Positions 1 through 62,991 of a stretch of 62,991 nt of DNA are shown here, piece by piece. The stretch lies in contig JAOESH010000009.1 of NCBI GenBank assembly GCA_028382005.1, positions 1 to 62,991 on the forward strand, given 5' to 3'. A program made the translations under genes and the position numbers. The notes beneath the pieces are model-generated. The model did no database searches, had not been told where the DNA came from, and worked only from the letters and a program-made list of their open reading frames with translations. The number at the start of each line of letters is the position of its first letter. Within the stretch, counting starts at the first letter, position 1. This stretch comes from Pseudomonadota bacterium. Lineage in GTDB: Bacteria; Pseudomonadota; Alphaproteobacteria; Puniceispirillales; Marisalimonadaceae.

Positions 1-624
1 AGAGATCTTAGGTATTAATTTTAATGGTACAAAATCAATATAAGCCTCATCTAAACATAATAATGTTTCTGCTGGTAAATTTTTAATTAGGTTGCTTATA
101 TTATTAACTGAGTTTAATGTTCCCATTGGGTTATTCGGGTTCGAAACGTAGAGCATTTTTGCTTTCGTTTCTTTAACCTTAGTCAAAAGATTATCTAAAT
201 CTTCAGTGTCGTCTTTGAAAGAAACTTTATGAAGTTGACCTCCAAAACCTTCTACATGATAATTGAATGTTGGGTATGCACCATCAGTAGTTACAACATT
301 ATCTCCTTGTTCTACAAATAATCTAACTAAATATCCCAATAATCCATCAATACCCTCTCCAACTATAATATTTTTAAATTCAACATTGTGTTTTTTAGCA
401 AGAGCATGCTTTAGATCAAAACTTTCTGGGTCACCATATTTCCAAGCTTCGCCTATTTCATTCTTCATTGCTAATATTGCTTTTGGAGATGGTCCAAAAA
501 CACTTTCATTAGCACCTATTCTAGCTCCAAAACTTTTCCCTAAAACTCTCTCTTGCGCTTCAGGACCAACGAAAGGAACTGAAGAAGGAAGATTTTGGAC
601 GATTTGAGTGTATTTAATGCTCAA
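1..624 (-). CDS. PLP-dependent aminotransferase, histidinol-phosphate type (partial, 3' end outside window)
   Basis: The first 208 residues of a class I/II fold aminotransferase are visible and the gene runs off the left edge. SNPNNPMGT (the substrate/PLP-phosphate loop region) and LDEAYIDF (the Asp that holds the pyridine nitrogen, then Tyr) are present; the PLP lysine would lie outside. The N-terminal part, with GPEAQER, ARIGANES and VGEGIDGLLGYL, resembles an alphaproteobacterial group annotated only as PLP-dependent aminotransferase, related to HisC. I chose a TTG start at 624 because a GGAG lies seven bases upstream; the ATG at 637 is out of frame and stops after seven codons. The substrate cannot be read from this fragment. 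Confidence 0.8.
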   Translation of the reverse strand, partial: MSIKYTQIVQNLPSSVPFVGPEAQERVLGKSFGARIGANESVFGPSPKAILAMKNEIGEAWKYGDPESFDLKHALAKKHNVEFKNIIVGEGIDGLLGYLVRLFVEQGDNVVTTDGAYPTFNYHVEGFGGQLHKVSFKDDTEDLDNLLTKVKETKAKMLYVSNPNNPMGTLNSVNNISNLIKNLPAETLLCLDEAYIDFVPLKLIPKIS

Positions 625-705
625 AAAAAAACTCCATTTTTTAAATAAATAAAACTTTTAACATATTTGATACATTATTCAAATTCTTGTGTTCTAAAGA
701 AGATC

Positions 706-1638
706 TTATAAATCAATATTTTTAAAATCTGACATTTTTATATTATATGTTTTAATTGCAGTCTCAGAAAAAAGTAATTTTTGTTCATCAAACGAAAATT
801 TTTCTACAATCTTTTTAAAATTAGTAAATAAATCATTAAATGTTATTTTTAGACTAGAAACGGGAAAATTACTTGCAAACATGCATCTTTTAGGACCAAA
901 CAAATCAATTAACTCATATATTATTTCTGCATTTTGTTTATAATTCCAATTTTGGCCTTTAACACCAAACTCAGATAACTTTATAAAAGTGTTTGGTTCA
1001 TTAGATATAGCTTTAACGCCTTTTTTCCAAAAAGCTAACCCTTCTTTGCTTCTATCCCAAGGAAATCCACCATGATTAATGATTACTTTTGTATTAGGGA
1101 TTAATCTAACTATTTCAGTTGCTTCTTCTAAATGCCAAGAAGGAACCCTTAAATCATAATTAAGGTGATATTTTTCTAATAACTTTAATCCTTTTCTCCA
1201 GGAGGTATCTTGCATAGACCCAATTTCATTATAATCTTTACTAGTTGCAGAAAATCTAATTGTAGGTTTTGATCTAATACCCTTGACGATGTTAAAACTT
1301 GCTTGTTCAGCTATAATTTCTTCTGAATTTTTTCTATCGAACCAGGCGTGACCTACAATAGCCGTTGGTAATTTATTTGTTTCAGCAAGCTTTTTTAACC
1401 ATTGAGTTTCACCAATTTGATCCTCCCTATCCCATTCAGCTTCACAATGTATTGTTCCAATAACGTTATGATCTTTAGTATCTTTTTCATAGTCACTTGG
1501 AAGGTAGTTTTGTCTGATAGCAGAATAGTCTCCTAAAAAAAAGTCATTGTCGATTTTATCACTTAAAAATGGATAATAATTTTTATCAAGATCCCAGAAA
1601 TGATGGTGTGCATCTAGTATTTTTATATCTTCATTCAT
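706..1638 (-). CDS. Amidohydrolase family protein (TIM-barrel metal-dependent hydrolase)
   Basis: The 310-residue protein has the amidohydrolase-2 fold signature at its N-terminus, ILDAHHHFWDL, with His11 and His13 as the HxH metal pair. Later motifs are VIINHGGFPWD around residues 185-195 and CMFASNFPVS around 250-260, where the catalytic Asp is replaced by Asn if the usual alignment holds. This group includes 2-pyrone-4,6-dicarboxylate lactonases and sugar lactonases. No signal peptide is seen, so it is cytosolic. It starts with ATG and is followed on the same strand, after a 45-base gap on its upstream side, by an MFS exporter gene. A lactone or cyclic-ester substrate is likely, but the exact one is unknown. 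Confidence 0.8.
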   Translation of the reverse strand: MNEDIKILDAHHHFWDLDKNYYPFLSDKIDNDFFLGDYSAIRQNYLPSDYEKDTKDHNVIGTIHCEAEWDREDQIGETQWLKKLAETNKLPTAIVGHAWFDRKNSEEIIAEQASFNIVKGIRSKPTIRFSATSKDYNEIGSMQDTSWRKGLKLLEKYHLNYDLRVPSWHLEEATEIVRLIPNTKVIINHGGFPWDRSKEGLAFWKKGVKAISNEPNTFIKLSEFGVKGQNWNYKQNAEIIYELIDLFGPKRCMFASNFPVSSLKITFNDLFTNFKKIVEKFSFDEQKLLFSETAIKTYNIKMSDFKNIDL

Positions 1639-1683
1639 GTTAAATCTCGTTACTTAATTTAATATGATTATCCGAAAAAAATT

Positions 1684-2868
1684 CTATTTCACAAGTTGCT
1701 TGTTTTTATTTATTAAAATTAATGAAGAAGATATAATAGAAATACCTGACATAATAAATAAAGCTGAAATACATATATAGAAATTTTCAGCTCCTCCAAA
1801 GAAAATAATTAAATACCCCGATAGCCCTCCACAACCCACTTGAAAGGCTCCCATCAGCCCACTTGCTGAGCCTTTATTTGTTTTAGATGAATTGATAGCT
1901 CCAGTCATACTATTTGCAACAGCAAAACCGTTTGAACATCCAAACACAACACATATTAATGATAGAGTAAGAGGACCATTCGTACCTATATAATTATTTA
2001 AAAGAAATAAAAAAACAGTGAAAAAAGAAAACGAAGTCCCTATAAAACACATTTTTTCTAAACCAATTATTGGGCTGAATTTTCCGTTTATTATATTTCC
2101 AAATATATACCCAACAGAGGTAAGTGAAAACCAGATACCAAATTCTGATATGCTAACGCCTTTTCTTGCAAATTCGTATGGCATAAAACCGTTCATAGCA
2201 AAAAACATTGATGTCTGCATGGCGGTTGTTACAGTAAAAAGTCTAAACAAAGAAGTTTGGATTAAACTTTTATATACAAGAAACATATTTAGAAAACTTA
2301 CACTCTTTGATTTGTTGACTAACGTTTCTTCTAAAATTAAAAACATTAATATAATTAAGGCCATACTAATTATGCCTAGAGCTGTTAAATTTGTTCTCCA
2401 ACCCAAAAATTCAGCTAAAATTCCTCCAAAAATAAAACATGAAATTGGAATAATCGCCATTATGGCTGTCATTTTTGACATTTGTTTAGCTGCTTCAGCT
2501 ATTTCAAAACAATCACTTAAAACTGTTCTACCTATTGACAGACAAGCAGCCGCACCGAAGCCTTGAACACATCTTAATAATAACAAAATTTCAATATCTG
2601 AAGAAGCTGAGGCCATAAAAGCTGCAACACAGTAAATTGAAGCTCCTAATATTAAAATTGGTTTTCTTCCATATTTGTCTGAAAAAGGTCCAGATATAAT
2701 TTGACCTAAAGCTAAAAAAAGAAAGTATAATGTTAAAATTAACTGTGTCTGTGAAAAAGATATATTCAAATCATCTTTTATAAGAGTTAATGCTGGAGAT
2801 ATAATTGTCATTCCAATTACAGGAACTGCAACTATAATAGCCAACAAATTAATGTTAGGCTTTGCCAA
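1684..2868 (-). CDS. MFS transporter, Bcr/CflA-like multidrug efflux family
   Basis: A 394-residue inner-membrane protein with about 12 hydrophobic segments. Loop 2-3 carries the MFS motif A, GPFSDKYGRKP, near residues 59-69, and the N-terminus has the PALTLIKDDL stretch typical of Bcr/CflA drug exporters (proton antiport). The TTG start at 2868 is backed by GGTGG seven bases upstream. It shares its strand with the VOC gene upstream and the amidohydrolase gene downstream, so the three may be co-transcribed as a small metabolite handling or detoxification group. Substrate unknown. Confidence 0.82.
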   Translation of the reverse strand: MAKPNINLLAIIVAVPVIGMTIISPALTLIKDDLNISFSQTQLILTLYFLFLALGQIISGPFSDKYGRKPILILGASIYCVAAFMASASSDIEILLLLRCVQGFGAAACLSIGRTVLSDCFEIAEAAKQMSKMTAIMAIIPISCFIFGGILAEFLGWRTNLTALGIISMALIILMFLILEETLVNKSKSVSFLNMFLVYKSLIQTSLFRLFTVTTAMQTSMFFAMNGFMPYEFARKGVSISEFGIWFSLTSVGYIFGNIINGKFSPIIGLEKMCFIGTSFSFFTVFLFLLNNYIGTNGPLTLSLICVVFGCSNGFAVANSMTGAINSSKTNKGSASGLMGAFQVGCGGLSGYLIIFFGGAENFYICISALFIMSGISIISSSLILINKNKQLVK

Positions 2869-2921
2869 ATATTACCACCAATCATATATAAGAATTAATT
2901 ATTAGAAAAAATTAACGTTTA

Positions 2922-3329
2922 TTATTCTTTAACTTCATGCACTTCAATAACATTTCCATCTGGATCATAAAAAAATATTTGTTTCCATCCAGCAACAGCT
3001 GTTTCTCCCCAATCAGAATAATTAATACCTAATTTTTCCAGATGTTTTTTAAAACCATCCAAATCATCTGTTCGATAGGCAATGTGACCTTTTTCTAATG
3101 GATTTATACTATGTCCAGTATTAAAACATACATCCAAATCTTTTTCTGCTAAATGTGTTTGTATAGTCCCATCTGAAACAAAAGCAACATCACCTGAATA
3201 GCCTTTTTTCTTTTCCAATGTTGGCAAACCTTCAGTTTCAGTTTTTAACTGCATAACCTTTAAATAAAACTCATTCATTTCATCTACTTTATGAGATGAT
3301 AAATTGATATGATGTAATTCAAGTTTCAT
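2922..3329 (-). CDS. VOC family protein (glyoxalase/bleomycin-resistance/dioxygenase fold)
   Basis: At 135 residues the protein has the two-half beta-alpha-beta-beta-beta layout of the vicinal oxygen chelate fold. Likely metal ligands are in LELHHINL at the start, GHIAYRTDD in the middle and DPDGNVIEVHE at the end (the Glu before VHE). Such proteins include lyases, dioxygenases and resistance proteins; nothing here picks one. It starts with ATG and is the first gene of the run VOC, MFS exporter, amidohydrolase on the minus strand. Confidence 0.8.
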   Translation of the reverse strand: MKLELHHINLSSHKVDEMNEFYLKVMQLKTETEGLPTLEKKKGYSGDVAFVSDGTIQTHLAEKDLDVCFNTGHSINPLEKGHIAYRTDDLDGFKKHLEKLGINYSDWGETAVAGWKQIFFYDPDGNVIEVHEVKE

Positions 3330-3424
3330 AGCAACCTACATTTATTATTATTTTCAAATTTATTTAATATTAATAATTAACTATTAACAAGTTAAAAAGA
3401 AAAAGTTAATTTCTATATAAATAA

Positions 3425-3501
<77 letters not shown>

Positions 3502-3570
3502 TAAATGGTAATAACCTATTTGATAGAGGTTGAAGTAGTTTTGGTCAAGAGAAGAATATAAATTAATTAA

Positions 3571-4086
3571 TTAATTGATTTTTCTTAATAGATAATTTGA
3601 AAAGAAAAGTTTCGACTTAATGAAAAACTCAAACAGAGCTCCAAACAACACTGTGCTAAGAAGTGTGTTTCCAAAAAATGGTATACCCATAATATAACAA
3701 TTTATTAAACCTTGTAGGTTTGGTGAATAAAACGAACTAGTCAACCAAACTCCAAAATTAGAAATTATAAAAAATATTAATGCGCCAGTAATTGTCATAA
3801 AAACTCTTGAAATGATGTTAGTTCCAAACTTTGAAATAACTCCAATAATTACTAAACTACCCCACGTCCAAATTAATAAGCTATGAAAACCAATAAAATA
3901 ATCTGTAATTGCAAAAGCTAAAATTATAAACGGTAAACTCCACAATCCAAAAAAAAGTGGTAAATAAAAGCTCATTGCAATTACTGGTGTGAAATTAGGT
4001 GGGTGAGGAATTATTCTAAATAAAAGAACTATTCCTACACATCCTAAAAACAAACAAAGATTATTAAATGTGTTGTTTGATTGCAT
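3571..4086 (-). CDS. DUF6580-family membrane protein, candidate cobalamin transport component
   Basis: The 171-residue protein is almost wholly hydrophobic, with about five or six membrane segments, and matches the DUF6580 pattern from memory: RIIPHPPNFTPVIAM near residues 24-38, ITDYFIGF near 61-68, SNFGVWL near 110-116 and GIPFFGNTLLSTVLFG near 134-149. It starts eight bases after the stop of the B12-regulated TonB receptor gene, with AAGGGA upstream of its ATG, so it is under the same cobalamin riboswitch. The family resembles small substrate-binding membrane components of vitamin transporters. A role in moving cobalamin or a precursor across the inner membrane is inference from context; no ATPase or periplasmic binding gene is next to it. 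Confidence 0.75.
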   Translation of the reverse strand: MQSNNTFNNLCLFLGCVGIVLLFRIIPHPPNFTPVIAMSFYLPLFFGLWSLPFIILAFAITDYFIGFHSLLIWTWGSLVIIGVISKFGTNIISRVFMTITGALIFFIISNFGVWLTSSFYSPNLQGLINCYIMGIPFFGNTLLSTVLFGALFEFFIKSKLFFSNYLLRKIN

Positions 4087-4094
4087 GTTATCCC

Positions 4095-5891
4095 TTAAAA
4101 TTCCGATTTAAAACCCAAATACAAAGCTCTATCAGAAGTATTATAACCTCTATTAACAATATAATCTTCGTCAAAAACATTTACAACTGATAAATTAAAT
4201 TTAGTGTTGTTATTAATTTTGTAATTAGCTTTTAAACCAACAAGTGTATAACTTGGCAACTGAACGTTACTTGTATCGTATGAGCCTTCAGAATAACTGA
4301 AATTAGTATTTAAATTAAAAGCTTTATCAAAAATATAATTTAAAGATCCTGACAGTGAATATCTAGGAAGTAATTGATTTTTTTTATTATCCGAAGTTTT
4401 CTTATGTGTTGATACAAATCCAAAATTAGAAAACAATTTTTCTCGTAATTTTGAATTTATATTACCTTCTATCCCTGAAATATTAGTGTCACCGTCTGCA
4501 TTGTAATAAATATAAGTCCCAGAAGCTGAAGCTATTAAGTTAGAAATTTTACTTTTATAAGCATTGAATGAATAACCACCATTTATTATTTTACTTTTAC
4601 CCGAAATAGTAATTCTGTCTGTTTCAGTAGTTTCTGGAGTAAGTGTTCTCGTTCCATAAGTAGAGTCAAACGTCTCATATAAAGATGGATTTCTAAATCC
4701 AGTCGAATTAGAAAGAGCAAATTTTAAACTAGGGTTAAATAAATAATATGCTTCTTTTCGAGTGCTTTCTTGAGAGCCATATGAAGAATCACTTTCTTTT
4801 CTTAATGAAAAATCATATCCTACATTACTATTTAAGTTACCGTTAATACCCGCTACAAGTGAATGTCTATCTTTGTCAGCTCTTAAAGTTTTATCATTAT
4901 ACTTTTCATCATCATATTCAAAACCCAGAGTTATAATATGATTAGGCAAAAATTTATATTGATTTAAAAAATCAAAATTAAATGTATCTCCGTAATATTG
5001 ATATGTTCCAAACTGACGAACAGTTCTCTGCTTAGAAAACTGAACAAAACTATCTATTTTATTTATTTTTTTTTCAATCTTAACACTTCCAGCCGTTTGT
5101 CTTAATTTATTAAAGTCATTTGTAGTGTATGCATTATCATATTGTATTTTACTGTCGATTTGTCTTAGTGTCCCGAAAAATTTAAGGTTATTATCATTTT
5201 TGATAGATGCTTTTAGTGAAGTTTTAGTAGAATTAAAACTGTCGTTTTCTTCTTCTTCAACAGAATTTTTTGCTGAAAATCCATCTGAATGTATACCATT
5301 TACAGAAAGATTCCAGTCCCATTTTTCTGTTGAATAACCAGTTTTGAGCGTAGTAGATACAGTACCGTATGATCCAAAAGTAGATTGAAAAGATGTGCTC
5401 ATTCCTTTCTTGAAATTACCCTTAGTAATTATTGAAATTACTCCACCTGCTGCAGAAGAACCATAAATTGATCCCTGTGGACCCTTTAAAATTTCTATTC
5501 TTTCAATTTCATCTAGGGAAATAGAATTTAAATATGTTTCAGATTGAGTAGGAGTATTATCTGCATAGCTAACTCCATCGATCAAAATTGAAATGTACTT
5601 CTTTTCAAATCCTTGAATGAAATATGAAGAAGTTTGACCAAAACCACCTTGATTACCTGAACTTATGCCCGGTTGTGCATCTAGTATTTCCGATAGTGAA
5701 TTACTGCTGGATCTTTCAATATCTTTTCTATCAAGAATAATAACATTTGAAGCCGTTTGATTAATTTTAGTTTCAAAACGAGTGGGTGTAATAAGAATTC
5801 GTAAAAGGTTGTCATCAGAAGATTCAGATAAACTATTAGAAGTGTTAGTTAATATAACTAATAAAGATAAAAAAAACGCGCGTATAATCAT
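4095..5891 (-). CDS. btuB: TonB-dependent outer-membrane receptor, BtuB-like vitamin B12 receptor
   Basis: A 598-residue outer-membrane receptor: signal peptide in the first ~20 residues, TonB box region ILITPTR, plug domain from about residue 45 to 155 (DRKDIERSSSNSLSEIL, then GPQGSIYGSSAAGGVI), and a 22-strand-type barrel that ends in the C-terminal Phe typical of outer-membrane proteins. The substrate is assigned from the cobalamin riboswitch in its leader. I start at the ATG at 5891, five bases after a strong GGAGG; a TTG at 5906 in the same frame overlaps that ribosome-binding site and is not used. It is the first gene of a two-gene unit with the DUF6580 protein. Confidence 0.9.
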   Translation of the reverse strand: MIIRAFFLSLLVILTNTSNSLSESSDDNLLRILITPTRFETKINQTASNVIILDRKDIERSSSNSLSEILDAQPGISSGNQGGFGQTSSYFIQGFEKKYISILIDGVSYADNTPTQSETYLNSISLDEIERIEILKGPQGSIYGSSAAGGVISIITKGNFKKGMSTSFQSTFGSYGTVSTTLKTGYSTEKWDWNLSVNGIHSDGFSAKNSVEEEENDSFNSTKTSLKASIKNDNNLKFFGTLRQIDSKIQYDNAYTTNDFNKLRQTAGSVKIEKKINKIDSFVQFSKQRTVRQFGTYQYYGDTFNFDFLNQYKFLPNHIITLGFEYDDEKYNDKTLRADKDRHSLVAGINGNLNSNVGYDFSLRKESDSSYGSQESTRKEAYYLFNPSLKFALSNSTGFRNPSLYETFDSTYGTRTLTPETTETDRITISGKSKIINGGYSFNAYKSKISNLIASASGTYIYYNADGDTNISGIEGNINSKLREKLFSNFGFVSTHKKTSDNKKNQLLPRYSLSGSLNYIFDKAFNLNTNFSYSEGSYDTSNVQLPSYTLVGLKANYKINNNTKFNLSVVNVFDEDYIVNRGYNTSDRALYLGFKSEF

Positions 5892-6005
5892 AATAGCCTC
5901 CAGCAAATAAATAAATTTAAAGAGCCTAAGCCCTCAACTAATTTAGTCGCTAGACGATATATAAGACGTGCCATCCACTATACCCGGTAGCTGACAAAGC
6001 GACAA

Positions 6006-6183
6006 TTTATGGCAGGTCTCCTGGCTTGTGCATCAATGTTTAGGCTACCTTCCCAGAAAATTATCCAGTGGCATATTAGCCTTCACTCAACACTTACAGT
6101 TGCGGGGACAGCTTTGGCTTATAGTTCTAATGAACTACCAAATTCCCATTTTAAGCTTGAAGAAATCTTCAAAGCACCATAAA
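6006..6183 (-). promoter_or_regulatory. Cobalamin riboswitch (AdoCbl aptamer) in the btuB leader
   Basis: On the minus strand the conserved blocks come in the right order: AATGGGAA, then GCTGTCCCCGCAACTGTAA, then the B12 box AGCCAGGAGACCTGCC (plus-strand 6011-6026). The ends close as a P1 stem, TTTATGG (6177-6183) with CCATAAA (6006-6012). About 115 bases separate the aptamer from the btuB start; a small hairpin (CGACTAAATTAGTTG) lies there, close to the GGAGG, so control may act on translation, but I cannot tell which mode applies. The family normally switches B12 uptake off when cobalamin is plentiful. Confidence 0.95.
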
Positions 6184-6228
6184 CAGTTTATTAATAAGTT
6201 AAATTAACTGAACAAAGCAAGGGAAAAA

Positions 6229-7083
6229 TTGAATTTTTTTAAAATGAATAAATTAACAATACTAGGAAATGGCTATGCAGCTCAATTTTTATCAAAAGAA
6301 GCTCTCAAAAAAGGATTTGAAGTTTCTATTATTACTAGAAATATTACAAAACCTAAAAAAAATATTCATTATTTAAACTTCCACGATTCTAATAATGTTT
6401 CTAAAAATCTTACAACTAATCATATTATTTCAACTATTCCTCCTGACGGAGATGGAAATGACCCAGTAATTGTAAAATATGGAAATTCAATTGCATCAAA
6501 TAAAAATCATATGATTTATTTATCTGCTACTTCTGTATATGGAAATGGAGAAGTTAATGAGGAAACAATACCCGATCCTAAAAGTAAAAGAGGTGAAAAA
6601 AGATTAAATGCTGAAAAGGATTGGAATCAAAGAAATAAGAACATCTCTATTTTTAGAGTTTCAGGTATTTATGGTCCTAAAAGACACCCTATGATGAAGT
6701 ATATAAATGGAGATAACAAGGTTATAGTTAAAGAGGGATTTATATCTAACAGAATACATGTTGAAGACCTATCTGCAATTGCTATAAAATTTATTTTAGA
6801 AAACCATCATGATCACATTGTAAATGTTAGTGATCAAAATATTATTAAAAATTATGATGCAATTCAATATGTTACTAATAAATTACAACTAAAAGAACCT
6901 ATAATTGTAAAATACAATCCTGAAGAAGTCTCTGATATGTTGAAAACATTTTATGAAGTTAACAGAATAGTAAAATCCAAAGTTATAAATCATCATTTTG
7001 TATACAAAATGAAGTATCCTGATTATAAGAAAGCCTTACTAGAATTAACTAAAAAAAAATTAAAATTAACAAATAAAAGTTAG
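6229..7083 (+). CDS. NAD(P)-binding epimerase/SDR-like protein (YeeZ type)
   Basis: The 284-residue protein opens with a Rossmann nucleotide-binding motif (ILGNGYAAQ) and continues with the extended SDR pattern: STIPP at the end of strand 4, YLSATSVYGN (Ser/Tyr active-site region), RVSGIYGP, and NRIHVEDLSAIA. This is the layout of YeeZ-like NAD-dependent epimerase/dehydratase relatives, whose substrates are mostly unknown. The TTG start has GGG five bases upstream; an ATG at 6244 in the same frame is possible but has no good ribosome-binding site. It is divergent from the btuB leader and ends nine bases before fpr, so the two are probably one operon. Confidence 0.78.
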   Translation: MNFFKMNKLTILGNGYAAQFLSKEALKKGFEVSIITRNITKPKKNIHYLNFHDSNNVSKNLTTNHIISTIPPDGDGNDPVIVKYGNSIASNKNHMIYLSATSVYGNGEVNEETIPDPKSKRGEKRLNAEKDWNQRNKNISIFRVSGIYGPKRHPMMKYINGDNKVIVKEGFISNRIHVEDLSAIAIKFILENHHDHIVNVSDQNIIKNYDAIQYVTNKLQLKEPIIVKYNPEEVSDMLKTFYEVNRIVKSKVINHHFVYKMKYPDYKKALLELTKKKLKLTNKS

Positions 7084-7092
7084 GAAAATTGT

Positions 7093-7869
7093 TTGTCTAA
7101 ATTCTCTAATAATTATCAAAAAATAACTTTTATTAAACATTGGACTGAAAATTTATTTTCATTTCGAATTCAACGACCTGCTAACTTAAAGTTCAGATCT
7201 GGAGAGTTTGTAATGATTGGATTACCTAATCAGAATGACAAACCTATTTTAAGAGCTTATTCAATTGCATCACCAAGTTGGTCAGATGAATTAGAGTTTT
7301 ATTCTATTATTGTTAAAGACGGACCTTTGACATCAAAATTAAAAAATATTAAAATTAATGATGATATAATTTTGATGCCAAAATCAACTGGAACTCTAGT
7401 TTTAGATGCTTTAAAACCTGGACAGAGATTATTTTTATTTTCATCAGGTACAGGTTTTGCACCATTTTCTTCATTAATAAAAGAACCAGAAACTTACGAA
7501 AAATTTGAACAAGTTATTATTACTCATACCTGTAGAACTGTTAAGGAATTGAAATATAGTCAGCAAGCAATCATTGAATGTAATAATGATGAAATAGTTT
7601 CAGAATTCATTGCTAACAAATTATTGAGCTATCACTCTACTACAAGAGAGGATTATACTAATAAAGGGCGTATAACAGATCTCATAACTTCTAAAAAGCT
7701 TTTTAGTGATTTAAATATAAATCAAATATCTTCTAATGACAGATTTATGTTTTGTGGATCAATGGGTTTAAATAACGATCTTAAAAAAATACTTCTAAAT
7801 TTAGGTTTAAGTGAAGGGGCTAATAATAACCCAGCTGAATTTGTATTAGAGAAAGCATTTGTAGGATAA
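7093..7869 (+). CDS. fpr: Ferredoxin-NADP reductase
   Basis: A 258-residue flavoprotein: FAD domain with RAYSIASP (the RxYS isoalloxazine motif, about residues 55-62), then NADP domain with SGTGFAPFSSLI around 117-128 and FCGSMGLNNDL near 214-224. The C-terminal LEKAFVG is the tail typical of bacterial subclass I Fpr enzymes. It transfers electrons between NADPH and ferredoxin or flavodoxin in the cytosol, in biosynthesis and oxidative-stress defence. The start is a TTG with AGGA eight bases upstream; the gene follows the epimerase-like gene by nine bases. Confidence 0.92.
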   Translation: MSKFSNNYQKITFIKHWTENLFSFRIQRPANLKFRSGEFVMIGLPNQNDKPILRAYSIASPSWSDELEFYSIIVKDGPLTSKLKNIKINDDIILMPKSTGTLVLDALKPGQRLFLFSSGTGFAPFSSLIKEPETYEKFEQVIITHTCRTVKELKYSQQAIIECNNDEIVSEFIANKLLSYHSTTREDYTNKGRITDLITSKKLFSDLNINQISSNDRFMFCGSMGLNNDLKKILLNLGLSEGANNNPAEFVLEKAFVG

Positions 7870-7948
7870 ACTGCTTAAAAAATATATTCATATTACCATA
7901 AGTATCTAAATATGAAAAAATTTAGTACATTATATTACAAAGTTAAAA

Positions 7949-8024
7949 TGGTGGGCGGTGACGGTCTCGAACCGCCGACATTCTCGGTGTAAACGAGATG
8001 CTCTACCAACTGAGCTAACCGCCC
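7949..8024 (-). tRNA. tRNA-Val (TAC)
   Basis: Cloverleaf on the minus strand with perfect acceptor stem GGGCGGT/ACCGCCC, anticodon stem TCTCG/CGAGA, loop TTTACAC giving anticodon TAC, GTTCGAGAC T arm and encoded CCA. Confidence 0.95.
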
Positions 8025-8114
8025 CATATAATAACTTTATACTTAATTTTAATAAAATTGACAACAAAGAACTTATTTATTTTGAATAAAAAAACTATGA
8101 TTGAGGGAAATTAA

Positions 8115-8684
8115 TTGGATAAATCTATGAATAATTTAAAACCTTCTACTTGGATAATGAACCAAATTAATGCCTTAAAAATTAGAAGAAAAATTAATAT
8201 TTTAGATTTTGCTAGTGGAAACGGAAGACACGCTATTAATTTATCTAAAAACTATTCAATGATCACAGCTATTGACAAGGATATCGAAAAGCTAAATTTA
8301 TATAAAAATATAAAAAATATTAAGACTATATGCTTTGATTTAGAAACTAATGAGGATTGGCCTTTAGAAAAAGAATCATTCGATATAATAATTGTAACCA
8401 ATTACTTATATCGTCCAAGAATAAAAGAATTAGCAAATTTTTTAAAAAAAGACGGATTTATATTTTACGAAACATTTGCAGTTGGAAATGAAAAATATGG
8501 GCGACCTAGTAATCCAAGTTACTTGTTAAAGAACGAAGAACTAATAGATATATTTAAAAGCACATTTGATATTATGTATTATTTTCAAGGTAAAGTAATT
8601 AATGATCAAATTTCAATTAAACAAAGATGTAGTTTAAAAAAAAGGCTTCTGAAAAATAGAAGCCTTTTACAAAATAAGTATTAA
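8115..8684 (+). CDS. Class I SAM-dependent methyltransferase
   Basis: The 189-residue protein has the Rossmann methyltransferase motifs: motif I ILDFASGNGRHAINL near residues 31-45, the acidic end of strand 2 AIDKD, motif II-like CFDLE, and FDIIIVTNYLYRP with a following strand FIFYETFAVGNEKYGRPSNPS. The latter part resembles TehB-like small methyltransferases. The substrate is not clear. A TTG start is preceded by GAGGG at seven bases. The 3' end of the reading frame runs through a strong hairpin that acts as terminator, so the last ~15 residues are partly set by that structure. Confidence 0.8.
   Translation: MDKSMNNLKPSTWIMNQINALKIRRKINILDFASGNGRHAINLSKNYSMITAIDKDIEKLNLYKNIKNIKTICFDLETNEDWPLEKESFDIIIVTNYLYRPRIKELANFLKKDGFIFYETFAVGNEKYGRPSNPSYLLKNEELIDIFKSTFDIMYYFQGKVINDQISIKQRCSLKKRLLKNRSLLQNKY
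8640..8668. terminator. Bidirectional rho-independent terminator between methyltransferase gene and hupB
   Basis: Perfect 11-bp inverted repeat AAAAGGCTTCT / AGAAGCCTTTT with a seven-base loop, A-tract on the left and T-tract on the right, so it can end transcription from both convergent genes. It lies inside the 3' end of the methyltransferase reading frame. Confidence 0.85.
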
Positions 8685-8689
8685 ATTAT

Positions 8690-8965
8690 TTAGTTATTTA
8701 CGGCTTCTTTTAATGGGCTTCCAGCTTTGAACTTCGGTTGCTTTGAAGCTTTGATTTGAATTGCTTCCCCAGTTCTTGGGTTTCTTCCTGTAGTAGCAGC
8801 ACGATTTGCAACTGAAAAAGTACCAAAGCCAACGATTCTCACGTCACCACCTGATTTTAAAGCACCAGTAATAGATTCAAATACACCATCAACAGCTTTT
8901 GCTGCATCAACTTTAGATAATCCTGAAGTTTCAGAAACGCTTGCAACTAACTCATTTTTATTCAT
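8690..8965 (-). CDS. hupB: DNA-binding protein HU
   Basis: A 91-residue histone-like protein, normal family length. MNKNELVASVSE is the usual helix 1, GFGTFSV and the arm segment RAATTGRNPRTGEAI (with the Pro that intercalates into DNA) follow, then KFKAGSPLKEAVN. HU dimers bend and compact DNA. A GGAGG stands before the ATG. It lies downstream of lon on the same strand, an order seen in many proteobacteria. Confidence 0.97.
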   Translation of the reverse strand: MNKNELVASVSETSGLSKVDAAKAVDGVFESITGALKSGGDVRIVGFGTFSVANRAATTGRNPRTGEAIQIKASKQPKFKAGSPLKEAVNN

Positions 8966-9076
8966 TCGTGCCTCCTAATATGTTAAATAATAATTATATA
9001 TAATACTTATTTATTATAAGAAATCCATAAATAAAGTAATAATAAGAAAAAAAAATCAAAGATTTTGTAACCTAAA

Positions 9077-11467
9077 CTAGTGAGAAACACTAGATTGATC
9101 ATTTGGACGTGATTTATTTCCAGAACCTAGAGCAGAAGCGTCTAGTGGTGATATTTTTTTTGGTAGATCAACTAAAGCATTTTTAACAACTTCATCAATT
9201 TGTGACACACAAATAATTTTTAATTTATCTTTTATGTTATCTGGTATCTCAGTTAAATCTTTTTTATTATCTATGGGTATTAAAACTGTTTTTATACCTC
9301 CTCTTTTTGCAGCTAACAATTTTTCTTTTAACCCACCTATAGGAAGAATACGACCACGTAATGTGATTTCTCCTGTCATTGCAACAGAACTTTTGACCTT
9401 AATACCTGTTAACGCTGACACAATACTTGTAACCATTGCAACGCCAGCTGATGGTCCATCTTTGGGCGTTGCTCCTTCTGGAACATGAACGTGAATGTCA
9501 TTTTTTTCTAAGTCAACAGGATTTAACCCAAATGAAAGAGCTTGTGATCTTATAAAAAATTCTGCTGCCTGAACAGATTCTTTCATTACTTCACCAAGTT
9601 TACCTGTTGTAGTAACTTTACCTTTACCCTTTACATTAACTGCCTCAATAGATAATAACTCCCCACCTACTTCAGTCCAAGCTAAACCTGTAGTTATTCC
9701 AACAAGATCTTCTTTTTCAATTTCTAGTCTTTGAAAAATTGGGACACCAAGTATTTTAGTTAAATTATTTTTAGTTATTGATATTGATTTTATTTCCTTC
9801 TTTTCGATTAATGTAACAACTTTTCTAGTTAATTTAGACAATTGTCTTTCTAAACTTCGAACACCAGCTTCTCTAGTATATGATTGAATTATGAGCTTCA
9901 AAGCTTCATCATCAATTGAAAATTCAGTTTCCTTGAGTTTACAATTATCCATTTGTTTTTTAATTAAATGTCTTTTAGCAATTTCTAATTTTTCGTCTTC
10001 TGTATACCCTGCAAGTCTTATAACTTCCATCCTATCTAATAAAGCTTGTGGCATATTTAAAGTGTTTGCGGTTGTAACAAACAATACTTTAGATAAATCA
10101 TAGTCAACTTCTAGATAATGGTCTTGAAAAGTTTTATTCTGTTCAGGGTCTAACACCTCTAACAAAGCTGAAGAAGGGTCACCTCTATAATCGTTCCCCA
10201 ATTTATCAATTTCGTCTAAAAGAAATAACGGATTTATTGTTGAAGCTTTCTTCATGCTATGTATTATTTTTCCAGGCAAAGAACCTATATATGTTCTCCT
10301 ATGCCCTCTAATTTCAGCTTCGTCTCGAACTCCACCTAAAGCCATCCTTACATATTTTCGTCCTGTTGCCTGAGCAACAGACTTACCTAAGGAAGTTTTG
10401 CCAACACCTGGGGGTCCTACAAGGCACAGAATAGGACCTTTTATCTCTTTTGTTCTTTTTTGCACAGCTAAAAATTCAATAATTCTATCTTTAACTTTAT
10501 CTAATCCGTAGTGATCATTATCTAAGATCTCTCTAGCTTTAATAATGTCAGATTTAACTTTACTAACTTTTTTCCAAGGGATAGTTGTTAGCCAATCTAT
10601 ATAAGATCTGACTACTGTTGCCTCTGCACTCATTGGGCTCATATTCTTTAATTTTTTAAGTTCAGATTTAGCTTTTTCTTTAGCTTCCATAGTTAAGTTA
10701 GCTGATTTTATTTTCTCTTCTATTTCATCAAATTCATCTTTACCATCTTCAGAAGAACCTAATTCTTTTTGGATAGCTTTTAATTGTTCATTTAAATAAT
10801 ATTCGCGTTGTGTTTTTTCCATTTGTTTTTTGACACGACTTCTTACTTTTTTTTCTGAAACTAAAACACTTATTTCAGTATCAATTTTCACAATCAACTT
10901 TTCTACTCTTTGTAAAGGTTCAATTATTTCAAGAAAAGACTGTTTTTCTTCTATATTTAACAAAAGATGGTTTATAATTGTATCTGTTAAAATACTAGCA
11001 TCTGTAATTTCTGATATAGTTGACAAGATATCAGAGTTAATTTTTCCATTTAATTTTACAAATTGTTCAAAAGCTTCACTTAATCTATTAATTTGATGAA
11101 CTGAATTATCATTTTGGTTACTTGTTTCATTAATTAAATTTACCTTTGCAATTAAATGTGAACTAGTAGTTGAAATTTTATCTATAATACATCTAGATTT
11201 ACCCTCAACTAAGACCTTAACAGTTCCATCGGGTAATTTTAAAAGCTGTAAAATACTACCAATTGTACCAATTTTATATAAATCTTTTGGGTTTGGTTCA
11301 TCTATAGATGATTTTTTTTGGGTCAATAATATTATTTCTTTATTATTTTCCATTACAGATTCAAGAGCATTAATAGATTTAATTCTTCCAACAAAAAGAG
11401 GAGCGATCATGTGAGGAAATATAACAATATCCCTAAGAGGTAAAACAGGGTAAGTAATTTCAGCCAA
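9077..11467 (-). CDS. lon: ATP-dependent protease La
   Basis: A full-length 796-residue Lon: N-terminal LON substrate domain (YPVLPLRDIVIFPHM), central coiled helices, AAA+ module with Walker A GPPGVGKTS near residue 350 and Walker B PLFLLDEIDKL, and C-terminal protease domain with the catalytic Ser in KDGPSAGVAM and the catalytic Lys in the following GGLKEKLLAA region. It degrades misfolded and regulatory proteins; in alphaproteobacteria it also removes cell-cycle factors. The start is TTG with AGGA seven bases before it. It follows clpX on the same strand. Confidence 0.97.
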   Translation of the reverse strand: MAEITYPVLPLRDIVIFPHMIAPLFVGRIKSINALESVMENNKEIILLTQKKSSIDEPNPKDLYKIGTIGSILQLLKLPDGTVKVLVEGKSRCIIDKISTTSSHLIAKVNLINETSNQNDNSVHQINRLSEAFEQFVKLNGKINSDILSTISEITDASILTDTIINHLLLNIEEKQSFLEIIEPLQRVEKLIVKIDTEISVLVSEKKVRSRVKKQMEKTQREYYLNEQLKAIQKELGSSEDGKDEFDEIEEKIKSANLTMEAKEKAKSELKKLKNMSPMSAEATVVRSYIDWLTTIPWKKVSKVKSDIIKAREILDNDHYGLDKVKDRIIEFLAVQKRTKEIKGPILCLVGPPGVGKTSLGKSVAQATGRKYVRMALGGVRDEAEIRGHRRTYIGSLPGKIIHSMKKASTINPLFLLDEIDKLGNDYRGDPSSALLEVLDPEQNKTFQDHYLEVDYDLSKVLFVTTANTLNMPQALLDRMEVIRLAGYTEDEKLEIAKRHLIKKQMDNCKLKETEFSIDDEALKLIIQSYTREAGVRSLERQLSKLTRKVVTLIEKKEIKSISITKNNLTKILGVPIFQRLEIEKEDLVGITTGLAWTEVGGELLSIEAVNVKGKGKVTTTGKLGEVMKESVQAAEFFIRSQALSFGLNPVDLEKNDIHVHVPEGATPKDGPSAGVAMVTSIVSALTGIKVKSSVAMTGEITLRGRILPIGGLKEKLLAAKRGGIKTVLIPIDNKKDLTEIPDNIKDKLKIICVSQIDEVVKNALVDLPKKISPLDASALGSGNKSRPNDQSSVSH

Positions 11468-11538
11468 AATAGGATCCTTTGAATAAATTAATCATAATTT
11501 ATAAATGATAGTTTGTAATGAAAATTCAAGAGAAGAAT

Positions 11539-12807
11539 TTATAAAGAGTTATTTATTTCTTTTTTCTTTTTCTCATGAACTAAGAGAGGTTTGCTCCCCT
11601 TTAAAATTACATCCTCATTTATAATGACTTCATCTATATCAGGTTCGGAGGGTAATTCAAACATTGTATCCATAAGAACATTTTCAATTATAGAACGTAG
11701 ACCTCTTGCTCCAGTTTTAAGATTAATGGCTTTTTTAGCAACAGCTTTTAGGGCATTATCTCTAAATTCTAATTTTGTATCTTCCATTTGAAATAATTTT
11801 TGATATTGTTTCACAAGAGCGTTTTTTGGTTGCGTTAGTATTGTAACTAAGGCATCTTCATCAAGATCATCTAAAGTTGCTAATACTGGGAGTCTACCAA
11901 TAAACTCTGGTATTAGTCCATACTTAACCAAATCACCTGGTTCCACATCTTTAAGAACGTCACTTCCAGATATCTCTTGTGAATTAACTATTTGAGCACC
12001 AAAACCTATTGAAGAGCCTTTATTTCTATTTGATATAAGTTTATCGAGACCAGCAAAAGCACCACCACATATAAAAAGAATATTTGTTGTGTCAACTTGG
12101 AGGAATTCTTGTTGAGGATGCTTTCTTCCACCTTGAGGAGGAACTGCTGCAATAGTACCTTCCATAATTTTCAATAAAGCCTGCTGAACACCTTCACCAC
12201 TAACGTCTCTAGTTATAGATGGATTTTCTGATTTTCTTGAAATCTTATCAACTTCATCAATATAAACAATACCCTTTTGAGCTCTTTCAACATTATAATC
12301 AGATGCCTGTAATAACTTGAGAATTATGTTTTCAACGTCTTCCCCAACATAACCTGCTTCAGTTAGAGTGGTTGCGTCCGCCATAGTAAAAGGAACATCT
12401 AGTATTTTAGCTAAAGTTTGAGCCAATAAAGTTTTTCCACAACCAGTTGGACCAACTAACAAAATATTTGATTTAGAGATTTCTATGTCATTCATGTCTG
12501 TTAAATTTGTTAATCTTTTATAGTGATTATGAACAGCTACTGACAAAACTCTTTTTGCTTTAGGTTGACCAATAACATAATCGTCCAAAATTTTACAAAT
12601 TTCAGCCGGCGAAGGTATACCTTTTTTATCCTTTGTGATTGTAGATTTATGTTCCTCTCTTATGATGTCCATACAGAGTTCAACACATTCGTCACAAATA
12701 AATACAGTTGGTCCAGCAATTAATTTTTTTACTTCATGCTGACTTTTACCACAGAATGAACAATATAAAGTTGTTTTATTCTTACCTTCATTGTTCTGTT
12801 CGTTCAT
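11539..12807 (-). CDS. clpX: ClpXP unfoldase subunit ClpX
   Basis: The 422-residue AAA+ unfoldase has the N-terminal C4 zinc-binding domain (CSFCGK near 16-21, ICDECVELC near 38-46), Walker A GPTGCGKT near 120, Walker [10 protein letters not shown], and the sensor 2 motif GARGLRS. It unfolds tagged proteins and feeds them to ClpP through the IGF-type loop. It starts 69 bases after the clpP stop and is followed by lon. Confidence 0.97.
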
Positions 12808-12876
12808 TTTAATACCTCTACAATCAATATATTTAACATTATTCTATTTATTTAATATAAAATGCAATATAAAAAA

Positions 12877-13521
12877 TTAAGTTTCTTTAATACTTGGTCT
12901 TTTAGTTACCACCTCGTCTATTAGACCTTTTTGAAGAGCATCTTCAGGTGATAAGAATGTATCTCTATCCATTAATCCTTCTATTTCTGCAATTTTCTTG
13001 CCAGAATGTTTTACATAGATTTCATTCAGTCTTGACCTTAAATTTATAATTTCTTTAGCGTGAATTTCAATGTCACTAGCTTGACCTTGAAATCCTCCAG
13101 AAGGCTGATGGGTCATGATCCTAGCGTTAGGTAAGCAATATCTTTTATTTTCAGCACCTGCAGTTAACAGGAGTGAACCCATACTGGCAGCCTGTCCAAT
13201 ACATACAGTAGATACATCTGGCTTAATATATTCCATTGTATCATATATTGACAAACCAGAAGTAACAACACCCCCAGGAGAATTAATATACATTGATATA
13301 TCTTTTTTTGGGTTTTCAGCTTCTAAAAATAATAATTGTGCACATACCAAGGACGCAATTCCATCGTCAATAGGACCAACTAAAAAAATAATCCTTTCCT
13401 TTAATAGTCTTGAATATATGTCATATGATCTTTCACCCCTACTAGTTTGTTCTACTACCATAGGAACAAGAGCAGCCTTTTTATTATAAGGGTTAAAAGA
13501 ATTAAAGAAATCATTGGCCAT
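12877..13521 (-). CDS. clpP: ATP-dependent Clp protease proteolytic subunit
   Basis: The 214-residue serine peptidase of the S14 family has the catalytic Ser in [10 protein letters not shown] and the catalytic His in MTHQPSGG; the third residue, Asp, would fall in the region [19 protein letters not shown] forms the substrate/oxyanion strand. It makes tetradecameric chambers driven by ClpX. It lies between tig and clpX, all minus strand, an order common across proteobacteria. Confidence 0.97.
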
Positions 13522-13556
13522 TTTTTAATTTTCTCCTCAAAAAATATTATTAAATT

Positions 13557-14987
13557 TTACACCTTGTCTTTGTTTTTTATTTTAGGTGCTGATTTTTTTG
13601 TTTTTTTATTGGTAACAAGTTTATTTGATTTTTTGGCTTTTTCTGCCTCTTTTTTTAAATCTAAATCTTCTTGTTTGTAAAGATCTTCAACTGAAATTGT
13701 TTTTTCTTTCGTATTTGCTAATTCCAAAATAAAATCGATTATTTTATCTTCAAATATTGGTCCAGAAAGTTGCTGTTGTGCTTCTGGATTATTTTTAAAA
13801 TAATCCATAACCTGTTTTTCTTGACCAGGATACTTTTGTATCTCCTTCATCATCGCATTTCTAGTATCCTCTTCTTCAACTTTAATATTATTTTTCCTAC
13901 CAATTTCTGAAAGTAAGAGGCCTAACCTTACTCTCCTTTTTGCTATTTCAGATGCATCTAATTTTTCGTCTTTAGTCATCCCTTTATCAGATTCTGGTTC
14001 ATTGTTTTCATTATCTGGCTGCGCATTTGGATTCATGGATTTGCAAATACTATTATATTCTTCTTTTTCAAGCGTTTCGGGAAGTTCAAAAGAAACAGTT
14101 TCAGCTAATTTATCTAAGATCTGTCTTTTAGATTTTTCTCGACTCGCTTGATCATGTTGTTTGCCCATTTGTTCTAAAACACCTTTTTTAAGAGCACTTA
14201 AATCTTCCATTCCTAATGTTTTTGCAAAATCATCATCAATTTTTAAATCTATATCTTCTTTAATTTCATTGATAATTGTTGCAAAATTAGCTTTTTTCCC
14301 TGCTAAATTTTTAGCTTGATAATCATCTGGGAAAGTAACTTTTACATCTATTTTTTTGCCCTTTACAGCTCCAATCAAACCATCTTCAAATCCAGGTATA
14401 AAAGAATTTGATCCAAGCTTCAAATTATGACCTTTAGCTTCGCCACCTTCAAAAGGTTTCCCATCGACAGTTCCTAAGAAATCAATAACAACTGTATCAC
14501 CAGCTTTTGCAGCTCTAGCCTTCTTTATTGCAGAAGTACCAATGTTATCCTTAGCTATTTTTTCTACAGCATCATCAACTTCATTATCGTTAATCTTCAC
14601 AACATGTTTAATAATATCTAAACTCGATAAATCTGGAATCTCAAAATCAGGCATGATCTCAACTGATAGTTTTGCCTTAAGATCTTCACCATCTTCAAAA
14701 GAAACTATTTCAATTTTTGGTTGAGATGACGGCGTTAGTTTGTTTTTCTCCATTACTTCTTTAGTAGCACTATCAACAGATTCTCTAACAACTTCACCAA
14801 GCACCTGTTTTCCAAATCTATTTTTTACTACTGAAACTGGAACTTTTCCTGGTCTAAAACCAGGAAGAGTTGCTTCTTTGGCAATATTACTAAGTTTTTC
14901 ATTGACTAATTTACTTATTTCCAAACTAGTAATAACAACTTCAAATTCACGCTTTAGACCTTCCGACAAAGTTTGAGTAATTCCCAT
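13557..14987 (-). CDS. tig: Trigger factor (ribosome-bound chaperone and peptidyl-prolyl isomerase)
   Basis: The 476-residue protein shows the three trigger factor domains: ribosome-binding N-domain with the signature LPGFRPGKVP near residues 39-48, FKBP-type isomerase domain from about 155 to 245 (DTVVIDFLGTVDGKPFEGG, LGSNSFIPGFEDGLIG), and a helical C-domain. The tail after about residue 440 is strongly lysine-rich (KKTKKSAPKIKNKDK) and longer than in E. coli, which ends near 432; extended charged tails are common in alphaproteobacterial trigger factors. It heads the tig-clpP-clpX-lon run. Confidence 0.96.
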   Translation of the reverse strand: MGITQTLSEGLKREFEVVITSLEISKLVNEKLSNIAKEATLPGFRPGKVPVSVVKNRFGKQVLGEVVRESVDSATKEVMEKNKLTPSSQPKIEIVSFEDGEDLKAKLSVEIMPDFEIPDLSSLDIIKHVVKINDNEVDDAVEKIAKDNIGTSAIKKARAAKAGDTVVIDFLGTVDGKPFEGGEAKGHNLKLGSNSFIPGFEDGLIGAVKGKKIDVKVTFPDDYQAKNLAGKKANFATIINEIKEDIDLKIDDDFAKTLGMEDLSALKKGVLEQMGKQHDQASREKSKRQILDKLAETVSFELPETLEKEEYNSICKSMNPNAQPDNENNEPESDKGMTKDEKLDASEIAKRRVRLGLLLSEIGRKNNIKVEEEDTRNAMMKEIQKYPGQEKQVMDYFKNNPEAQQQLSGPIFEDKIIDFILELANTKEKTISVEDLYKQEDLDLKKEAEKAKKSNKLVTNKKTKKSAPKIKNKDKV

Positions 14988-15038
14988 ATTATTTTAAACC
15001 TCTTAAATTTCTTAAATTAGGTTAGATTTAAATATTAT

Positions 15039-15123
15039 TGGTGCGGGCGAAGGGACTTGAACCCCCACACCTTTCGATACAAGAACCTAAATCTTGCGCG
15101 TCTACCAGTTCCGCCACGCCCGC
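15039..15123 (-). tRNA. tRNA-Leu (TAG)
   Basis: An 85-base class II tRNA on the minus strand: acceptor GCGGGCG/CGCCCGC, anticodon stem CAAGA/TCTTG, loop TTTAGGT giving anticodon TAG, a long variable arm, T arm with GGTTCAAGTCC, encoded CCA. Confidence 0.94.
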
Positions 15124-15205
15124 ACGTTGATAAAATTATATCTAATTTAATTAATAGCTAACTTAGGAAAGCTTATACGTCAAGTTAGAATGATACAAAA
15201 TAAGT

Positions 15206-15283
15206 TGGGGCGAGTGACCGGCTTCGAACCGGCGACCTCAGGTACCACAAACCCGCGCTCTAACCAACTGAGCTACACCCGCC
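15206..15283 (-). tRNA. tRNA-His (GTG)
   Basis: Cloverleaf on the minus strand with acceptor GCGGGTG/CACTCGC plus the extra 5' G(-1) paired with C73 that marks tRNA-His; anticodon stem CGGGT/ACCTG, loop TTGTGGT, anticodon GTG; encoded CCA. Confidence 0.94.
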
Positions 15284-15390
15284 ATACTTAATTTAAATAT
15301 AAATAATATCCATGGAAATTAATAATATTTATTTTAGATTTAGTTATGTATAAGTATTTAATAATTTAAATTTAATCAAGGTTTTATTAA

Positions 15391-16566
15391 ATGGAAAATA
15401 ATTTTTATAAAATTGCTAATAGAAATAATAACTTAGGAACTGAAACAGCATTTACAGTATTGGCAAAAGCTAATAAACTAGCGCTCGAAGGGAAAAGTAT
15501 TATTAATTTAGGAATTGGGCAACCAGATTTTACAACTCCTGAACATATAGTTGAAGCAGGTATAAAGGCTCTAAAAGACGGACATCATGGATACACTCAA
15601 TCAACAGGCATGCCAGAACTTAGAGAAGCGGTATCAAACGATATTCATAAAAGACATAAAGTAAACATATCACCAGACAATATTTTAATTGTTCCTGGTG
15701 GCAAGGTAATTATATTTTTTTCAGCTATGTTACTAGGCGAAAAGAATAAAGAAATTTTATATCCAAACCCTGGATTTCCAATATATGAATCTGCAATTAA
15801 TTACTCAGGTGCAAATGCTATACCCTACAGACTAAGTGAAAGTAAGGGTTTTTCTTTTTCTGCAAACGACATACTTAATAAAATTAATGATAAAACTAGT
15901 TTAGTTATTATAAACAGTCCAGCAAACCCAACAGGAGGCGTTGTGCCTAAAGTTGAATTAGAGATACTTGCTAAAGGATTAGAAAAATTTCCAGATGTAG
16001 TCTTAATGAGTGATGAAATCTATGATCAATTTTGTTTTGGTGAAAATACTTTTACTTCTATGTTAACTTTTCCAGAAATTAGAAATAGGTTAATTATTTT
16101 AAATGGATGGTCTAAGACTTATGCTATGACTGGATGGAGACTAGGTTACGGAATATTTCCTAAAAAACTATATGGCATAGCTGAAAAATTAGCTGTGAAC
16201 ATCCACTCGTGTGTTAATGCAAGCGCCCAATTTGCAGCTTTAGAAGCATTACAAGGTCCTCAAGATTGTGTTTTAGAAATGAATAACACATTTAAAAGAA
16301 GAGCTGGAATGATGCAAAACAGACTCAACAAAATCGAAGGTTTTAGTTGTCAAGAACCTAATGGTGCATTTTATTGCTTTCCTAATATTACTGGAACAAA
16401 AAAAACTTCTACTGAAGTTCAAAACAAGCTATTGGATGAAATAGGTGTTGCTACAGTAGCTGGACCTTCATTTGGTCAATATGGAGAAGGTTTTTTAAGA
16501 CTTTCTTGTGCTAACTCTGATGAAGCCATAGAAGAAGCTATAGCAAGAATTAGAAATATTTTTTAA
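15391..16566 (+). CDS. PLP-dependent aminotransferase, aspartate aminotransferase type (class I)
   Basis: A 391-residue cytosolic enzyme with all fold type I landmarks: GIGQPDF near residue 42, NSPANPTGG near 175, MSDEIYDQF (PLP-binding Asp and Tyr), and the PLP lysine in NGWSKTYAMTGWRLGYG near 236-252, with the carboxylate-binding Arg in GFLRLSCA near the end. The family moves amino groups between aspartate, alanine or aromatic amino acids and 2-oxo acids. It lies upstream of glnB-glnA on the same strand with a 110-base gap, so co-regulation with nitrogen genes is possible but not shown. Confidence 0.88.
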   Translation: MENNFYKIANRNNNLGTETAFTVLAKANKLALEGKSIINLGIGQPDFTTPEHIVEAGIKALKDGHHGYTQSTGMPELREAVSNDIHKRHKVNISPDNILIVPGGKVIIFFSAMLLGEKNKEILYPNPGFPIYESAINYSGANAIPYRLSESKGFSFSANDILNKINDKTSLVIINSPANPTGGVVPKVELEILAKGLEKFPDVVLMSDEIYDQFCFGENTFTSMLTFPEIRNRLIILNGWSKTYAMTGWRLGYGIFPKKLYGIAEKLAVNIHSCVNASAQFAALEALQGPQDCVLEMNNTFKRRAGMMQNRLNKIEGFSCQEPNGAFYCFPNITGTKKTSTEVQNKLLDEIGVATVAGPSFGQYGEGFLRLSCANSDEAIEEAIARIRNIF

Positions 16567-16658
16567 ATAGAATTTGCCTAATTTTTAATCACTTTTTTTT
16601 TATTATATAGATTTATTAAATGTTATTTGAGAATTTATGAGAAATAATAAATATGTAA

Positions 16659-17015
<357 letters not shown>

Positions 17016-17038
17016 ATTAAAAATGGAGTAACTACAAA

Positions 17039-18448
17039 ATGTCAGATGTAAAAAAAATTATCGAAATAATTAAAGAAAAAGAAATTCAATTCATTGATCT
17101 TCGTTTCACAGACCCTAGAGGTAAAATGCAACATGTATCTCAACACGTGAGTACTATAGACGAAAAAAGTCTTGTTGAAGGCTTTATGTTCGATGGATCC
17201 TCTATTGCAGGATGGAAAGCAATTAATGAGTCAGATATGAAATTAATGCCAGACTGCTCGAGAAGCATTGTTGATCCTTTCTTCTCACAACCTACATTAT
17301 CAATATTTTGTGATGTACTAGAACCAATGTCTGGAAAACCATATGAAAGAGATCCAAGATCAACTGCTAAACAAGCTTTAACTTATATGAGTTCAATTGG
17401 TATAGGTGACACTGCTTATTTTGGCCCAGAACCAGAGTTTTTTGTCTTTGACGATGTTAAATATGAAACTGAAATGCATTCTTCATCTTATAAAATAGAT
17501 TCTGCTGAGGGTCCTTATAATTCAGGTAAAAACTTTGACGAAGGAAACATGGGACATAGGCCTGGTGTAAAAGGTGGTTATTTTCCAGTTCCTCCAGTTG
17601 ACTCTGCCCAAGATTTAAGAAGTGAAATGGTTCTCTCACTTGTCGACATGGGAGTTCCAATGGAAAAACATCACCATGAAGTTGCACCTTCACAACATGA
17701 ATTAGGTATGATGTTTGGAACTTTGATTGATACAGCTGACAATGTTCAATTATATAAATATGCAGTTCATAATGTAGCTCATTCTTTTGGTCAAACAGCT
17801 ACTTTTATGCCTAAACCAGTTGCAGGTGACAACGGTACTGGTATGCACTGCCATCAATCTATTTGGAAAGATGGTAAACCTTTGTTTGCTGGGGATAAAT
17901 ACGCTGAACTATCAGAAATGTGTTTATACTATATTGGCGGTATAATTAAACATGCCAAAGCCCTAAATGCTTTCACAAATCCATCAACTAATTCTTATAA
18001 AAGATTAATACCTGGTTATGAGGCTCCAGTTATTTTAGCTTATTCTGCTAGAAATAGATCTGCTTCTTGCAGGATACCTTTTACTGACAGCCCAAACGGA
18101 AAAAGAGTAGAAGTAAGATTTCCTGATGCAACAGCAAATCCTTACTTAGCTTTTTCTGCTATGCTTATGGCAGGTTTAGACGGCATTGAAAATAAAATCC
18201 ATCCCGGTAATGCAATGGATGAGGATTTATATGAGTTACCAGCTAGTGAGCTAGCAAGTATCCCCACTGTTTGCGGTTCTTTAAGAGAAGCCTTAGATGC
18301 CCTAAGAGAAGATATGTCTTTTTTAACAAAAGGTAATGTGTTTACTGAAGATCAAATTGAAGCTTACATTGATTTAAAAATGGAAGAAGTTGTCCAGTTT
18401 GAACATGCACCACATCCTGTTGAATTTAAAATGTACTATTCCAGTTAA
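17039..18448 (+). CDS. glnA: Glutamine synthetase, type I
   Basis: A full-length 469-residue GSI-beta enzyme. The N-terminal beta-grasp domain has FTDPRGK and FDGSSI; the catalytic core has [45 protein letters not shown] and RSASCRIP. The adenylylation Tyr398 lies in DLYELPASE, so activity is likely tuned by GlnE through GlnB. It makes glutamine from glutamate and ammonia. It is followed by a hairpin terminator. Confidence 0.97.
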
Positions 18449-18464
18449 CTAACTGTATATGAAA

Positions 18465-18496
18465 TAAAAAGTCCAATCTCACGTTGGGTTTTTTTG
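18465..18496 (+). terminator. Rho-independent terminator after glnA
   Basis: Stem GTCCAA with TTGGGT (one G-U and one U-G pair), loop TCTCACG, flanked by an A run on the left and a run of seven T on the right, 17 bases after the glnA stop. Confidence 0.75.
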
Positions 18497-18574
18497 TTTT
18501 AAATTTATTTAATTACTGCTAAATGTTGTTACTTAAATACCAACAACCACTAAATCATGTGATATAAATTTTTT

Positions 18575-20539
18575 ATGAAACAAAATCTACTAAATCAAAA
18601 TACATATTCTGCGTCAGAAATTGAGGTTCTAGAAGGGCTGGAACCTGTTCGTCATAGACCTGGAATGTATATAGGTGGAACTGATAGAAATGCATTACAT
18701 CATTTAGCTGTAGAGATAATTGATAATTGCATGGATGAAGTTGTTGCAAAACACGCAACCACCATAAATGTAGAACTTTTAAAAGACAACTTTATTGCAA
18801 TAAGTGATAACGGTAGAGGCATACCTGTAGACAATCATCCAAAATTTAAAAATAAATCAGCATTAGAAATAATTATGACAACCTTACATTCTGGAGGTAA
18901 ATTTTCAAATAAAAACTATATAACCTCTGGGGGACTTCATGGTGTAGGAGCTTCAGTGGTAAATGCTCTATCCGAATATATGAAAGTAGAGGTTATAAGA
19001 TCAGGTTTTTTATACAGACAAGAATTTTCAAGAGGATTACCTACGACAGGACTTTTAAAAATAGAACCTACAAAAAAATCAACTGGAACAATGATTTCAT
19101 TCAAACCAGATAATACTATATTTGTTGACAACTGTACTTTTAGTCCTGAAAAAATTTTTAAAATTTTAGAATATAAAGCATATTTAGTTGCAGGAGTTCA
19201 AATTAATTGGAAATGTCATTCTTCATTAATAGTTGAAAACAGTAATTTACCTATATCAAAAAAACTATGTTTTTTGAATGGATTGAGTGAATATATAAAT
19301 TCTAAAACATCTAATACCCAAATGTTTACAGCCTCTTCTTTTGAAGACAACGTCAAAATAGAACAAGAAAGTGTAGAATGGGCAGTTAGGTGGTTTACAC
19401 ATGATGAGGATAGTTTTATAGACACTTTTTGTAATACAGTTCCAACTCCCCTTGGTGGTACTCATGAATTAGGTTTTAGACAAGCTTTTACAAAAGGTAT
19501 AAGAAGTTTTGCAGATATAAAAGGATTTAAAAGAGCTAACGAACTTGTCTACGATGATTTAATGCTTTCAAGTGGTTCAATATTGTCAGTTTTTGTTAAA
19601 GATCCTCAATTTCAAGGTCAGACAAAAGAAAAACTAGTTAACACTTCAACTACCAAACTTGTAGAAACAGCTATCAAAGACAGATTTGAGACTTGGTTAA
19701 ATAATAATACTGAAAGAGGCGAGGCAATCCTTAACCAAACAATAGAGCAATATGAAGAAAGAAAAAGGAAGAAGAAAGAAAAAGACGTATCAAGAAAAAC
19801 TCTAACAAAAAAAATTCGTTTACCAGGTAAATTAGCTGACTGTTCTAGTAATAAATTTGAAGAATCTGAGCTATTTATTGTAGAAGGAGATAGTGCTGGA
19901 GGCTCTGCGAAACAAGCTAGAGACAGAAAGACACAAGCTGTTTTACCCTTAAAAGGTAAAATTCTAAATGTAGCCAGCGCCTCAAATGAAAAAACGGCTC
20001 AAAATCAAGAAATAAACGATTTAAAACAAGCAATGGGTTTAAGCCAGGCTTCAACTAAATATATTAACAACCTTAGATATAACAAAATTATTATAATGAC
20101 AGACGCTGATGTTGATGGTGCGCATATAGCGGCTTTACTTTTAACTTTTTTTTATAATAATTTTCCTGAAATTATAGAAAATGGTAATTTGTACCTTGCT
20201 CAACCTCCATTATATAGAGTTACACTGAATGGTAAGTCTTTTTATGCGCAAACAGAGGATGCAAAAAATACAATAATAAATAAAAAGTTCTCAGGAAAAG
20301 GCTTTGTTAGTCGCTTTAAGGGTTTGGGAGAAATGCCTCCATCGCAATTAAGAGAAACAACTATGAACCCCAAGACAAGAGTTTTACTTAAAATCACTCT
20401 TCCAAAAAGAGACATAAACGAAGCAGATGATAGAAGATTAGTTGACGAGTTAGTTAATATTTTAATGGGGAAAAAACCAGAGCTTCGCTTCAAATATATT
20501 CAAGAAAACGCTAATTTAGTAAATAATTATGATATATAA
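18575..20539 (+). CDS. parE: DNA topoisomerase IV subunit B
   Basis: The 654-residue type IIA ATPase subunit has the GHKL motifs EIIDNCMDE, DNGRGIPVD and GGLHGVGASVVNALS, then a transducer domain, and TOPRIM motifs EGDSAGGSAKQARDR near 440 and DADVDGAH near 510. RPGMYIGGTD and DRKTQAVLPLKGKILNV with no GyrB-type insertion point to ParE rather than GyrB. With ParC it unlinks daughter chromosomes. It is a single plus-strand gene after the glnA terminator. Confidence 0.93.
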   Translation: MKQNLLNQNTYSASEIEVLEGLEPVRHRPGMYIGGTDRNALHHLAVEIIDNCMDEVVAKHATTINVELLKDNFIAISDNGRGIPVDNHPKFKNKSALEIIMTTLHSGGKFSNKNYITSGGLHGVGASVVNALSEYMKVEVIRSGFLYRQEFSRGLPTTGLLKIEPTKKSTGTMISFKPDNTIFVDNCTFSPEKIFKILEYKAYLVAGVQINWKCHSSLIVENSNLPISKKLCFLNGLSEYINSKTSNTQMFTASSFEDNVKIEQESVEWAVRWFTHDEDSFIDTFCNTVPTPLGGTHELGFRQAFTKGIRSFADIKGFKRANELVYDDLMLSSGSILSVFVKDPQFQGQTKEKLVNTSTTKLVETAIKDRFETWLNNNTERGEAILNQTIEQYEERKRKKKEKDVSRKTLTKKIRLPGKLADCSSNKFEESELFIVEGDSAGGSAKQARDRKTQAVLPLKGKILNVASASNEKTAQNQEINDLKQAMGLSQASTKYINNLRYNKIIIMTDADVDGAHIAALLLTFFYNNFPEIIENGNLYLAQPPLYRVTLNGKSFYAQTEDAKNTIINKKFSGKGFVSRFKGLGEMPPSQLRETTMNPKTRVLLKITLPKRDINEADDRRLVDELVNILMGKKPELRFKYIQENANLVNNYDI

Positions 20540-20620
20540 TTAATTTTTTTTAATGAGTTTTAATTGACTTTTTTAAATAACAAAGTATTAACCTATAAAA
20601 TTATTATGTAAGGAATGTTT

Positions 20621-21901
20621 GTGAGTTTTGAAAAACTAGGTTTATGCGAAGAGATTCTTAGGTCAATTAAAGAAAAAGGCTATATAAATCCAACTGAAAT
20701 TCAAGAAAGCGCTATTCCTCAAGTTTTAATGGGTAGAGATTTACTGGGATGCGCTCAAACAGGCACAGGCAAAACTGGATCTTTTATAATGCCTTTAGTT
20801 GAAATATTAAGCTCAGGCAAATCCAAATCAAGAATGCCAAGATCATTGATATTAGCTCCTACAAGAGAATTAGCAATGCAAGTTTCTGAAGAATTTAATT
20901 TAATAAACAATTATCTCAAACTTCAAATGGCTTTATTAATTGGGGGGGTGTCTTTCATTGAGCAAGACAACAAGTTAGCAAAAGGTGTGGACGTGCTGGT
21001 TGCTACTCCAGGAAGGCTTATAGATCATATAGAGAGAGGTAAAGTAATTTTAAAAGATGTAAAGATACTTGTGATTGACGAAGCAGACCGAATGCTAGAT
21101 ATGGGGTTTATACCAGACATAATAAAAATAAATAAACTTTTACCAAAGATAAGACAAACATTATTTTTCTCAGCTACTCTTTCTAATGAAATTAGAAATA
21201 TTGGAGAAGCCTTTCTTATAAACCCAAAAGAAATTACGGTTAGCCCTCATTCAACTACTTCATCCAACATAGAAACTTATTTAATCAAGACCATTAAAAA
21301 AAATAAACTAAATGATTTAAAGAAAATATTAAATATTGAAAAAATTAAAAATGCTGTTATTTTTTGTAATAGAAAAAATGACATAAATAAAGTTAATCTA
21401 TTTTTAACTAAAAACAACTTTAAAACTGTCTGTCTTCATGGTGATATGAGCCAAAACTCTAGAATTCAATCACTTGAAGAATTTAAAAATGGATTAGTTG
21501 AAATTCTTATTGCTTCTGACGTGGCTGCAAGAGGGATAGATGTGGCCGGATTAAGCCACGTATTTAATTATGATGTCCCTAATAATCCTGAAGACTATGT
21601 TCATCGAATTGGTAGAACTGGAAGAGCTGGTCTTAAAGGAAAGGCATTTACGTTATGTGATGAAAACGACAACAAAAATATTTTGATGATAGAAAAGTTG
21701 ATTAAAAAGGAAATTCGATCATATTCTTTTGATAATATGATTGCTGAAGATAACAGCATAAAACTTAATTCTACTGTTGAAATAAATCCAACCATCCAAG
21801 AACCTACTAAAAAATTCAAAAAAATTAATTTTCTTCCTATAGAAAATTTTTTAAATTTTAAAGAAAGCGGCCATATTCCAAATTTTTTGATTAAAAAATA
21901 A
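20621..21901 (+). CDS. DEAD-box RNA helicase, RhlE-like
   Basis: All helicase core motifs are present: Q motif GYINPTEIQ, motif I AQTGTGKTGS, Ia PTRELAMQ, II DEADRMLD (DEAD), III SATLS, V ARGIDVAG and VI HRIGRTGRAG. The protein is about 426 residues with a short Lys-rich tail. RhlE/DeaD relatives act in ribosome assembly and RNA decay. I use the GTG at 20621, six bases after AGGA; the ATG at 20615 directly abuts that AGGA and cannot use it. It converges with pepN, leaving only three bases between stops. Confidence 0.9.
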   Translation: MSFEKLGLCEEILRSIKEKGYINPTEIQESAIPQVLMGRDLLGCAQTGTGKTGSFIMPLVEILSSGKSKSRMPRSLILAPTRELAMQVSEEFNLINNYLKLQMALLIGGVSFIEQDNKLAKGVDVLVATPGRLIDHIERGKVILKDVKILVIDEADRMLDMGFIPDIIKINKLLPKIRQTLFFSATLSNEIRNIGEAFLINPKEITVSPHSTTSSNIETYLIKTIKKNKLNDLKKILNIEKIKNAVIFCNRKNDINKVNLFLTKNNFKTVCLHGDMSQNSRIQSLEEFKNGLVEILIASDVAARGIDVAGLSHVFNYDVPNNPEDYVHRIGRTGRAGLKGKAFTLCDENDNKNILMIEKLIKKEIRSYSFDNMIAEDNSIKLNSTVEINPTIQEPTKKFKKINFLPIENFLNFKESGHIPNFLIKK

Positions 21902-21904
21902 CTT

Positions 21905-24520
21905 TTATCTCAAAGCTTTATTGACTATTTCTGACAAATCTGGGGAAATAGATTGATTAGATATATTTTTAAGAGCTTTTTTCATTTTATTTTTTCGAAA
22001 CTCATCGTAATTGCTAAATCTAGTTAATGGTAAAACTAATCTTGCAGCAACTTGAGGATTATTTTTATCAATTAAGCTAACCTGCTCAGATATAAAATCA
22101 TAGCCAGAGGAATCATTTGCATGGAATAGCAAAACGTTTTCTTTTTGAAATGCCCCTAAAACTGATCTAATTTTATTTGGGTTTTTATATTCAAATGATT
22201 CATGTGAAAGAAGATCTTTTATAAAGATCAACCCTTTTCCTTCTATATTAAGAGAAGACATTAATTCAAACCACTTTTCTATAACTAGATTGTCATTTTT
22301 CCATTTTATAAAAAATTTATTTAATAAATCTAAGGGTGGTTCACTTCCATATAAACATAAAGATTTAAGACCAGTTATTGATATTGTCATATTTTTACTT
22401 AAAGAAATTTTTTTAGCTAAATCAACACCTACTTTATTGTTAATCAATACTAAATAATTTAATATTTTATCCAAAAGAGCTCTTTCACCATTTTTTTTAT
22501 CAGCATTAATTTTATAGTTAAAAAGCTCTACAGCTTTAATTTCAAAAATATCCTGTAAGGCAACTCCAATTATTTTCATAAGTTCTTTTCTTTTCTTAAA
22601 AATCTGTATTGGATTAGATATTTTTAAAAAATGTTCAAACGTACCTCTAGATGGAATATCTAATAGAAATGATAACAAAGAAAAATTAATAAATTTTTTA
22701 GATAATAAATCTCGAAGAACCAAGGTTATTGAATATACATTGTTATTATTAAGATAACTGTCTAAATATAAATTTTGAATAGCGTCCCATTTATTGAAGC
22801 CATCATTATCAAATTTAAGGATATGCAAATAATCATTAATTACTAGGTCAGTTTTTAAGATAACTGGAGCAGAAAAATTTCTTAACAAAGAAGGCGTTAC
22901 TTCTAAAGTTTCAGAAGAAATTTTAATATTATCATTACTTTTTGAAAGTAGGTAAACATGTTCAATATTTAATTCTGAATTATCTATTTTAAACTTAATT
23001 AAAGATCCATTTTTATTAATTAAAGAAATTTTTATTGGTATAGGTAAATCACTTGGTTGATTATTAATTGATTGAGAAATATTAAAATTCCAATCATATT
23101 TATTTTTTGTTCTTATTATATTTACATTAGGAGTACCTGATTGATTATACCATTTTTTGAAAAGGTCTAAAGATATATTACTTCCCAACGTAAGCGCTTT
23201 TAAAAAATCTTCACATGTTACAGCTTGTCCGTCATAAAGTCTAAAGTAGGCATTCATTCCATTTCTATAATTTTCCTCACCAATATAATTAACAATCATT
23301 CTTATAACTTCGGCACCCTTTTCATATATAGTTGGAGTATAAAAATTGTTTATTTCTATATACTCATCTGGTCTAATGGAATGGCTATTCGAGCCAGCAT
23401 CTTCAGGAAACTGTATTGATTTAAGTAACAGGACATCTTCAATTCTTTTTACATCTTTATCATTCATGTCAGCTGAAAATTCTTGATCTCTAAAAACTGT
23501 TAAACCTTCCTTCAAGGTTAATTGAAACCAATCTCTACAAGTTACTCTATTGCCAGTCCAGTTATGAAAGTACTCATGAGCAACTATAGATTCTATATTT
23601 CCTAAGTCTGTATCAGTTGCCGTGCTCTCGTCTGCTAAAACAAATTTAGAATTAAAGATATTTAAACCTTTGTTTTCCATTGCCCCCATATTAAAATGAC
23701 TAACAGCAACAATCATAAAAGTTTTTAGATCATACTCTAATCCATATTTTTTTTCATCCCAAGCCATTGCCTTTTTTAAGCTTTTCATAGCATGTGTAGT
23801 TAAATGCTTATTTCCTATTTCTGTAAAAATTTTGAGTTCTATATTTTTGTTTGAAGATGTAATAAATGAAGACTCTGAAATTTCCAAGTTGCCTACAATT
23901 AAAGCGAATAAATAAGATGGTTTTGGAAATGGATCACTCCAAATTGAAAAATGTCTGCCAGTTTTTTTCCCTTCAACCTTAACATTACCTGCTTCAATCA
24001 GGTTACCATTCGATAACATAGTGCTATAAAAATTAGATCCTTCTATTCTAACTTTAAAAGTCGCTAAACAATCAGGTCTATCTGTAAACCATGTTATTTT
24101 CCTAAAGCCTTCAGGTTCACATTGAGTACAAAACATTTCATTACTCTCATATAAACCCTCCAAAGATATATTCTCTTTAGGATAAATTTTAACTTTGGAT
24201 AATATTTTTATTGAAAAAGCATCTACAGGGACTGGCAATAACAAAACTTCATTTCTTCTAGTTAATGTATCCAAGTCAATATTAAAAGGTTTATCATTAT
24301 CAATTATAACTGAAAAATAAACAGTTTCTAAATTAACCCCATTTAATTCTATATAATGGTCTAAACCATTTTTTTTATTAATGAAAAGCTTATTTTTTTT
24401 AAAAAAGATTTCAGATTTAATTAATGAAAAATCATCAAAAATACTAATATCCAAAAAAATATTATTAGGAACCCATAATAAAGGCTTGTAATCTTTTCTG
24501 TTTTTTATAATAGATCTCAT
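21905..24520 (-). CDS. pepN: Aminopeptidase N
   Basis: The 871-residue M1 metalloprotease has the exopeptidase motif GAMENKG near residue 265 and the zinc site HEYFHNWTGNRVTCRDWFQL with HExxH replaced by the usual family form HEYFH and the third ligand Glu in LTLKEGLT. N-terminal beta domain, thermolysin-like centre and C-terminal helical domain fill the usual E. coli PepN length. It trims N-terminal residues from peptides in the cytosol. It ends three bases before the convergent helicase gene; gcrA lies 11 bases upstream on the same strand. Confidence 0.95.
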   Translation of the reverse strand: MRSIIKNRKDYKPLLWVPNNIFLDISIFDDFSLIKSEIFFKKNKLFINKKNGLDHYIELNGVNLETVYFSVIIDNDKPFNIDLDTLTRRNEVLLLPVPVDAFSIKILSKVKIYPKENISLEGLYESNEMFCTQCEPEGFRKITWFTDRPDCLATFKVRIEGSNFYSTMLSNGNLIEAGNVKVEGKKTGRHFSIWSDPFPKPSYLFALIVGNLEISESSFITSSNKNIELKIFTEIGNKHLTTHAMKSLKKAMAWDEKKYGLEYDLKTFMIVAVSHFNMGAMENKGLNIFNSKFVLADESTATDTDLGNIESIVAHEYFHNWTGNRVTCRDWFQLTLKEGLTVFRDQEFSADMNDKDVKRIEDVLLLKSIQFPEDAGSNSHSIRPDEYIEINNFYTPTIYEKGAEVIRMIVNYIGEENYRNGMNAYFRLYDGQAVTCEDFLKALTLGSNISLDLFKKWYNQSGTPNVNIIRTKNKYDWNFNISQSINNQPSDLPIPIKISLINKNGSLIKFKIDNSELNIEHVYLLSKSNDNIKISSETLEVTPSLLRNFSAPVILKTDLVINDYLHILKFDNDGFNKWDAIQNLYLDSYLNNNNVYSITLVLRDLLSKKFINFSLLSFLLDIPSRGTFEHFLKISNPIQIFKKRKELMKIIGVALQDIFEIKAVELFNYKINADKKNGERALLDKILNYLVLINNKVGVDLAKKISLSKNMTISITGLKSLCLYGSEPPLDLLNKFFIKWKNDNLVIEKWFELMSSLNIEGKGLIFIKDLLSHESFEYKNPNKIRSVLGAFQKENVLLFHANDSSGYDFISEQVSLIDKNNPQVAARLVLPLTRFSNYDEFRKNKMKKALKNISNQSISPDLSEIVNKALR

Positions 24521-24531
24521 AATCTATGTTA

Positions 24532-24927
24532 TTAGCTTTCCCTTGCATTAGTATAAGCTAAACTAGAGTGTTCTTGACAATATGGTCTACCTGGAATTAT
24601 TGAAATGCCACAAAAAGAAAAACCAGGAAGCTTTGGATCACCAATAGGCCAGCAACACCTATTTCTTGACCATTCAACATCTCTTAATAAAATCTTTAGA
24701 GGTAAAACTTTATTATCTTCTTCAATATTTAGTTTTTGATTTTTTCTTAGATCACCAGACTTAGAAATTGGAGAATTTCTTTTAGGAAGACCCATTCTAT
24801 GAGCCTTCCCAGCAATTGCATTTCTTGATACACCAAGCTCATTACCAATTTTAGTTATAGGTAAACCTTTGTCCCAAAGAAGTTTTAATTTATTTAACTT
24901 TTCTTCATTCCAAACTAAATTATCCAT
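24532..24927 (-). CDS. gcrA: Cell-cycle regulator GcrA
   Basis: The 131-residue protein begins with the GcrA DNA-binding domain: WNEEKLNKLKLLWDKGL, then the helix-turn-helix with ITKIGNELGVSRNAIAGKAHRMGL, a charged linker, and the C-terminal RNA-polymerase-binding part with CCWPIGDP and CGISIIPGRPYCQEHSSLAY. In Caulobacter and relatives GcrA joins sigma-70 RNA polymerase and activates promoters carrying CcrM-methylated GANTC. It is an Alphaproteobacteria-only factor and is the best class marker in the window. It lies between aroE and pepN on the minus strand. Confidence 0.95.
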   Translation of the reverse strand: MDNLVWNEEKLNKLKLLWDKGLPITKIGNELGVSRNAIAGKAHRMGLPKRNSPISKSGDLRKNQKLNIEEDNKVLPLKILLRDVEWSRNRCCWPIGDPKLPGFSFCGISIIPGRPYCQEHSSLAYTNARES

Positions 24928-24945
24928 TTTTTTCCCTATTAAGTT

Positions 24946-25740
24946 TTACCAAAGATTTAAAAAACCGCCTACTAAATCAATTTGGCTTTCTATCATATCT
25001 TTTCCGAAATGAACAGGTCTTCCAATTGATTTTGCCTGTTTTAATAGTTCTGTTTCTTCAGGTTGCATAATAATGTCAGCTATTATACAGTTTGAAGGAC
25101 TACTGTTAATTTCAAAAGGCAATTTATCGTTTTTATTAAGGCCTAAACTTGTAGCATTAATAATTATATCACAATCATTTATTTTATAGTCATTTGTAGA
25201 AAAAATACTTATTTTTAAATCTTTATTTATAAAATTTAATCTTTTTTTAAGCTCAATAGCTTTGTTTACATTCCGATTAACAAGCTTTAATTCTTTAATT
25301 CCTTCATTAGCAAGTGAGCAAGCAATTGCTACAGCTGCCCCTCCTGCGCCAAACAAGCAAACTATTTTATTAATGAATATATAATTTTTATTTAAAAACC
25401 CATTAACAAAACCTTTCCCATCAAAATTATTACCTATTAATTTTCGATTATCATCAAACTTTATCCAATTGACTGCTTGAGTAGTTTCTGCCTCTGGATC
25501 TAAAAAATTACATAATTTAACTACTGCAGATTTGTGAGGAATAGTTACTGTCATTCCTTGAAAGTTATTAATTGATTTTAAGGTTTTAATTAAATTGTCC
25601 AAATTCATTGATGAAACATGTAAGGGTATCATAACTGCATCAATATTTTTACTTTTAAATATAGATGTAAAAAGAGTTGGTGCTTTTACATGGTCAATAG
25701 GATCTGCAATGCACCCATAGATTTTTGTTGTTCCAAGCAT
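24946..25740 (-). CDS. aroE: Shikimate dehydrogenase
   Basis: The 264-residue enzyme reduces 3-dehydroshikimate with NADPH in aromatic amino-acid synthesis. The N-terminal substrate domain has MTVTIPHKSAV with the catalytic Lys; a second catalytic Asp lies in the region NNFDGKGFVNG; the NADP domain has LFGAGGAAVAIA and NATSLGL. The ATG begins directly after the msrB stop with no bases between, so translation is probably coupled. Confidence 0.93.
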   Translation of the reverse strand: MLGTTKIYGCIADPIDHVKAPTLFTSIFKSKNIDAVMIPLHVSSMNLDNLIKTLKSINNFQGMTVTIPHKSAVVKLCNFLDPEAETTQAVNWIKFDDNRKLIGNNFDGKGFVNGFLNKNYIFINKIVCLFGAGGAAVAIACSLANEGIKELKLVNRNVNKAIELKKRLNFINKDLKISIFSTNDYKINDCDIIINATSLGLNKNDKLPFEINSSPSNCIIADIIMQPEETELLKQAKSIGRPVHFGKDMIESQIDLVGGFLNLW

Positions 25741-26121
25741 TTATTTATCTTCTTTGTTTCTAAAATTTAAAGAAGCTGAATTGATACAGTACCTTAAGCC
25801 TGTTGGTTCAGGTCCATCAGAGAACACATGGCCCAAATGTGCACTACACTTTGAACAATGAACTTCAGTTCTTTCCATAAAAAAAGAATCGTCAACGGTA
25901 GTTTCTAAAATATCTTTAGAAATTGGTTGATAAAAAGATGGCCAGCCTGAATGTGATTCATACTTTGTTTCACTTGAAAAAAGCTTAGCATCACAACAGA
26001 TACAATTATAAATTCCAATATCTTTTTTGTTCCAATAGGCTCCAGAAAAAGCAGGTTCTGTTCCTTGTTTTTGTGTAATCCTATACTGTTCTTCATTCAA
26101 ATGTTTGGTGACATTTTTCAT
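25741..26121 (-). CDS. msrB: Peptide-methionine (R)-S-oxide reductase MsrB
   Basis: The 126-residue protein has the SelR fold: two zinc CxxC pairs (CICC near residue 36 and CSKC near 90), HSGWPSFY near 55, and the catalytic Cys in RYCINSASL near the C-terminus. GHVFSDGP is also typical. It repairs methionine-R-sulfoxide in oxidised proteins. It is the upstream partner of aroE with zero spacing. Confidence 0.95.
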
Positions 26122-26211
26122 AATTATGACCTATACTGTTAATATTAATAATGTTTGTTTATAGAATAATTTCAAATTATTTACCAAAAAAAAATTAAAG
26201 AATAATTATAA

Positions 26212-26817
26212 TTATCTAGTTAATAATTTTCTAATATAAATAATTCTTGTAATTGACGTAATCCAACATAGTGAGCCAAAAATATACGCAATTAACTCTA
26301 CTGATTCGTAAAAGGTCAACATTAATATAAAAAATATAATTGTTTCAAATCCTTCCGTTATACCTCCTATATAAAAAAATGATTTGCTTTTTTTATTTGA
26401 AATTAAAGTTTTATTTTTTTCAATTATCCATGCTGAAGCCAAAAAAGTTGTTTGTGTGGAAACAAAACTTAATAGTAAAAAGCATATTGCGTATGCATTC
26501 CTAATATCTAGAAAAATGAAAGCAATTGGAAATAAAGAATAAAAAATAAAATCGAAAGTTATATCATAAAAGGCTCCAATGTCACTTGGACCAATTAAGC
26601 GAGAAATTGCTCCGTCTAAACCATCACAAAATCTATTGAGAAAAAGAAAAAGGAAAGCGCTAAAAAAATAAAAATTTACTATAGAATAAAAACAACACAA
26701 ACCAAAAATAAATCCGATAATAGTAACTGTGTTTGCTGAAATTCCTAATTTAATAGTTTTTTTAGCTAAATAGCTTAAATAAGGTCTTAAGTAATTATTT
26801 AATCTATCATCAATCAT
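26212..26817 (-). CDS. CDP-alcohol phosphatidyltransferase family membrane protein
   Basis: The 201-residue protein has about five or six membrane segments and the family active site in the form DGLDGAISRLIG...GAFYDITFDF near residues 66-91; this matches D-x2-D-G-x2-A-R-x8-G-x3-D-x3-D except that Ser replaces Ala before Arg. It should join a CDP-linked lipid to an alcohol in the inner membrane, as in phospholipid synthesis. Which alcohol is used is unclear; it is not a clear PgsA or PssA. It starts six bases after the stop of the LysM gene, so the two share an operon. Confidence 0.82.
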   Translation of the reverse strand: MIDDRLNNYLRPYLSYLAKKTIKLGISANTVTIIGFIFGLCCFYSIVNFYFFSAFLFLFLNRFCDGLDGAISRLIGPSDIGAFYDITFDFIFYSLFPIAFIFLDIRNAYAICFLLLSFVSTQTTFLASAWIIEKNKTLISNKKSKSFFYIGGITEGFETIIFFILMLTFYESVELIAYIFGSLCWITSITRIIYIRKLLTR

Positions 26818-26823
26818 TAAAAT

Positions 26824-27861
26824 TTATTTTTTATTTTTTTTAATTTGAGTAGGTATTACAAAAAGTTGTTTAGGATAAATTAGGTCTGGGTTATCTATCT
26901 TATCTTTATTAAGTTTAACAATATCAATATAGCGATTACCTAAACCTAATCTATTAAATGCAATATTCCAAAGAGCATCTCCTTTTTGGACTATTACTAA
27001 AGTTTTACCATTAGCATTTTGTATAGCTTTTCCAGTAATATTAATTGAATTTTTACTTAAGATTTCTCCTTTTTTCCCTAATAAAACAGCAAATATTTTC
27101 TGTTTTCCTGAAATTAGTTTGCCTGGAATAGACAATGACCATTCGTCATTTAAAATCTTAGTTGATGATGTTTCTTTACCTGAAAAACCAGCATTGACCT
27201 GTACACCGCTATGAGCAATACCTGACAACATTAACTGGCCTATCTTTGTGTCATAAGTCATAGCTAATATCGCAATATAAGGTTTTCTATGATTAACAGT
27301 CACATTTTTATCTTTTTCTAAAGGACTAGACTTCTCAATCAAGCCTGGTGCTTGAATAACTCTAGCTCCAGCCTTGCCTTGACTGTCAACAATAGCAACG
27401 ATTGGGATATCGTTTTTTTTACCTGTTACATTTATTGCTACAGTCTCATTTGCAATAATTACATCACCATTTTTATTAGTTTGTTTAAAGGATAGAAAGT
27501 ATTCACCACCACTAAGTTTTTTCTCTGGTACAGCAACAAATTCTCCGACTTTATCGCTAGTAGTTGTAGTAATTACTGTTGACCCTGAAATTATTTCTAT
27601 TTTAGAATTTGGTATACCTTTTCCAGCTATTACCAAACTCCCATCGGGTTTGACCCTAATCACCTCGAGTTTAATAGTCTCACCATTTTGTTTTCTTGAT
27701 GTTTTGACTTCAATCGTTTTGGCATCAACAACCTCTTTCACTAAAGGAACTACTAATTCTTTTTCTTCTATTAAATTTGGTTGGTAAAAAGCAATTAAGA
27801 TAGCAACAACTGCTAGAACACCCCCGCCAAATAAAAAATATATAACTTTTGACACTTTCAT
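26824..27861 (-). CDS. LysM-domain envelope protein
   Basis: The 345-residue protein has an N-terminal membrane anchor (about residues 7-25), a central region with beta-rich repeats that look Ig-like (KPDGSLVIAGKGIPNSKIEI around 73-92; a second one near 200-270), and a C-terminal LysM domain (VQKGDALWNIAFNRLG to IYPKQLFVIPT, about 292-340). LysM binds peptidoglycan glycan chains, so it probably tethers the envelope or helps cell-wall work. This arrangement is widespread in alphaproteobacteria without known function. It precedes the phosphatidyltransferase by six bases. Confidence 0.85.
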   Translation of the reverse strand: MKVSKVIYFLFGGGVLAVVAILIAFYQPNLIEEKELVVPLVKEVVDAKTIEVKTSRKQNGETIKLEVIRVKPDGSLVIAGKGIPNSKIEIISGSTVITTTTSDKVGEFVAVPEKKLSGGEYFLSFKQTNKNGDVIIANETVAINVTGKKNDIPIVAIVDSQGKAGARVIQAPGLIEKSSPLEKDKNVTVNHRKPYIAILAMTYDTKIGQLMLSGIAHSGVQVNAGFSGKETSSTKILNDEWSLSIPGKLISGKQKIFAVLLGKKGEILSKNSINITGKAIQNANGKTLVIVQKGDALWNIAFNRLGLGNRYIDIVKLNKDKIDNPDLIYPKQLFVIPTQIKKNKK

Positions 27862-27959
27862 TAAAAAAAACCTTAGCTAAAATAGAAAAATCATCTTAAA
27901 GTAAATTCTTATAATAAGATAATATTTTTTAAAAATTTACAAATAAAGTTGAATATATT

Positions 27960-28520
27960 TTGAAAAAAAAAATATGTGTTTTTGGCGGTTCTAAGTCTGG
28001 ACTTAATCCCGAAAATGAGAAGAATGCTCAGATGATAGGCCAGATGATCGCTGAAAGTAATTTTGATATAATTTATGGTGGTGGTGAAAAAGGAATAATG
28101 GGTGCTGTCGCAAGCTCGGGAATTAGTTTCGGAGCAAAAACAACAGGTATAATACCTAAATTCCTAGTGAGCAAAGATATTGTAAACTCATCTCTTCCTA
28201 ACCATTTCAATTCAGAATTAATATTAACTGAGTCCATGCATGAAAGAAAAAAATTGATGTATGAGAATTCAGATGGTTTTGTAATATTACCAGGTGGTAT
28301 TGGAACGCTTGATGAATGCTTTGAAGTTTTGACCTGGTGTCAGTTAGATCAAATTAAGAATAAAAATGTTGGTATTATTAATTATGAAGGTTATTGGAAC
28401 CCCCTAATTTTTTTAATTAAACATCTTATTGTCGAAGAGTTTATGACTTCTGATAATTTAAACTATTTTGAAGAAATTAAAAATAATAATGAATTTAAAA
28501 AATATTTAAAAAACATTTAA
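27960..28520 (+). CDS. LOG family protein (nucleotide 5'-monophosphate phosphoribohydrolase-like)
   Basis: The 186-residue protein has the lysine decarboxylase-like Rossmann fold: VFGGSKSG at the start, IIYGGGEKGIMG near 38-49, ESMHERKKLMYENSDGFVILPGGIGTLDE near 97-125. The PGGxGTxxE motif defines LOG enzymes, which release bases such as cytokinins from nucleoside monophosphates; bacterial members are often TIGR00730. It starts with TTG; no convincing ribosome-binding site is seen. It is divergent from the LysM gene. Confidence 0.88.
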   Translation: MKKKICVFGGSKSGLNPENEKNAQMIGQMIAESNFDIIYGGGEKGIMGAVASSGISFGAKTTGIIPKFLVSKDIVNSSLPNHFNSELILTESMHERKKLMYENSDGFVILPGGIGTLDECFEVLTWCQLDQIKNKNVGIINYEGYWNPLIFLIKHLIVEEFMTSDNLNYFEEIKNNNEFKKYLKNI

Positions 28521-28616
28521 TTTTGTTCTAAAATTTTGTATGTATTAGTTAAATGATATAAAATTCAATCATTATATCAGTTAATTAACATCATAAAATT
28601 AATAAGGTCTGAAAAA

Positions 28617-29981
28617 ATGTTAAATTTAATAAACATAGCAAAAACAGAAGCTGAAGGTGGTGATTTAAATAAACTCCTCAGTAATCTTTATTCAGAAACT
28701 GAAATACGACCCAAAGATTATCCTGATGCGATAGTTTGGCAAGGTGGCAAACATTGTGGTACTATCAACCCAATATGTCATTCTTTAACTGACGCCTATG
28801 CCTTGCTAGGAACAATTGCTGCTGCGGATATTTTAAATCTACCATTTTATGCTGTACCAATGTGGTCGCAAATTAGGCATGACAGTAAATTAGAAGCCTT
28901 AAGTTGGTTTGGTAATATGCAAAACACCTCTATTAAATGGTCTACGGCAGGCGATGCTTATGTAAACGATGCTAACGGAAATAGAGTAGTAGTAATGGGA
29001 AAATCTGGTAATGCTCCATTACGTACTCAAGCAGGTGTTTATTGTAATGTTCGTCCATATGGACCAATTACTGTTGTAAGGTGCATGCCATGTCTACCAT
29101 ACTCTCAAGACAAATCAAAATTCACAGTTAATGATCAATCGGGCATAGTTCATACAGAAATGAATACTCCCGGAATACAAATGGCACATGCATGTCGTCT
29201 ATTTTTAAAAATGATTAACGATTCAGGTAAATTAGGTAGAGTTGCGTTTAAACCAACACAAGCAATGGAAGACGGAATAAATGCCGGATTATTAATCTGG
29301 CTTTTAGAAGGAACTAAATTTAAGATAGGTCGTAAATGGGCTGTAAATGCTTACGAAGAACATAAAGAAAATATTGATAAAATAATATCATTATTACCCA
29401 ATGATTTTAAAGTAGGAATGGAAAATTGGTCTGGTAAAATAGAGCAGCATATAGCCGATACTAACTATGGTTTATTGATTTGGGATTTAATAGAAAATCA
29501 AGAATGTATAATTTTGGCTACAGATTTGGATGGAGATAGGTTAACCGATTTACTAGCTGATATATCAGACCCATTACGCGCTTTTGGACAAAAAGTTCTA
29601 AATCATGTTAATAGCGATGTTACTATTGATAACGCATGGAAATCAATGGGATACTCAACTGGTAACGGTAGAGATATGACGTCTGTTATGTATAGAATGG
29701 AGGGCCCTCCTATCCATGAACAAACATTAGGATCTGCAGATGCAATGTTACTCAGGCTCTTAGACGGTGATGAAACTATGAAAGGCACTAAACAGCCATA
29801 TGACCCAAGAATACACTTTGTTTTAATACGAGATGCTTATTTGGATGCAAACCCAAACAATACTGAATTAAAAATTTGGTTGGACAATATTTTAAAAACT
29901 TTTGATAATATTTATGGTTTAGAAAGACCAGGTTTTATAGAAGGTTATAAAAAATTAAAGGAAGTAATAACTCCTTGGTAA
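28617..29981 (+). CDS. Conserved-looking protein of unknown function (454 residues)
   Basis: I do not recognise this protein. It is soluble-looking, with no signal peptide and no clear membrane segment. Notable stretches are WQGGKHCGTINPICHSL near residues 41-57 with two Cys and one His, AVPMWSQIRHDS near 80-91, RCMPCLPYS near 143-151 with a CxxC pair, and ATDLDGDRLTDL near 301-312. The Cys/His positions could bind metal or be catalytic. The reading frame has normal codon use and an ATG start, and ends 26 bases before the convergent aminotransferase gene, so it is a real gene. A 96-base AT-rich leader separates it from the LOG gene. Confidence 0.8.
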   Translation: MLNLINIAKTEAEGGDLNKLLSNLYSETEIRPKDYPDAIVWQGGKHCGTINPICHSLTDAYALLGTIAAADILNLPFYAVPMWSQIRHDSKLEALSWFGNMQNTSIKWSTAGDAYVNDANGNRVVVMGKSGNAPLRTQAGVYCNVRPYGPITVVRCMPCLPYSQDKSKFTVNDQSGIVHTEMNTPGIQMAHACRLFLKMINDSGKLGRVAFKPTQAMEDGINAGLLIWLLEGTKFKIGRKWAVNAYEEHKENIDKIISLLPNDFKVGMENWSGKIEQHIADTNYGLLIWDLIENQECIILATDLDGDRLTDLLADISDPLRAFGQKVLNHVNSDVTIDNAWKSMGYSTGNGRDMTSVMYRMEGPPIHEQTLGSADAMLLRLLDGDETMKGTKQPYDPRIHFVLIRDAYLDANPNNTELKIWLDNILKTFDNIYGLERPGFIEGYKKLKEVITPW

Positions 29982-30006
29982 AATACCTGGTTTTATAATT
30001 ATACAG

Positions 30007-31182
30007 CTAATTTTTATTTAATATTGGCTCAAGTCTGCTCATTATTTCTTGAATAAATTTTTCCTTAGCGGCAAAGCAAATTCTTAAGTGCCCCTCTCCA
30101 GATTCACCAAAAGCTATACCCGGCGCTACACCAACATTTGTTTCAACAATTAATTTCTTTGCAAATTCTAGCGAGTTATCCATACCCTTAACTTTAAAAA
30201 AAGCATAAAAAGCAGCCTCTGGAATACTGCACTCAACTTGGTTCCAAGTACTTAATTTATCAAACATCATATCTCTAGATTTTTTTAATCGTTGTCTCAA
30301 ATCATTTGTAATATTTTTATAGTTTTGAAGCGCCGCTATAAAACCAATTTGTAAAAATTCTGGAACGCCTGTAGTAGTTATTTGTACTAGCTTAGCTATG
30401 TGTTCACCTAATTCCTCAGGGTGAGTAATCCAACCTATTCTCCACCCAGTCATATCAAAACTTTTAGATGCTGAGTTTATTACAATTAATCTATCATTAG
30501 GTTTAGAAAATTTAAGAAAACTAGGTGCAGCTAAACCATTAAAAGTTATTTGGTGATATACCTCGTCTGAAATTAACCAACAACCAAACTTTCGAGTATG
30601 TTTTAATAATAATTCTTGTTGTTCTTTTGAAATAATCCAACCTGTAGGATTGCCTGGGCTATTAATAAAAACCATTTTTGTTTTAGAAGTAATTGAATTT
30701 AACAAATCTTCAAAGTCAATTTCCCATCCATTTTTATTTAACTTAAGCGATATTTCTTTGATTTTACCTTTCTTTAATAGAACAGAGGATCTTATATTAG
30801 GCCATACGGGACCTACTAATACAACTTCGTCGCCAGAATTAACAATTAAATCACAAACTAGCCTTAATCCCATCATGCCACCATTAACAACACTATGATG
30901 CTCTGGCTTAGTATTTATATTAAAGACCTCATTCATATATTTAGAAAGTTGTAAACGTAGTTCTGGGATACCATTTTGATATGTATAAAATGTTTTACCA
31001 CTATTAAGAGCATCTATAGATTTATCACAAATTATTTGGCTAGTAGAAGCATCACCTTCTCCAAACCAAGCTGGATAAACTTTGTGTCCCGTAATTTGTT
31101 CACGATTTCTTCCAAAATTTGCTATTTCCATAATAGCAGTCTCTTTGAAAGATATAATTTCTTTATTTAAATTTTCTAACAA
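30007..31182 (-). CDS. PLP-dependent aminotransferase, class I
   Basis: The 391-residue fold type I enzyme has EGDAST, NSPGNPTGW near 163-171, LISDEVYHQI, the PLP Lys in NSASKSFDMTGWRIGW near 225-240, and the carboxylate Arg in GHLRICFA. It differs from the enzyme at 15391 at most motifs, so it is a separate paralogue of unknown substrate. The start is a TTG; a weak upstream AGAG is the only ribosome-binding signal. It follows alaS by 16 bases on the minus strand. Confidence 0.87.
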   Translation of the reverse strand: MLENLNKEIISFKETAIMEIANFGRNREQITGHKVYPAWFGEGDASTSQIICDKSIDALNSGKTFYTYQNGIPELRLQLSKYMNEVFNINTKPEHHSVVNGGMMGLRLVCDLIVNSGDEVVLVGPVWPNIRSSVLLKKGKIKEISLKLNKNGWEIDFEDLLNSITSKTKMVFINSPGNPTGWIISKEQQELLLKHTRKFGCWLISDEVYHQITFNGLAAPSFLKFSKPNDRLIVINSASKSFDMTGWRIGWITHPEELGEHIAKLVQITTTGVPEFLQIGFIAALQNYKNITNDLRQRLKKSRDMMFDKLSTWNQVECSIPEAAFYAFFKVKGMDNSLEFAKKLIVETNVGVAPGIAFGESGEGHLRICFAAKEKFIQEIMSRLEPILNKN

Positions 31183-31198
31183 TATTATTACTCTAGAT

Positions 31199-33868
31199 TT
31201 ATTTTCTTATATATTCTTTTAGCATCTTTATAGCTTGATTACAGTTCTCTGGAGAAGATCCACCTGACTGTGCCATATCGGGTCTGCCACCTCCGCCCTT
31301 ACCACCTAGTTTCTCCGATACATGTTTAACCATTTCTACTGCACTAAATTTATCAATATTATTTTTATTAACCGCAATAACTATAGACGCTTTGTTATCA
31401 ATTTTACTAATTAGACATACAATCTTAGAGTCACTGTTTTTAAGAATATTTTCTGCTGTTGGTTTTAACTCTTTAATCATCATCTCATCAAAAATTTTAT
31501 ATTCAAAGATAATGCCGTTTATTTTTTCTTTATTTGAAACGTTCTTATCTAAAGTTGTTGTATTCATTTTAAGTTGTTTTAATTGCTTATTTATATTTTT
31601 ATGCTCAACAATCATTTGTTCAATTTTCTTAACCACTTGCGCTGATTCTGTCTTTAAAAAATTTGAAATAATTTTAATTTTAGCTAACTCAGAATTATAA
31701 AAATCTATAGCTGCTGTATTAGTAATTGCCTCAATCCTTCTAACACCAGATGAAACGCCTGTTTCTGAAATGATTTTAAAAGTAGAAATCTCAGAAGTTT
31801 TTTTTACATGAGTTCCTCCACATAGTTCTACAGACCACGCATTTCTTTTAGCTTCAATGCTTTTGCCCATTGATACAACTCTAACTTCGTCACCATATTT
31901 CTCACCAAAAAGAGCAATAGCTCCATTTTCTATAGCTTTACTTGGTGTCATAATCCTAGTTATAACGTCTTCATTACAGAAAATTCTTTCATTAACTTCA
32001 TTTTCTATATCTTGCAATTTTTTTGGTTCAATTGGTTTAGAGTGACTGAAATCAAATCTTAATTTTTGATTGGTAACTAAAGACCCTTTTTGAGCAACAT
32101 GAATACCTAACTTTTGTCTTAAAGCTTCATGAAGCAAGTGAGTTGCTGAATGATGAGAGCATATTTGTTTTCTATAATCTAAATCTAGGTTTTGAGTTAC
32201 AGTTTCACCTATTTCTAATTTACCTGATATAATTTCAACACTGCAAAGAAAGATATTAACGTCATTACCTAATTTAATCTTACTAGACTTTATAACATTA
32301 GCAGTAAAATTATTGCCTACAATTGAACCTTTATCAGAAATTTGACCTCCTGATTCTGCATAAAAAATTGTTTCATTGAAAACAATATCTACTTTGTCAC
32401 CAGATTTACTTCTTTTAATTATTTGATTATCTTTAAGTAATAAAACGATTTTAGTTTTCAAATATATTTCGTCATATCCTTTAAAATTTGTACATGGAAT
32501 AGTTAAAAAATGTTTCATTACATCGGGTTTATATTGTTTATCTCCAGAACCAACCCATGATTGTCTTGCTTTGTCTTTTTGTGCATTCATAGCGATTTCA
32601 AAGCCGTTATGGTCAACTGTCCAACCATAACTTTTTAAAACATCCTCAGTTAAGTCTAAAGGGAAACCATACGTATCATATAACTCAAAAGCTTTTTCGC
32701 CTGAAAGTGTACCATTAGAAATTCTATTATCAATTTCGTTCTTTAGTAAATTTAATCCTCTATCTAAAGTATCTTTAAATTTTATTTCTTCATCTTTTAT
32801 AGTATTCTTAATTAAATTATTTTCTTTGTTTAACTCTGGAAATGCTTCCCCCATTTCCTTACATAAATAGTCAACTAGTTTATATATAACTGGATCGGTT
32901 GCACCTAATAAATGAGTATGTCTCATTGCTCTTCGCATTATTCTTCTGAGTACATAACCTCTACCTTCATTACTCGGCATCACACCTTCAGCTATGAGAA
33001 AGGATATTGATCTTAAATGATCTGCAACCACTCTATGTGAAATCAAACTATTCTGGCTTTTATCTACACCTGTTATTAAACATGAAGCATCAACGAGATT
33101 TTTCATCATATCAGTTTCATAATTATTATGAGTATTTTGCAGTACAGCTGAAATTCTTTCTAAACCCATACCCGTATCAATACTAGGTTTAGGTAAATTT
33201 ACTCTTTCTTGTAATGAAATTTGTTCATACTGCATAAAGACTAGATTCCAAATTTCTATAAATCTATCACCGTCTTCATCTTTACTACCTGGGGGGCCTC
33301 CTGGTATAGATGACCCATGATCAAAGAAAATTTCTGAACAAGGACCACACGGACCAGTATCTCCCATACTCCAGAAATTATCAGTTGTTTTAATCTTAAT
33401 TATTTTATCATCATTTAAACCTGATATTTTTTTCCAAAGTTTTTCTGCTTCAGTGTCAGTATGATAAATTGTTACCAATAACTTTTCTTTAGGTAAATTA
33501 TACTCTTTTATTAATAATTCCCAGGCTTGATAAATTGCTTTTTCTTTGAAATAATCTCCGAAAGAAAAATTTCCTAACATTTCAAAAAATGTATGATGCC
33601 TAGCTGTTCTTCCTACATTTTCTAAATCATTATGTTTACCACCAGCTCGTAAACATTTTTGTGAAGTCACTGCTCTAGAATATTGCCTTTGTTCTATCCC
33701 AGTAAAAGTATTTTTAAACTGAACCATACCTGCATTAGTAAACAAAAGAGTAGGATCATTATCAGGAACTAAATTACTAGAAGATATAATCTCATGATTG
33801 TTTTTATTAAAATAATCAAGAAACTTAGTTCTTATTTTATTTACTGAATTTTCTCTATTTATTGTCAT
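31199..33868 (-). CDS. alaS: Alanyl-tRNA synthetase
   Basis: The full-length 889-residue class IIc synthetase: catalytic domain with LVPDNDPTLLFTNAGMVQF and GDTGPCGPCSEIFFDHG, editing domain with HSATHLLHEAL and the Cys/His of ELCGGTHV, and the C-terminal C-Ala end with GGKGGGGRPDMAQSGG. It charges tRNA-Ala; an Ala tRNA is at 61967. It is downstream of recA on the same strand, the order recA-alaS being common in bacteria. Confidence 0.97.
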   Translation of the reverse strand: MTINRENSVNKIRTKFLDYFNKNNHEIISSSNLVPDNDPTLLFTNAGMVQFKNTFTGIEQRQYSRAVTSQKCLRAGGKHNDLENVGRTARHHTFFEMLGNFSFGDYFKEKAIYQAWELLIKEYNLPKEKLLVTIYHTDTEAEKLWKKISGLNDDKIIKIKTTDNFWSMGDTGPCGPCSEIFFDHGSSIPGGPPGSKDEDGDRFIEIWNLVFMQYEQISLQERVNLPKPSIDTGMGLERISAVLQNTHNNYETDMMKNLVDASCLITGVDKSQNSLISHRVVADHLRSISFLIAEGVMPSNEGRGYVLRRIMRRAMRHTHLLGATDPVIYKLVDYLCKEMGEAFPELNKENNLIKNTIKDEEIKFKDTLDRGLNLLKNEIDNRISNGTLSGEKAFELYDTYGFPLDLTEDVLKSYGWTVDHNGFEIAMNAQKDKARQSWVGSGDKQYKPDVMKHFLTIPCTNFKGYDEIYLKTKIVLLLKDNQIIKRSKSGDKVDIVFNETIFYAESGGQISDKGSIVGNNFTANVIKSSKIKLGNDVNIFLCSVEIISGKLEIGETVTQNLDLDYRKQICSHHSATHLLHEALRQKLGIHVAQKGSLVTNQKLRFDFSHSKPIEPKKLQDIENEVNERIFCNEDVITRIMTPSKAIENGAIALFGEKYGDEVRVVSMGKSIEAKRNAWSVELCGGTHVKKTSEISTFKIISETGVSSGVRRIEAITNTAAIDFYNSELAKIKIISNFLKTESAQVVKKIEQMIVEHKNINKQLKQLKMNTTTLDKNVSNKEKINGIIFEYKIFDEMMIKELKPTAENILKNSDSKIVCLISKIDNKASIVIAVNKNNIDKFSAVEMVKHVSEKLGGKGGGGRPDMAQSGGSSPENCNQAIKMLKEYIRK

Positions 33869-33935
33869 TTACTTAACTAATTTGTTATTCAAACTTGATA
33901 ACATCAATTCTCTAAAAAACAAATCCACAAAAAAT

Positions 33936-35006
33936 TTATTTTTCTTCTTCTGGATTTTGCTGGTCAGGATTCATTAAAATCTCTTCAACTAGATCTGTAT
34001 TTCCCTTTATTTTATCTTCAATTTCATTTGCAATTTCTGTGTTTTCAGCAAGAAATTTTTTTACATTTTCTCTTCCTTGGCCTATTCTTTGTTCATTATA
34101 AGAGAACCACGAACCTGATTTTTCAACAATTTCAGCTGCAACACCAAGATCTACTATTTCACCATTTTTAGAAATACCTTCACCGTACATAATATCAAAC
34201 TCTACTGTTCTAAAAGGAGGAGCCACTTTGTTTTTAACTACTTTTACGCGTGTTTGATTTCCTATTATATCGTCCTTATCTTTTATTGCTCCAATTCTAC
34301 GTATGTCAAGTCTAACAGATGCATAGAATTTCAGAGCATTTCCTCCTGAAGTTGTCTCTGGATTTCCGAACATTATACCAATTTTTTGACGTATTTGGTT
34401 TATAAAAATAACAAGACAGTTAGATTTAGAAATTGAAGATGTGAGTTTTCTTAATGCCTGGCTCATTAACCTTGCTTGAAGTCCCATATGACTATCACCC
34501 ATATCACCTTCTAACTCTGCTCTTGGGACAAGTGCAGCCACAGAGTCAATAACCAAAACTGATATAGCACCAGATCTAACTAAAGTATCTGCTATCTCAA
34601 GTGCCTGTTCTCCAGCATCGGGTTGAGATATTAATAAATCATCAATATTTACACCTAATTTTTTTGCGTAAACTGGATCTAATGCGTGCTCTGCATCAAC
34701 AAAAGCACAGGTACCACCAGTTTTTTGTGACTCAGCTACAACGTGAAGAGCTAATGTTGTTTTACCCGAACTTTCAGGTCCATAAATTTCAACAATTCTA
34801 CCTTTAGGTAAACCACCTATACCTAAAGCAACATCTAGACCAAGAGATCCCGTAGAAATAGCTTGAATATCAAGATTCATTCCAGATGTACCTAATTTCA
34901 TAACTGAACCTTTTCCGAAGGCTTTTTCAATCTGACCTATAGCTGATTCTAAAGCTACACTTCTGTCTTTATCTTGATTTGACATTTTTATTACCTCAGC
35001 GCTCAT
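33936..35006 (-). CDS. recA: Recombinase A
   Basis: About 356 residues with Walker [10 protein letters not shown], the MAW-type motif [29 protein letters not shown] and the L1/L2 loops for DNA. It drives homologous repair and SOS induction. I choose the ATG at 35006, nine bases after AAGGAG; an ATG at 34985 (preceded by GAGG) gives MSNQDK and is also possible. A TTG/ATG further up would add about 14 residues with no homology. I see no clear alphaproteobacterial SOS box in the short upstream gap. Confidence 0.95.
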
Positions 35007-35131
35007 TTTTTTATACTCCTTACTGACACATGGATTGAATAGTTTCAACCCAAAACAAGATAAATTATATTCACCTTTTGTTCTTATGTCAATATTTGTT
35101 CTTCTTTTGTTCTTTAAGATAAATATTTTAT

Positions 35132-35626
35132 TTACTCATCTTTATGAACTCTCTCCATTTTTTCGTGACGTTCCTGAGCTTGTACACTTAAAGAGGCAAT
35201 AGGCCTTGCTTTTAAACGGCCTAGACCTATGGGCTCACCAGTATCTTCACAATAACCATAAGTTTTTAAATCAATCCTTCTAAGAGCTGCGTCAATTTTA
35301 CTTATAAGTTTTCTTTCTCTGTCACGAGTTCTTAATTGAATTGAAGCGTCTGATTCTACTTGAGCCCTATCTGCTATATCTGGTCTTTGAAGACCTTCAG
35401 CTGAAAGATTCCCTTTAGTGTCTAAAGCTTCTTCAAGTAACTCAGACTTCCAAATTAAAAGTTTTTGTCTAAAAAATTCTAATTGGTTATCATTCATAAA
35501 ATCTTCTTGGTCATTAGGAGAATAATTTTCAGGTAGTACAACCTCAGTTCCTAAAACTCCACCTCTATTAGCACCATTTGCAAAAATTTGTTTTTTTTCT
35601 GAACCATTTTTTTTAGTTGAATTCAC
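35132..35626 (-). CDS. dksA: RNA polymerase-binding transcription factor DksA, degenerate zinc finger
   Basis: The 164-residue protein has the DksA coiled-coil ([19 protein letters not shown]...[33 protein letters not shown]) with the acidic tip, and a C-terminal TraR/DksA finger [21 protein letters not shown]. Only the first of the four zinc cysteines is kept; the others are Thr, Ser and Ala (in ASLSVQAQE). That pattern is normal in Alphaproteobacteria. It modulates rRNA and amino-acid promoters with ppGpp. The start is GTG, nine bases after AAGGA. A 38-residue N-terminal extension precedes the domain. Confidence 0.9.
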
Positions 35627-35787
35627 TAATAAACATCCTTAATAATTAAAATAACTATTTTTATATTTGAACTTCAAAAAAGTGCAAGTAGGAAAATAGA
35701 AATTATGACTATAAATAAATATTAAAAACATTGAAATTCGTATTTTTTACATTATTTCAATAAATATCATTAATAACTATTCCGACA

Positions 35788-37020
35788 GTGAAAATTAAAT
35801 TGAACTATTCTGACAAATTTCGAAACTCTATCAACAAATTAAAGTTTGAAGGTAGATATCGTGTATTTAATGAAACTAAAAGAAAAGTTGGTTTTCATCC
35901 TTTGGCTATTTGGAATAATAATTCTATTACATCAGATATTATAGTTTGGTGTTCTAATGATTATCTAGGTATGAGCCAAAATAAATATGTTACTAACTCT
36001 ATGATAAATTCAGTTAAAGAAATGGGCACTGGATCGGGTGGCACTAGAAATATATCTGGAAATAGTAGTGCAATTGTTGAGTTGGAAAGAGAATTAGCAA
36101 GTTTACATCAAAAAGAGAAAGCTATTGTATTTTCTTCTGGTTATGTAGCTAACGAAGCTGCCATAAGTACATTACTCCAAATTTTAGACGATGCTATTGT
36201 TTTTTCCGACGAAAAAAATCATGCTTCTATTATTTCTGGAATAAAAAAATCCGATGCACATAAAGAAATATTTAAACATAATGATTTAAATGAACTTGAG
36301 AAGTTAATTAAAAAATATCCATATAATAGGTCAAAAGTTATAATATTTGAGTCTGTATATTCTATGGACGGTGATATTGGAAATATAGAAGGCATAGTAA
36401 AAATTGCAAAAAAATATAATGCAATGACTTATGTTGATGAAGTACACGCAGTTGGAATGTACGGTAAAACAGGAGCTGGAATTTCTGAACAATTGGATAT
36501 CAGCGATTCGATAGATATAATTCAAGGAACTTTAGGTAAAGCTTATGGTACAATGGGTGGTTACATAACTTCAACTGACTTGATATGTGATGTTATAAGA
36601 AGTTATGCTAGTGGTTATATTTTTACAACTGCATTGCCGCCTGCACTTGCTAAAACGGCTACTCAGTCACTTAAATACCTAAAAAATTCGGATGTAGAAA
36701 GATCTCTACAACAAAAAAATGTAATGTTATTAAAAAAACAATTATCAGATAATAATATAAATTATCTAGATAATAAAAGTCATATAATTCCAGTAATGGT
36801 AAATAATCCAATAAGATGTACAGAAATAAGTAATATTCTGTTAAATGAATTTGGACATTATATTCAGCCTATTAACTACCCTACTGTTCCAGCAGGCACA
36901 GAAAGACTGAGAATTACTCCTGGCCCGCTTCATACAGAAAAAATGATTGCTGAATTAACTTTTTCACTTAAACAAGCATTTAAAAAAACTGAACATATTA
37001 ACTTCAAAAAACCTGCTTAA
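35788..37020 (+). CDS. hemA: 5-aminolevulinate synthase
   Basis: The 410-residue alpha-oxoamine synthase condenses glycine and succinyl-CoA, the alphaproteobacterial (C4) start of tetrapyrrole synthesis. Visible landmarks are VWCSNDYLGMSQN, GTGSGGTRNISGN, DEVHAVGMYG and the PLP Lys in GTLGKAYGTMGGYI near residue 245. The start is GTG. It is 23 bases before hemH, so both heme genes share a transcript. Confidence 0.96.
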   Translation: MKIKLNYSDKFRNSINKLKFEGRYRVFNETKRKVGFHPLAIWNNNSITSDIIVWCSNDYLGMSQNKYVTNSMINSVKEMGTGSGGTRNISGNSSAIVELERELASLHQKEKAIVFSSGYVANEAAISTLLQILDDAIVFSDEKNHASIISGIKKSDAHKEIFKHNDLNELEKLIKKYPYNRSKVIIFESVYSMDGDIGNIEGIVKIAKKYNAMTYVDEVHAVGMYGKTGAGISEQLDISDSIDIIQGTLGKAYGTMGGYITSTDLICDVIRSYASGYIFTTALPPALAKTATQSLKYLKNSDVERSLQQKNVMLLKKQLSDNNINYLDNKSHIIPVMVNNPIRCTEISNILLNEFGHYIQPINYPTVPAGTERLRITPGPLHTEKMIAELTFSLKQAFKKTEHINFKKPA

Positions 37021-37043
37021 AATTAATTATATAGAGGGACATA

Positions 37044-38075
37044 GTGGCCATTATAAAAAAACCTTCCGATCACGCTTACTTTCCTTCAAAGGGTAAAATA
37101 GGAATATTATTAGTAAATCTAGGCACACCTGACGGAACAGACTATTGGTCTATGAGGAAGTATTTAAAACAATTTTTAATGGACAAAAGAGTTGTAGATA
37201 TTTTTAGACCACTTTGGTGGTTAATATTAAACGGACCAATACTTACTTTTAGGCCTTCAAAATCAGGAAAAGCATATAAAAAAATATGGGATAAAGATAA
37301 TTATGGTTCACCTCTTAGAAGACACACAATTAATCAAACAAAAAAATTACAGCAACTTTATAAAAATAATGAACAAATTATAATTGAACATGCAATGAGA
37401 TATGGGAAGCCTGCAATTGACAATGTTCTCCATAAGATGAAGGAAGATGGATGTACCAAAATTGTTCTTTTACCTTTATATCCACAATATGCAGCAAGCA
37501 CATCAGCAACTGTAAAAGATGAAGCTTTTAAATGGTTATTAAAACAACGATGGCAACCAGATATCAGAACTGTTGCTCCATGGTTTGACAACAACTACTA
37601 CATTAAGGCACTTGCGAATACCATTAAAGATAACCTTAAAAATAAGACTAAACCTGATATGTTACTTATATCATTCCATGGTATTCCAAAAAGGTATTTT
37701 ATGGCGGGTGACCCTTATCACTGTCACTGTATAAAAACAGCTAGGCTGTTAAGAGAAGAACTTAAATGGCCTGAGGATAAAATTTTAGTAACCTTTCAAT
37801 CTAGATTTGGTCCTGAACCCTGGCTTCAACCCTACACTGATAAAACAATTGTAGATCTTGCTAAAATAGGAACAAAAAACATTGCCTTGGTTGCTCCAGG
37901 GTTCATATCTGATTGCTTAGAAACACTTGAAGAAATAAACGTAGAGGCTAAAGAACTTTTCATTGAAAACGGGGGAAAGAACTTTCATTACATACCGTGC
38001 CTAAATGATAATAGACATTCAATAAACTTATTGGATAAAATTATTAAACAAAATCTTTTAGGTTGGACTGAATAA
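37044..38075 (+). CDS. hemH: Ferrochelatase
   Basis: The 343-residue enzyme inserts iron into protoporphyrin IX. Motifs: ILLVNLGTPD at the start, LPLYPQYAASTSATV, the metal-site His in SFHGIPKRYFMAGDPYHCHC near 210-230, and FQSRFGPEPWLQPYTD. The GTG start follows GAGGG. It ends the hem operon; a possible terminator hairpin lies about 30 bases downstream. Confidence 0.96.
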   Translation: MAIIKKPSDHAYFPSKGKIGILLVNLGTPDGTDYWSMRKYLKQFLMDKRVVDIFRPLWWLILNGPILTFRPSKSGKAYKKIWDKDNYGSPLRRHTINQTKKLQQLYKNNEQIIIEHAMRYGKPAIDNVLHKMKEDGCTKIVLLPLYPQYAASTSATVKDEAFKWLLKQRWQPDIRTVAPWFDNNYYIKALANTIKDNLKNKTKPDMLLISFHGIPKRYFMAGDPYHCHCIKTARLLREELKWPEDKILVTFQSRFGPEPWLQPYTDKTIVDLAKIGTKNIALVAPGFISDCLETLEEINVEAKELFIENGGKNFHYIPCLNDNRHSINLLDKIIKQNLLGWTE

Positions 38076-38104
38076 ATCAATATTTTTAATTCATTTTTAT
38101 TAAA

Positions 38105-38123
38105 AAATAACAAGTTGTTATTT
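38105..38123 (+). terminator. Possible hairpin terminator after hemH
   Basis: Inverted repeat AAATAACAA / TTGTTATTT centred on one G. The real loop would take the middle five bases, leaving a 7-bp AT-rich stem; only three T follow, so it is a weak candidate. Confidence 0.4.
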
Positions 38124-38164
38124 ACAAATTAATGTTTAAAGACTATAAAACCAATTCTTATTGT

Positions 38165-38238
38165 GCGGGTATTGTGTAGTGGTAAGACCTTAGCCTTCCA
38201 AGCTAATGACGCGAGTTCGATTCTCGCTACCCGCTCCA
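38165..38238 (+). tRNA. tRNA-Gly (TCC), integration target
   Basis: Cloverleaf with acceptor GCGGGTA/TACCCGC, anticodon stem TTAGC/GCTAA, loop CTTCCAA giving TCC, T arm with GAGTTCGATTCTC and encoded CCA. Its 3' end (38221-38239) is the left end of an integrated element and is nearly repeated at 44726-44744. Confidence 0.95.
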
Positions 38239-38239
38239 A
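38221..38239 (+). repeat. attL-like copy: 3' end of tRNA-Gly
   Basis: TTCTCGCTACCCGCTCCAA, covering part of the T arm, the acceptor strand and CCA. It matches 44726-44744 at 18 of 19 bases. Confidence 0.8.
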
Positions 38240-38313
38240 AAATTAATATTGTCTCCATGTAACACGTTGAAATTCAAATATTTAATTTGAAAATTCAATT
38301 GTGGGTAGACAAA

Positions 38314-38962
38314 ATGGTAAAAAAAAAACTTCCCTTATCTTTATAAAAAAAGAGACGTGTTTTACTTTAGTAAGCATGTTCCCAAAGACTTAAGAAACTA
38401 TTACCAATGCGATCGTATTGTAATGTGCTTAAAAACTAAATGTCCTTCTCAAGCTTTAACATTATCCAAACCTATTATTCATAAACTTGAAGCTTACTGG
38501 TTCAATCTAAGATTTAAAAATACAGAAATACCTTTAGAGAAATTACTTATTAACACTGATCATACTAAATCAGAAATATTTACACCTAAACTTTCTGATG
38601 CTTTAGAAGTCTATTTTAAGCTTAAATGTCATGGTAAAGGAGACATCTTTTTTAGAGCTTCAAAACGAGCTATTAAAGACACTATAAATTTACTGAAAGA
38701 TCGCCCCATCAATAATTACACCACGATAGACGCAGCAAGGTTCCGCGATCATATGTTTGAGCGCAAACTTGCTTCATCATCTATTAAAAGAGTTTTTGCC
38801 ATTATTAGAGCCGTTATCAATATTACAATCAAAGAACATGGGCTTAATTGTCCTAATGTTTTTTCTGGTACTTTCATACCCTTTCTAGATGACACTAAAA
38901 AAAGGCAACCTATACCAATTGAAACCATTATAGATATTCAAATTTTAAAACGTTGCAACTAA
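38314..38962 (+). pseudogene. Tyrosine recombinase (phage integrase family) remnant
   Basis: About 215 residues of the N-terminal half of a tRNA-type integrase remain: the leading YKKRDVFYFSKHVPKDLRNYY with the cysteine/lysine-rich CLKTKCPSQAL (DUF6538-like start) and a SAM-like core-binding domain (FFRASKRAIKDTINLLKDRPINNYTTIDAARFRDHM...SSSIKRVFAIIRAVINI). The natural start ATG at 38314 is one base out of frame with the rest because of a run of ten A at 38319-38328. The protein also stops right after RQPIPIETIIDIQ, where the catalytic domain with its Arg, His and Tyr should begin. A GTG at 38357 could start the open part, but has no useful ribosome-binding site. I call it a pseudogene. Confidence 0.82.
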
Positions 38963-39204
38963 CATTATTAATTAACTGTTCTTAGTATGGACCCTCTGGG
39001 TCCCCCTTCTTGGATTCTAACTCTATCTATTTGTTAAATTAAACACTTTGATGTAGACAAACTATATGAACTCATTTGATGAATTATGACCCGTTGTTTA
39101 CATAACTGATTGCATTCAAGCAATAGCATAGGATATGTATTGTATACCTAATGTCAATACGCACGATACGCACATCAGTTTGTGCATCCATAACACCTTT
39201 TATT

Positions 39205-39804
39205 TCACAATAAGTTCTTGCAAAGTAATATTCCTCTTGAATACTTTGAGAATCTTGATGAAGGATGCGGAATTAAATTATTTATATAATCGTCGTCACA
39301 TTCATTGGAAGTCTTCACCTCCATAACACATTCTATATCTTTACGAACAGTTTGAAAATTATATTTATTAAATTTATAAGATATGTTTCTATCAAAAGTT
39401 AAACGTAATGATTTTAAGCTAAAATACTGCCTTTCATAACTGACGATAAGCGTAGGATTTAATTTGCCAAACGATTGATCTAAATAATCAAGTTTGACTA
39501 TTGCGTTTATACTTTTTGGATCTTTTATGTTTTCAGAAATTTTATAACGGCCCTCTAAGGATGAAATTTTTGTTTCTTTAGTAAATTTAAGTGTAGTATT
39601 GTACCACCTTATTCTAACTTTTTTTCTTGGTAACACTCCTTCTTCGGAATTTTCAAAAAAAGTTAAAGTGTCGTTATCAAAATAACAGCTATTAATAATC
39701 CTAGAAGGATGTAACTGCTTCATACCCTCTATAAATAAATCCTTTTGCATCAAAGCCATATCACTAATTGACAGCCTATATTTTTGTTCTTTTCTGAAAC
39801 TCAC
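39205..39804 (-). CDS. VTC-domain protein (triphosphate tunnel fold, polyphosphate polymerase-like)
   Basis: The 199-residue protein is a lone VTC domain with no SPX or membrane part. The tunnel-lining motifs are all there: RKEQKYRLS at the N-terminus, SCYFDND near 40-46, RKKVRIRWY near 60-68, KFTKETK (basic strand), VSYERQYF, LRLTFDRNISY and CVMEVK near 164-169. Yeast Vtc4 builds polyphosphate in this tunnel; bacterial relatives are of unproven activity. The GTG start overlaps the CotH stop by four bases (GTGA), so translation is coupled with the CotH-like and DUF4956 genes. Cytosolic by sequence. Confidence 0.85.
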   Translation of the reverse strand: MSFRKEQKYRLSISDMALMQKDLFIEGMKQLHPSRIINSCYFDNDTLTFFENSEEGVLPRKKVRIRWYNTTLKFTKETKISSLEGRYKISENIKDPKSINAIVKLDYLDQSFGKLNPTLIVSYERQYFSLKSLRLTFDRNISYKFNKYNFQTVRKDIECVMEVKTSNECDDDYINNLIPHPSSRFSKYSRGILLCKNLL

Positions 39805-42026
39805 TTTGTACCTAATAGCTTAATTGAATTTTTATCGATTATATATCCTTTTTTACAATCAATGTATCCAAATTTTAATCTTGCACCTCCAAACTCTTGT
39901 TTTTTTTGAACTGCCTCAAAGCAATATTTAACTTTTTTGAATTGTGCAGTAATTACATTTGTTAAAGATAAATCTTTTGACGACAATCCAATTTCAGCAA
40001 TTTCCACAAGAAGTTTATTTATTTTCAACTCTGACTTTTCACCAATTGAAACACCTTTGTCTCCACAGTTACTTAGATTAACTATTTTAAATTTATATAA
40101 ACCACCACTTACGTCAACACAATCATTGCCAGCATTTGAAACTTCAATATGATCAATATTAACACTAGAAAAATCAATGTCCAAGGCATCGGAACCAGCG
40201 TCTTTAACATCAATTTTCTTTATATTACCCATTGAATTTACTATGTTAGCACCATCTTCACAATTAGCTTTATTCACACTAATTGATGTTCTATCAAACA
40301 AAGTATTATATAAATTTAAGCATCCTGTCATACCACTGAAATTGAAAACTTGATCTTTTTCCTGTGCATTTAAGTTTTTATTTTTAATGCCAAAGAAAGA
40401 AACGTTCCACCCACTTAAGTTTGCATTTTTTATCAGAACCCAATCTGAAGGATTTGTCTGGTAAAGAATAATTTTTTTGCTTAATCCATCTACAGAAACT
40501 TTCAAACCCTTTGAATGAACTATTTCTCCATCAAAGTTTTCAAAAAATTTTAATTCTTTTTCTAAATCTATATCATTATTTACTTCTGAAATATAAATTG
40601 TTCTCTTTTGATTGAGATTATTTTTAGACAATATTGCACCAATTTCATTTTGATTTAGGTTTATCTTATCTCCATCCAAAGACAGCCCAGAATAGTTTCC
40701 ATTTAGATTTCCTAACGATGATATTACTGTTTGTTTTAAACCAAGTGATTTTTGATTATTCAAGTAACTATTTATGTTTTGGGTAAATGAGGATGTCTTA
40801 AATTCAATGCTCTTGGATTTTTTTAACTTATCTAGTAATTTTGATATGTTATTTTTAGTATTAGAAATTGCAATTTTAAAAAAAAATTTGGCTTCTTCAT
40901 TATCTATTAAAACTCTATTTTGAAAATTAAGTAAAACTTTGTTTAAGCCAAATATTTTTTTTAAAGAGTTTTGATATGTATCTTTGAAACTTTTTGTAAA
41001 TGCATTTTGTAACAATTCATTGTCTACTTTAAAATGCCCAGAAAAATCTTTACTATCAAGATCTAATCTTAAATCACCATCATAGTAAATTGGTTCAAAT
41101 TGGTTAGTAAATGAGTTAAAATAAAACCTTCTGTTATGTGGTCGAAGGCCATGCGCGCCATTCATTGCCAAAAGAGTAATAAAATACTTCTGAAACATCA
41201 TACTATTTTCTCCGTTAGGAAAAATAATTAACTGTTTCCGTGAACTCATATTTTGAGAGTAATCAAGATACGCTCTTTGTATTTTTCTATACGAATAAAG
41301 AGATATATGTTGAGAACTTTTACCTTTTAAAAACCAATTTTTATTTATCATACGTGCAAGAGAAATTGGTTCTAATGAAAAGTTTTTGTAATTTTTAAAA
41401 GACCATAGTAAACTTTCATCACCTTCAAAAATAGGCCCTTCTCGCCTTTTATTCCTTTCCAACATTTCTTTACTAGCATGTTCTTGAAATAACATGACAC
41501 TTTCAACACCATTTACAATTGTTTTAACCTGAAACGTTTCTGGAGCAATAAAACCAAGTTTACGCATTAAAACAGTTCCAAGTATTTCGTGAAGATTATT
41601 TCTTGTTTCAGGAAGGAATAATTTAAATTTTATAGCATTTAATATATTTCCTTCTTTTAGCTTGACTAAAAGTGAGCGTAAAGGCTTTCCTCCAATTGTA
41701 AAATCAACATGATCTTTCCAATCTCCACTTTGTTTTACAATAGCTTCATAGACACATTTACCAAAACTGTATTTAATGGTAATGTTTGCTTTAAATTTTT
41801 TTTTAAGTTGTGGAGGAATATTTTTTGATTTTGATACAACAATTTTAGCAAAGTTTTTATTAAATTTTCCACTTTTAGGTATTTCAATATTAATAAAATT
41901 AATTTTATTTGGTATACTTAAATCATTAGAATATTTCCCAGAAACAAAATTACAATCAGCAGTCGCTATGCCTTTAAAAGAAAATATTAAATAAGTTACC
42001 AAAAAAAATAAAATCTTGTGCTTCAT
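39801..42026 (-). CDS. CotH-like secreted protein with C-terminal beta-helix
   Basis: The 741-residue protein has a signal peptide (KHKILFFLVTYLIFSF, then ATADC), a CotH-like region about 50-400 (IVKQSGDWKDHVDF, RSLLVKLKEGNILNAIKFKLFLPETRNNLHEILGT, ETFQVKTIVNGVESVMLFQEHASKEMLERN, and YYDGDLRLDLD, which resembles the metal-binding Asp motif of CotH kinases) and a C-terminal repeat region about 440-741 with the rungs of a right-handed beta-helix (DALDIDFSSVNIDHIEVSNAG, DCVDVSGG, GVSIGEKSEL). I start at 42026, one base after the DUF4956 stop; an upstream in-frame start would overlap that gene and put the signal peptide inside. It is probably exported to the periplasm or surface. Kinase activity is inferred, not shown. 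Confidence 0.72.
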   Translation of the reverse strand: MKHKILFFLVTYLIFSFKGIATADCNFVSGKYSNDLSIPNKINFINIEIPKSGKFNKNFAKIVVSKSKNIPPQLKKKFKANITIKYSFGKCVYEAIVKQSGDWKDHVDFTIGGKPLRSLLVKLKEGNILNAIKFKLFLPETRNNLHEILGTVLMRKLGFIAPETFQVKTIVNGVESVMLFQEHASKEMLERNKRREGPIFEGDESLLWSFKNYKNFSLEPISLARMINKNWFLKGKSSQHISLYSYRKIQRAYLDYSQNMSSRKQLIIFPNGENSMMFQKYFITLLAMNGAHGLRPHNRRFYFNSFTNQFEPIYYDGDLRLDLDSKDFSGHFKVDNELLQNAFTKSFKDTYQNSLKKIFGLNKVLLNFQNRVLIDNEEAKFFFKIAISNTKNNISKLLDKLKKSKSIEFKTSSFTQNINSYLNNQKSLGLKQTVISSLGNLNGNYSGLSLDGDKINLNQNEIGAILSKNNLNQKRTIYISEVNNDIDLEKELKFFENFDGEIVHSKGLKVSVDGLSKKIILYQTNPSDWVLIKNANLSGWNVSFFGIKNKNLNAQEKDQVFNFSGMTGCLNLYNTLFDRTSISVNKANCEDGANIVNSMGNIKKIDVKDAGSDALDIDFSSVNIDHIEVSNAGNDCVDVSGGLYKFKIVNLSNCGDKGVSIGEKSELKINKLLVEIAEIGLSSKDLSLTNVITAQFKKVKYCFEAVQKKQEFGGARLKFGYIDCKKGYIIDKNSIKLLGTK

Positions 42027-42027
42027 A

Positions 42028-42660
42028 CTATTTATTGAGCTGGTAGGAAATAATATTTTTGTCTCCTTTGAGTGTTTTCTCGATAAACAAAAGATCTTTG
42101 AAATCACTTGAAGTTAAAACATATTGAATATTTTTTCCTTCTACTCGTTTCATCGTTAAAAAATTACTTTCATCAAGTCGAGACACGTATATTAAAGAAG
42201 TTATATCGAGAGCACTTAATTGGTTGCCTTCTGAAAAAGATACTGAAAAAAAAGGTTTTTTTAAAAAATATAATGTTAAACATTGCATCAACATTAATAT
42301 TATGATTGCAAAGGCCACAGAACCTACTAACAAAAAAAGCCACTTTAAACTTACTGAAGCTGCAATACCCATAGTTATAGCTCCAAAATAAACTGATAAC
42401 TCTAAAGGAGAACGAACAGGATGCCTAAATCTAACTATAGAAAGAGCTCCTACCATTCCAAGTGAAAGAGCTATATTGCCTGAAATTACATTTGTAATAA
42501 TATATGTTAATAAAGGGAGCAAAACTAGAGTAGATGTGTGTGACGATGTTGTTATCCAACGTTGACCAATTGACTGCAAAACTATCCTCAAGGTAATTGA
42601 AATCAGAATCAAAAGGGAAACTGCAATTAATTTATCAATATGTTCAAGAAAATATATCAC
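42028..42660 (-). CDS. DUF4956 family inner-membrane protein
   Basis: The 210-residue protein has about four membrane segments in the first 135 residues, then a soluble C-terminal domain of about 75 residues. The family signature is clear: NIALSLGMVGALSIVRFRHPVRSPLELSVYFGAITMGIAA near residues 61-100. The family is of unknown function and, from general knowledge of genome neighbourhoods, often sits beside VTC-domain and CotH genes, as here. The GTG start has GGAG five bases upstream. It is the first gene of the DUF4956-CotH-VTC unit and is divergent from the membrane protein gene at 42916, with a 255-base very AT-rich gap that must hold both promoters. Confidence 0.85.
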   Translation of the reverse strand: MIYFLEHIDKLIAVSLLILISITLRIVLQSIGQRWITTSSHTSTLVLLPLLTYIITNVISGNIALSLGMVGALSIVRFRHPVRSPLELSVYFGAITMGIAASVSLKWLFLLVGSVAFAIIILMLMQCLTLYFLKKPFFSVSFSEGNQLSALDITSLIYVSRLDESNFLTMKRVEGKNIQYVLTSSDFKDLLFIEKTLKGDKNIISYQLNK

Positions 42661-42915
42661 TTTAGCTCCATCTAATATTCAGCAGTCTAATTTACCACAG
42701 TTTTTCATACCATTTCATTAGTATATGATAAATATTTAAATAATATTTTGTCAAATTTATCTTAAATATTTGTATATAAAAATACATTTAAATCGATGTT
42801 TTTATTTAGACAATTATTTATTATAAAAGTTATTAAAATTTTTATTTAAGTTTTTAAATATAATCATTTAATATGTATATGCTTTAAAAGTTATTGAAGA
42901 ATTTGGAGTGTTTTA

Positions 42916-44160
42916 ATGAAAGAAAAGTCACTTGGTTACTTAGCTATTTTCTTAGTAATTTTTCCTTTAATTTATAATATTTTACATTATTGGGAAATTA
43001 GTGCGCTCAATAGTTGGCAGGCATCAGAATGGTTGATATCTTATTCTGGAGGTTTTGTCAGGAGAGGTTTTGGTGGAGAAATTATTTTTTTAATTTCCAA
43101 TTTATTTTCAATTTCTCCTTCTATACCTATAGTAGTAATTTCATTTTTTTCATATTTGCTTTTAGTAGTTATTCTTATAAAAATCACGAGAAATATTATA
43201 CCTCTTTATATATTATTTTCTCCTATATTGCTTGGAATGCCTGTTTACAATAATTTTCTCATCAGAAAAGATATTTTGGGTGTTTTATTTCTGATAATAT
43301 CTTTATTGCTTATGAAAAGAAACTTAAATATATCAACTCTAATAATAATTAATATAATTTCTATATTGGCAATATTAAATCATGAAGCTTTTATCTTTTT
43401 TGGGCTACCTATTATAATGTTAACCTTTAACCTTCTTGAAAAACAAAAAATTTGGCATCCTTTTATTTTAATAAAATTATCGCCTACTCTTTTAGTGTGT
43501 ATTCTAGTAATTTTTTTTCATGGAAACCAAGATATTTCAATGAAAATTTTTCAAACATGGAACTCTTGGATTTATGATAAATTTTCATATTGTTGTATGC
43601 TAAAAAAAGATTATGCAATAGATGCTCTAGCCACTTCAATTCAAGGGCCCATGGGTCTATCAAAAAGTGTTCTGTATCATTGGGCTGGTTGGATTTTATA
43701 TGTACCTTTAGTTTGGTTAATCTCTTTATGTGTTTCTGCATTAATTTTAGGACAGTTAGCCCTTAATGATAATTCAATAAGATATACATTTTATATTTTA
43801 TTTTTAATACAAACAATTTTTGTATTTCCTTTGTTTGTTATAGGTTGGGATTTTGGTAGATGGATATTTTTTATTTTAATTTCTTCCATTTCTTGGGTTT
43901 CTATATTTCAAGATACTTTAACAAAACCTTATCAAACAACTAATTTCAATTTTCAAAAATTTACATTCACTATTCGAAGACGTAATAGAATTGCTATATT
44001 TCTGTTATTTTTTTCTATTCCTAGTTGTTGCTGGACTTTACAAAGTTATATAAAAAACACTCCTTTTTTTTCAAATTATAATATATTTTCAGAAGTGATA
44101 ACAGGGTATAATTTAAAAGAACAACATCAACTTTTAATTAAATTTTTAAAAAAATATTAA
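42916..44160 (+). CDS. Polytopic membrane protein, possible GT-C-like glycosyltransferase
   Basis: The 414-residue protein has around 10-11 membrane segments, spread over its whole length. After the first segment comes SEWLISYSGGFVRRGFGGEI near residues 36-55, a charged stretch that recalls a group of bacterial hypothetical membrane proteins in surface-polysaccharide loci; RKDILGVLF and ILNHEAFIFFGLP follow. Acidic and aromatic residues in the first outer loop would fit a GT-C enzyme or polymerase, but the class is not certain. The ATG has GGAG seven bases upstream. It reads away from the DUF4956-CotH-VTC unit and is the last gene of the element. Confidence 0.6.
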   Translation: MKEKSLGYLAIFLVIFPLIYNILHYWEISALNSWQASEWLISYSGGFVRRGFGGEIIFLISNLFSISPSIPIVVISFFSYLLLVVILIKITRNIIPLYILFSPILLGMPVYNNFLIRKDILGVLFLIISLLLMKRNLNISTLIIINIISILAILNHEAFIFFGLPIIMLTFNLLEKQKIWHPFILIKLSPTLLVCILVIFFHGNQDISMKIFQTWNSWIYDKFSYCCMLKKDYAIDALATSIQGPMGLSKSVLYHWAGWILYVPLVWLISLCVSALILGQLALNDNSIRYTFYILFLIQTIFVFPLFVIGWDFGRWIFFILISSISWVSIFQDTLTKPYQTTNFNFQKFTFTIRRRNRIAIFLLFFSIPSCCWTLQSYIKNTPFFSNYNIFSEVITGYNLKEQHQLLIKFLKKY

Positions 44161-44833
44161 TGGAAAAATGTAAAATTTATGTAAACATTTTGCTCTAGAA
44201 AGTTAATTATATTTGGCACAAGAGTTACATAACTATGTTAAAGAGAATGTAATCCAGCAATCGTCTGTCTCACAGACACTTGAGCTGCAAGGCAATAAAG
44301 ATAGAGTGCTTGTACAGTTTAACTAACACACCATTCCTAATCATTTAAGGTCTCTAAAGGGTCGTTAATACATAACCATATGTCATAGCTTCTGATTACA
44401 CTAAAAGCTCTCACCGGATACCGGATTGGATTTGAAATGGTTAACAGTTATTTGAGCACATCTGTGTAAGAGCACAACTATATATATCCTAGGTGACCGG
44501 CATGGCTCTCGCATGGGTAGGGTTATTTAAAATGTTACATATAAGTGTCTTTAACATCTAAATATTATTATCATTTACGTAAGGATATTCTATTACGGGA
44601 ACATTTTTAGTGGGGCAGACCAACCGGTAGACCATTATGTGCCTGTTGACACAGATTCAGTAATACATAATATGAGGATAGAGCTTGTATACAACTACAA
44701 GTGGTGTATATAAGATGAACTTAACTTCTCGCTACCCGTTCCAAGGATTGGGCATCCATCCATAATAATTCAATAGTCCTTATGTTATTTTTATAGAAAA
44801 ATCAAAATAAAAAATTAAAAGGGCTATGAAAAT
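44161..44833. other. Gene-free stretch at the right end of the integrated element
   Basis: About 670 bases with no convincing gene. It is visibly less AT-rich than its surroundings and dense in stops on the strands I read. Items seen: a short open frame at 44213-44326 (37 codons, TTG start, starts MAQELHNY), near-tandem CCGGATA/CCGGATT around 44418, and the att-like sequence at 44726. It could be decayed phage DNA, recombinase arm sites or an unknown RNA; nothing decides. Confidence 0.5.
44726..44744 (+). repeat. attR-like copy of the tRNA-Gly 3' end
   Basis: TTCTCGCTACCCGTTCCAA, identical to 38221-38239 except T for C at position 14. It is not part of a tRNA here: no matching 5' half lies upstream. 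Confidence 0.78.
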
Positions 44834-45715
44834 CTATAATTGCTTTACTGCTTTATTACTTTGCAAATATAATGTTAATGACACACTCAAAATTATTATT
44901 AAACCTCCAGTAATAGTATATAATGAAGGTGTATTATCATACCAAATAAAATCAAGTACTATTGATATCGGAGGAATTAAATAAAGAAATAATGATGCTT
45001 TATTTGCTCCATAATGACCAACTGTATATGTCCACGTTAAATAACCAATCATTGTTGGAAATAACGCTAACCAAAGAAAAGCTACTCTAACTTCATTACT
45101 CGATTTTATTACAAAATCAAACGTTTCAGGAAACCAAATAAGCATAGGTATTGTTCCAAATAGTATTGTGTAGGCCGTTGACGTTAATGCACCGTATATT
45201 GAAACTAATGGTTTTAATATATGAAAGTAAGTTGCAGTTAATATTGCTGCGAAAAGAATTAAAGTTGCTCCACTTCCTAATTCCAATCCCCCCTCTTGAT
45301 CAATTGAAATTATACTAACGCCTATTAAACAAAAGGTAACACCTAACCAATGAACTATCGTTACTTTTTGTTTTAAAATAAAAAACCCAATTAAAGCTGT
45401 AAATAATGGGTTACAATTCACTATAAAGCTACTAGCACCAGCCGAAACATTTTGTTGTCCATAGTTTAAAAAAATATTATATAAAAATATTCCTATAAAT
45501 CCTGCTATCGAAAAACGAAATGCATGGTTTATACTTAATTTATTTTTATAGCTATAAACACACCATAATAAAGAAAAAAATGCAGCCAGAGAAAACCTCC
45601 CAGCCCCCAATACTAGAGGAGAAGATGTTTCTAACAAAAATGACATAACTGGGAAAGAAGAACCCCAGAAAAAAACTGTCGATAAAACCGCTAAGATAGG
45701 TAAAATATTAAGCAT
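44834..45715 (-). CDS. EamA/DMT-family transporter
   Basis: The 293-residue protein has ten membrane segments in two EamA repeats (first about 5-135, second about 150-285). FFWGSSFPVMSFLL at the start and SFIVNCNPLFTALIGFFILKQK are usual family features. Members export amino acids, drugs or other metabolites. It lies 27 bases after the solute-binding gene on the same strand, so the two may work on related compounds. It is the first ordinary gene beyond the integrated element. Confidence 0.85.
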   Translation of the reverse strand: MLNILPILAVLSTVFFWGSSFPVMSFLLETSSPLVLGAGRFSLAAFFSLLWCVYSYKNKLSINHAFRFSIAGFIGIFLYNIFLNYGQQNVSAGASSFIVNCNPLFTALIGFFILKQKVTIVHWLGVTFCLIGVSIISIDQEGGLELGSGATLILFAAILTATYFHILKPLVSIYGALTSTAYTILFGTIPMLIWFPETFDFVIKSSNEVRVAFLWLALFPTMIGYLTWTYTVGHYGANKASLFLYLIPPISIVLDFIWYDNTPSLYTITGGLIIILSVSLTLYLQSNKAVKQL

Positions 45716-45742
45716 GAATTTCCTGATTTATCCATTAACTAA

Positions 45743-46465
45743 TTATTTAGGTACAGATAATTTTCCAAGAACCTCATATTTTAGTAAAAGTTTTTTTACA
45801 AACCCATTTTCAATACTATTTTTTATAAAGTTATTTATATAAGTTTCAGCTTCTACATTTCCTGGCTTACTTCCAATACATTGGTTAATAAAAGTAAAAG
45901 CCTCAGGTAAAATATTACAATTTTCTGTCTTTTTTAAGTCATCAACTAATTTTGGTCTTAACCCGGCTAGTACTTCATACTTATTATCTTCAAAAATTGT
46001 AAAAGATTCATTTATCGACTTCGCTCTTTTTAAAACGGCATTTTTTATATTTGAAGTTAACCAAAGATCGTAAGCACTTCTTTCAGCAACAGCTATTCTA
46101 ATTCCTTCTTTATCAACATCTTTTATTGAATTAATATTTAAACTGTTTCTAACCATATAAGTTGATTCAATTAAAACATAAGGCGAACTAAATGTTATAG
46201 ATTTAGCTCTTTCAGGTTCATTAGCTATATTTCCTATATCCCAAACATCTTCTGAAATAGCATCTGCTAATTCGCCAGGTCTATTAAATGGAATTAACTC
46301 AAGATCAACACCTAATTCATTTGCCAAGGCTTTTGCCATATCTGGAGAGACACCTTGTGGATCACCATTAGCCTCTTTACCTGTAACTAACAAAAAATTA
46401 CTTAAATTTATAGCTGCCCTTAAACGTCCTTTAGGTGCAAGTTGTTTTAAAACTAAATCAGACAC
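45743..46465 (-). CDS. Family-3 solute-binding-domain protein without signal peptide
   Basis: The 240-residue protein is a full SBP_bac_3 fold: GRLRAAINLSNFLL, GVSPDMAKALANELGVDLELI, VWDIGNIANEPERAKSITFSSPYVLIE and IRIAVAERSAYDLW. Unlike normal periplasmic amino-acid-binding proteins there is no signal peptide: residue 1 is followed at once by DLVLKQLAPKG, and no in-frame start is found upstream. The GTG start has AAGGA six bases before it, which supports this N-terminus. Leaderless relatives occur in other alphaproteobacteria. It could be a cytosolic sensor or enzyme-like protein; no ABC permease is nearby. Confidence 0.8.
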   Translation of the reverse strand: MSDLVLKQLAPKGRLRAAINLSNFLLVTGKEANGDPQGVSPDMAKALANELGVDLELIPFNRPGELADAISEDVWDIGNIANEPERAKSITFSSPYVLIESTYMVRNSLNINSIKDVDKEGIRIAVAERSAYDLWLTSNIKNAVLKRAKSINESFTIFEDNKYEVLAGLRPKLVDDLKKTENCNILPEAFTFINQCIGSKPGNVEAETYINNFIKNSIENGFVKKLLLKYEVLGKLSVPK

Positions 46466-46673
46466 TTTTAATCCTTCATAAACTAATAAATAATTAATTA
46501 ACTTAACATAGTAGTCGCTAAAGTTAATAAGTTTTAAATTTATTTACTGTTTATTCTCATATTTTCATGATTAATATTTAGGCATATTTTATAAATTAAT
46601 ATTGTAATATATAATTTTTTGGATTTTTCTATAAATTCATTTAAGTTCAAACTAGTTAAGTTGGGGATTTAAT

Positions 46674-47981
46674 ATGTATTCATATAAAAAAAGAAATTTG
46701 TCGTTATTTTTGAAAAACATTTTTCTAATAATTCTTTTTAGTTTTTTTTCTTTTCCAGCATTTGCTGAAGTTAATAATGGTGATACTGCATGGATACTTA
46801 CTTCCACTGCTCTCGTTCTATTCATGACACTTCCTGGCTTAGCTCTTTTTTATGCAGGTCTTGTGAATTCTAAAAATGTTGTATCTGTTTTAATGCAACA
46901 TTTTGCAGTAGCTTGTGTAGTATCTGTAATTTGGGTTATATTAGGATATAGTTTAGCATTTTCATCTGGAAATGCATGGATAGGTGATCTAAGTAATTTA
47001 TTTATGAAGTCCATAGACATTAATAGCACTTCAGGAACTATTCCTGAAAGTCTTTTTGCTACATTTCAAATGACATTTGCTATTATTACCCCTGCTCTAA
47101 TTATTGGTGCTTTTGTGGAGAGAATTAAATTTTCCGCAATGCTGATTTTTATAAGTTTATGGGTAATAATTGTCTACGTTCCCGTAACCCATTGGGTCTG
47201 GGGAGGAGGGATATTATCTTCATGGGGTACAATGGATTTTGCAGGTGGAATTGTTGTTCATGCTACAGCTGGAACCGCAGCATTAGTAACAGCTTTAACT
47301 CTTGGTAAAAGAAGAGGCTTCCCTAAATCTTTAACACCACCGCATAGCCCTATACTCACAATGATTGGTGCTGCAATGCTTTGGATAGGATGGTTTGGTT
47401 TTAATGCTGGATCTGCTTTAGGTGCAAACAGTAGTGCAGGAATGGCTATGTTGGTCACTCATATTTCAGCATCTACATCTGCTTTAGTATGGATGTTTAT
47501 AGAATGGAAAAGATTTGGAAAACCTTCTTTGATTGGTATAGTGACTGGTATGGTTGCAGGTTTGGCTACCGTTACACCTGCATCTGGTTACATTGGGATA
47601 CCAGGTGGATTAATTTTAGGTTTAAGCGGAGGTCTATTATGTTACTTAGCAGTAGACTACATAAGAGGTAAACTTCAAATCGATGACAGCTTAGATGTTT
47701 TTGCTGTACATGGTGTGGGAGGTATTTTAGGTACACTTTTGGTTGCATTTCTTGCTACATCAACTTTCTCTGGATTAGGCCTTCCTGAAGGTCAAAGCGC
47801 AATTGCCCAATTTATCGTTCAATTTAAAGCTGTTGTCTTGACAGTCATATGGACATCTGTTTTTACATATTTAATTTTAAAAGCAACATCTTTGATTGTT
47901 CCACTCAGAGTTGATGAACAAGAAGAAATAGAAGGTTTAGACTTGCGATCTCACGGCGAAAAAGGGTATCATTCAGATTAA
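46674..47981 (+). CDS. amtB: Ammonium transporter
   Basis: The 435-residue channel starts with a cleavable-looking signal (FLIILFSFFSFPAFA) then eleven membrane segments. The twin-His pore is visible: IVVHATAGTAA and FAVHGVGGILGT; the gate and recruitment residues lie in TPALIIGAFVERIKFSA and WVWGGGILS. It moves ammonium into the cell and is blocked by GlnK. It is followed by glnK after 11 bases, an operon seen across bacteria. Confidence 0.96.
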   Translation: MYSYKKRNLSLFLKNIFLIILFSFFSFPAFAEVNNGDTAWILTSTALVLFMTLPGLALFYAGLVNSKNVVSVLMQHFAVACVVSVIWVILGYSLAFSSGNAWIGDLSNLFMKSIDINSTSGTIPESLFATFQMTFAIITPALIIGAFVERIKFSAMLIFISLWVIIVYVPVTHWVWGGGILSSWGTMDFAGGIVVHATAGTAALVTALTLGKRRGFPKSLTPPHSPILTMIGAAMLWIGWFGFNAGSALGANSSAGMAMLVTHISASTSALVWMFIEWKRFGKPSLIGIVTGMVAGLATVTPASGYIGIPGGLILGLSGGLLCYLAVDYIRGKLQIDDSLDVFAVHGVGGILGTLLVAFLATSTFSGLGLPEGQSAIAQFIVQFKAVVLTVIWTSVFTYLILKATSLIVPLRVDEQEEIEGLDLRSHGEKGYHSD

Positions 47982-47992
47982 GGAATTTTATA

Positions 47993-48331
47993 ATGAAATA
48001 TTTTATTGCTATCATAAAACCGTTTAAACTAGACGATGTGAGAAATGCATTAACTGAAATTGGAGTTGAAGGTTTAACTGCATCAGAAGTTCGTGGTTTT
48101 GGGCGTCAACGAGGACAGACAGAAATATATAGAGGTGCAGAATATAGTGTATCATTTGTACCTAAACTGAAAATAGAAATTGCTGTTCCAGATGATATGG
48201 AAACAGCAGTTCATGAGGCTCTTTTACAAAACGCCTTAACTGGGCAAATTGGTGATGGAAAAATTTTTGTTTTAGATCTTCATAGCGCCACAAGAATAAG
48301 AACTGGTGAAACAGAGAATAACGCTTTATAG
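47993..48331 (+). CDS. glnK: Nitrogen regulatory protein P-II (GlnK)
   Basis: A 112-residue PII paralogue with uridylylation Tyr51 in YRGAEYSVSF and B-loop [11 protein letters not shown]. Placement after amtB marks it as the GlnK type that plugs the ammonium channel when nitrogen is high. It differs from the glnB product at many positions but shares length and motifs. Confidence 0.95.
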   Translation: MKYFIAIIKPFKLDDVRNALTEIGVEGLTASEVRGFGRQRGQTEIYRGAEYSVSFVPKLKIEIAVPDDMETAVHEALLQNALTGQIGDGKIFVLDLHSATRIRTGETENNAL

Positions 48332-48336
48332 ACCTA

Positions 48337-49458
48337 TTAAAGCCATTCTTCTATTACCAATGTATCCTTCTCAATATTTAGATGCTTAGTTTTTATGTGT
48401 TGAATACATGTTTTGTCTGACAATTGTTGAAAAGCCCAGACTGCAGAAGCTCTTACTATTGAAGAATTATCGTCCATTAATAAATTTATAATATTTGGTA
48501 ATAATTTTTTGTTATTACTATTACCTGCTGATATACAACAGTTTCTTAAAAATCTATCTCTACCTATTCGCTTTATTGGAGAACCTCTAAATTTAACTCT
48601 AAAGGTTTTATCACAAAGTTTTAATAAATCTTCGAGATTAAAATTATACATTTTATCATTAAATTTTGTTTCTTTAGACAATTTAGCATATTTATTCCAA
48701 GGACAAACCGCAAGACAGTCATCACACCCAAATATCCTATTACCAATTGCTTTTCTATACTGCTTAGGGATAATACTTTTATTCTCAATTGTTAAATATG
48801 AGATGCATTTAGTTGCGTTTAATCTATAAGGCGAATCAAATGCATTGGTAGGACATATTTTGATACATTTATCACATGATCCACAATGGTTCTTTTCTGG
48901 GCTGTCATATTCAAAAATTTTGTTAACTAAAATAACTCCTAAAAACAACCAAGAACCAAATTCTCTAGATACTAAATTAGTATGTTTACCTTGCCATCCT
49001 ATGCCTGATTTCTCAGCTAACGGCTTTTCCATCAAAGGAGCAGTATCAACAAAAACTTTAACATTTGTTTCTTTTTTTTTATCTAATCTAGCAATTAATT
49101 TACTTGAAAACGATTTTAACCTACCTTTAATTACATCATGATAATCTTTACCTTGTGCATATACAGAAATGTTTCCTAATAATTTATTATCATTTTTTGT
49201 TAAAGGATCGATTTTAGGTCCATAATTTAAACCTAAAACAATTGCTGACTTAGCTTGTGGCCATAAGTTTATAGGAGACTTTCTTCTTTCATAAGTTTCT
49301 TCCATCCATTTCATTTCTCCATGAAACCCTAAATCAATAAACTCTTTTAATCTAAGCCCTGTTGCCAGCCCTAACTTAGGACTTGTTACCCTACAAACGT
49401 CAAATTCAAACTCTTTAGCTAGTTTTTTAATTAATATATTTTGATTGTTGCACTGCAT
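48337..49458 (-). CDS. queG: Epoxyqueuosine reductase
   Basis: A 373-residue enzyme with two 4Fe-4S sites: CGSCDKCIKICPTNAF near 193-208 and GCDDCLAVCPWN near 242-253, with the extra Cys in KCISYLT, and a HEAT-like C-terminal segment (LLMDDNSSIVRASAVWAF). It reduces epoxyqueuosine in tRNA to queuosine and needs cobalamin. Together with tgt and queA this gives the last steps of queuosine formation. It lies 16 bases after the tgt stop on the minus strand. Confidence 0.95.
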   Translation of the reverse strand: MQCNNQNILIKKLAKEFEFDVCRVTSPKLGLATGLRLKEFIDLGFHGEMKWMEETYERRKSPINLWPQAKSAIVLGLNYGPKIDPLTKNDNKLLGNISVYAQGKDYHDVIKGRLKSFSSKLIARLDKKKETNVKVFVDTAPLMEKPLAEKSGIGWQGKHTNLVSREFGSWLFLGVILVNKIFEYDSPEKNHCGSCDKCIKICPTNAFDSPYRLNATKCISYLTIENKSIIPKQYRKAIGNRIFGCDDCLAVCPWNKYAKLSKETKFNDKMYNFNLEDLLKLCDKTFRVKFRGSPIKRIGRDRFLRNCCISAGNSNNKKLLPNIINLLMDDNSSIVRASAVWAFQQLSDKTCIQHIKTKHLNIEKDTLVIEEWL

Positions 49459-49474
49459 TTCAAATCCAAGAAAT

Positions 49475-51645
<2,171 letters not shown>

Positions 51646-51653
51646 GAAATCAA

Positions 51654-52589
51654 TTATTCAAATATTTGAATAACTCCTACAACCTCATGAATATTATTTT
51701 TTACAACTAAGCATTGAACCTTTGCTTCTCTCATTCTTTTTTCCGCTAATTGTAAATTATCTGTTTCAATTGCAGTTAAAGGATTTTCATTCATTAAATC
51801 AATAGCTTTTAGATAAGTGAAATTACTATTATCTATTAACGCTCTTCTAATATCTCCATCTGTAATAACTCCGTACAACTCCTCCTTTGAACCAACCAAA
51901 GCCAAACCTAAACGGCCTTCAGTCATTTTAATTAAAACATTTTGAACATCTGAATCTTTATCAACAAAAGGTAAATTAACCTGTTTCATTTCGTCTTTTA
52001 CATTTGACAGAAGCCTTCTTCCTAATGATCCTCCAGGATGAGTTAAAGCAAAATCCTCTTGTTTAAAATTTTTTAACTCCATTAATCCAACTGCTAAAGC
52101 ATCCCCTAATACCATTGTTATCATAGTAGATGTAGTCGGTGCTAAATTTAAAGGACAAGCTTCTCTATCTACCGACGTATCTAAAATAATATCTGCTTTT
52201 GATGCTAAGGTAGATTTTTTTACACCAGTAAGAGCTATAATAGTTACATCTAATCTTTTCAGAGCTGGTATTAATGCTAAAATTTCACCTGTTTCGCCAG
52301 AATAGGAAATTAATAACACAACGGATTTTTTTTGGACTTTACCTAAATCGCCATGAATAGCTTCTGCCGGATGAAGAAAAATACTTGGAGTACCAGTAGA
52401 AGCTAGGGTTGAAGATATTTTTCTTCCAACAAGACCCGACTTTCCCATTCCACAAACAATTATATGTTCTGAGGTTTTATTCATTAAGGTGACTGCAGAA
52501 GCGAATTCTTTGCCCAGCATTTTTTCAAATCTTTCTATAGCAGATTTATAAGCCTTTGTTAAAGTTAATGCTGTTTCTATTACTTTCAT
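51654..52589 (-). CDS. kdsD: Arabinose-5-phosphate isomerase (KpsF/GutQ type)
   Basis: About 311 residues: SIS sugar-phosphate domain (ICGMGKSGLVGRKISSTLASTG, LISYSGETGEIL) followed by two CBS domains from about 200 onward (NVLIKMTEGRLGLALVG, YGVITDGDIRRAL). It starts Kdo synthesis for lipopolysaccharide from ribulose-5-phosphate. I use the ATG at 52589 after GGTGA; an ATG at 52601 has no ribosome-binding site. Confidence 0.93.
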   Translation of the reverse strand: MKVIETALTLTKAYKSAIERFEKMLGKEFASAVTLMNKTSEHIIVCGMGKSGLVGRKISSTLASTGTPSIFLHPAEAIHGDLGKVQKKSVVLLISYSGETGEILALIPALKRLDVTIIALTGVKKSTLASKADIILDTSVDREACPLNLAPTTSTMITMVLGDALAVGLMELKNFKQEDFALTHPGGSLGRRLLSNVKDEMKQVNLPFVDKDSDVQNVLIKMTEGRLGLALVGSKEELYGVITDGDIRRALIDNSNFTYLKAIDLMNENPLTAIETDNLQLAEKRMREAKVQCLVVKNNIHEVVGVIQIFE

Positions 52590-52660
52590 TTCAATCACCA
52601 TTTAATATAAAATTGTTTTAACTTGTAATTAATTAAAATACTACAAAAAGGGTTAATTCT

Positions 52661-53422
52661 TTGAAAATTCATTTTAGTATTGCCAAAAATAAAAAAGCAA
52701 AATCAGCTTCAATAGAACTGATCCGCCTATATGGTCAAATTGAATTAGCTAAAGCCGAAGTTATAGTAGCAGTTGGTGGGGATGGGGCTATGCTTTCTGC
52801 CATGAGAGAAAGCATTACCTACAATATACCAGTCTTTGGATTAAACAGAGGAAATATTGGTTTTTTAATGAATGATTTCCATCAATTAAATCTCATTGAA
52901 CGATTAAAAGACGCAAACGAAATAATTGTTCACCCTTTAGAAATGATTGTAATTGACACAAAAAATAAAAAGTTTGTTGAATTAGCCATAAATGAAGTGT
53001 CTATTTTTAGAAGAACTCATCAAAGTGCTATAATTTCTATTAGTATTGATAACACGGAAAGGCTCAATGAACTTACATGCGATGGGGTAATGGTAGCAAC
53101 TCCTGTTGGCTCAACAGCATATAATTTATCAGCTCATGGTCCAATTTTACCTATTGGATCTGAAATTTTAGCTTTAACCCCTATTAGCCCTTTCAGACCA
53201 AGAAGATGGAGAGGCGCTTTAATTAAAAACAACTCTAAAGTAGAATTTAATATTATAAACTCAAAATTAAGGCCCGTAAGTGCTAGTGCTGATTCTAAAG
53301 AAGTTAAAAATATAGAAAAAGTTTTTATTTCTCAACGAAATGATATTGATTTGAGAATTCTTTACGACAAAACAAATAGTATGGAAGACAAATATTTGAG
53401 GGAACAATTTTCAATAGGATAA
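52661..53422 (+). CDS. nadK: NAD kinase
   Basis: The 253-residue enzyme phosphorylates NAD to NADP. Motifs: VAVGGDGAML (GGDG, with the catalytic Asp), NRGNIGFLMND, and NELTCDGVMVATPVGSTAYNLSAHGPIL. The length is short, as in alphaproteobacterial NadK. The TTG start has AGGG eight bases upstream. It ends one base before the convergent ABC transporter gene. Confidence 0.94.
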   Translation: MKIHFSIAKNKKAKSASIELIRLYGQIELAKAEVIVAVGGDGAMLSAMRESITYNIPVFGLNRGNIGFLMNDFHQLNLIERLKDANEIIVHPLEMIVIDTKNKKFVELAINEVSIFRRTHQSAIISISIDNTERLNELTCDGVMVATPVGSTAYNLSAHGPILPIGSEILALTPISPFRPRRWRGALIKNNSKVEFNIINSKLRPVSASADSKEVKNIEKVFISQRNDIDLRILYDKTNSMEDKYLREQFSIG

Positions 53423-53423
53423 G

Positions 53424-55220
53424 CTAACCTATTTGTTCTTGCTGCCTCATCCACATTTCTGCGTAAAGAGCATTCTTTTGAATAAGCTCCTTATGAGTAC
53501 CTTCCTCTGCTATTTTCCCTTTTTCTAAAACTATAATTTTGTCAGCATCAATAATTGTAGATAATCTATGAGCTATTACTAAAGTAGTATTTTTATTTGA
53601 CAATTGTTTTAAAGATTTTTCGATGGATTTTTCAGTTTTAGTATCTAAAGCCGAAGTGGCTTCATCAAAGATAAATATTTTAGGATTTTTGAGAAGTGCT
53701 CTCGCAATTGCAACTCTTTGCTTTTCACCTCCAGATAGTTTTAAACCTCTTTCACCAACAACAGTTTCATAACCTAACTCTAAATCATCAATAAACTTAT
53801 CAATAGATGATAAATTAACAACCTTTTTAATCTCAGCCATTGATGAGCCTGGTTTAGAGTAAGAAATATTATATTTTATAGTGTCGTTGAACATCACAGT
53901 ATCCTGAGGGACAACACCGATATTTGATCTGACAGAACTTTGAGTTACATCTTTTAAACATTGATCATCTACAAAAATATTTCCTGAAGAAGGATCATAA
54001 AATCTAAATATTAGTTTTGATATAGTAGATTTACCTGCTCCTGTAGGCCCAACTATAGCAACTTTATGACCTGGATTTACAACAAAACTTAAATTTTTCA
54101 AAATTTTTCTATTTCCATATGAAAAATTAATATTTTTGAATTCAATTTTTCCACTATGAACATTTAAATCTAAGGCATATTTTTTATCTGTTATGTCTGG
54201 TTTTTCGTTTACTAAGGCAAACATCCTTCCTATATCTAACAAAGATTGTCTAATTTCTCTATATACAAATCCTAGAAAGTTTAAAGGTAGATATAATTGT
54301 AACAAAAAAGTATTGACTACAACAAAATCTCCTATAGACATTTTTTCACTCGCTATATCTTCACCTGCCATACCCATAATTATGAAAAGCCCGAGTGCTA
54401 TGATCGCTCCTTGGCCAATGTTAACTATTGATAAAGACGCTCTGGCTTTAACTGCTGAATCTTCATATAATTTCATAGCAGCATCAAATCTTTCTGCTTC
54501 TACTTGTTCTGCATTAAAATATTTTACTGTTTCATAATTAAGTAGACTGTCTATTGCTTTGGAAGACGCATTTTCATCAGCAATATTCATTTTACGTCTA
54601 ATTGCAATTCTCCATTCTGTTACCTTAATTGTATAAATAATGTAAACTAAAACAGTTGAGACAGTAACAGCTGCGTATACAAAACCAAATGTTACCCATA
54701 ACACAATCCCAACCGTAAATAATTCAACTATAACAGGGACTATCTCAAAAGCAGTAAACCTTAGTAGGAACTCAATCCCTTTTGCTCCCCTGTCAATTGC
54801 TCTAGTTAATCCTCCTGTTTGCCTATTTAAGTGAAAAGTTAGAGATAAACTATGCATATGTTTAAATGCTTTTAACGCAGCTCCCCTAACAGCTCTTTGT
54901 GCCACTCTAGCAAAAACAAATTCTTTAGCTTCATCAAAAAATACCTGGCCTAACCTAGCTAAAGCATAAGATCCAATTACCCACCATAAGAGATTTAAAT
55001 CCACTAATTTTCCTTTAGCAACTAGGTCAACAGCTTTTCCATATAAGAAAGGGGTATAAACACTTACTAAAGTTGCTAATGATAAAAAAATAAAAGCTAA
55101 AATTATTCTTAAAGGCATTTCCTTATTACCCTTAGGGATAACAAATCTTAGAAGCTCTTGAAGAGTTTTTAATGGAGTTAATATTTTATCGGTTGAAGAA
55201 AAAGCTTCAGCATTTTTCAT
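53424..55220 (-). CDS. Atm1-like ABC exporter (ABCB family, fused permease and ATPase)
   Basis: The 598-residue half transporter has six membrane segments in residues 20-320 and an ATPase with Walker A GPTGAGKST near 393, signature LSGGEKQR, Walker B IFIFDEATSALD and H-loop VIAHRLS. HSLSLTFHLNRQTGGLTRAIDRG is typical of the Atm1/HMT1 branch, which exports glutathione-linked sulfur or metal compounds. It lies 28 bases after sufA at the end of the suf operon, supporting a role in iron-sulfur metabolism. Confidence 0.88.
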   Translation of the reverse strand: MKNAEAFSSTDKILTPLKTLQELLRFVIPKGNKEMPLRIILAFIFLSLATLVSVYTPFLYGKAVDLVAKGKLVDLNLLWWVIGSYALARLGQVFFDEAKEFVFARVAQRAVRGAALKAFKHMHSLSLTFHLNRQTGGLTRAIDRGAKGIEFLLRFTAFEIVPVIVELFTVGIVLWVTFGFVYAAVTVSTVLVYIIYTIKVTEWRIAIRRKMNIADENASSKAIDSLLNYETVKYFNAEQVEAERFDAAMKLYEDSAVKARASLSIVNIGQGAIIALGLFIIMGMAGEDIASEKMSIGDFVVVNTFLLQLYLPLNFLGFVYREIRQSLLDIGRMFALVNEKPDITDKKYALDLNVHSGKIEFKNINFSYGNRKILKNLSFVVNPGHKVAIVGPTGAGKSTISKLIFRFYDPSSGNIFVDDQCLKDVTQSSVRSNIGVVPQDTVMFNDTIKYNISYSKPGSSMAEIKKVVNLSSIDKFIDDLELGYETVVGERGLKLSGGEKQRVAIARALLKNPKIFIFDEATSALDTKTEKSIEKSLKQLSNKNTTLVIAHRLSTIIDADKIIVLEKGKIAEEGTHKELIQKNALYAEMWMRQQEQIG

Positions 55221-55248
55221 AAAAGAAACCTATGATAATTTATTTGGA

Positions 55249-55596
55249 TTATTGAGCTACGGTAAAACTTTCACCACAACCACATCTAGCAATTTCGTTT
55301 GGATTAGAAAACTCAAAGCCTGAACTAAACTTTTCTTCTTTGTAATCCATTTCAGACCCAATTAAAAACATAATTGCTGCAGGATCAATGCATATTACAA
55401 TATCTTTTGAAATTATCTTTTCTTCAAAAGGTTTCGTATCAGTTGCATATTCAACATTATATTTCATTCCAGAACATCCAGCAGTCTTAATACCAATTCT
55501 AATGCCTATCACTTCTGAATTAGTATCATTCATAAGACTTTTAACTCTATCAGCAGCTGCATCTGTTATAGTTAATAATGGCTTTTGTTCATTCAT
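55249..55596 (-). CDS. sufA: A-type iron-sulfur carrier, SufA/IscA family
   Basis: At 115 residues this HesB/IscA protein has the three conserved cysteines: one in KTAGCSGMKY near residue 40 and two in RCGCGES near 106-109. It binds iron-sulfur clusters and passes them to apo-proteins. It is in the suf operon, 20 bases after sufT. Confidence 0.92.
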   Translation of the reverse strand: MNEQKPLLTITDAAADRVKSLMNDTNSEVIGIRIGIKTAGCSGMKYNVEYATDTKPFEEKIISKDIVICIDPAAIMFLIGSEMDYKEEKFSSGFEFSNPNEIARCGCGESFTVAQ

Positions 55597-55616
55597 TATT
55601 AAAAACTCCTATTAGA

Positions 55617-56033
55617 TTAATAGATTTCAAGTGCCATTTTGGCATCTTCACTCATCCTATCTTTGGTCCAAGCAGGTTCCCAAACAAGCTCAACATTAAT
55701 CAATCCTACGTCTGGTATTTGTGCAATGGTATCTGCAACTTGTCCAGGCATTTCACCTGCTACTGGACATCCAGGTGCCGTAAGAGACATTTTAATTTTT
55801 ATATCATTATTTTCTAGTAATTTAATATCATAAATTAAACCTAAGTCATATATATTGACAGGTATTTCAGGGTCAAAAATTGTTTCTAACGCTTCAATAA
55901 CTTCAAACATCTCAATTTTCTTTTTACAATCGTTATTTTTTTTACCTGCTGATGCTGTAAAAGGAGCATGCGGATTATTTGAAGGGTGCTGTGGCATAAA
56001 AGCAGAAAGTGGAAGTTTTTCAGTCTCGTTCAT
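55617..56033 (-). CDS. sufT: SufT-type DUF59/MIP18 family protein
   Basis: About 138 residues: an N-terminal linker of some 40 residues, then a MIP18 (DUF59) domain with EALETIFDPEIPVNIYDLGLIY and LTAPGCPVAGEMPGQVAD, which holds the reactive Cys. SufT helps mature iron-sulfur proteins. I use the ATG at 56033, one base after the sufS stop; a TTG at 56045 would overlap it. Confidence 0.9.
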   Translation of the reverse strand: MNETEKLPLSAFMPQHPSNNPHAPFTASAGKKNNDCKKKIEMFEVIEALETIFDPEIPVNIYDLGLIYDIKLLENNDIKIKMSLTAPGCPVAGEMPGQVADTIAQIPDVGLINVELVWEPAWTKDRMSEDAKMALEIY

Positions 56034-56034
56034 A

Positions 56035-57255
56035 TTAAACACCAAATATTTTTTTCACTTTAGTCAATGATTCAGCCAATTTATCAAAATCTTGATTTGA
56101 TGAATAAGCGCCTACGGAAGCCCTAGTAGTAGAAACAAGGTTAAATGCATCCATTAAAGGCTGTGCACAATGATGGCCTGCTCTAACAGCTACACCTTCT
56201 CTATCAATAATAGTAGCAATATCATGTGGATGAGCACAATCCATAGTAAAAGAAATCACACCAGTTTTATTTGGTGCTGTTCCAAATATATTTACACCAT
56301 CAATCGAGCTTAGTAGAGACATTCCGTATGAAATTACATCTTTTTCATGTTTTCCAATTCTTTCAATGCCAGTCTCAACAACCCAATCTATTGCCTCCCC
56401 AAGTGCAATTACTTCAACAATCGGTGGCGTTCCAGCTTCAAATCTAAGTGGCGGGTCAGCATAAGTTGAATGATTTATTTTAACAACATCAATCATATCT
56501 CCACCACCTAGGAAAGGTGGCATTTCATCTAATATCTCATATCTTCCATACAAAACTCCAATACCTGTTGGTCCATATAATTTATGGCCTGAGAAACAAT
56601 AAAAATCACAACCTAATTCATTTACATCAACTTTTCCATGAATTACACCTTGACAACCGTCAACAACACTAATTGCTCCACATTCTTTAGCTATTTTGCA
56701 TATTTCTTTAACTGGAAAAATTGTACCTAAAACATTGGATACATGAGGGAAAGCAATAATCTTTGTCTTATCTGTAACTAATTTTTTAATAATTTCTATA
56801 TCAAAATCTTCATCGGGATTTACTTGAGCCGCTACTATTGTAGCACCCTTTTGTTGAGCTATAAGCTGCCAAGGAACAATATTAGCATGGTGTTCTGCAA
56901 TTGTAATAATTATTTCATCACCGACCGAAAGATTTTTTAGCCCCCAACTATATGCCACTAAATTGATTGCAGCTGTTGCACCGGATGTAAACACTACTTC
57001 ATTTTCATTACAGTTAATAAATTTTGATATTTTTCTTCTAGCTCCTTCATAATTTGAAGTTGCTTCTTCTGATAATTTATGAAGACCTCTATGCACATTA
57101 GAATAATTAAAAGAATAATTTTTATTTATTGCATCTAGTACTTTTTGTGGCTTCTGCATAGACGCCGCAGAATCTAAGTAAATAAGAGGTTTATCCCAAA
57201 CATTTCTATTAAGAGCGGGAAATTGATTTTTTATTTTATCTAAATCATAATACAT
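56035..57255 (-). CDS. sufS: Cysteine desulfurase SufS
   Basis: About 406 residues of a group II desulfurase: SAASMQKP near the start, TSGATAAINLVA, ITIAEHHANIVPW, DGCQG, the PLP Lys in CFSGHKLYGPTGIGV near 225, and the active-site Cys in RAGHHCAQPLM near 363. It takes sulfur from cysteine for the SufBCD scaffold. I start at the ATG at 57255, one base after the sufD stop. SufE or SufU is not in this cluster. Confidence 0.94.
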   Translation of the reverse strand: MYYDLDKIKNQFPALNRNVWDKPLIYLDSAASMQKPQKVLDAINKNYSFNYSNVHRGLHKLSEEATSNYEGARRKISKFINCNENEVVFTSGATAAINLVAYSWGLKNLSVGDEIIITIAEHHANIVPWQLIAQQKGATIVAAQVNPDEDFDIEIIKKLVTDKTKIIAFPHVSNVLGTIFPVKEICKIAKECGAISVVDGCQGVIHGKVDVNELGCDFYCFSGHKLYGPTGIGVLYGRYEILDEMPPFLGGGDMIDVVKINHSTYADPPLRFEAGTPPIVEVIALGEAIDWVVETGIERIGKHEKDVISYGMSLLSSIDGVNIFGTAPNKTGVISFTMDCAHPHDIATIIDREGVAVRAGHHCAQPLMDAFNLVSTTRASVGAYSSNQDFDKLAESLTKVKKIFGV

Positions 57256-57256
57256 T

Positions 57257-58522
57257 TTATACAACTAAATCATTTTTTAAGATTGATGACAAAGAAAATT
57301 GAGCTTCTTTAAAAATAAAATCATGTAATGCTTCTTCAACGGATTCATTTATAATATCTTTTAAAAAAGCCTTAATTAGCATCAGTCTTGCTTTATCCTT
57401 GGTAATACCTCTACTGCTTAGATAAAAAAGTTGATCATCGTCTAATTCTCCAACAGTAGCACCGTGAGCGCAAACAACGTCATCAGCGTAAATTTCTAAT
57501 TCCGGTTTAGCATTTGCACTTGCCTTATCAGAGATCAAAATAGCCTTACTCATTTGTTGACCATCTGTTTTTTGGGCATTTGGAGCAACTCTTACTTTAC
57601 CTTGAAAAACCCCCGTTGATTCTCCACCCAATATACCTCTAACTGATTGCTTAGAAACACATTCAGGGACATTATGATATATTGCAGTAGTAAGATCGTG
57701 ATGTTGTTTGTCTCCAGATATATATACACCATTAAGATTTAATTTTGAATTTTTTCCATTTAAATAAGCATGAGTTTCAGATCTTGTAAACTGACTACCT
57801 TTAACTAAAGAAAAAGAGTTTAAAACTGATTTTTGAGATAAAAATACACAATGCGCTGATAAGTTATACGATTTATGGTTATCATCAAAAATTTTAATAG
57901 AATTTAACGAAGCAGAATCTTTAATGTCTATTAACTGTAAAGGCATTATTAGGGAACCTAAATGATTGAAACGTTCAATTATAGATAAACTACTATTTTC
58001 ATTTAATTCTATGAATAATACCGGGTGAACAGACAAACTTTCTTCACCACCTTCGTAATGAATTTCAATTAAGTCCAGAATTTTAGTGTTTTTATCAACA
58101 CTTAATTTAATAATTGAAGGAGTACACGATAATGAAGCATTAGTGGAAGGGTGATTTTTTAAGTTTGTGTTTTTAATTTTGGATAAATAACTTAAGCTCT
58201 CAGTTTCATTTAACTCTTTCAAAGATACACCAATTGGTAATTTTGAAGATATATCTTCTCTATAAGCGCCATCAAAAAATTTTATAATATTTGATCCAAT
58301 AGTATTAAGATTAGATTTAACACTTTTGTCAAAATTTATTTTAATTGGTTCTATTTTTTTTCTGGCAAGAGTTCCTAACCTACTTAATCTCCATGTTTCT
58401 TCTAAAGGATCAGGCCAACTTTTAAAATCTTTTCCAGCTAATTTTCTAAAACTATTATCATTAAAACCGCTTACATAATTATTAACTGAAGCGATATAGT
58501 CTTCATTTTTATTATGCAGCAT
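57257..58522 (-). CDS. sufD: Fe-S scaffold protein SufD
   Basis: A 421-residue SufBD-fold protein. The N-terminal helical part is followed by the beta-helix core and motifs RSETHAYLNGKNSKLNLNG, GVFQGKVRVAPNAQKTDGQQ and CAHGATVGELDDDQLFYLSSRGI. It joins SufB and SufC to form the scaffold complex. The ATG overlaps the end of sufC by 11 bases. Confidence 0.93.
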   Translation of the reverse strand: MLHNKNEDYIASVNNYVSGFNDNSFRKLAGKDFKSWPDPLEETWRLSRLGTLARKKIEPIKINFDKSVKSNLNTIGSNIIKFFDGAYREDISSKLPIGVSLKELNETESLSYLSKIKNTNLKNHPSTNASLSCTPSIIKLSVDKNTKILDLIEIHYEGGEESLSVHPVLFIELNENSSLSIIERFNHLGSLIMPLQLIDIKDSASLNSIKIFDDNHKSYNLSAHCVFLSQKSVLNSFSLVKGSQFTRSETHAYLNGKNSKLNLNGVYISGDKQHHDLTTAIYHNVPECVSKQSVRGILGGESTGVFQGKVRVAPNAQKTDGQQMSKAILISDKASANAKPELEIYADDVVCAHGATVGELDDDQLFYLSSRGITKDKARLMLIKAFLKDIINESVEEALHDFIFKEAQFSLSSILKNDLVV

Positions 58523-59264
58523 TTATCATTCCTGCATAACCGTTCTTTTCAACTTCAAGAGCTAACTCTGGTCCACCTGATTTAATAATTACACCATCAG
58601 ATAATATATGAACAAAGTCTGGAACTATATAATCTAATAATCTTTGGTAGTGTGTAATAACAACAATTGCGTTATCATCACTACGTTGAGCATTTACACC
58701 ATCAGAAACTATTTTTAAAGCGTCAACATCTAATCCAGAATCAGTTTCATCTAAGATAGAAACTTTTGGCTTAAGCATAGCCATTTGTAAAATTTCGAAC
58801 TTCTTTTTTTCTCCACCAGAAAAGCCAACATTTACTGCTCTTTTAAGCATTTCATCTTTAACAAACATTTTTGAAGCTTCTTTTCTTGCCTCCTTTACAA
58901 ACGCTAAATGATCAAATTCTTCTTTACCTATGAATTTTCTTCTAGAATTAACAGCTTCTCTCAAAAAACTCATTGCACCAACACCGGGTAATTCCACAGG
59001 ATATTGGAAAGCTAAGAATAACCCAGACCTTGCTCTTTCGTCAGCAGGCATTTCTGATAAAGATTGTCCGTCTAATAGTATCTCACCTGATTCTAATTCA
59101 TATCCTTCTCTTCCAGATAACATATAAGATAAGGTACTTTTTCCTGATCCGTTTGGGCCCATAATGGCATGGACTTCTCCCGCATTTACTGACAAAGAAA
59201 CACCGTTAAGAATATTTTTATTATCAAGTTTTAAGCGAGCTTTTTTAATTTCTAGTAAAGACAT
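58512..59264 (-). CDS. sufC: Fe-S assembly ATPase SufC
   Basis: The 250-residue ABC ATPase has Walker A MGPNGSGKSTLS near 35-46, signature GFSGGEKKKFEIL and Walker B region VSILDETDSGLD. SufC powers shape changes in SufBCD and is soluble with no membrane partner. It lies between sufB and sufD, with 35 bases after the sufB stop. Confidence 0.95.
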   Translation of the reverse strand: MSLLEIKKARLKLDNKNILNGVSLSVNAGEVHAIMGPNGSGKSTLSYMLSGREGYELESGEILLDGQSLSEMPADERARSGLFLAFQYPVELPGVGAMSFLREAVNSRRKFIGKEEFDHLAFVKEARKEASKMFVKDEMLKRAVNVGFSGGEKKKFEILQMAMLKPKVSILDETDSGLDVDALKIVSDGVNAQRSDDNAIVVITHYQRLLDYIVPDFVHILSDGVIIKSGGPELALEVEKNGYAGMINAA

Positions 59265-59299
59265 TTTATTTCCATTTTAATCTATTGTATTTTAATCTT

Positions 59300-60751
59300 T
59301 TAACCAACAGAACCTTCTAAACTTATTCCAATAAGTTTCTGGGCTTCTACAGCGAATTCCATAGGTAACTCTTTCATAACCTCCTTACAAAAACCATTAA
59401 CTATAAGGGAAGTTGCTTGCTCTGTATCTAAACCTCTTTGAAGACAATAAAATAATTGGTCTTCAGAAATTTTTGAAGTTGTTGCCTCATGTTCTACTCT
59501 GGCAGACGGAGTATGCTGATTTATGTAAGGTACTGTATGAGCTCCACATTCATCCCCAATCAACAATGAATCACACTGTGTAAAATTTCTTGAACCTTTA
59601 GCATTTTTTTGAATTTGAACTTGACCTCTATAGGTATTTTGAGCTTTACCGGCAGATATACCTTTAGATATAATGGTAGATTTAGTATTTTTACCAATAT
59701 GTATCATTTTAGTGCCCGTATCTGCTTGTTGAAAATTATTTGCCACTGCTACAGAATAAAATTCACCAACAGAATTATCACCTCTTAAAATACAAGATGG
59801 ATATTTCCATGTAATAGCTGATCCAGTTTCAACTTGTGTCCAAGAAATTTTTGAACGATGACCAAGGCAGTTTCCGCGCTTAGTAACAAAGTTATAAATT
59901 CCTCCTATACCGTCTTTATCTCCAGGATACCAGTTTTGAACTGTAGAGTATTTTATTTCAGCATCATTCATGGCTACAAGTTCTACAACAGCTGCATGTA
60001 ATTGGTTTTCATCTCTTTGTGGTGCAGTACAGCCCTCTAAATATGATACATATGAATTATCCTCAACTATTATTAAAGTTCTTTCAAATTGACCAGAATT
60101 TTGTTCGTTTATTCTAAAATAAGTAGATAGTTCCATGGGACATTTCACGCCTTTAGGCACGTATACAAATGAACCGTCAGTAAAAACAGCAGAATTTAAA
60201 GCCGCGTAATAATTATCACCCATTGGAATAACAGAACCTATATATTTTTTAACTAAATCAGGATGATTTTGAACAGCTTCTGAAATTGGACAAAAAATAA
60301 TACCTTCTTTTGCAAGTTTATCTCGAAATGTAGTTGCTACGGAAATAGAATCAAATACATAATCAACAGCTACTCCAGCTAACATCTCTTGTTCTTTAAT
60401 TGGAATACCTAATTTTTCATATGTTTTAAGTAACTCAGGATCTACTTCATCAAGGCTATTTAGTTTTGGTTTAACTTTTGGAGCAGAATAATAATAAATA
60501 TCTTGAAAATTAATTTTTGGAAAATTAACCATAGCCCAGTTAGGCTCTTTCATTGTGAGCCATTTTCTATATGCCTTAAGCCGCCATTCTAGTAACCACT
60601 CAGGTTCATTTTTTTTACTAGATATAAATCTAACAATATCTTCATTGAGTCCTAAAGGGGCTTTTTCAGACTCTAATTCTGTGACAAAACCATACTTATA
60701 AGTATTCGCAACTTCTTTAACTTTATCAATTGTCTCTTGTGTAGCAACCAT
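59300..60751 (-). CDS. sufB: Fe-S scaffold protein SufB
   Basis: The 483-residue protein has [62 protein letters not shown] and, near the end, [18 protein letters not shown] with the cysteine thought to take part in cluster building. The ATG follows AAAGGA. It is the first structural gene after the Rrf2 regulator, 11 bases apart. Confidence 0.96.
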
Positions 60752-60762
60752 ACAACTTTCCT

Positions 60763-61224
60763 TTAACTAATGACGCTTAATTCAGTTTCTTTGATATTTT
60801 CGTTAGGAAAAGTATTTCCATAATTGAGTAAATCATATAACGAAATATCCTTAAGCGACTTTCTAATTATTTCGTTAACTTTATTCCACTTCCCACCTAA
60901 AAAACATATATTACTAGCTTCACACGTGCTTTCGGAACTATCCACGCAAGCGGTTAAGCTAATTGGCCCATCTAAAGCTTCTATAATTTCAATAACAGAG
61001 ATTTGAGAAGAATTTTTATTTAACACATAACCACCGTATGCGCCCCGTTGAGCTGTTATTAAATTGCTTTTAACTACAAGTATTTTTAATAGTTTTTGAA
61101 CAGTATATAGAGTAAATCCAGTAGCCTTTGATAATTCAGTAGCTGACATTGAATACCCAGGATTTCTAGCTAAAATACCCAAGCAGACGACAGCATAGTC
61201 AGTCATTTTATTTAATTTAAACAT
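60763..61224 (-). CDS. Rrf2-family regulator of the suf operon
   Basis: The 153-residue protein has the Rrf2 winged helix ([49 protein letters not shown]) and three cysteines spaced C-x7-C-x5-C around residues 92-106, which fit a bound iron-sulfur cluster. It belongs to the SUF-type Rrf2 regulators. It lies right before sufB and behind a perfect palindrome at 61246, so self-control and control of suf in response to cluster supply are likely. It is not simply E. coli IscR, as the operon is suf. Confidence 0.9.
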
Positions 61225-61245
61225 ATTATAACCATACTAATACAT

Positions 61246-61266
61246 ATAGTACTTTTTAAGTACTAT
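61246..61266. promoter_or_regulatory. Palindromic operator candidate upstream of the Rrf2-suf operon
   Basis: Perfect inverted repeat with nine-base arms ATAGTACTT and AAGTACTAT around TTT, 21 bases upstream of the regulator start. No T-tract follows on either side, so it is not a terminator. Size and symmetry fit a dimeric winged-helix repressor. Confidence 0.65.
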
Positions 61267-61293
61267 TTAAAGAGTAAAAAAAAGAATCTGTAT

Positions 61294-61695
61294 TTAATTT
61301 CTAACTTCATTTTTGAGAAGGTATTTGCCTTCATCAATACCATTAAATATTTCTTCCAAATCTGGGTGTTCTAGAGGTCCGTTTTCTCGATCTCCAACTA
61401 AGTTTTGCTGTGAAACGTAAGCAGTATAAAAGGTTTCAGTGTTTTCAGCCATTAAATGGTAATAAGGTTGTTTCCTTGAAGGTCGAATTTCTGCAGGTAT
61501 TGATTGGTACCACTCCTCCGTATTAGAAAACTCAGGATCAACATCAACTATAACACCTCTAAAAGGGTATATACGGTGTTTAACTATGTCACCAATATTA
61601 AATAAAGGGTCTTTATATACTTTTATCTTATTTGGAGTTTTAGGTTTAAGATTAACTTTCTGCTTAGACCCAGTGCCTTCACTATCACTTGACAT
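61294..61695 (-). CDS. hspQ: Heat-shock protein HspQ
   Basis: The 133-residue protein matches HspQ: FNIGDIVKHRIYPFRGVIVDVDPEF near 32-56, PYYHLMAENTETFYTAYVSQQNL and HPDLEEIF. It is a hemimethylated-DNA-binding (YccV) domain protein. In E. coli HspQ helps Lon choose substrates; lon is also in this window. A charged 30-residue N-terminal extension precedes the domain. It lies 69 bases upstream of the Rrf2 gene. Confidence 0.9.
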   Translation of the reverse strand: MSSDSEGTGSKQKVNLKPKTPNKIKVYKDPLFNIGDIVKHRIYPFRGVIVDVDPEFSNTEEWYQSIPAEIRPSRKQPYYHLMAENTETFYTAYVSQQNLVGDRENGPLEHPDLEEIFNGIDEGKYLLKNEVRN

Positions 61696-61735
61696 GAATA
61701 TACCTTTGAAGTTTAAAATTTTAACTAAAAGTCTT

Positions 61736-61921
61736 TTATACCTTTGACTTTATCTTTAGAACCTGTCTACCTTTATACATACCAGTCTTTAAATCAATGT
61801 GATGAGGTCTATGAAGTTCACCAGTATCCTTACTCTCAACGTATGTATCAGAAGTTAGAGCATCATGAGATCGTCTCATACCTCTTCTTGATCTTGTTAT
61901 CTTACTTTTTGGTACTGCCAT
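61736..61921 (-). CDS. rpmF: 50S ribosomal protein L32
   Basis: At 61 residues it has the L32 start [20 protein letters not shown] and a later [19 protein letters not shown]. The zinc-binding cysteines of some L32 proteins are absent, as usual in alphaproteobacteria. It is upstream of hspQ on the same strand. Confidence 0.95.
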
Positions 61922-61966
61922 GACACACTCTCAGTTAAAATTATGTTTAATCAATCAATTAAGATA

Positions 61967-62042
61967 TGGTGGAGCTGGACGGGATCGAACCGACGACCTC
62001 CTGCTTGCAAAGCAGGCGCTCTCCCAATTGAGCTACAGCCCC
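61967..62042 (-). tRNA. tRNA-Ala (TGC)
   Basis: Cloverleaf on the minus strand with acceptor GGGGCTG/CAGCTCC, anticodon stem CCTGC/GCAGG, loop TTTGCAA giving anticodon TGC, T arm GTCGGTTCGATCCCGTC and encoded CCA. It stands alone, not in an rRNA operon. Confidence 0.95.
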
Positions 62043-62178
62043 ATACAATTAATAGTTGTTTAATATCTTTTGATAAACAAATCGTCAAGAGATATTACAT
62101 TCGAAATCTAAAAATATTAACATTTTTTAGAAATTGATATATGTTGACTACTTTAATAAACAAATTTGAAAGATTATT

Positions 62179-62991
62179 ATGTTTTTTGGTGAAATTAAAA
62201 CAAAAGATTCTGAAAATAGTGTTTTACCTACATCTATGATTTTAGATGAAAATGGTTTGAAAGTAAAAATTAAAAAAGGAACTGTGATTAATAAAAAAAT
62301 TATAAGCCTTCTTCTAGATAATAAAATTAAATATATTACTTGCGCCAGATTAGATGTTAACGACATCAATGAAAATTTAGCCGTCTATAGAATATCAGAA
62401 AAAGTAATTAATAAAACAAACTCTAATTTAAAACTATCAGAAGCCCATCAAGGTCGATGTAATATTTTATCAAAAATAAATGGACTTCTTCAATTTGACC
62501 CTCAACAACTTCTCTCAGTAAATTCAATAACTGACGAAATAGGAATAGCAACGATTAAGCCTTTTTCTTTAGTAAAAAAAGATCAAACAGTTGCATCAAC
62601 TAAAGCTATACCTTTTGCCATAAATAAAAATCTTCTAGAAAAAATTGAAAAAGCATCAAATAAATGCTTTCAAGTTTTGCCATTTCAAAAAATGAACGTT
62701 CATCTCATTCAAACAAAAAATAGAAATACAACTGATAAAATTTTGAAAAAAACTGTTTTAGTTACAGAAAAAAGATTACTCGCAATAGGCTTAAATAATT
62801 TTGTTGATAAAACGTGTGACCATACTGTTAAATCTCTATCAAATAGTATTAAAAGCAGTATTGAGGAAGGTGCAGAAATTATTTTAGTTTTTGGTGTATC
62901 TGCAATTTGTGATATTAATGATATTATTCCACAATCTCTTAGAAATAACAAAGGAACCGTGCTTCGGCTAGGAATGCCTGTGGAACCTGGG
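62179..62991 (+). CDS. Molybdopterin-binding protein, N-terminal part of a MocA/MobA-type fusion (partial)
   Basis: The frame is open to the right edge (271 residues visible). The MoeA/MogA-like core shows SEAHQGRCNILSKINGLL, ATIKPFSLVKKDQTVASTKAIPF, EKTVLVTEKRLLAIG-like VTEKRLLAIG, and the region LVFGVSAICDINDIIPQSL ending in RLGMPVEPG. This matches alphaproteobacterial proteins where such a domain is followed by a MobA-like nucleotidyltransferase that adds CMP to the molybdenum cofactor. The second half, and so the function, lies outside. The ATG has only a weak ribosome-binding site (AAAGAT). Confidence 0.78.
   Translation, partial: MFFGEIKTKDSENSVLPTSMILDENGLKVKIKKGTVINKKIISLLLDNKIKYITCARLDVNDINENLAVYRISEKVINKTNSNLKLSEAHQGRCNILSKINGLLQFDPQQLLSVNSITDEIGIATIKPFSLVKKDQTVASTKAIPFAINKNLLEKIEKASNKCFQVLPFQKMNVHLIQTKNRNTTDKILKKTVLVTEKRLLAIGLNNFVDKTCDHTVKSLSNSIKSSIEEGAEIILVFGVSAICDINDIIPQSLRNNKGTVLRLGMPVEPG

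What the first reader, a model, noticed from the sequence alone, without database searches (positions are those of the whole stretch)
39205..42660. DUF4956 - CotH-like - VTC cassette: candidate polymer system
Three coupled genes (1-base gap, then 4-base overlap) encode an inner-membrane protein of unknown function, an exported CotH-like protein and a cytosolic VTC tunnel enzyme with its phosphate-tunnel motifs intact. VTC enzymes make polyphosphate and CotH proteins are kinase-like. Together they could make, export and attach a phosphate-containing or other polymer at the cell surface. I know no worked-out function for this set in bacteria.
Basis: partly seen in the sequence, partly recalled or inferred. 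Interest (0 to 1): 0.75.

Follow-up and report, generated by a model that had tools for sequence, protein, structure and literature searches.

The report
Mobile three-gene surface-polymer cassette
A bacterium, probably marine, carries on a DNA island inserted at a tRNA gene three linked genes that may build a phosphate polymer inside the cell, pass it through the membrane and use it on sugar polymers at the cell surface; related cassettes sit in quite different ocean bacteria, and their function is unproven.

Summary
The trio is real: DUF4956 membrane protein, exported CotH-like protein, VTC enzyme. In the two phyla sampled, every VTC locus examined with enough flank has DUF4956 beside it (7 of 8 in the window's order, the eighth cut by a contig end; 11 of 11 in its phylum, two counted in both; 30 of 30 in the phylum of Butyrivibrio). 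The third slot varies: CotH, or the glycan-binding beta-helix protein Cthe_2159, never both in loci scored. Here the exported protein is a fusion: CotH kinase fold (Foldseek 5jda, E 3e-10) plus a beta-helix carrying 15 invariant residues. VTC keeps the residues whose change inactivates yeast Vtc4; the CotH part keeps the metal Asp but aligns an invariant His with the catalytic Asp. The cassette lies on a 6.5-kb island at tRNA-Gly with a tRNA-end repeat, an integrase remnant and empty sites in sister genomes; in a 21-locus tree its nearest relatives are from Pelagibacter and Prochlorococcus, not its own genus. The trio was known as an accessory of Gram-positive Pel loci; no PelG was found here. 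Best reading: cytosolic phosphate-polymer synthesis, transfer through DUF4956, action on a surface glycan. Product and transport are inferred.

The parts
42028..42660 (-). DUF4956 membrane protein, 210 aa: model with five helices of 13 or more residues before a C-terminal ACT/RAM-like domain; the number of membrane passes (four or five) is inferred
   Evidence: (13 invariant columns in 66 sequences, R77 and R79 among them)
39801..42026 (-). Exported CotH-fold + right-handed beta-helix protein, 741 aa; the N-terminal signal-like stretch was read by eye, no signal predictor was run
40737..41798 (-). CotH kinase-like domain (about residues 77-430, limits approximate); invariant H292 at 41151-41153, aligned with the catalytic Asp of CotH kinases; invariant D316 at 41079-41081
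39804..40325 (-). C-terminal beta-helix (about residues 568-741); D591, D613, D616, D618, D635, D638, D656, K657, S660, G662, E663, K684, D685, S687, K708 invariant where present in 21 sequences
39205..39804 (-). VTC (PF09359) triphosphate-tunnel protein, 199 aa, covered by the VTC match alone; R64, R66, E162 correspond to Vtc4 R264, R266, E426
38165..38238 (+). tRNA-Gly (tcc), the integration site; the island lies on its 3' side
38357..38962 (+). Integrase remnant, 201 aa (DUF6538 and weak SAM-like matches, no catalytic domain found); related integrase genes stand at the same site in four sister genomes, 362-389 aa in three of them
44722..44743 (+). att-like repeat of the tRNA-Gly 3' end, the far edge of the island
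42916..44160 (+). Divergent membrane-like protein of unknown family, 414 aa, inside the island

Best explanation
A mobile cassette for a machine that spans the inner membrane. The cytosolic VTC enzyme uses ATP to make polyphosphate or a closely related phosphate chain (inferred from its conserved catalytic residues). DUF4956, its constant neighbour, is its membrane partner and takes the chain across, doing the job that the membrane helices of yeast VTC do (inferred from the pairing and from conserved arginines). The exported CotH-fold/beta-helix protein works on the far side: the beta-helix binds or processes an acidic surface glycan, and the altered kinase fold links the phosphate chain to it or regulates it (inferred). 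Shown by computation: gene order, linkage, predicted folds, residue conservation, island structure and horizontal transfer. Not shown: product, transport, substrate.
For: VTC loci have DUF4956 beside them wherever flank allows: 7 of 8 in the order, the eighth cut by a contig end; 11 of 11 over cut-off in 397 genomes of the phylum, the window genome's two loci being in both counts; 30 of 30 loci fetched, out of 57 matches, in the phylum of Butyrivibrio. From DUF4956: 73 of 81 loci have VTC, and 7 of the 8 misses are cut by a contig end. VTC keeps Vtc4's R264/R266/E426, and yeast VTC passes its product through a channel lined with basic residues (PMC9911596 passages). Fold of the exported protein: 5jda/5jd9 first; weaker beta-helix matches include a phage depolymerase, pectate lyases, polygalacturonases and AlgE4. 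Glycan context: PelG-CotH fusions in two Paenibacillus; alternation of CotH with Cthe_2159, a family described as binding cellulose and acid sugars (PMC6712302 passages); sugar-nucleotide, acyltransferase, epimerase or prenyltransferase genes beside trios in L012, L200 and L201.
Against: No polymer has been measured. In S. intermedius Pel is made without SIR_1591-1594, and no effect of deleting the VTC gene (SIR_1593) is reported (PMC12345266). VTC belongs to a superfamily of varied chemistry. No homology of DUF4956 to yeast VTC membrane helices was seen: the 50 best structural matches, all above E 0.01, are mostly Lrp/ACT/NikR-type domains and include no VTC; no dedicated test was made. The window's own island holds no recognisable glycan-synthesis gene. 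PPK1 is present in 4 of 7 trio genomes, so VTC would be a second polyphosphate source there; it was not found in the window's genome, which is 81% complete. Six VTC-DUF4956 pairs in one family of the window's class have no CotH in the stretches read, and one beta-helix relative (L202) has neither VTC nor DUF4956 in its 11 kb.
Confidence: 0.5

Rival explanations
1. VTC and DUF4956 form a phosphate- or nucleotide-sensing regulator of surface polysaccharide secretion, with no polymer exported; CotH or the beta-helix is the extracytoplasmic output.
For: DUF4956 ends in an ACT/RAM-like domain of a kind common in metabolite sensing; in S. intermedius, loss of SIR_1592 (membrane helices plus ACT domain, which I take to be the DUF4956 protein) raises Pel and loss of the CotH gene SIR_1594 lowers it.
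Against: The VTC catalytic residues are kept in all 8 proteins of the order aligned, which points to enzyme activity; 11 of 50 trio genomes tested have PelG over cut-off, so a Pel-specific role would cover a minority.
Confidence: 0.25
2. The exported protein is a glycan-binding or glycan-cleaving enzyme (a polysaccharide-lyase-like beta-helix) on a pseudokinase scaffold; phosphate is incidental and VTC-DUF4956 supplies only energy or an ionic counter-polymer.
For: The beta-helix holds 15 invariant residues against three (G101, H292, D316) in the CotH part; structural matches to lyases and hydrolases; His aligned with the catalytic Asp of CotH.
Against: The beta-helix matches are weak (E above 0.1) and no lyase active site was mapped; D316 stays invariant, which a dead scaffold would not need.
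Confidence: 0.2
3. The trio is idle cargo of a decaying island, not expressed.
For: The integrase is truncated and carriage is patchy: 7 of 101 relatives, none of the 38 that are at least 90% complete.
Against: All three frames are intact, a sister pair shows purifying selection, and the genome holds a second full trio.
Confidence: 0.05

Closest known systems
Accessory genes cotH, PPP (VTC), DUF4956 and DUF4832 of Gram-positive Pel loci (PMC7112168 passages; S. intermedius SIR_1592-1594, PMC12345266 passages and section 20)
   Same: The same three families as neighbours, with an exported CotH protein and a membrane protein with a C-terminal ACT domain
   Different: No PelG found in the genome; different gene order; CotH fused to a beta-helix; His aligned with the catalytic Asp; carried on a tRNA-inserted island
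Yeast VTC complex (Vtc1/Vtc3/Vtc4)
   Same: VTC tunnel domain with the R264, R266 and E426 equivalents kept
   Different: No SPX and no fused membrane domain; the proposed membrane partner is a separate protein with no seen likeness to VTC helices
B. cereus / B. subtilis CotH kinase (5jda, 5jd9)
   Same: Fold, and the second catalytic (metal) Asp
   Different: Exported, with a beta-helix; invariant His aligned with the catalytic Asp; Pfam cut-off not reached
Cthe_2159 family (PF14262)
   Same: A beta-helix protein filling the same slot beside VTC-DUF4956; described as binding cellulose and acid sugars (PMC6712302 passages)
   Different: No sequence similarity to the window's beta-helix was found (hhalign E 0.65)
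Tycheposons / tRNA-linked flexible islands of marine bacteria (PMC10872708 passages)
   Same: tRNA border, tyrosine recombinase, cargo, relatives in marine hosts
   Different: The recombinase here is truncated; the original tycheposon paper was not held, so its definition is second-hand

Membership tests
VTC domain (PF09359) | Pfam score over the curated cut-off | tested here: met
   79.6 bits against 23
VTC domain (PF09359) | Residues whose joint change inactivates Vtc4 (R264, R266, E426) | tested here: met
   Window R64, R66, E162; invariant in the 8 sequences of A2. E162-E426 rests on a weak second alignment segment, counted by hand
VTC domain (PF09359) | Makes polyphosphate from ATP | not testable with these tools
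   Needs an enzyme assay
Eukaryotic VTC complex | SPX domain and membrane domain fused to the tunnel domain | tested here: not met
   199-aa protein whose residues 4-193 are the VTC match
CotH kinase (PF08757) | Kinase fold | tested here: met
   Foldseek 5jda E 3.3e-10, probability 1.00
CotH kinase (PF08757) | Pfam score over the cut-off | tested here: not met
   No hit for the window protein; relatives L011 and L080 pass
CotH kinase (PF08757) | Catalytic Asp (B. subtilis D228, PMC7821199 passages) | tested here: not met
   His in 21 of 21 beta-helix-type sequences aligned; Asp in 50 of 54 scorable other CotH proteins. By sequence alignment, not superposition
CotH kinase (PF08757) | Second catalytic Asp (B. 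subtilis D251) | tested here: met
   D316; Asp in all 67 sequences scorable there (5 unscored) and in 21 of 21
DUF4956 (PF16316) | Pfam score over the cut-off | tested here: inconclusive
   29.2 bits against 30.6; core motif shared with 65 relatives
Pel accessory module | Contiguous with pel genes | tested here: not met
   No PelG match in the window's genome or in 6 other trio genomes of its order (all incomplete)
Cthe_2159 | Sequence homology of the beta-helix | tested here: not met
   hhalign E 0.65; no hmmsearch match over the inclusion threshold
Tycheposon | tRNA border with repeat of its 3' end | tested here: met
   19 of 24 bases; best of 60 base shuffles 16
Tycheposon | Complete tyrosine recombinase | tested here: not met
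   201-aa remnant without a catalytic-domain match; L137's 362-aa relative has one

The most novel reading that the evidence does not exclude
The cassette is an ATP-independent phosphorylation system for the cell exterior: VTC spends cytosolic ATP to make polyphosphate, DUF4956 exports it, and the CotH-fold protein, with a histidine in place of the kinase's catalytic aspartate, uses polyphosphate instead of ATP as phosphate donor to modify an acidic glycan held on its beta-helix. It would explain how a kinase fold could act where there is no ATP, and it moves between ocean bacteria as tRNA-inserted cargo.
Probability: 0.12. Interest if true: 0.9.

Novelty: new variant of a known kind. Interest (0 to 1): 0.62.

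Why it matters
The 2025 S. intermedius paper says its analyses fail to find this three-gene synteny outside the Pel locus (passage read; the scope of their search was not seen). Here it occurs in genomes without a PelG match, and its core pair held in every VTC locus examined with enough flank in two phyla. That makes a simple test possible of whether bacteria have their own two-part VTC machine that makes and exports polyphosphate, and of what CotH proteins do outside spores. Near relatives in Prochlorococcus, Pelagibacter and this genome suggest a surface trait worth having in the open ocean (inference).

Tried and rejected
Direct profile-profile comparison of the window's CotH-like family with Pfam-type CotH gave only E 0.037. 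Sequence searches of the PDB found no CotH chain with this family or with L011. Homology of the beta-helix to Cthe_2159 was tested and not found. The 414-aa membrane-like protein gave no Pfam or NCBIfam family and no relative among the loci then held. att-like repeats at the other tRNA-linked trios were not convincing (best match of 24 against the maximum of 60 shuffles: window 19 against 16; L015 18 against 17; L003 16 against 15 but 9 kb away; L014 16 against 16; L013 14 against 16; L019 14 against 15; L034 13 against 15). Viral contigs: DUF4956 gave one (L097), the exported protein none. 'Standard Pel accessory' was rejected for lack of PelG. VTC-DUF4956 fusions were looked for by frame length: no frame over 313 among matches over the cut-off; one search gives 447 for G039, but that VTC reads as 210 aa from its start. 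The viral fold library gave five matches below E 0.001, four without a name and Bacillus phage G Gp353; not followed.

Limits. Most genomes are incomplete. Named loci were the best 80 of at least 563 relatives, so not a random sample. CotH counts accept a match anywhere in the locus and include nine loci added by hand on the family profiles or Pfam (L017, L018, L019, L020, L022, L034, L053, L080, L091). The Cthe_2159 profile was built from four of the loci it then counted. In the Butyrivibrio phylum 30 of 57 matches were fetched, with about 1.5 kb on each side. A VTC match under the cut-off (G304) was not followed. L021 and L022, also without a tRNA, were left out of the tRNA count because their trios are cut. 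L200-L203 are not in the tree; four rows of the tree (L011, L017, L034, L091) lack one gene. Listed papers that hold DUF4956 or these product names but that I did not open: PMC6848847, PMC10434189, PMC11677781, PMC13024400.
Full report
Observation. Pfam recognises VTC clearly (E 3.4e-22), DUF4956 just under its cut-off (29.2 against 30.6 bits) and the middle protein not at all. The same genome holds a second complete trio in the same order on another contig; the two are 20% (DUF4956), 23% (CotH-like) and 27% (VTC) identical.

Linkage. Of 101 genomes (the window's and 100 relatives), 7 have VTC, at 8 loci; none of the 38 genomes at least 90% complete does. All 8 loci have the CotH-like protein and 7 have DUF4956; at the eighth (L011) the contig starts just before the CotH gene. 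Seeding with DUF4956 gave 80 named loci and one viral contig: 73 of 81 have VTC; of the 8 without, 7 are cut by a contig end on the relevant side and one (L024) is a real miss at this sensitivity. Seeding with VTC in 397 genomes of the phylum gave 11 loci over cut-off in 8 genomes (two of the loci are the window genome's), all 11 with DUF4956 adjacent or one gene away and 5 with CotH (DUF4956 of L157 was found by Pfam only). In 299 genomes of the phylum of Butyrivibrio sp. M55, 46 have VTC, with 57 matches; all 30 loci fetched have DUF4956 adjacent, 15 have CotH and 10 Cthe_2159 within about 1.5 kb, none both, 5 neither. In the 81 loci, 64 have a CotH-type protein, 7 Cthe_2159, none both, 10 neither; 59 have DUF4956, VTC and CotH together. 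So the pair is the core and the exported protein is an exchangeable third part.

VTC. The alignment of 8 proteins keeps K8, R64, R66, R125, E162, K164 and K187 among its 18 invariant positions. Matched to the PDB chains of yeast Vtc4, with the chain's offset of three worked out, R64, R66 and E162 are R264, R266 and E426, the three residues substituted to inactivate Vtc4 in PMC9911596 (passages read); the E162 match lies in a weak second segment and was counted by hand. The same paper describes five inner helices forming a channel lined with basic residues. The bacterial protein has no membrane part.

DUF4956. A model from 66 sequences (pLDDT 85, pTM 0.65) has five long helices and a C-terminal domain. 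The 50 best structural matches, none below E 0.01, are mostly Lrp, ACT and NikR-type domains. Thirteen columns are invariant, among them R77 and R79. That the helices cross the membrane four or five times and that the arginines face the cytosol and VTC is my inference.

Exported protein. The model of 741 residues (pLDDT 80, pTM 0.81, 9 sequences) matches B. cereus CotH kinase first (5jda, E 3.3e-10; 5jd9, 5.6e-10), then other kinases (E 0.004 and above); a depolymerase, polygalacturonases, pectate lyases and AlgE4 are among weaker beta-helix matches (E 0.16 to 1). A CotH profile built from seven other loci scores the window at 23 bits and L011 at 84; of 16 family members 9 pass its inclusion threshold, 5 score below it and L012 and L013 do not match. 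The published catalytic residues of B. subtilis CotH are D228 and D251 (PMC7821199 passages). Among the other CotH proteins of these loci, the D228 position is Asp in 50 of 54 scorable, His in 3 and Ser in 1 (2 unscored); the D251 position is Asp in all 67 scorable, members of the window's family included. In that automatic alignment the window's family is poorly placed at D228 (of 16: 9 His; A, Q, G and V one each, the window's own being A, next to its His; 3 unscored). In an alignment of 21 beta-helix-type proteins H292 and D316 are invariant, and two further ones, L200 and L201, agree. There is one extra residue between H292 and the following HN motif, so the match of H292 to D228 rests on sequence alignment and is not proven in structure. 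L049, L052, L068 and L011 have an Asp two residues after this His, which could take the base's role there; the window has none. A beta-helix profile finds these proteins in Pelagibacteraceae, Prochlorococcus, Thiodiazotropha, Campylobacteraceae, Elusimicrobiaceae, an Olavius symbiont and Bacteroidales; it was trained on 15 of the window's family, and L049, L052, L068, L080 and L090 were found by it.

Context. No PelG match was found in the window's genome or six other trio genomes of its order. Of 50 genomes tested (of the 81 loci), 11 have PelG over cut-off and 12 at E 0.001; none of the seven of L017-L020, L022, L034 and L091 does. Two Paenibacillus frames fuse PelG to CotH. Three related trios stand beside glycan genes: nucleotidyltransferase with mannose-phosphate isomerase (L012); acyltransferase, nucleotidyltransferases and epimerase (L200, a one-contig 1.32-Mb genome); UbiA, short-chain dehydrogenase and FAD oxidase that recall the decaprenylphosphoryl-arabinose pathway (L201; pathway name recalled). 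A search of 385 genomes of the class with the exported protein found it in 5, the window's included; of the four others, L200, L201 and L203 hold all three genes and L202 only the beta-helix protein in 11 kb. PPK1 is present in 4 of 7 trio genomes and was not found in the window's.

Island. tRNA-Gly (38165-38238) is followed by a 201-residue integrase remnant, the trio and a divergent membrane-like protein; at 44722 stands a copy of the tRNA's 3' end (19 of 24 bases; 60 base shuffles reached at most 16). In 17 regions fetched from the genus, the matched part of EamA lies about 16-100 bases from tRNA-Gly in 10 (in L144 with the tRNA displaced from hemH); in 6 the site holds other DNA, 4 of them with a related integrase (43-46% identical; L134 does not reach EamA within the stretch); one region ends at its contig end. 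Integrase frames of 362-389 residues occur in L134, L137 and L138, and the one tested, L137, has a catalytic domain; an att-like sequence one base different from the window's occurs in L134 and L138. Of 15 loci with this type of trio scanned for tRNAs, 7 have one in the stretch held, and in all 7 the 3' end of the nearest tRNA faces the trio; L014 and L015 share a site, and in L015 the distance is 5 kb. Repeats at those other sites were not convincing.

Transfer. A tree of the three proteins of 21 loci places the window with Pelagibacter L017 and Prochlorococcus L018 and L019 (100/99). Holding the six own-genus trios together is rejected (p-AU 2e-9), as is holding the genome's two trios together (the second group was named after the tree was seen). 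The program warns of long branches and odd letter make-up in several rows, so finer placement is unsure.

Literature. Full-text searches for DUF4956 with CotH and VTC, VTC domain with CotH, protein-name phrases, DUF4956 alone (3 papers), tunnel enzymes and CotH with beta-helix were made in a library of open-licence papers only. In the papers I opened, the trio is described as a Gram-positive Pel accessory (PMC7112168 passages; PMC12345266 passages and section 20), and VTC, CotH and a small protein annotated as a tubulin-like GTPase share a C. perfringens locus (PMC2879425 passages; that the small protein is DUF4956 is my guess). PMC12345266 says its analyses fail to find the synteny outside the Pel locus. 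In that paper deletion of SIR_1592 raised and of SIR_1594 lowered Pel, both cut aggregation by more than half in one medium, all four accessory mutants still made Pel, and no effect of the VTC mutant is reported.

Verdict. A real, conserved, mobile module whose core pair most likely makes and moves a phosphate polymer and whose exported part acts on surface glycan. It is a variant, found here in Gram-negative lineages, of a known but unexplained set.

Noticed in passing
L003:8792-12775 (same genome, contig C1): A second complete trio in the same order, beside tRNA-Met, only 20-27% identical to the window's.
   Followed up: yes
L027:2920-6198, L044:2951-6100: Paenibacillus frames fusing the PelG exporter to a CotH domain.
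   Followed up: partly
L046, L058, L062, L069, L072, L079, L083 and 10 of L164-L193: Cthe_2159 beta-helix proteins take the place of CotH beside VTC-DUF4956; never both in the loci scored.
   Followed up: partly
L157-L161, L163: One family of the window's class (f16) has VTC-DUF4956 pairs with no CotH in the stretches read; their partners are unknown.
   Followed up: no
L134, L135, L137, L138, L142, L143: The tRNA-Gly site is a hotspot with different cargo in sister genomes, including small related-looking proteins of about 113 residues.
   Followed up: partly
window 42916-44160; L014:7863-9077: Membrane-like proteins without any Pfam family beside the trio; phmmer with the window's found no relative among the loci then held.
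   Followed up: partly
L201:6960-12370: UbiA, dehydrogenase and FAD oxidase genes that recall the decaprenylphosphoryl-arabinose pathway beside a trio.
   Followed up: no
L202: A beta-helix relative of the exported protein with neither VTC nor DUF4956 in 11 kb.
   Followed up: no
L097 (viral contig): A contig from the viral collection carries adjacent VTC and DUF4956.
   Followed up: no
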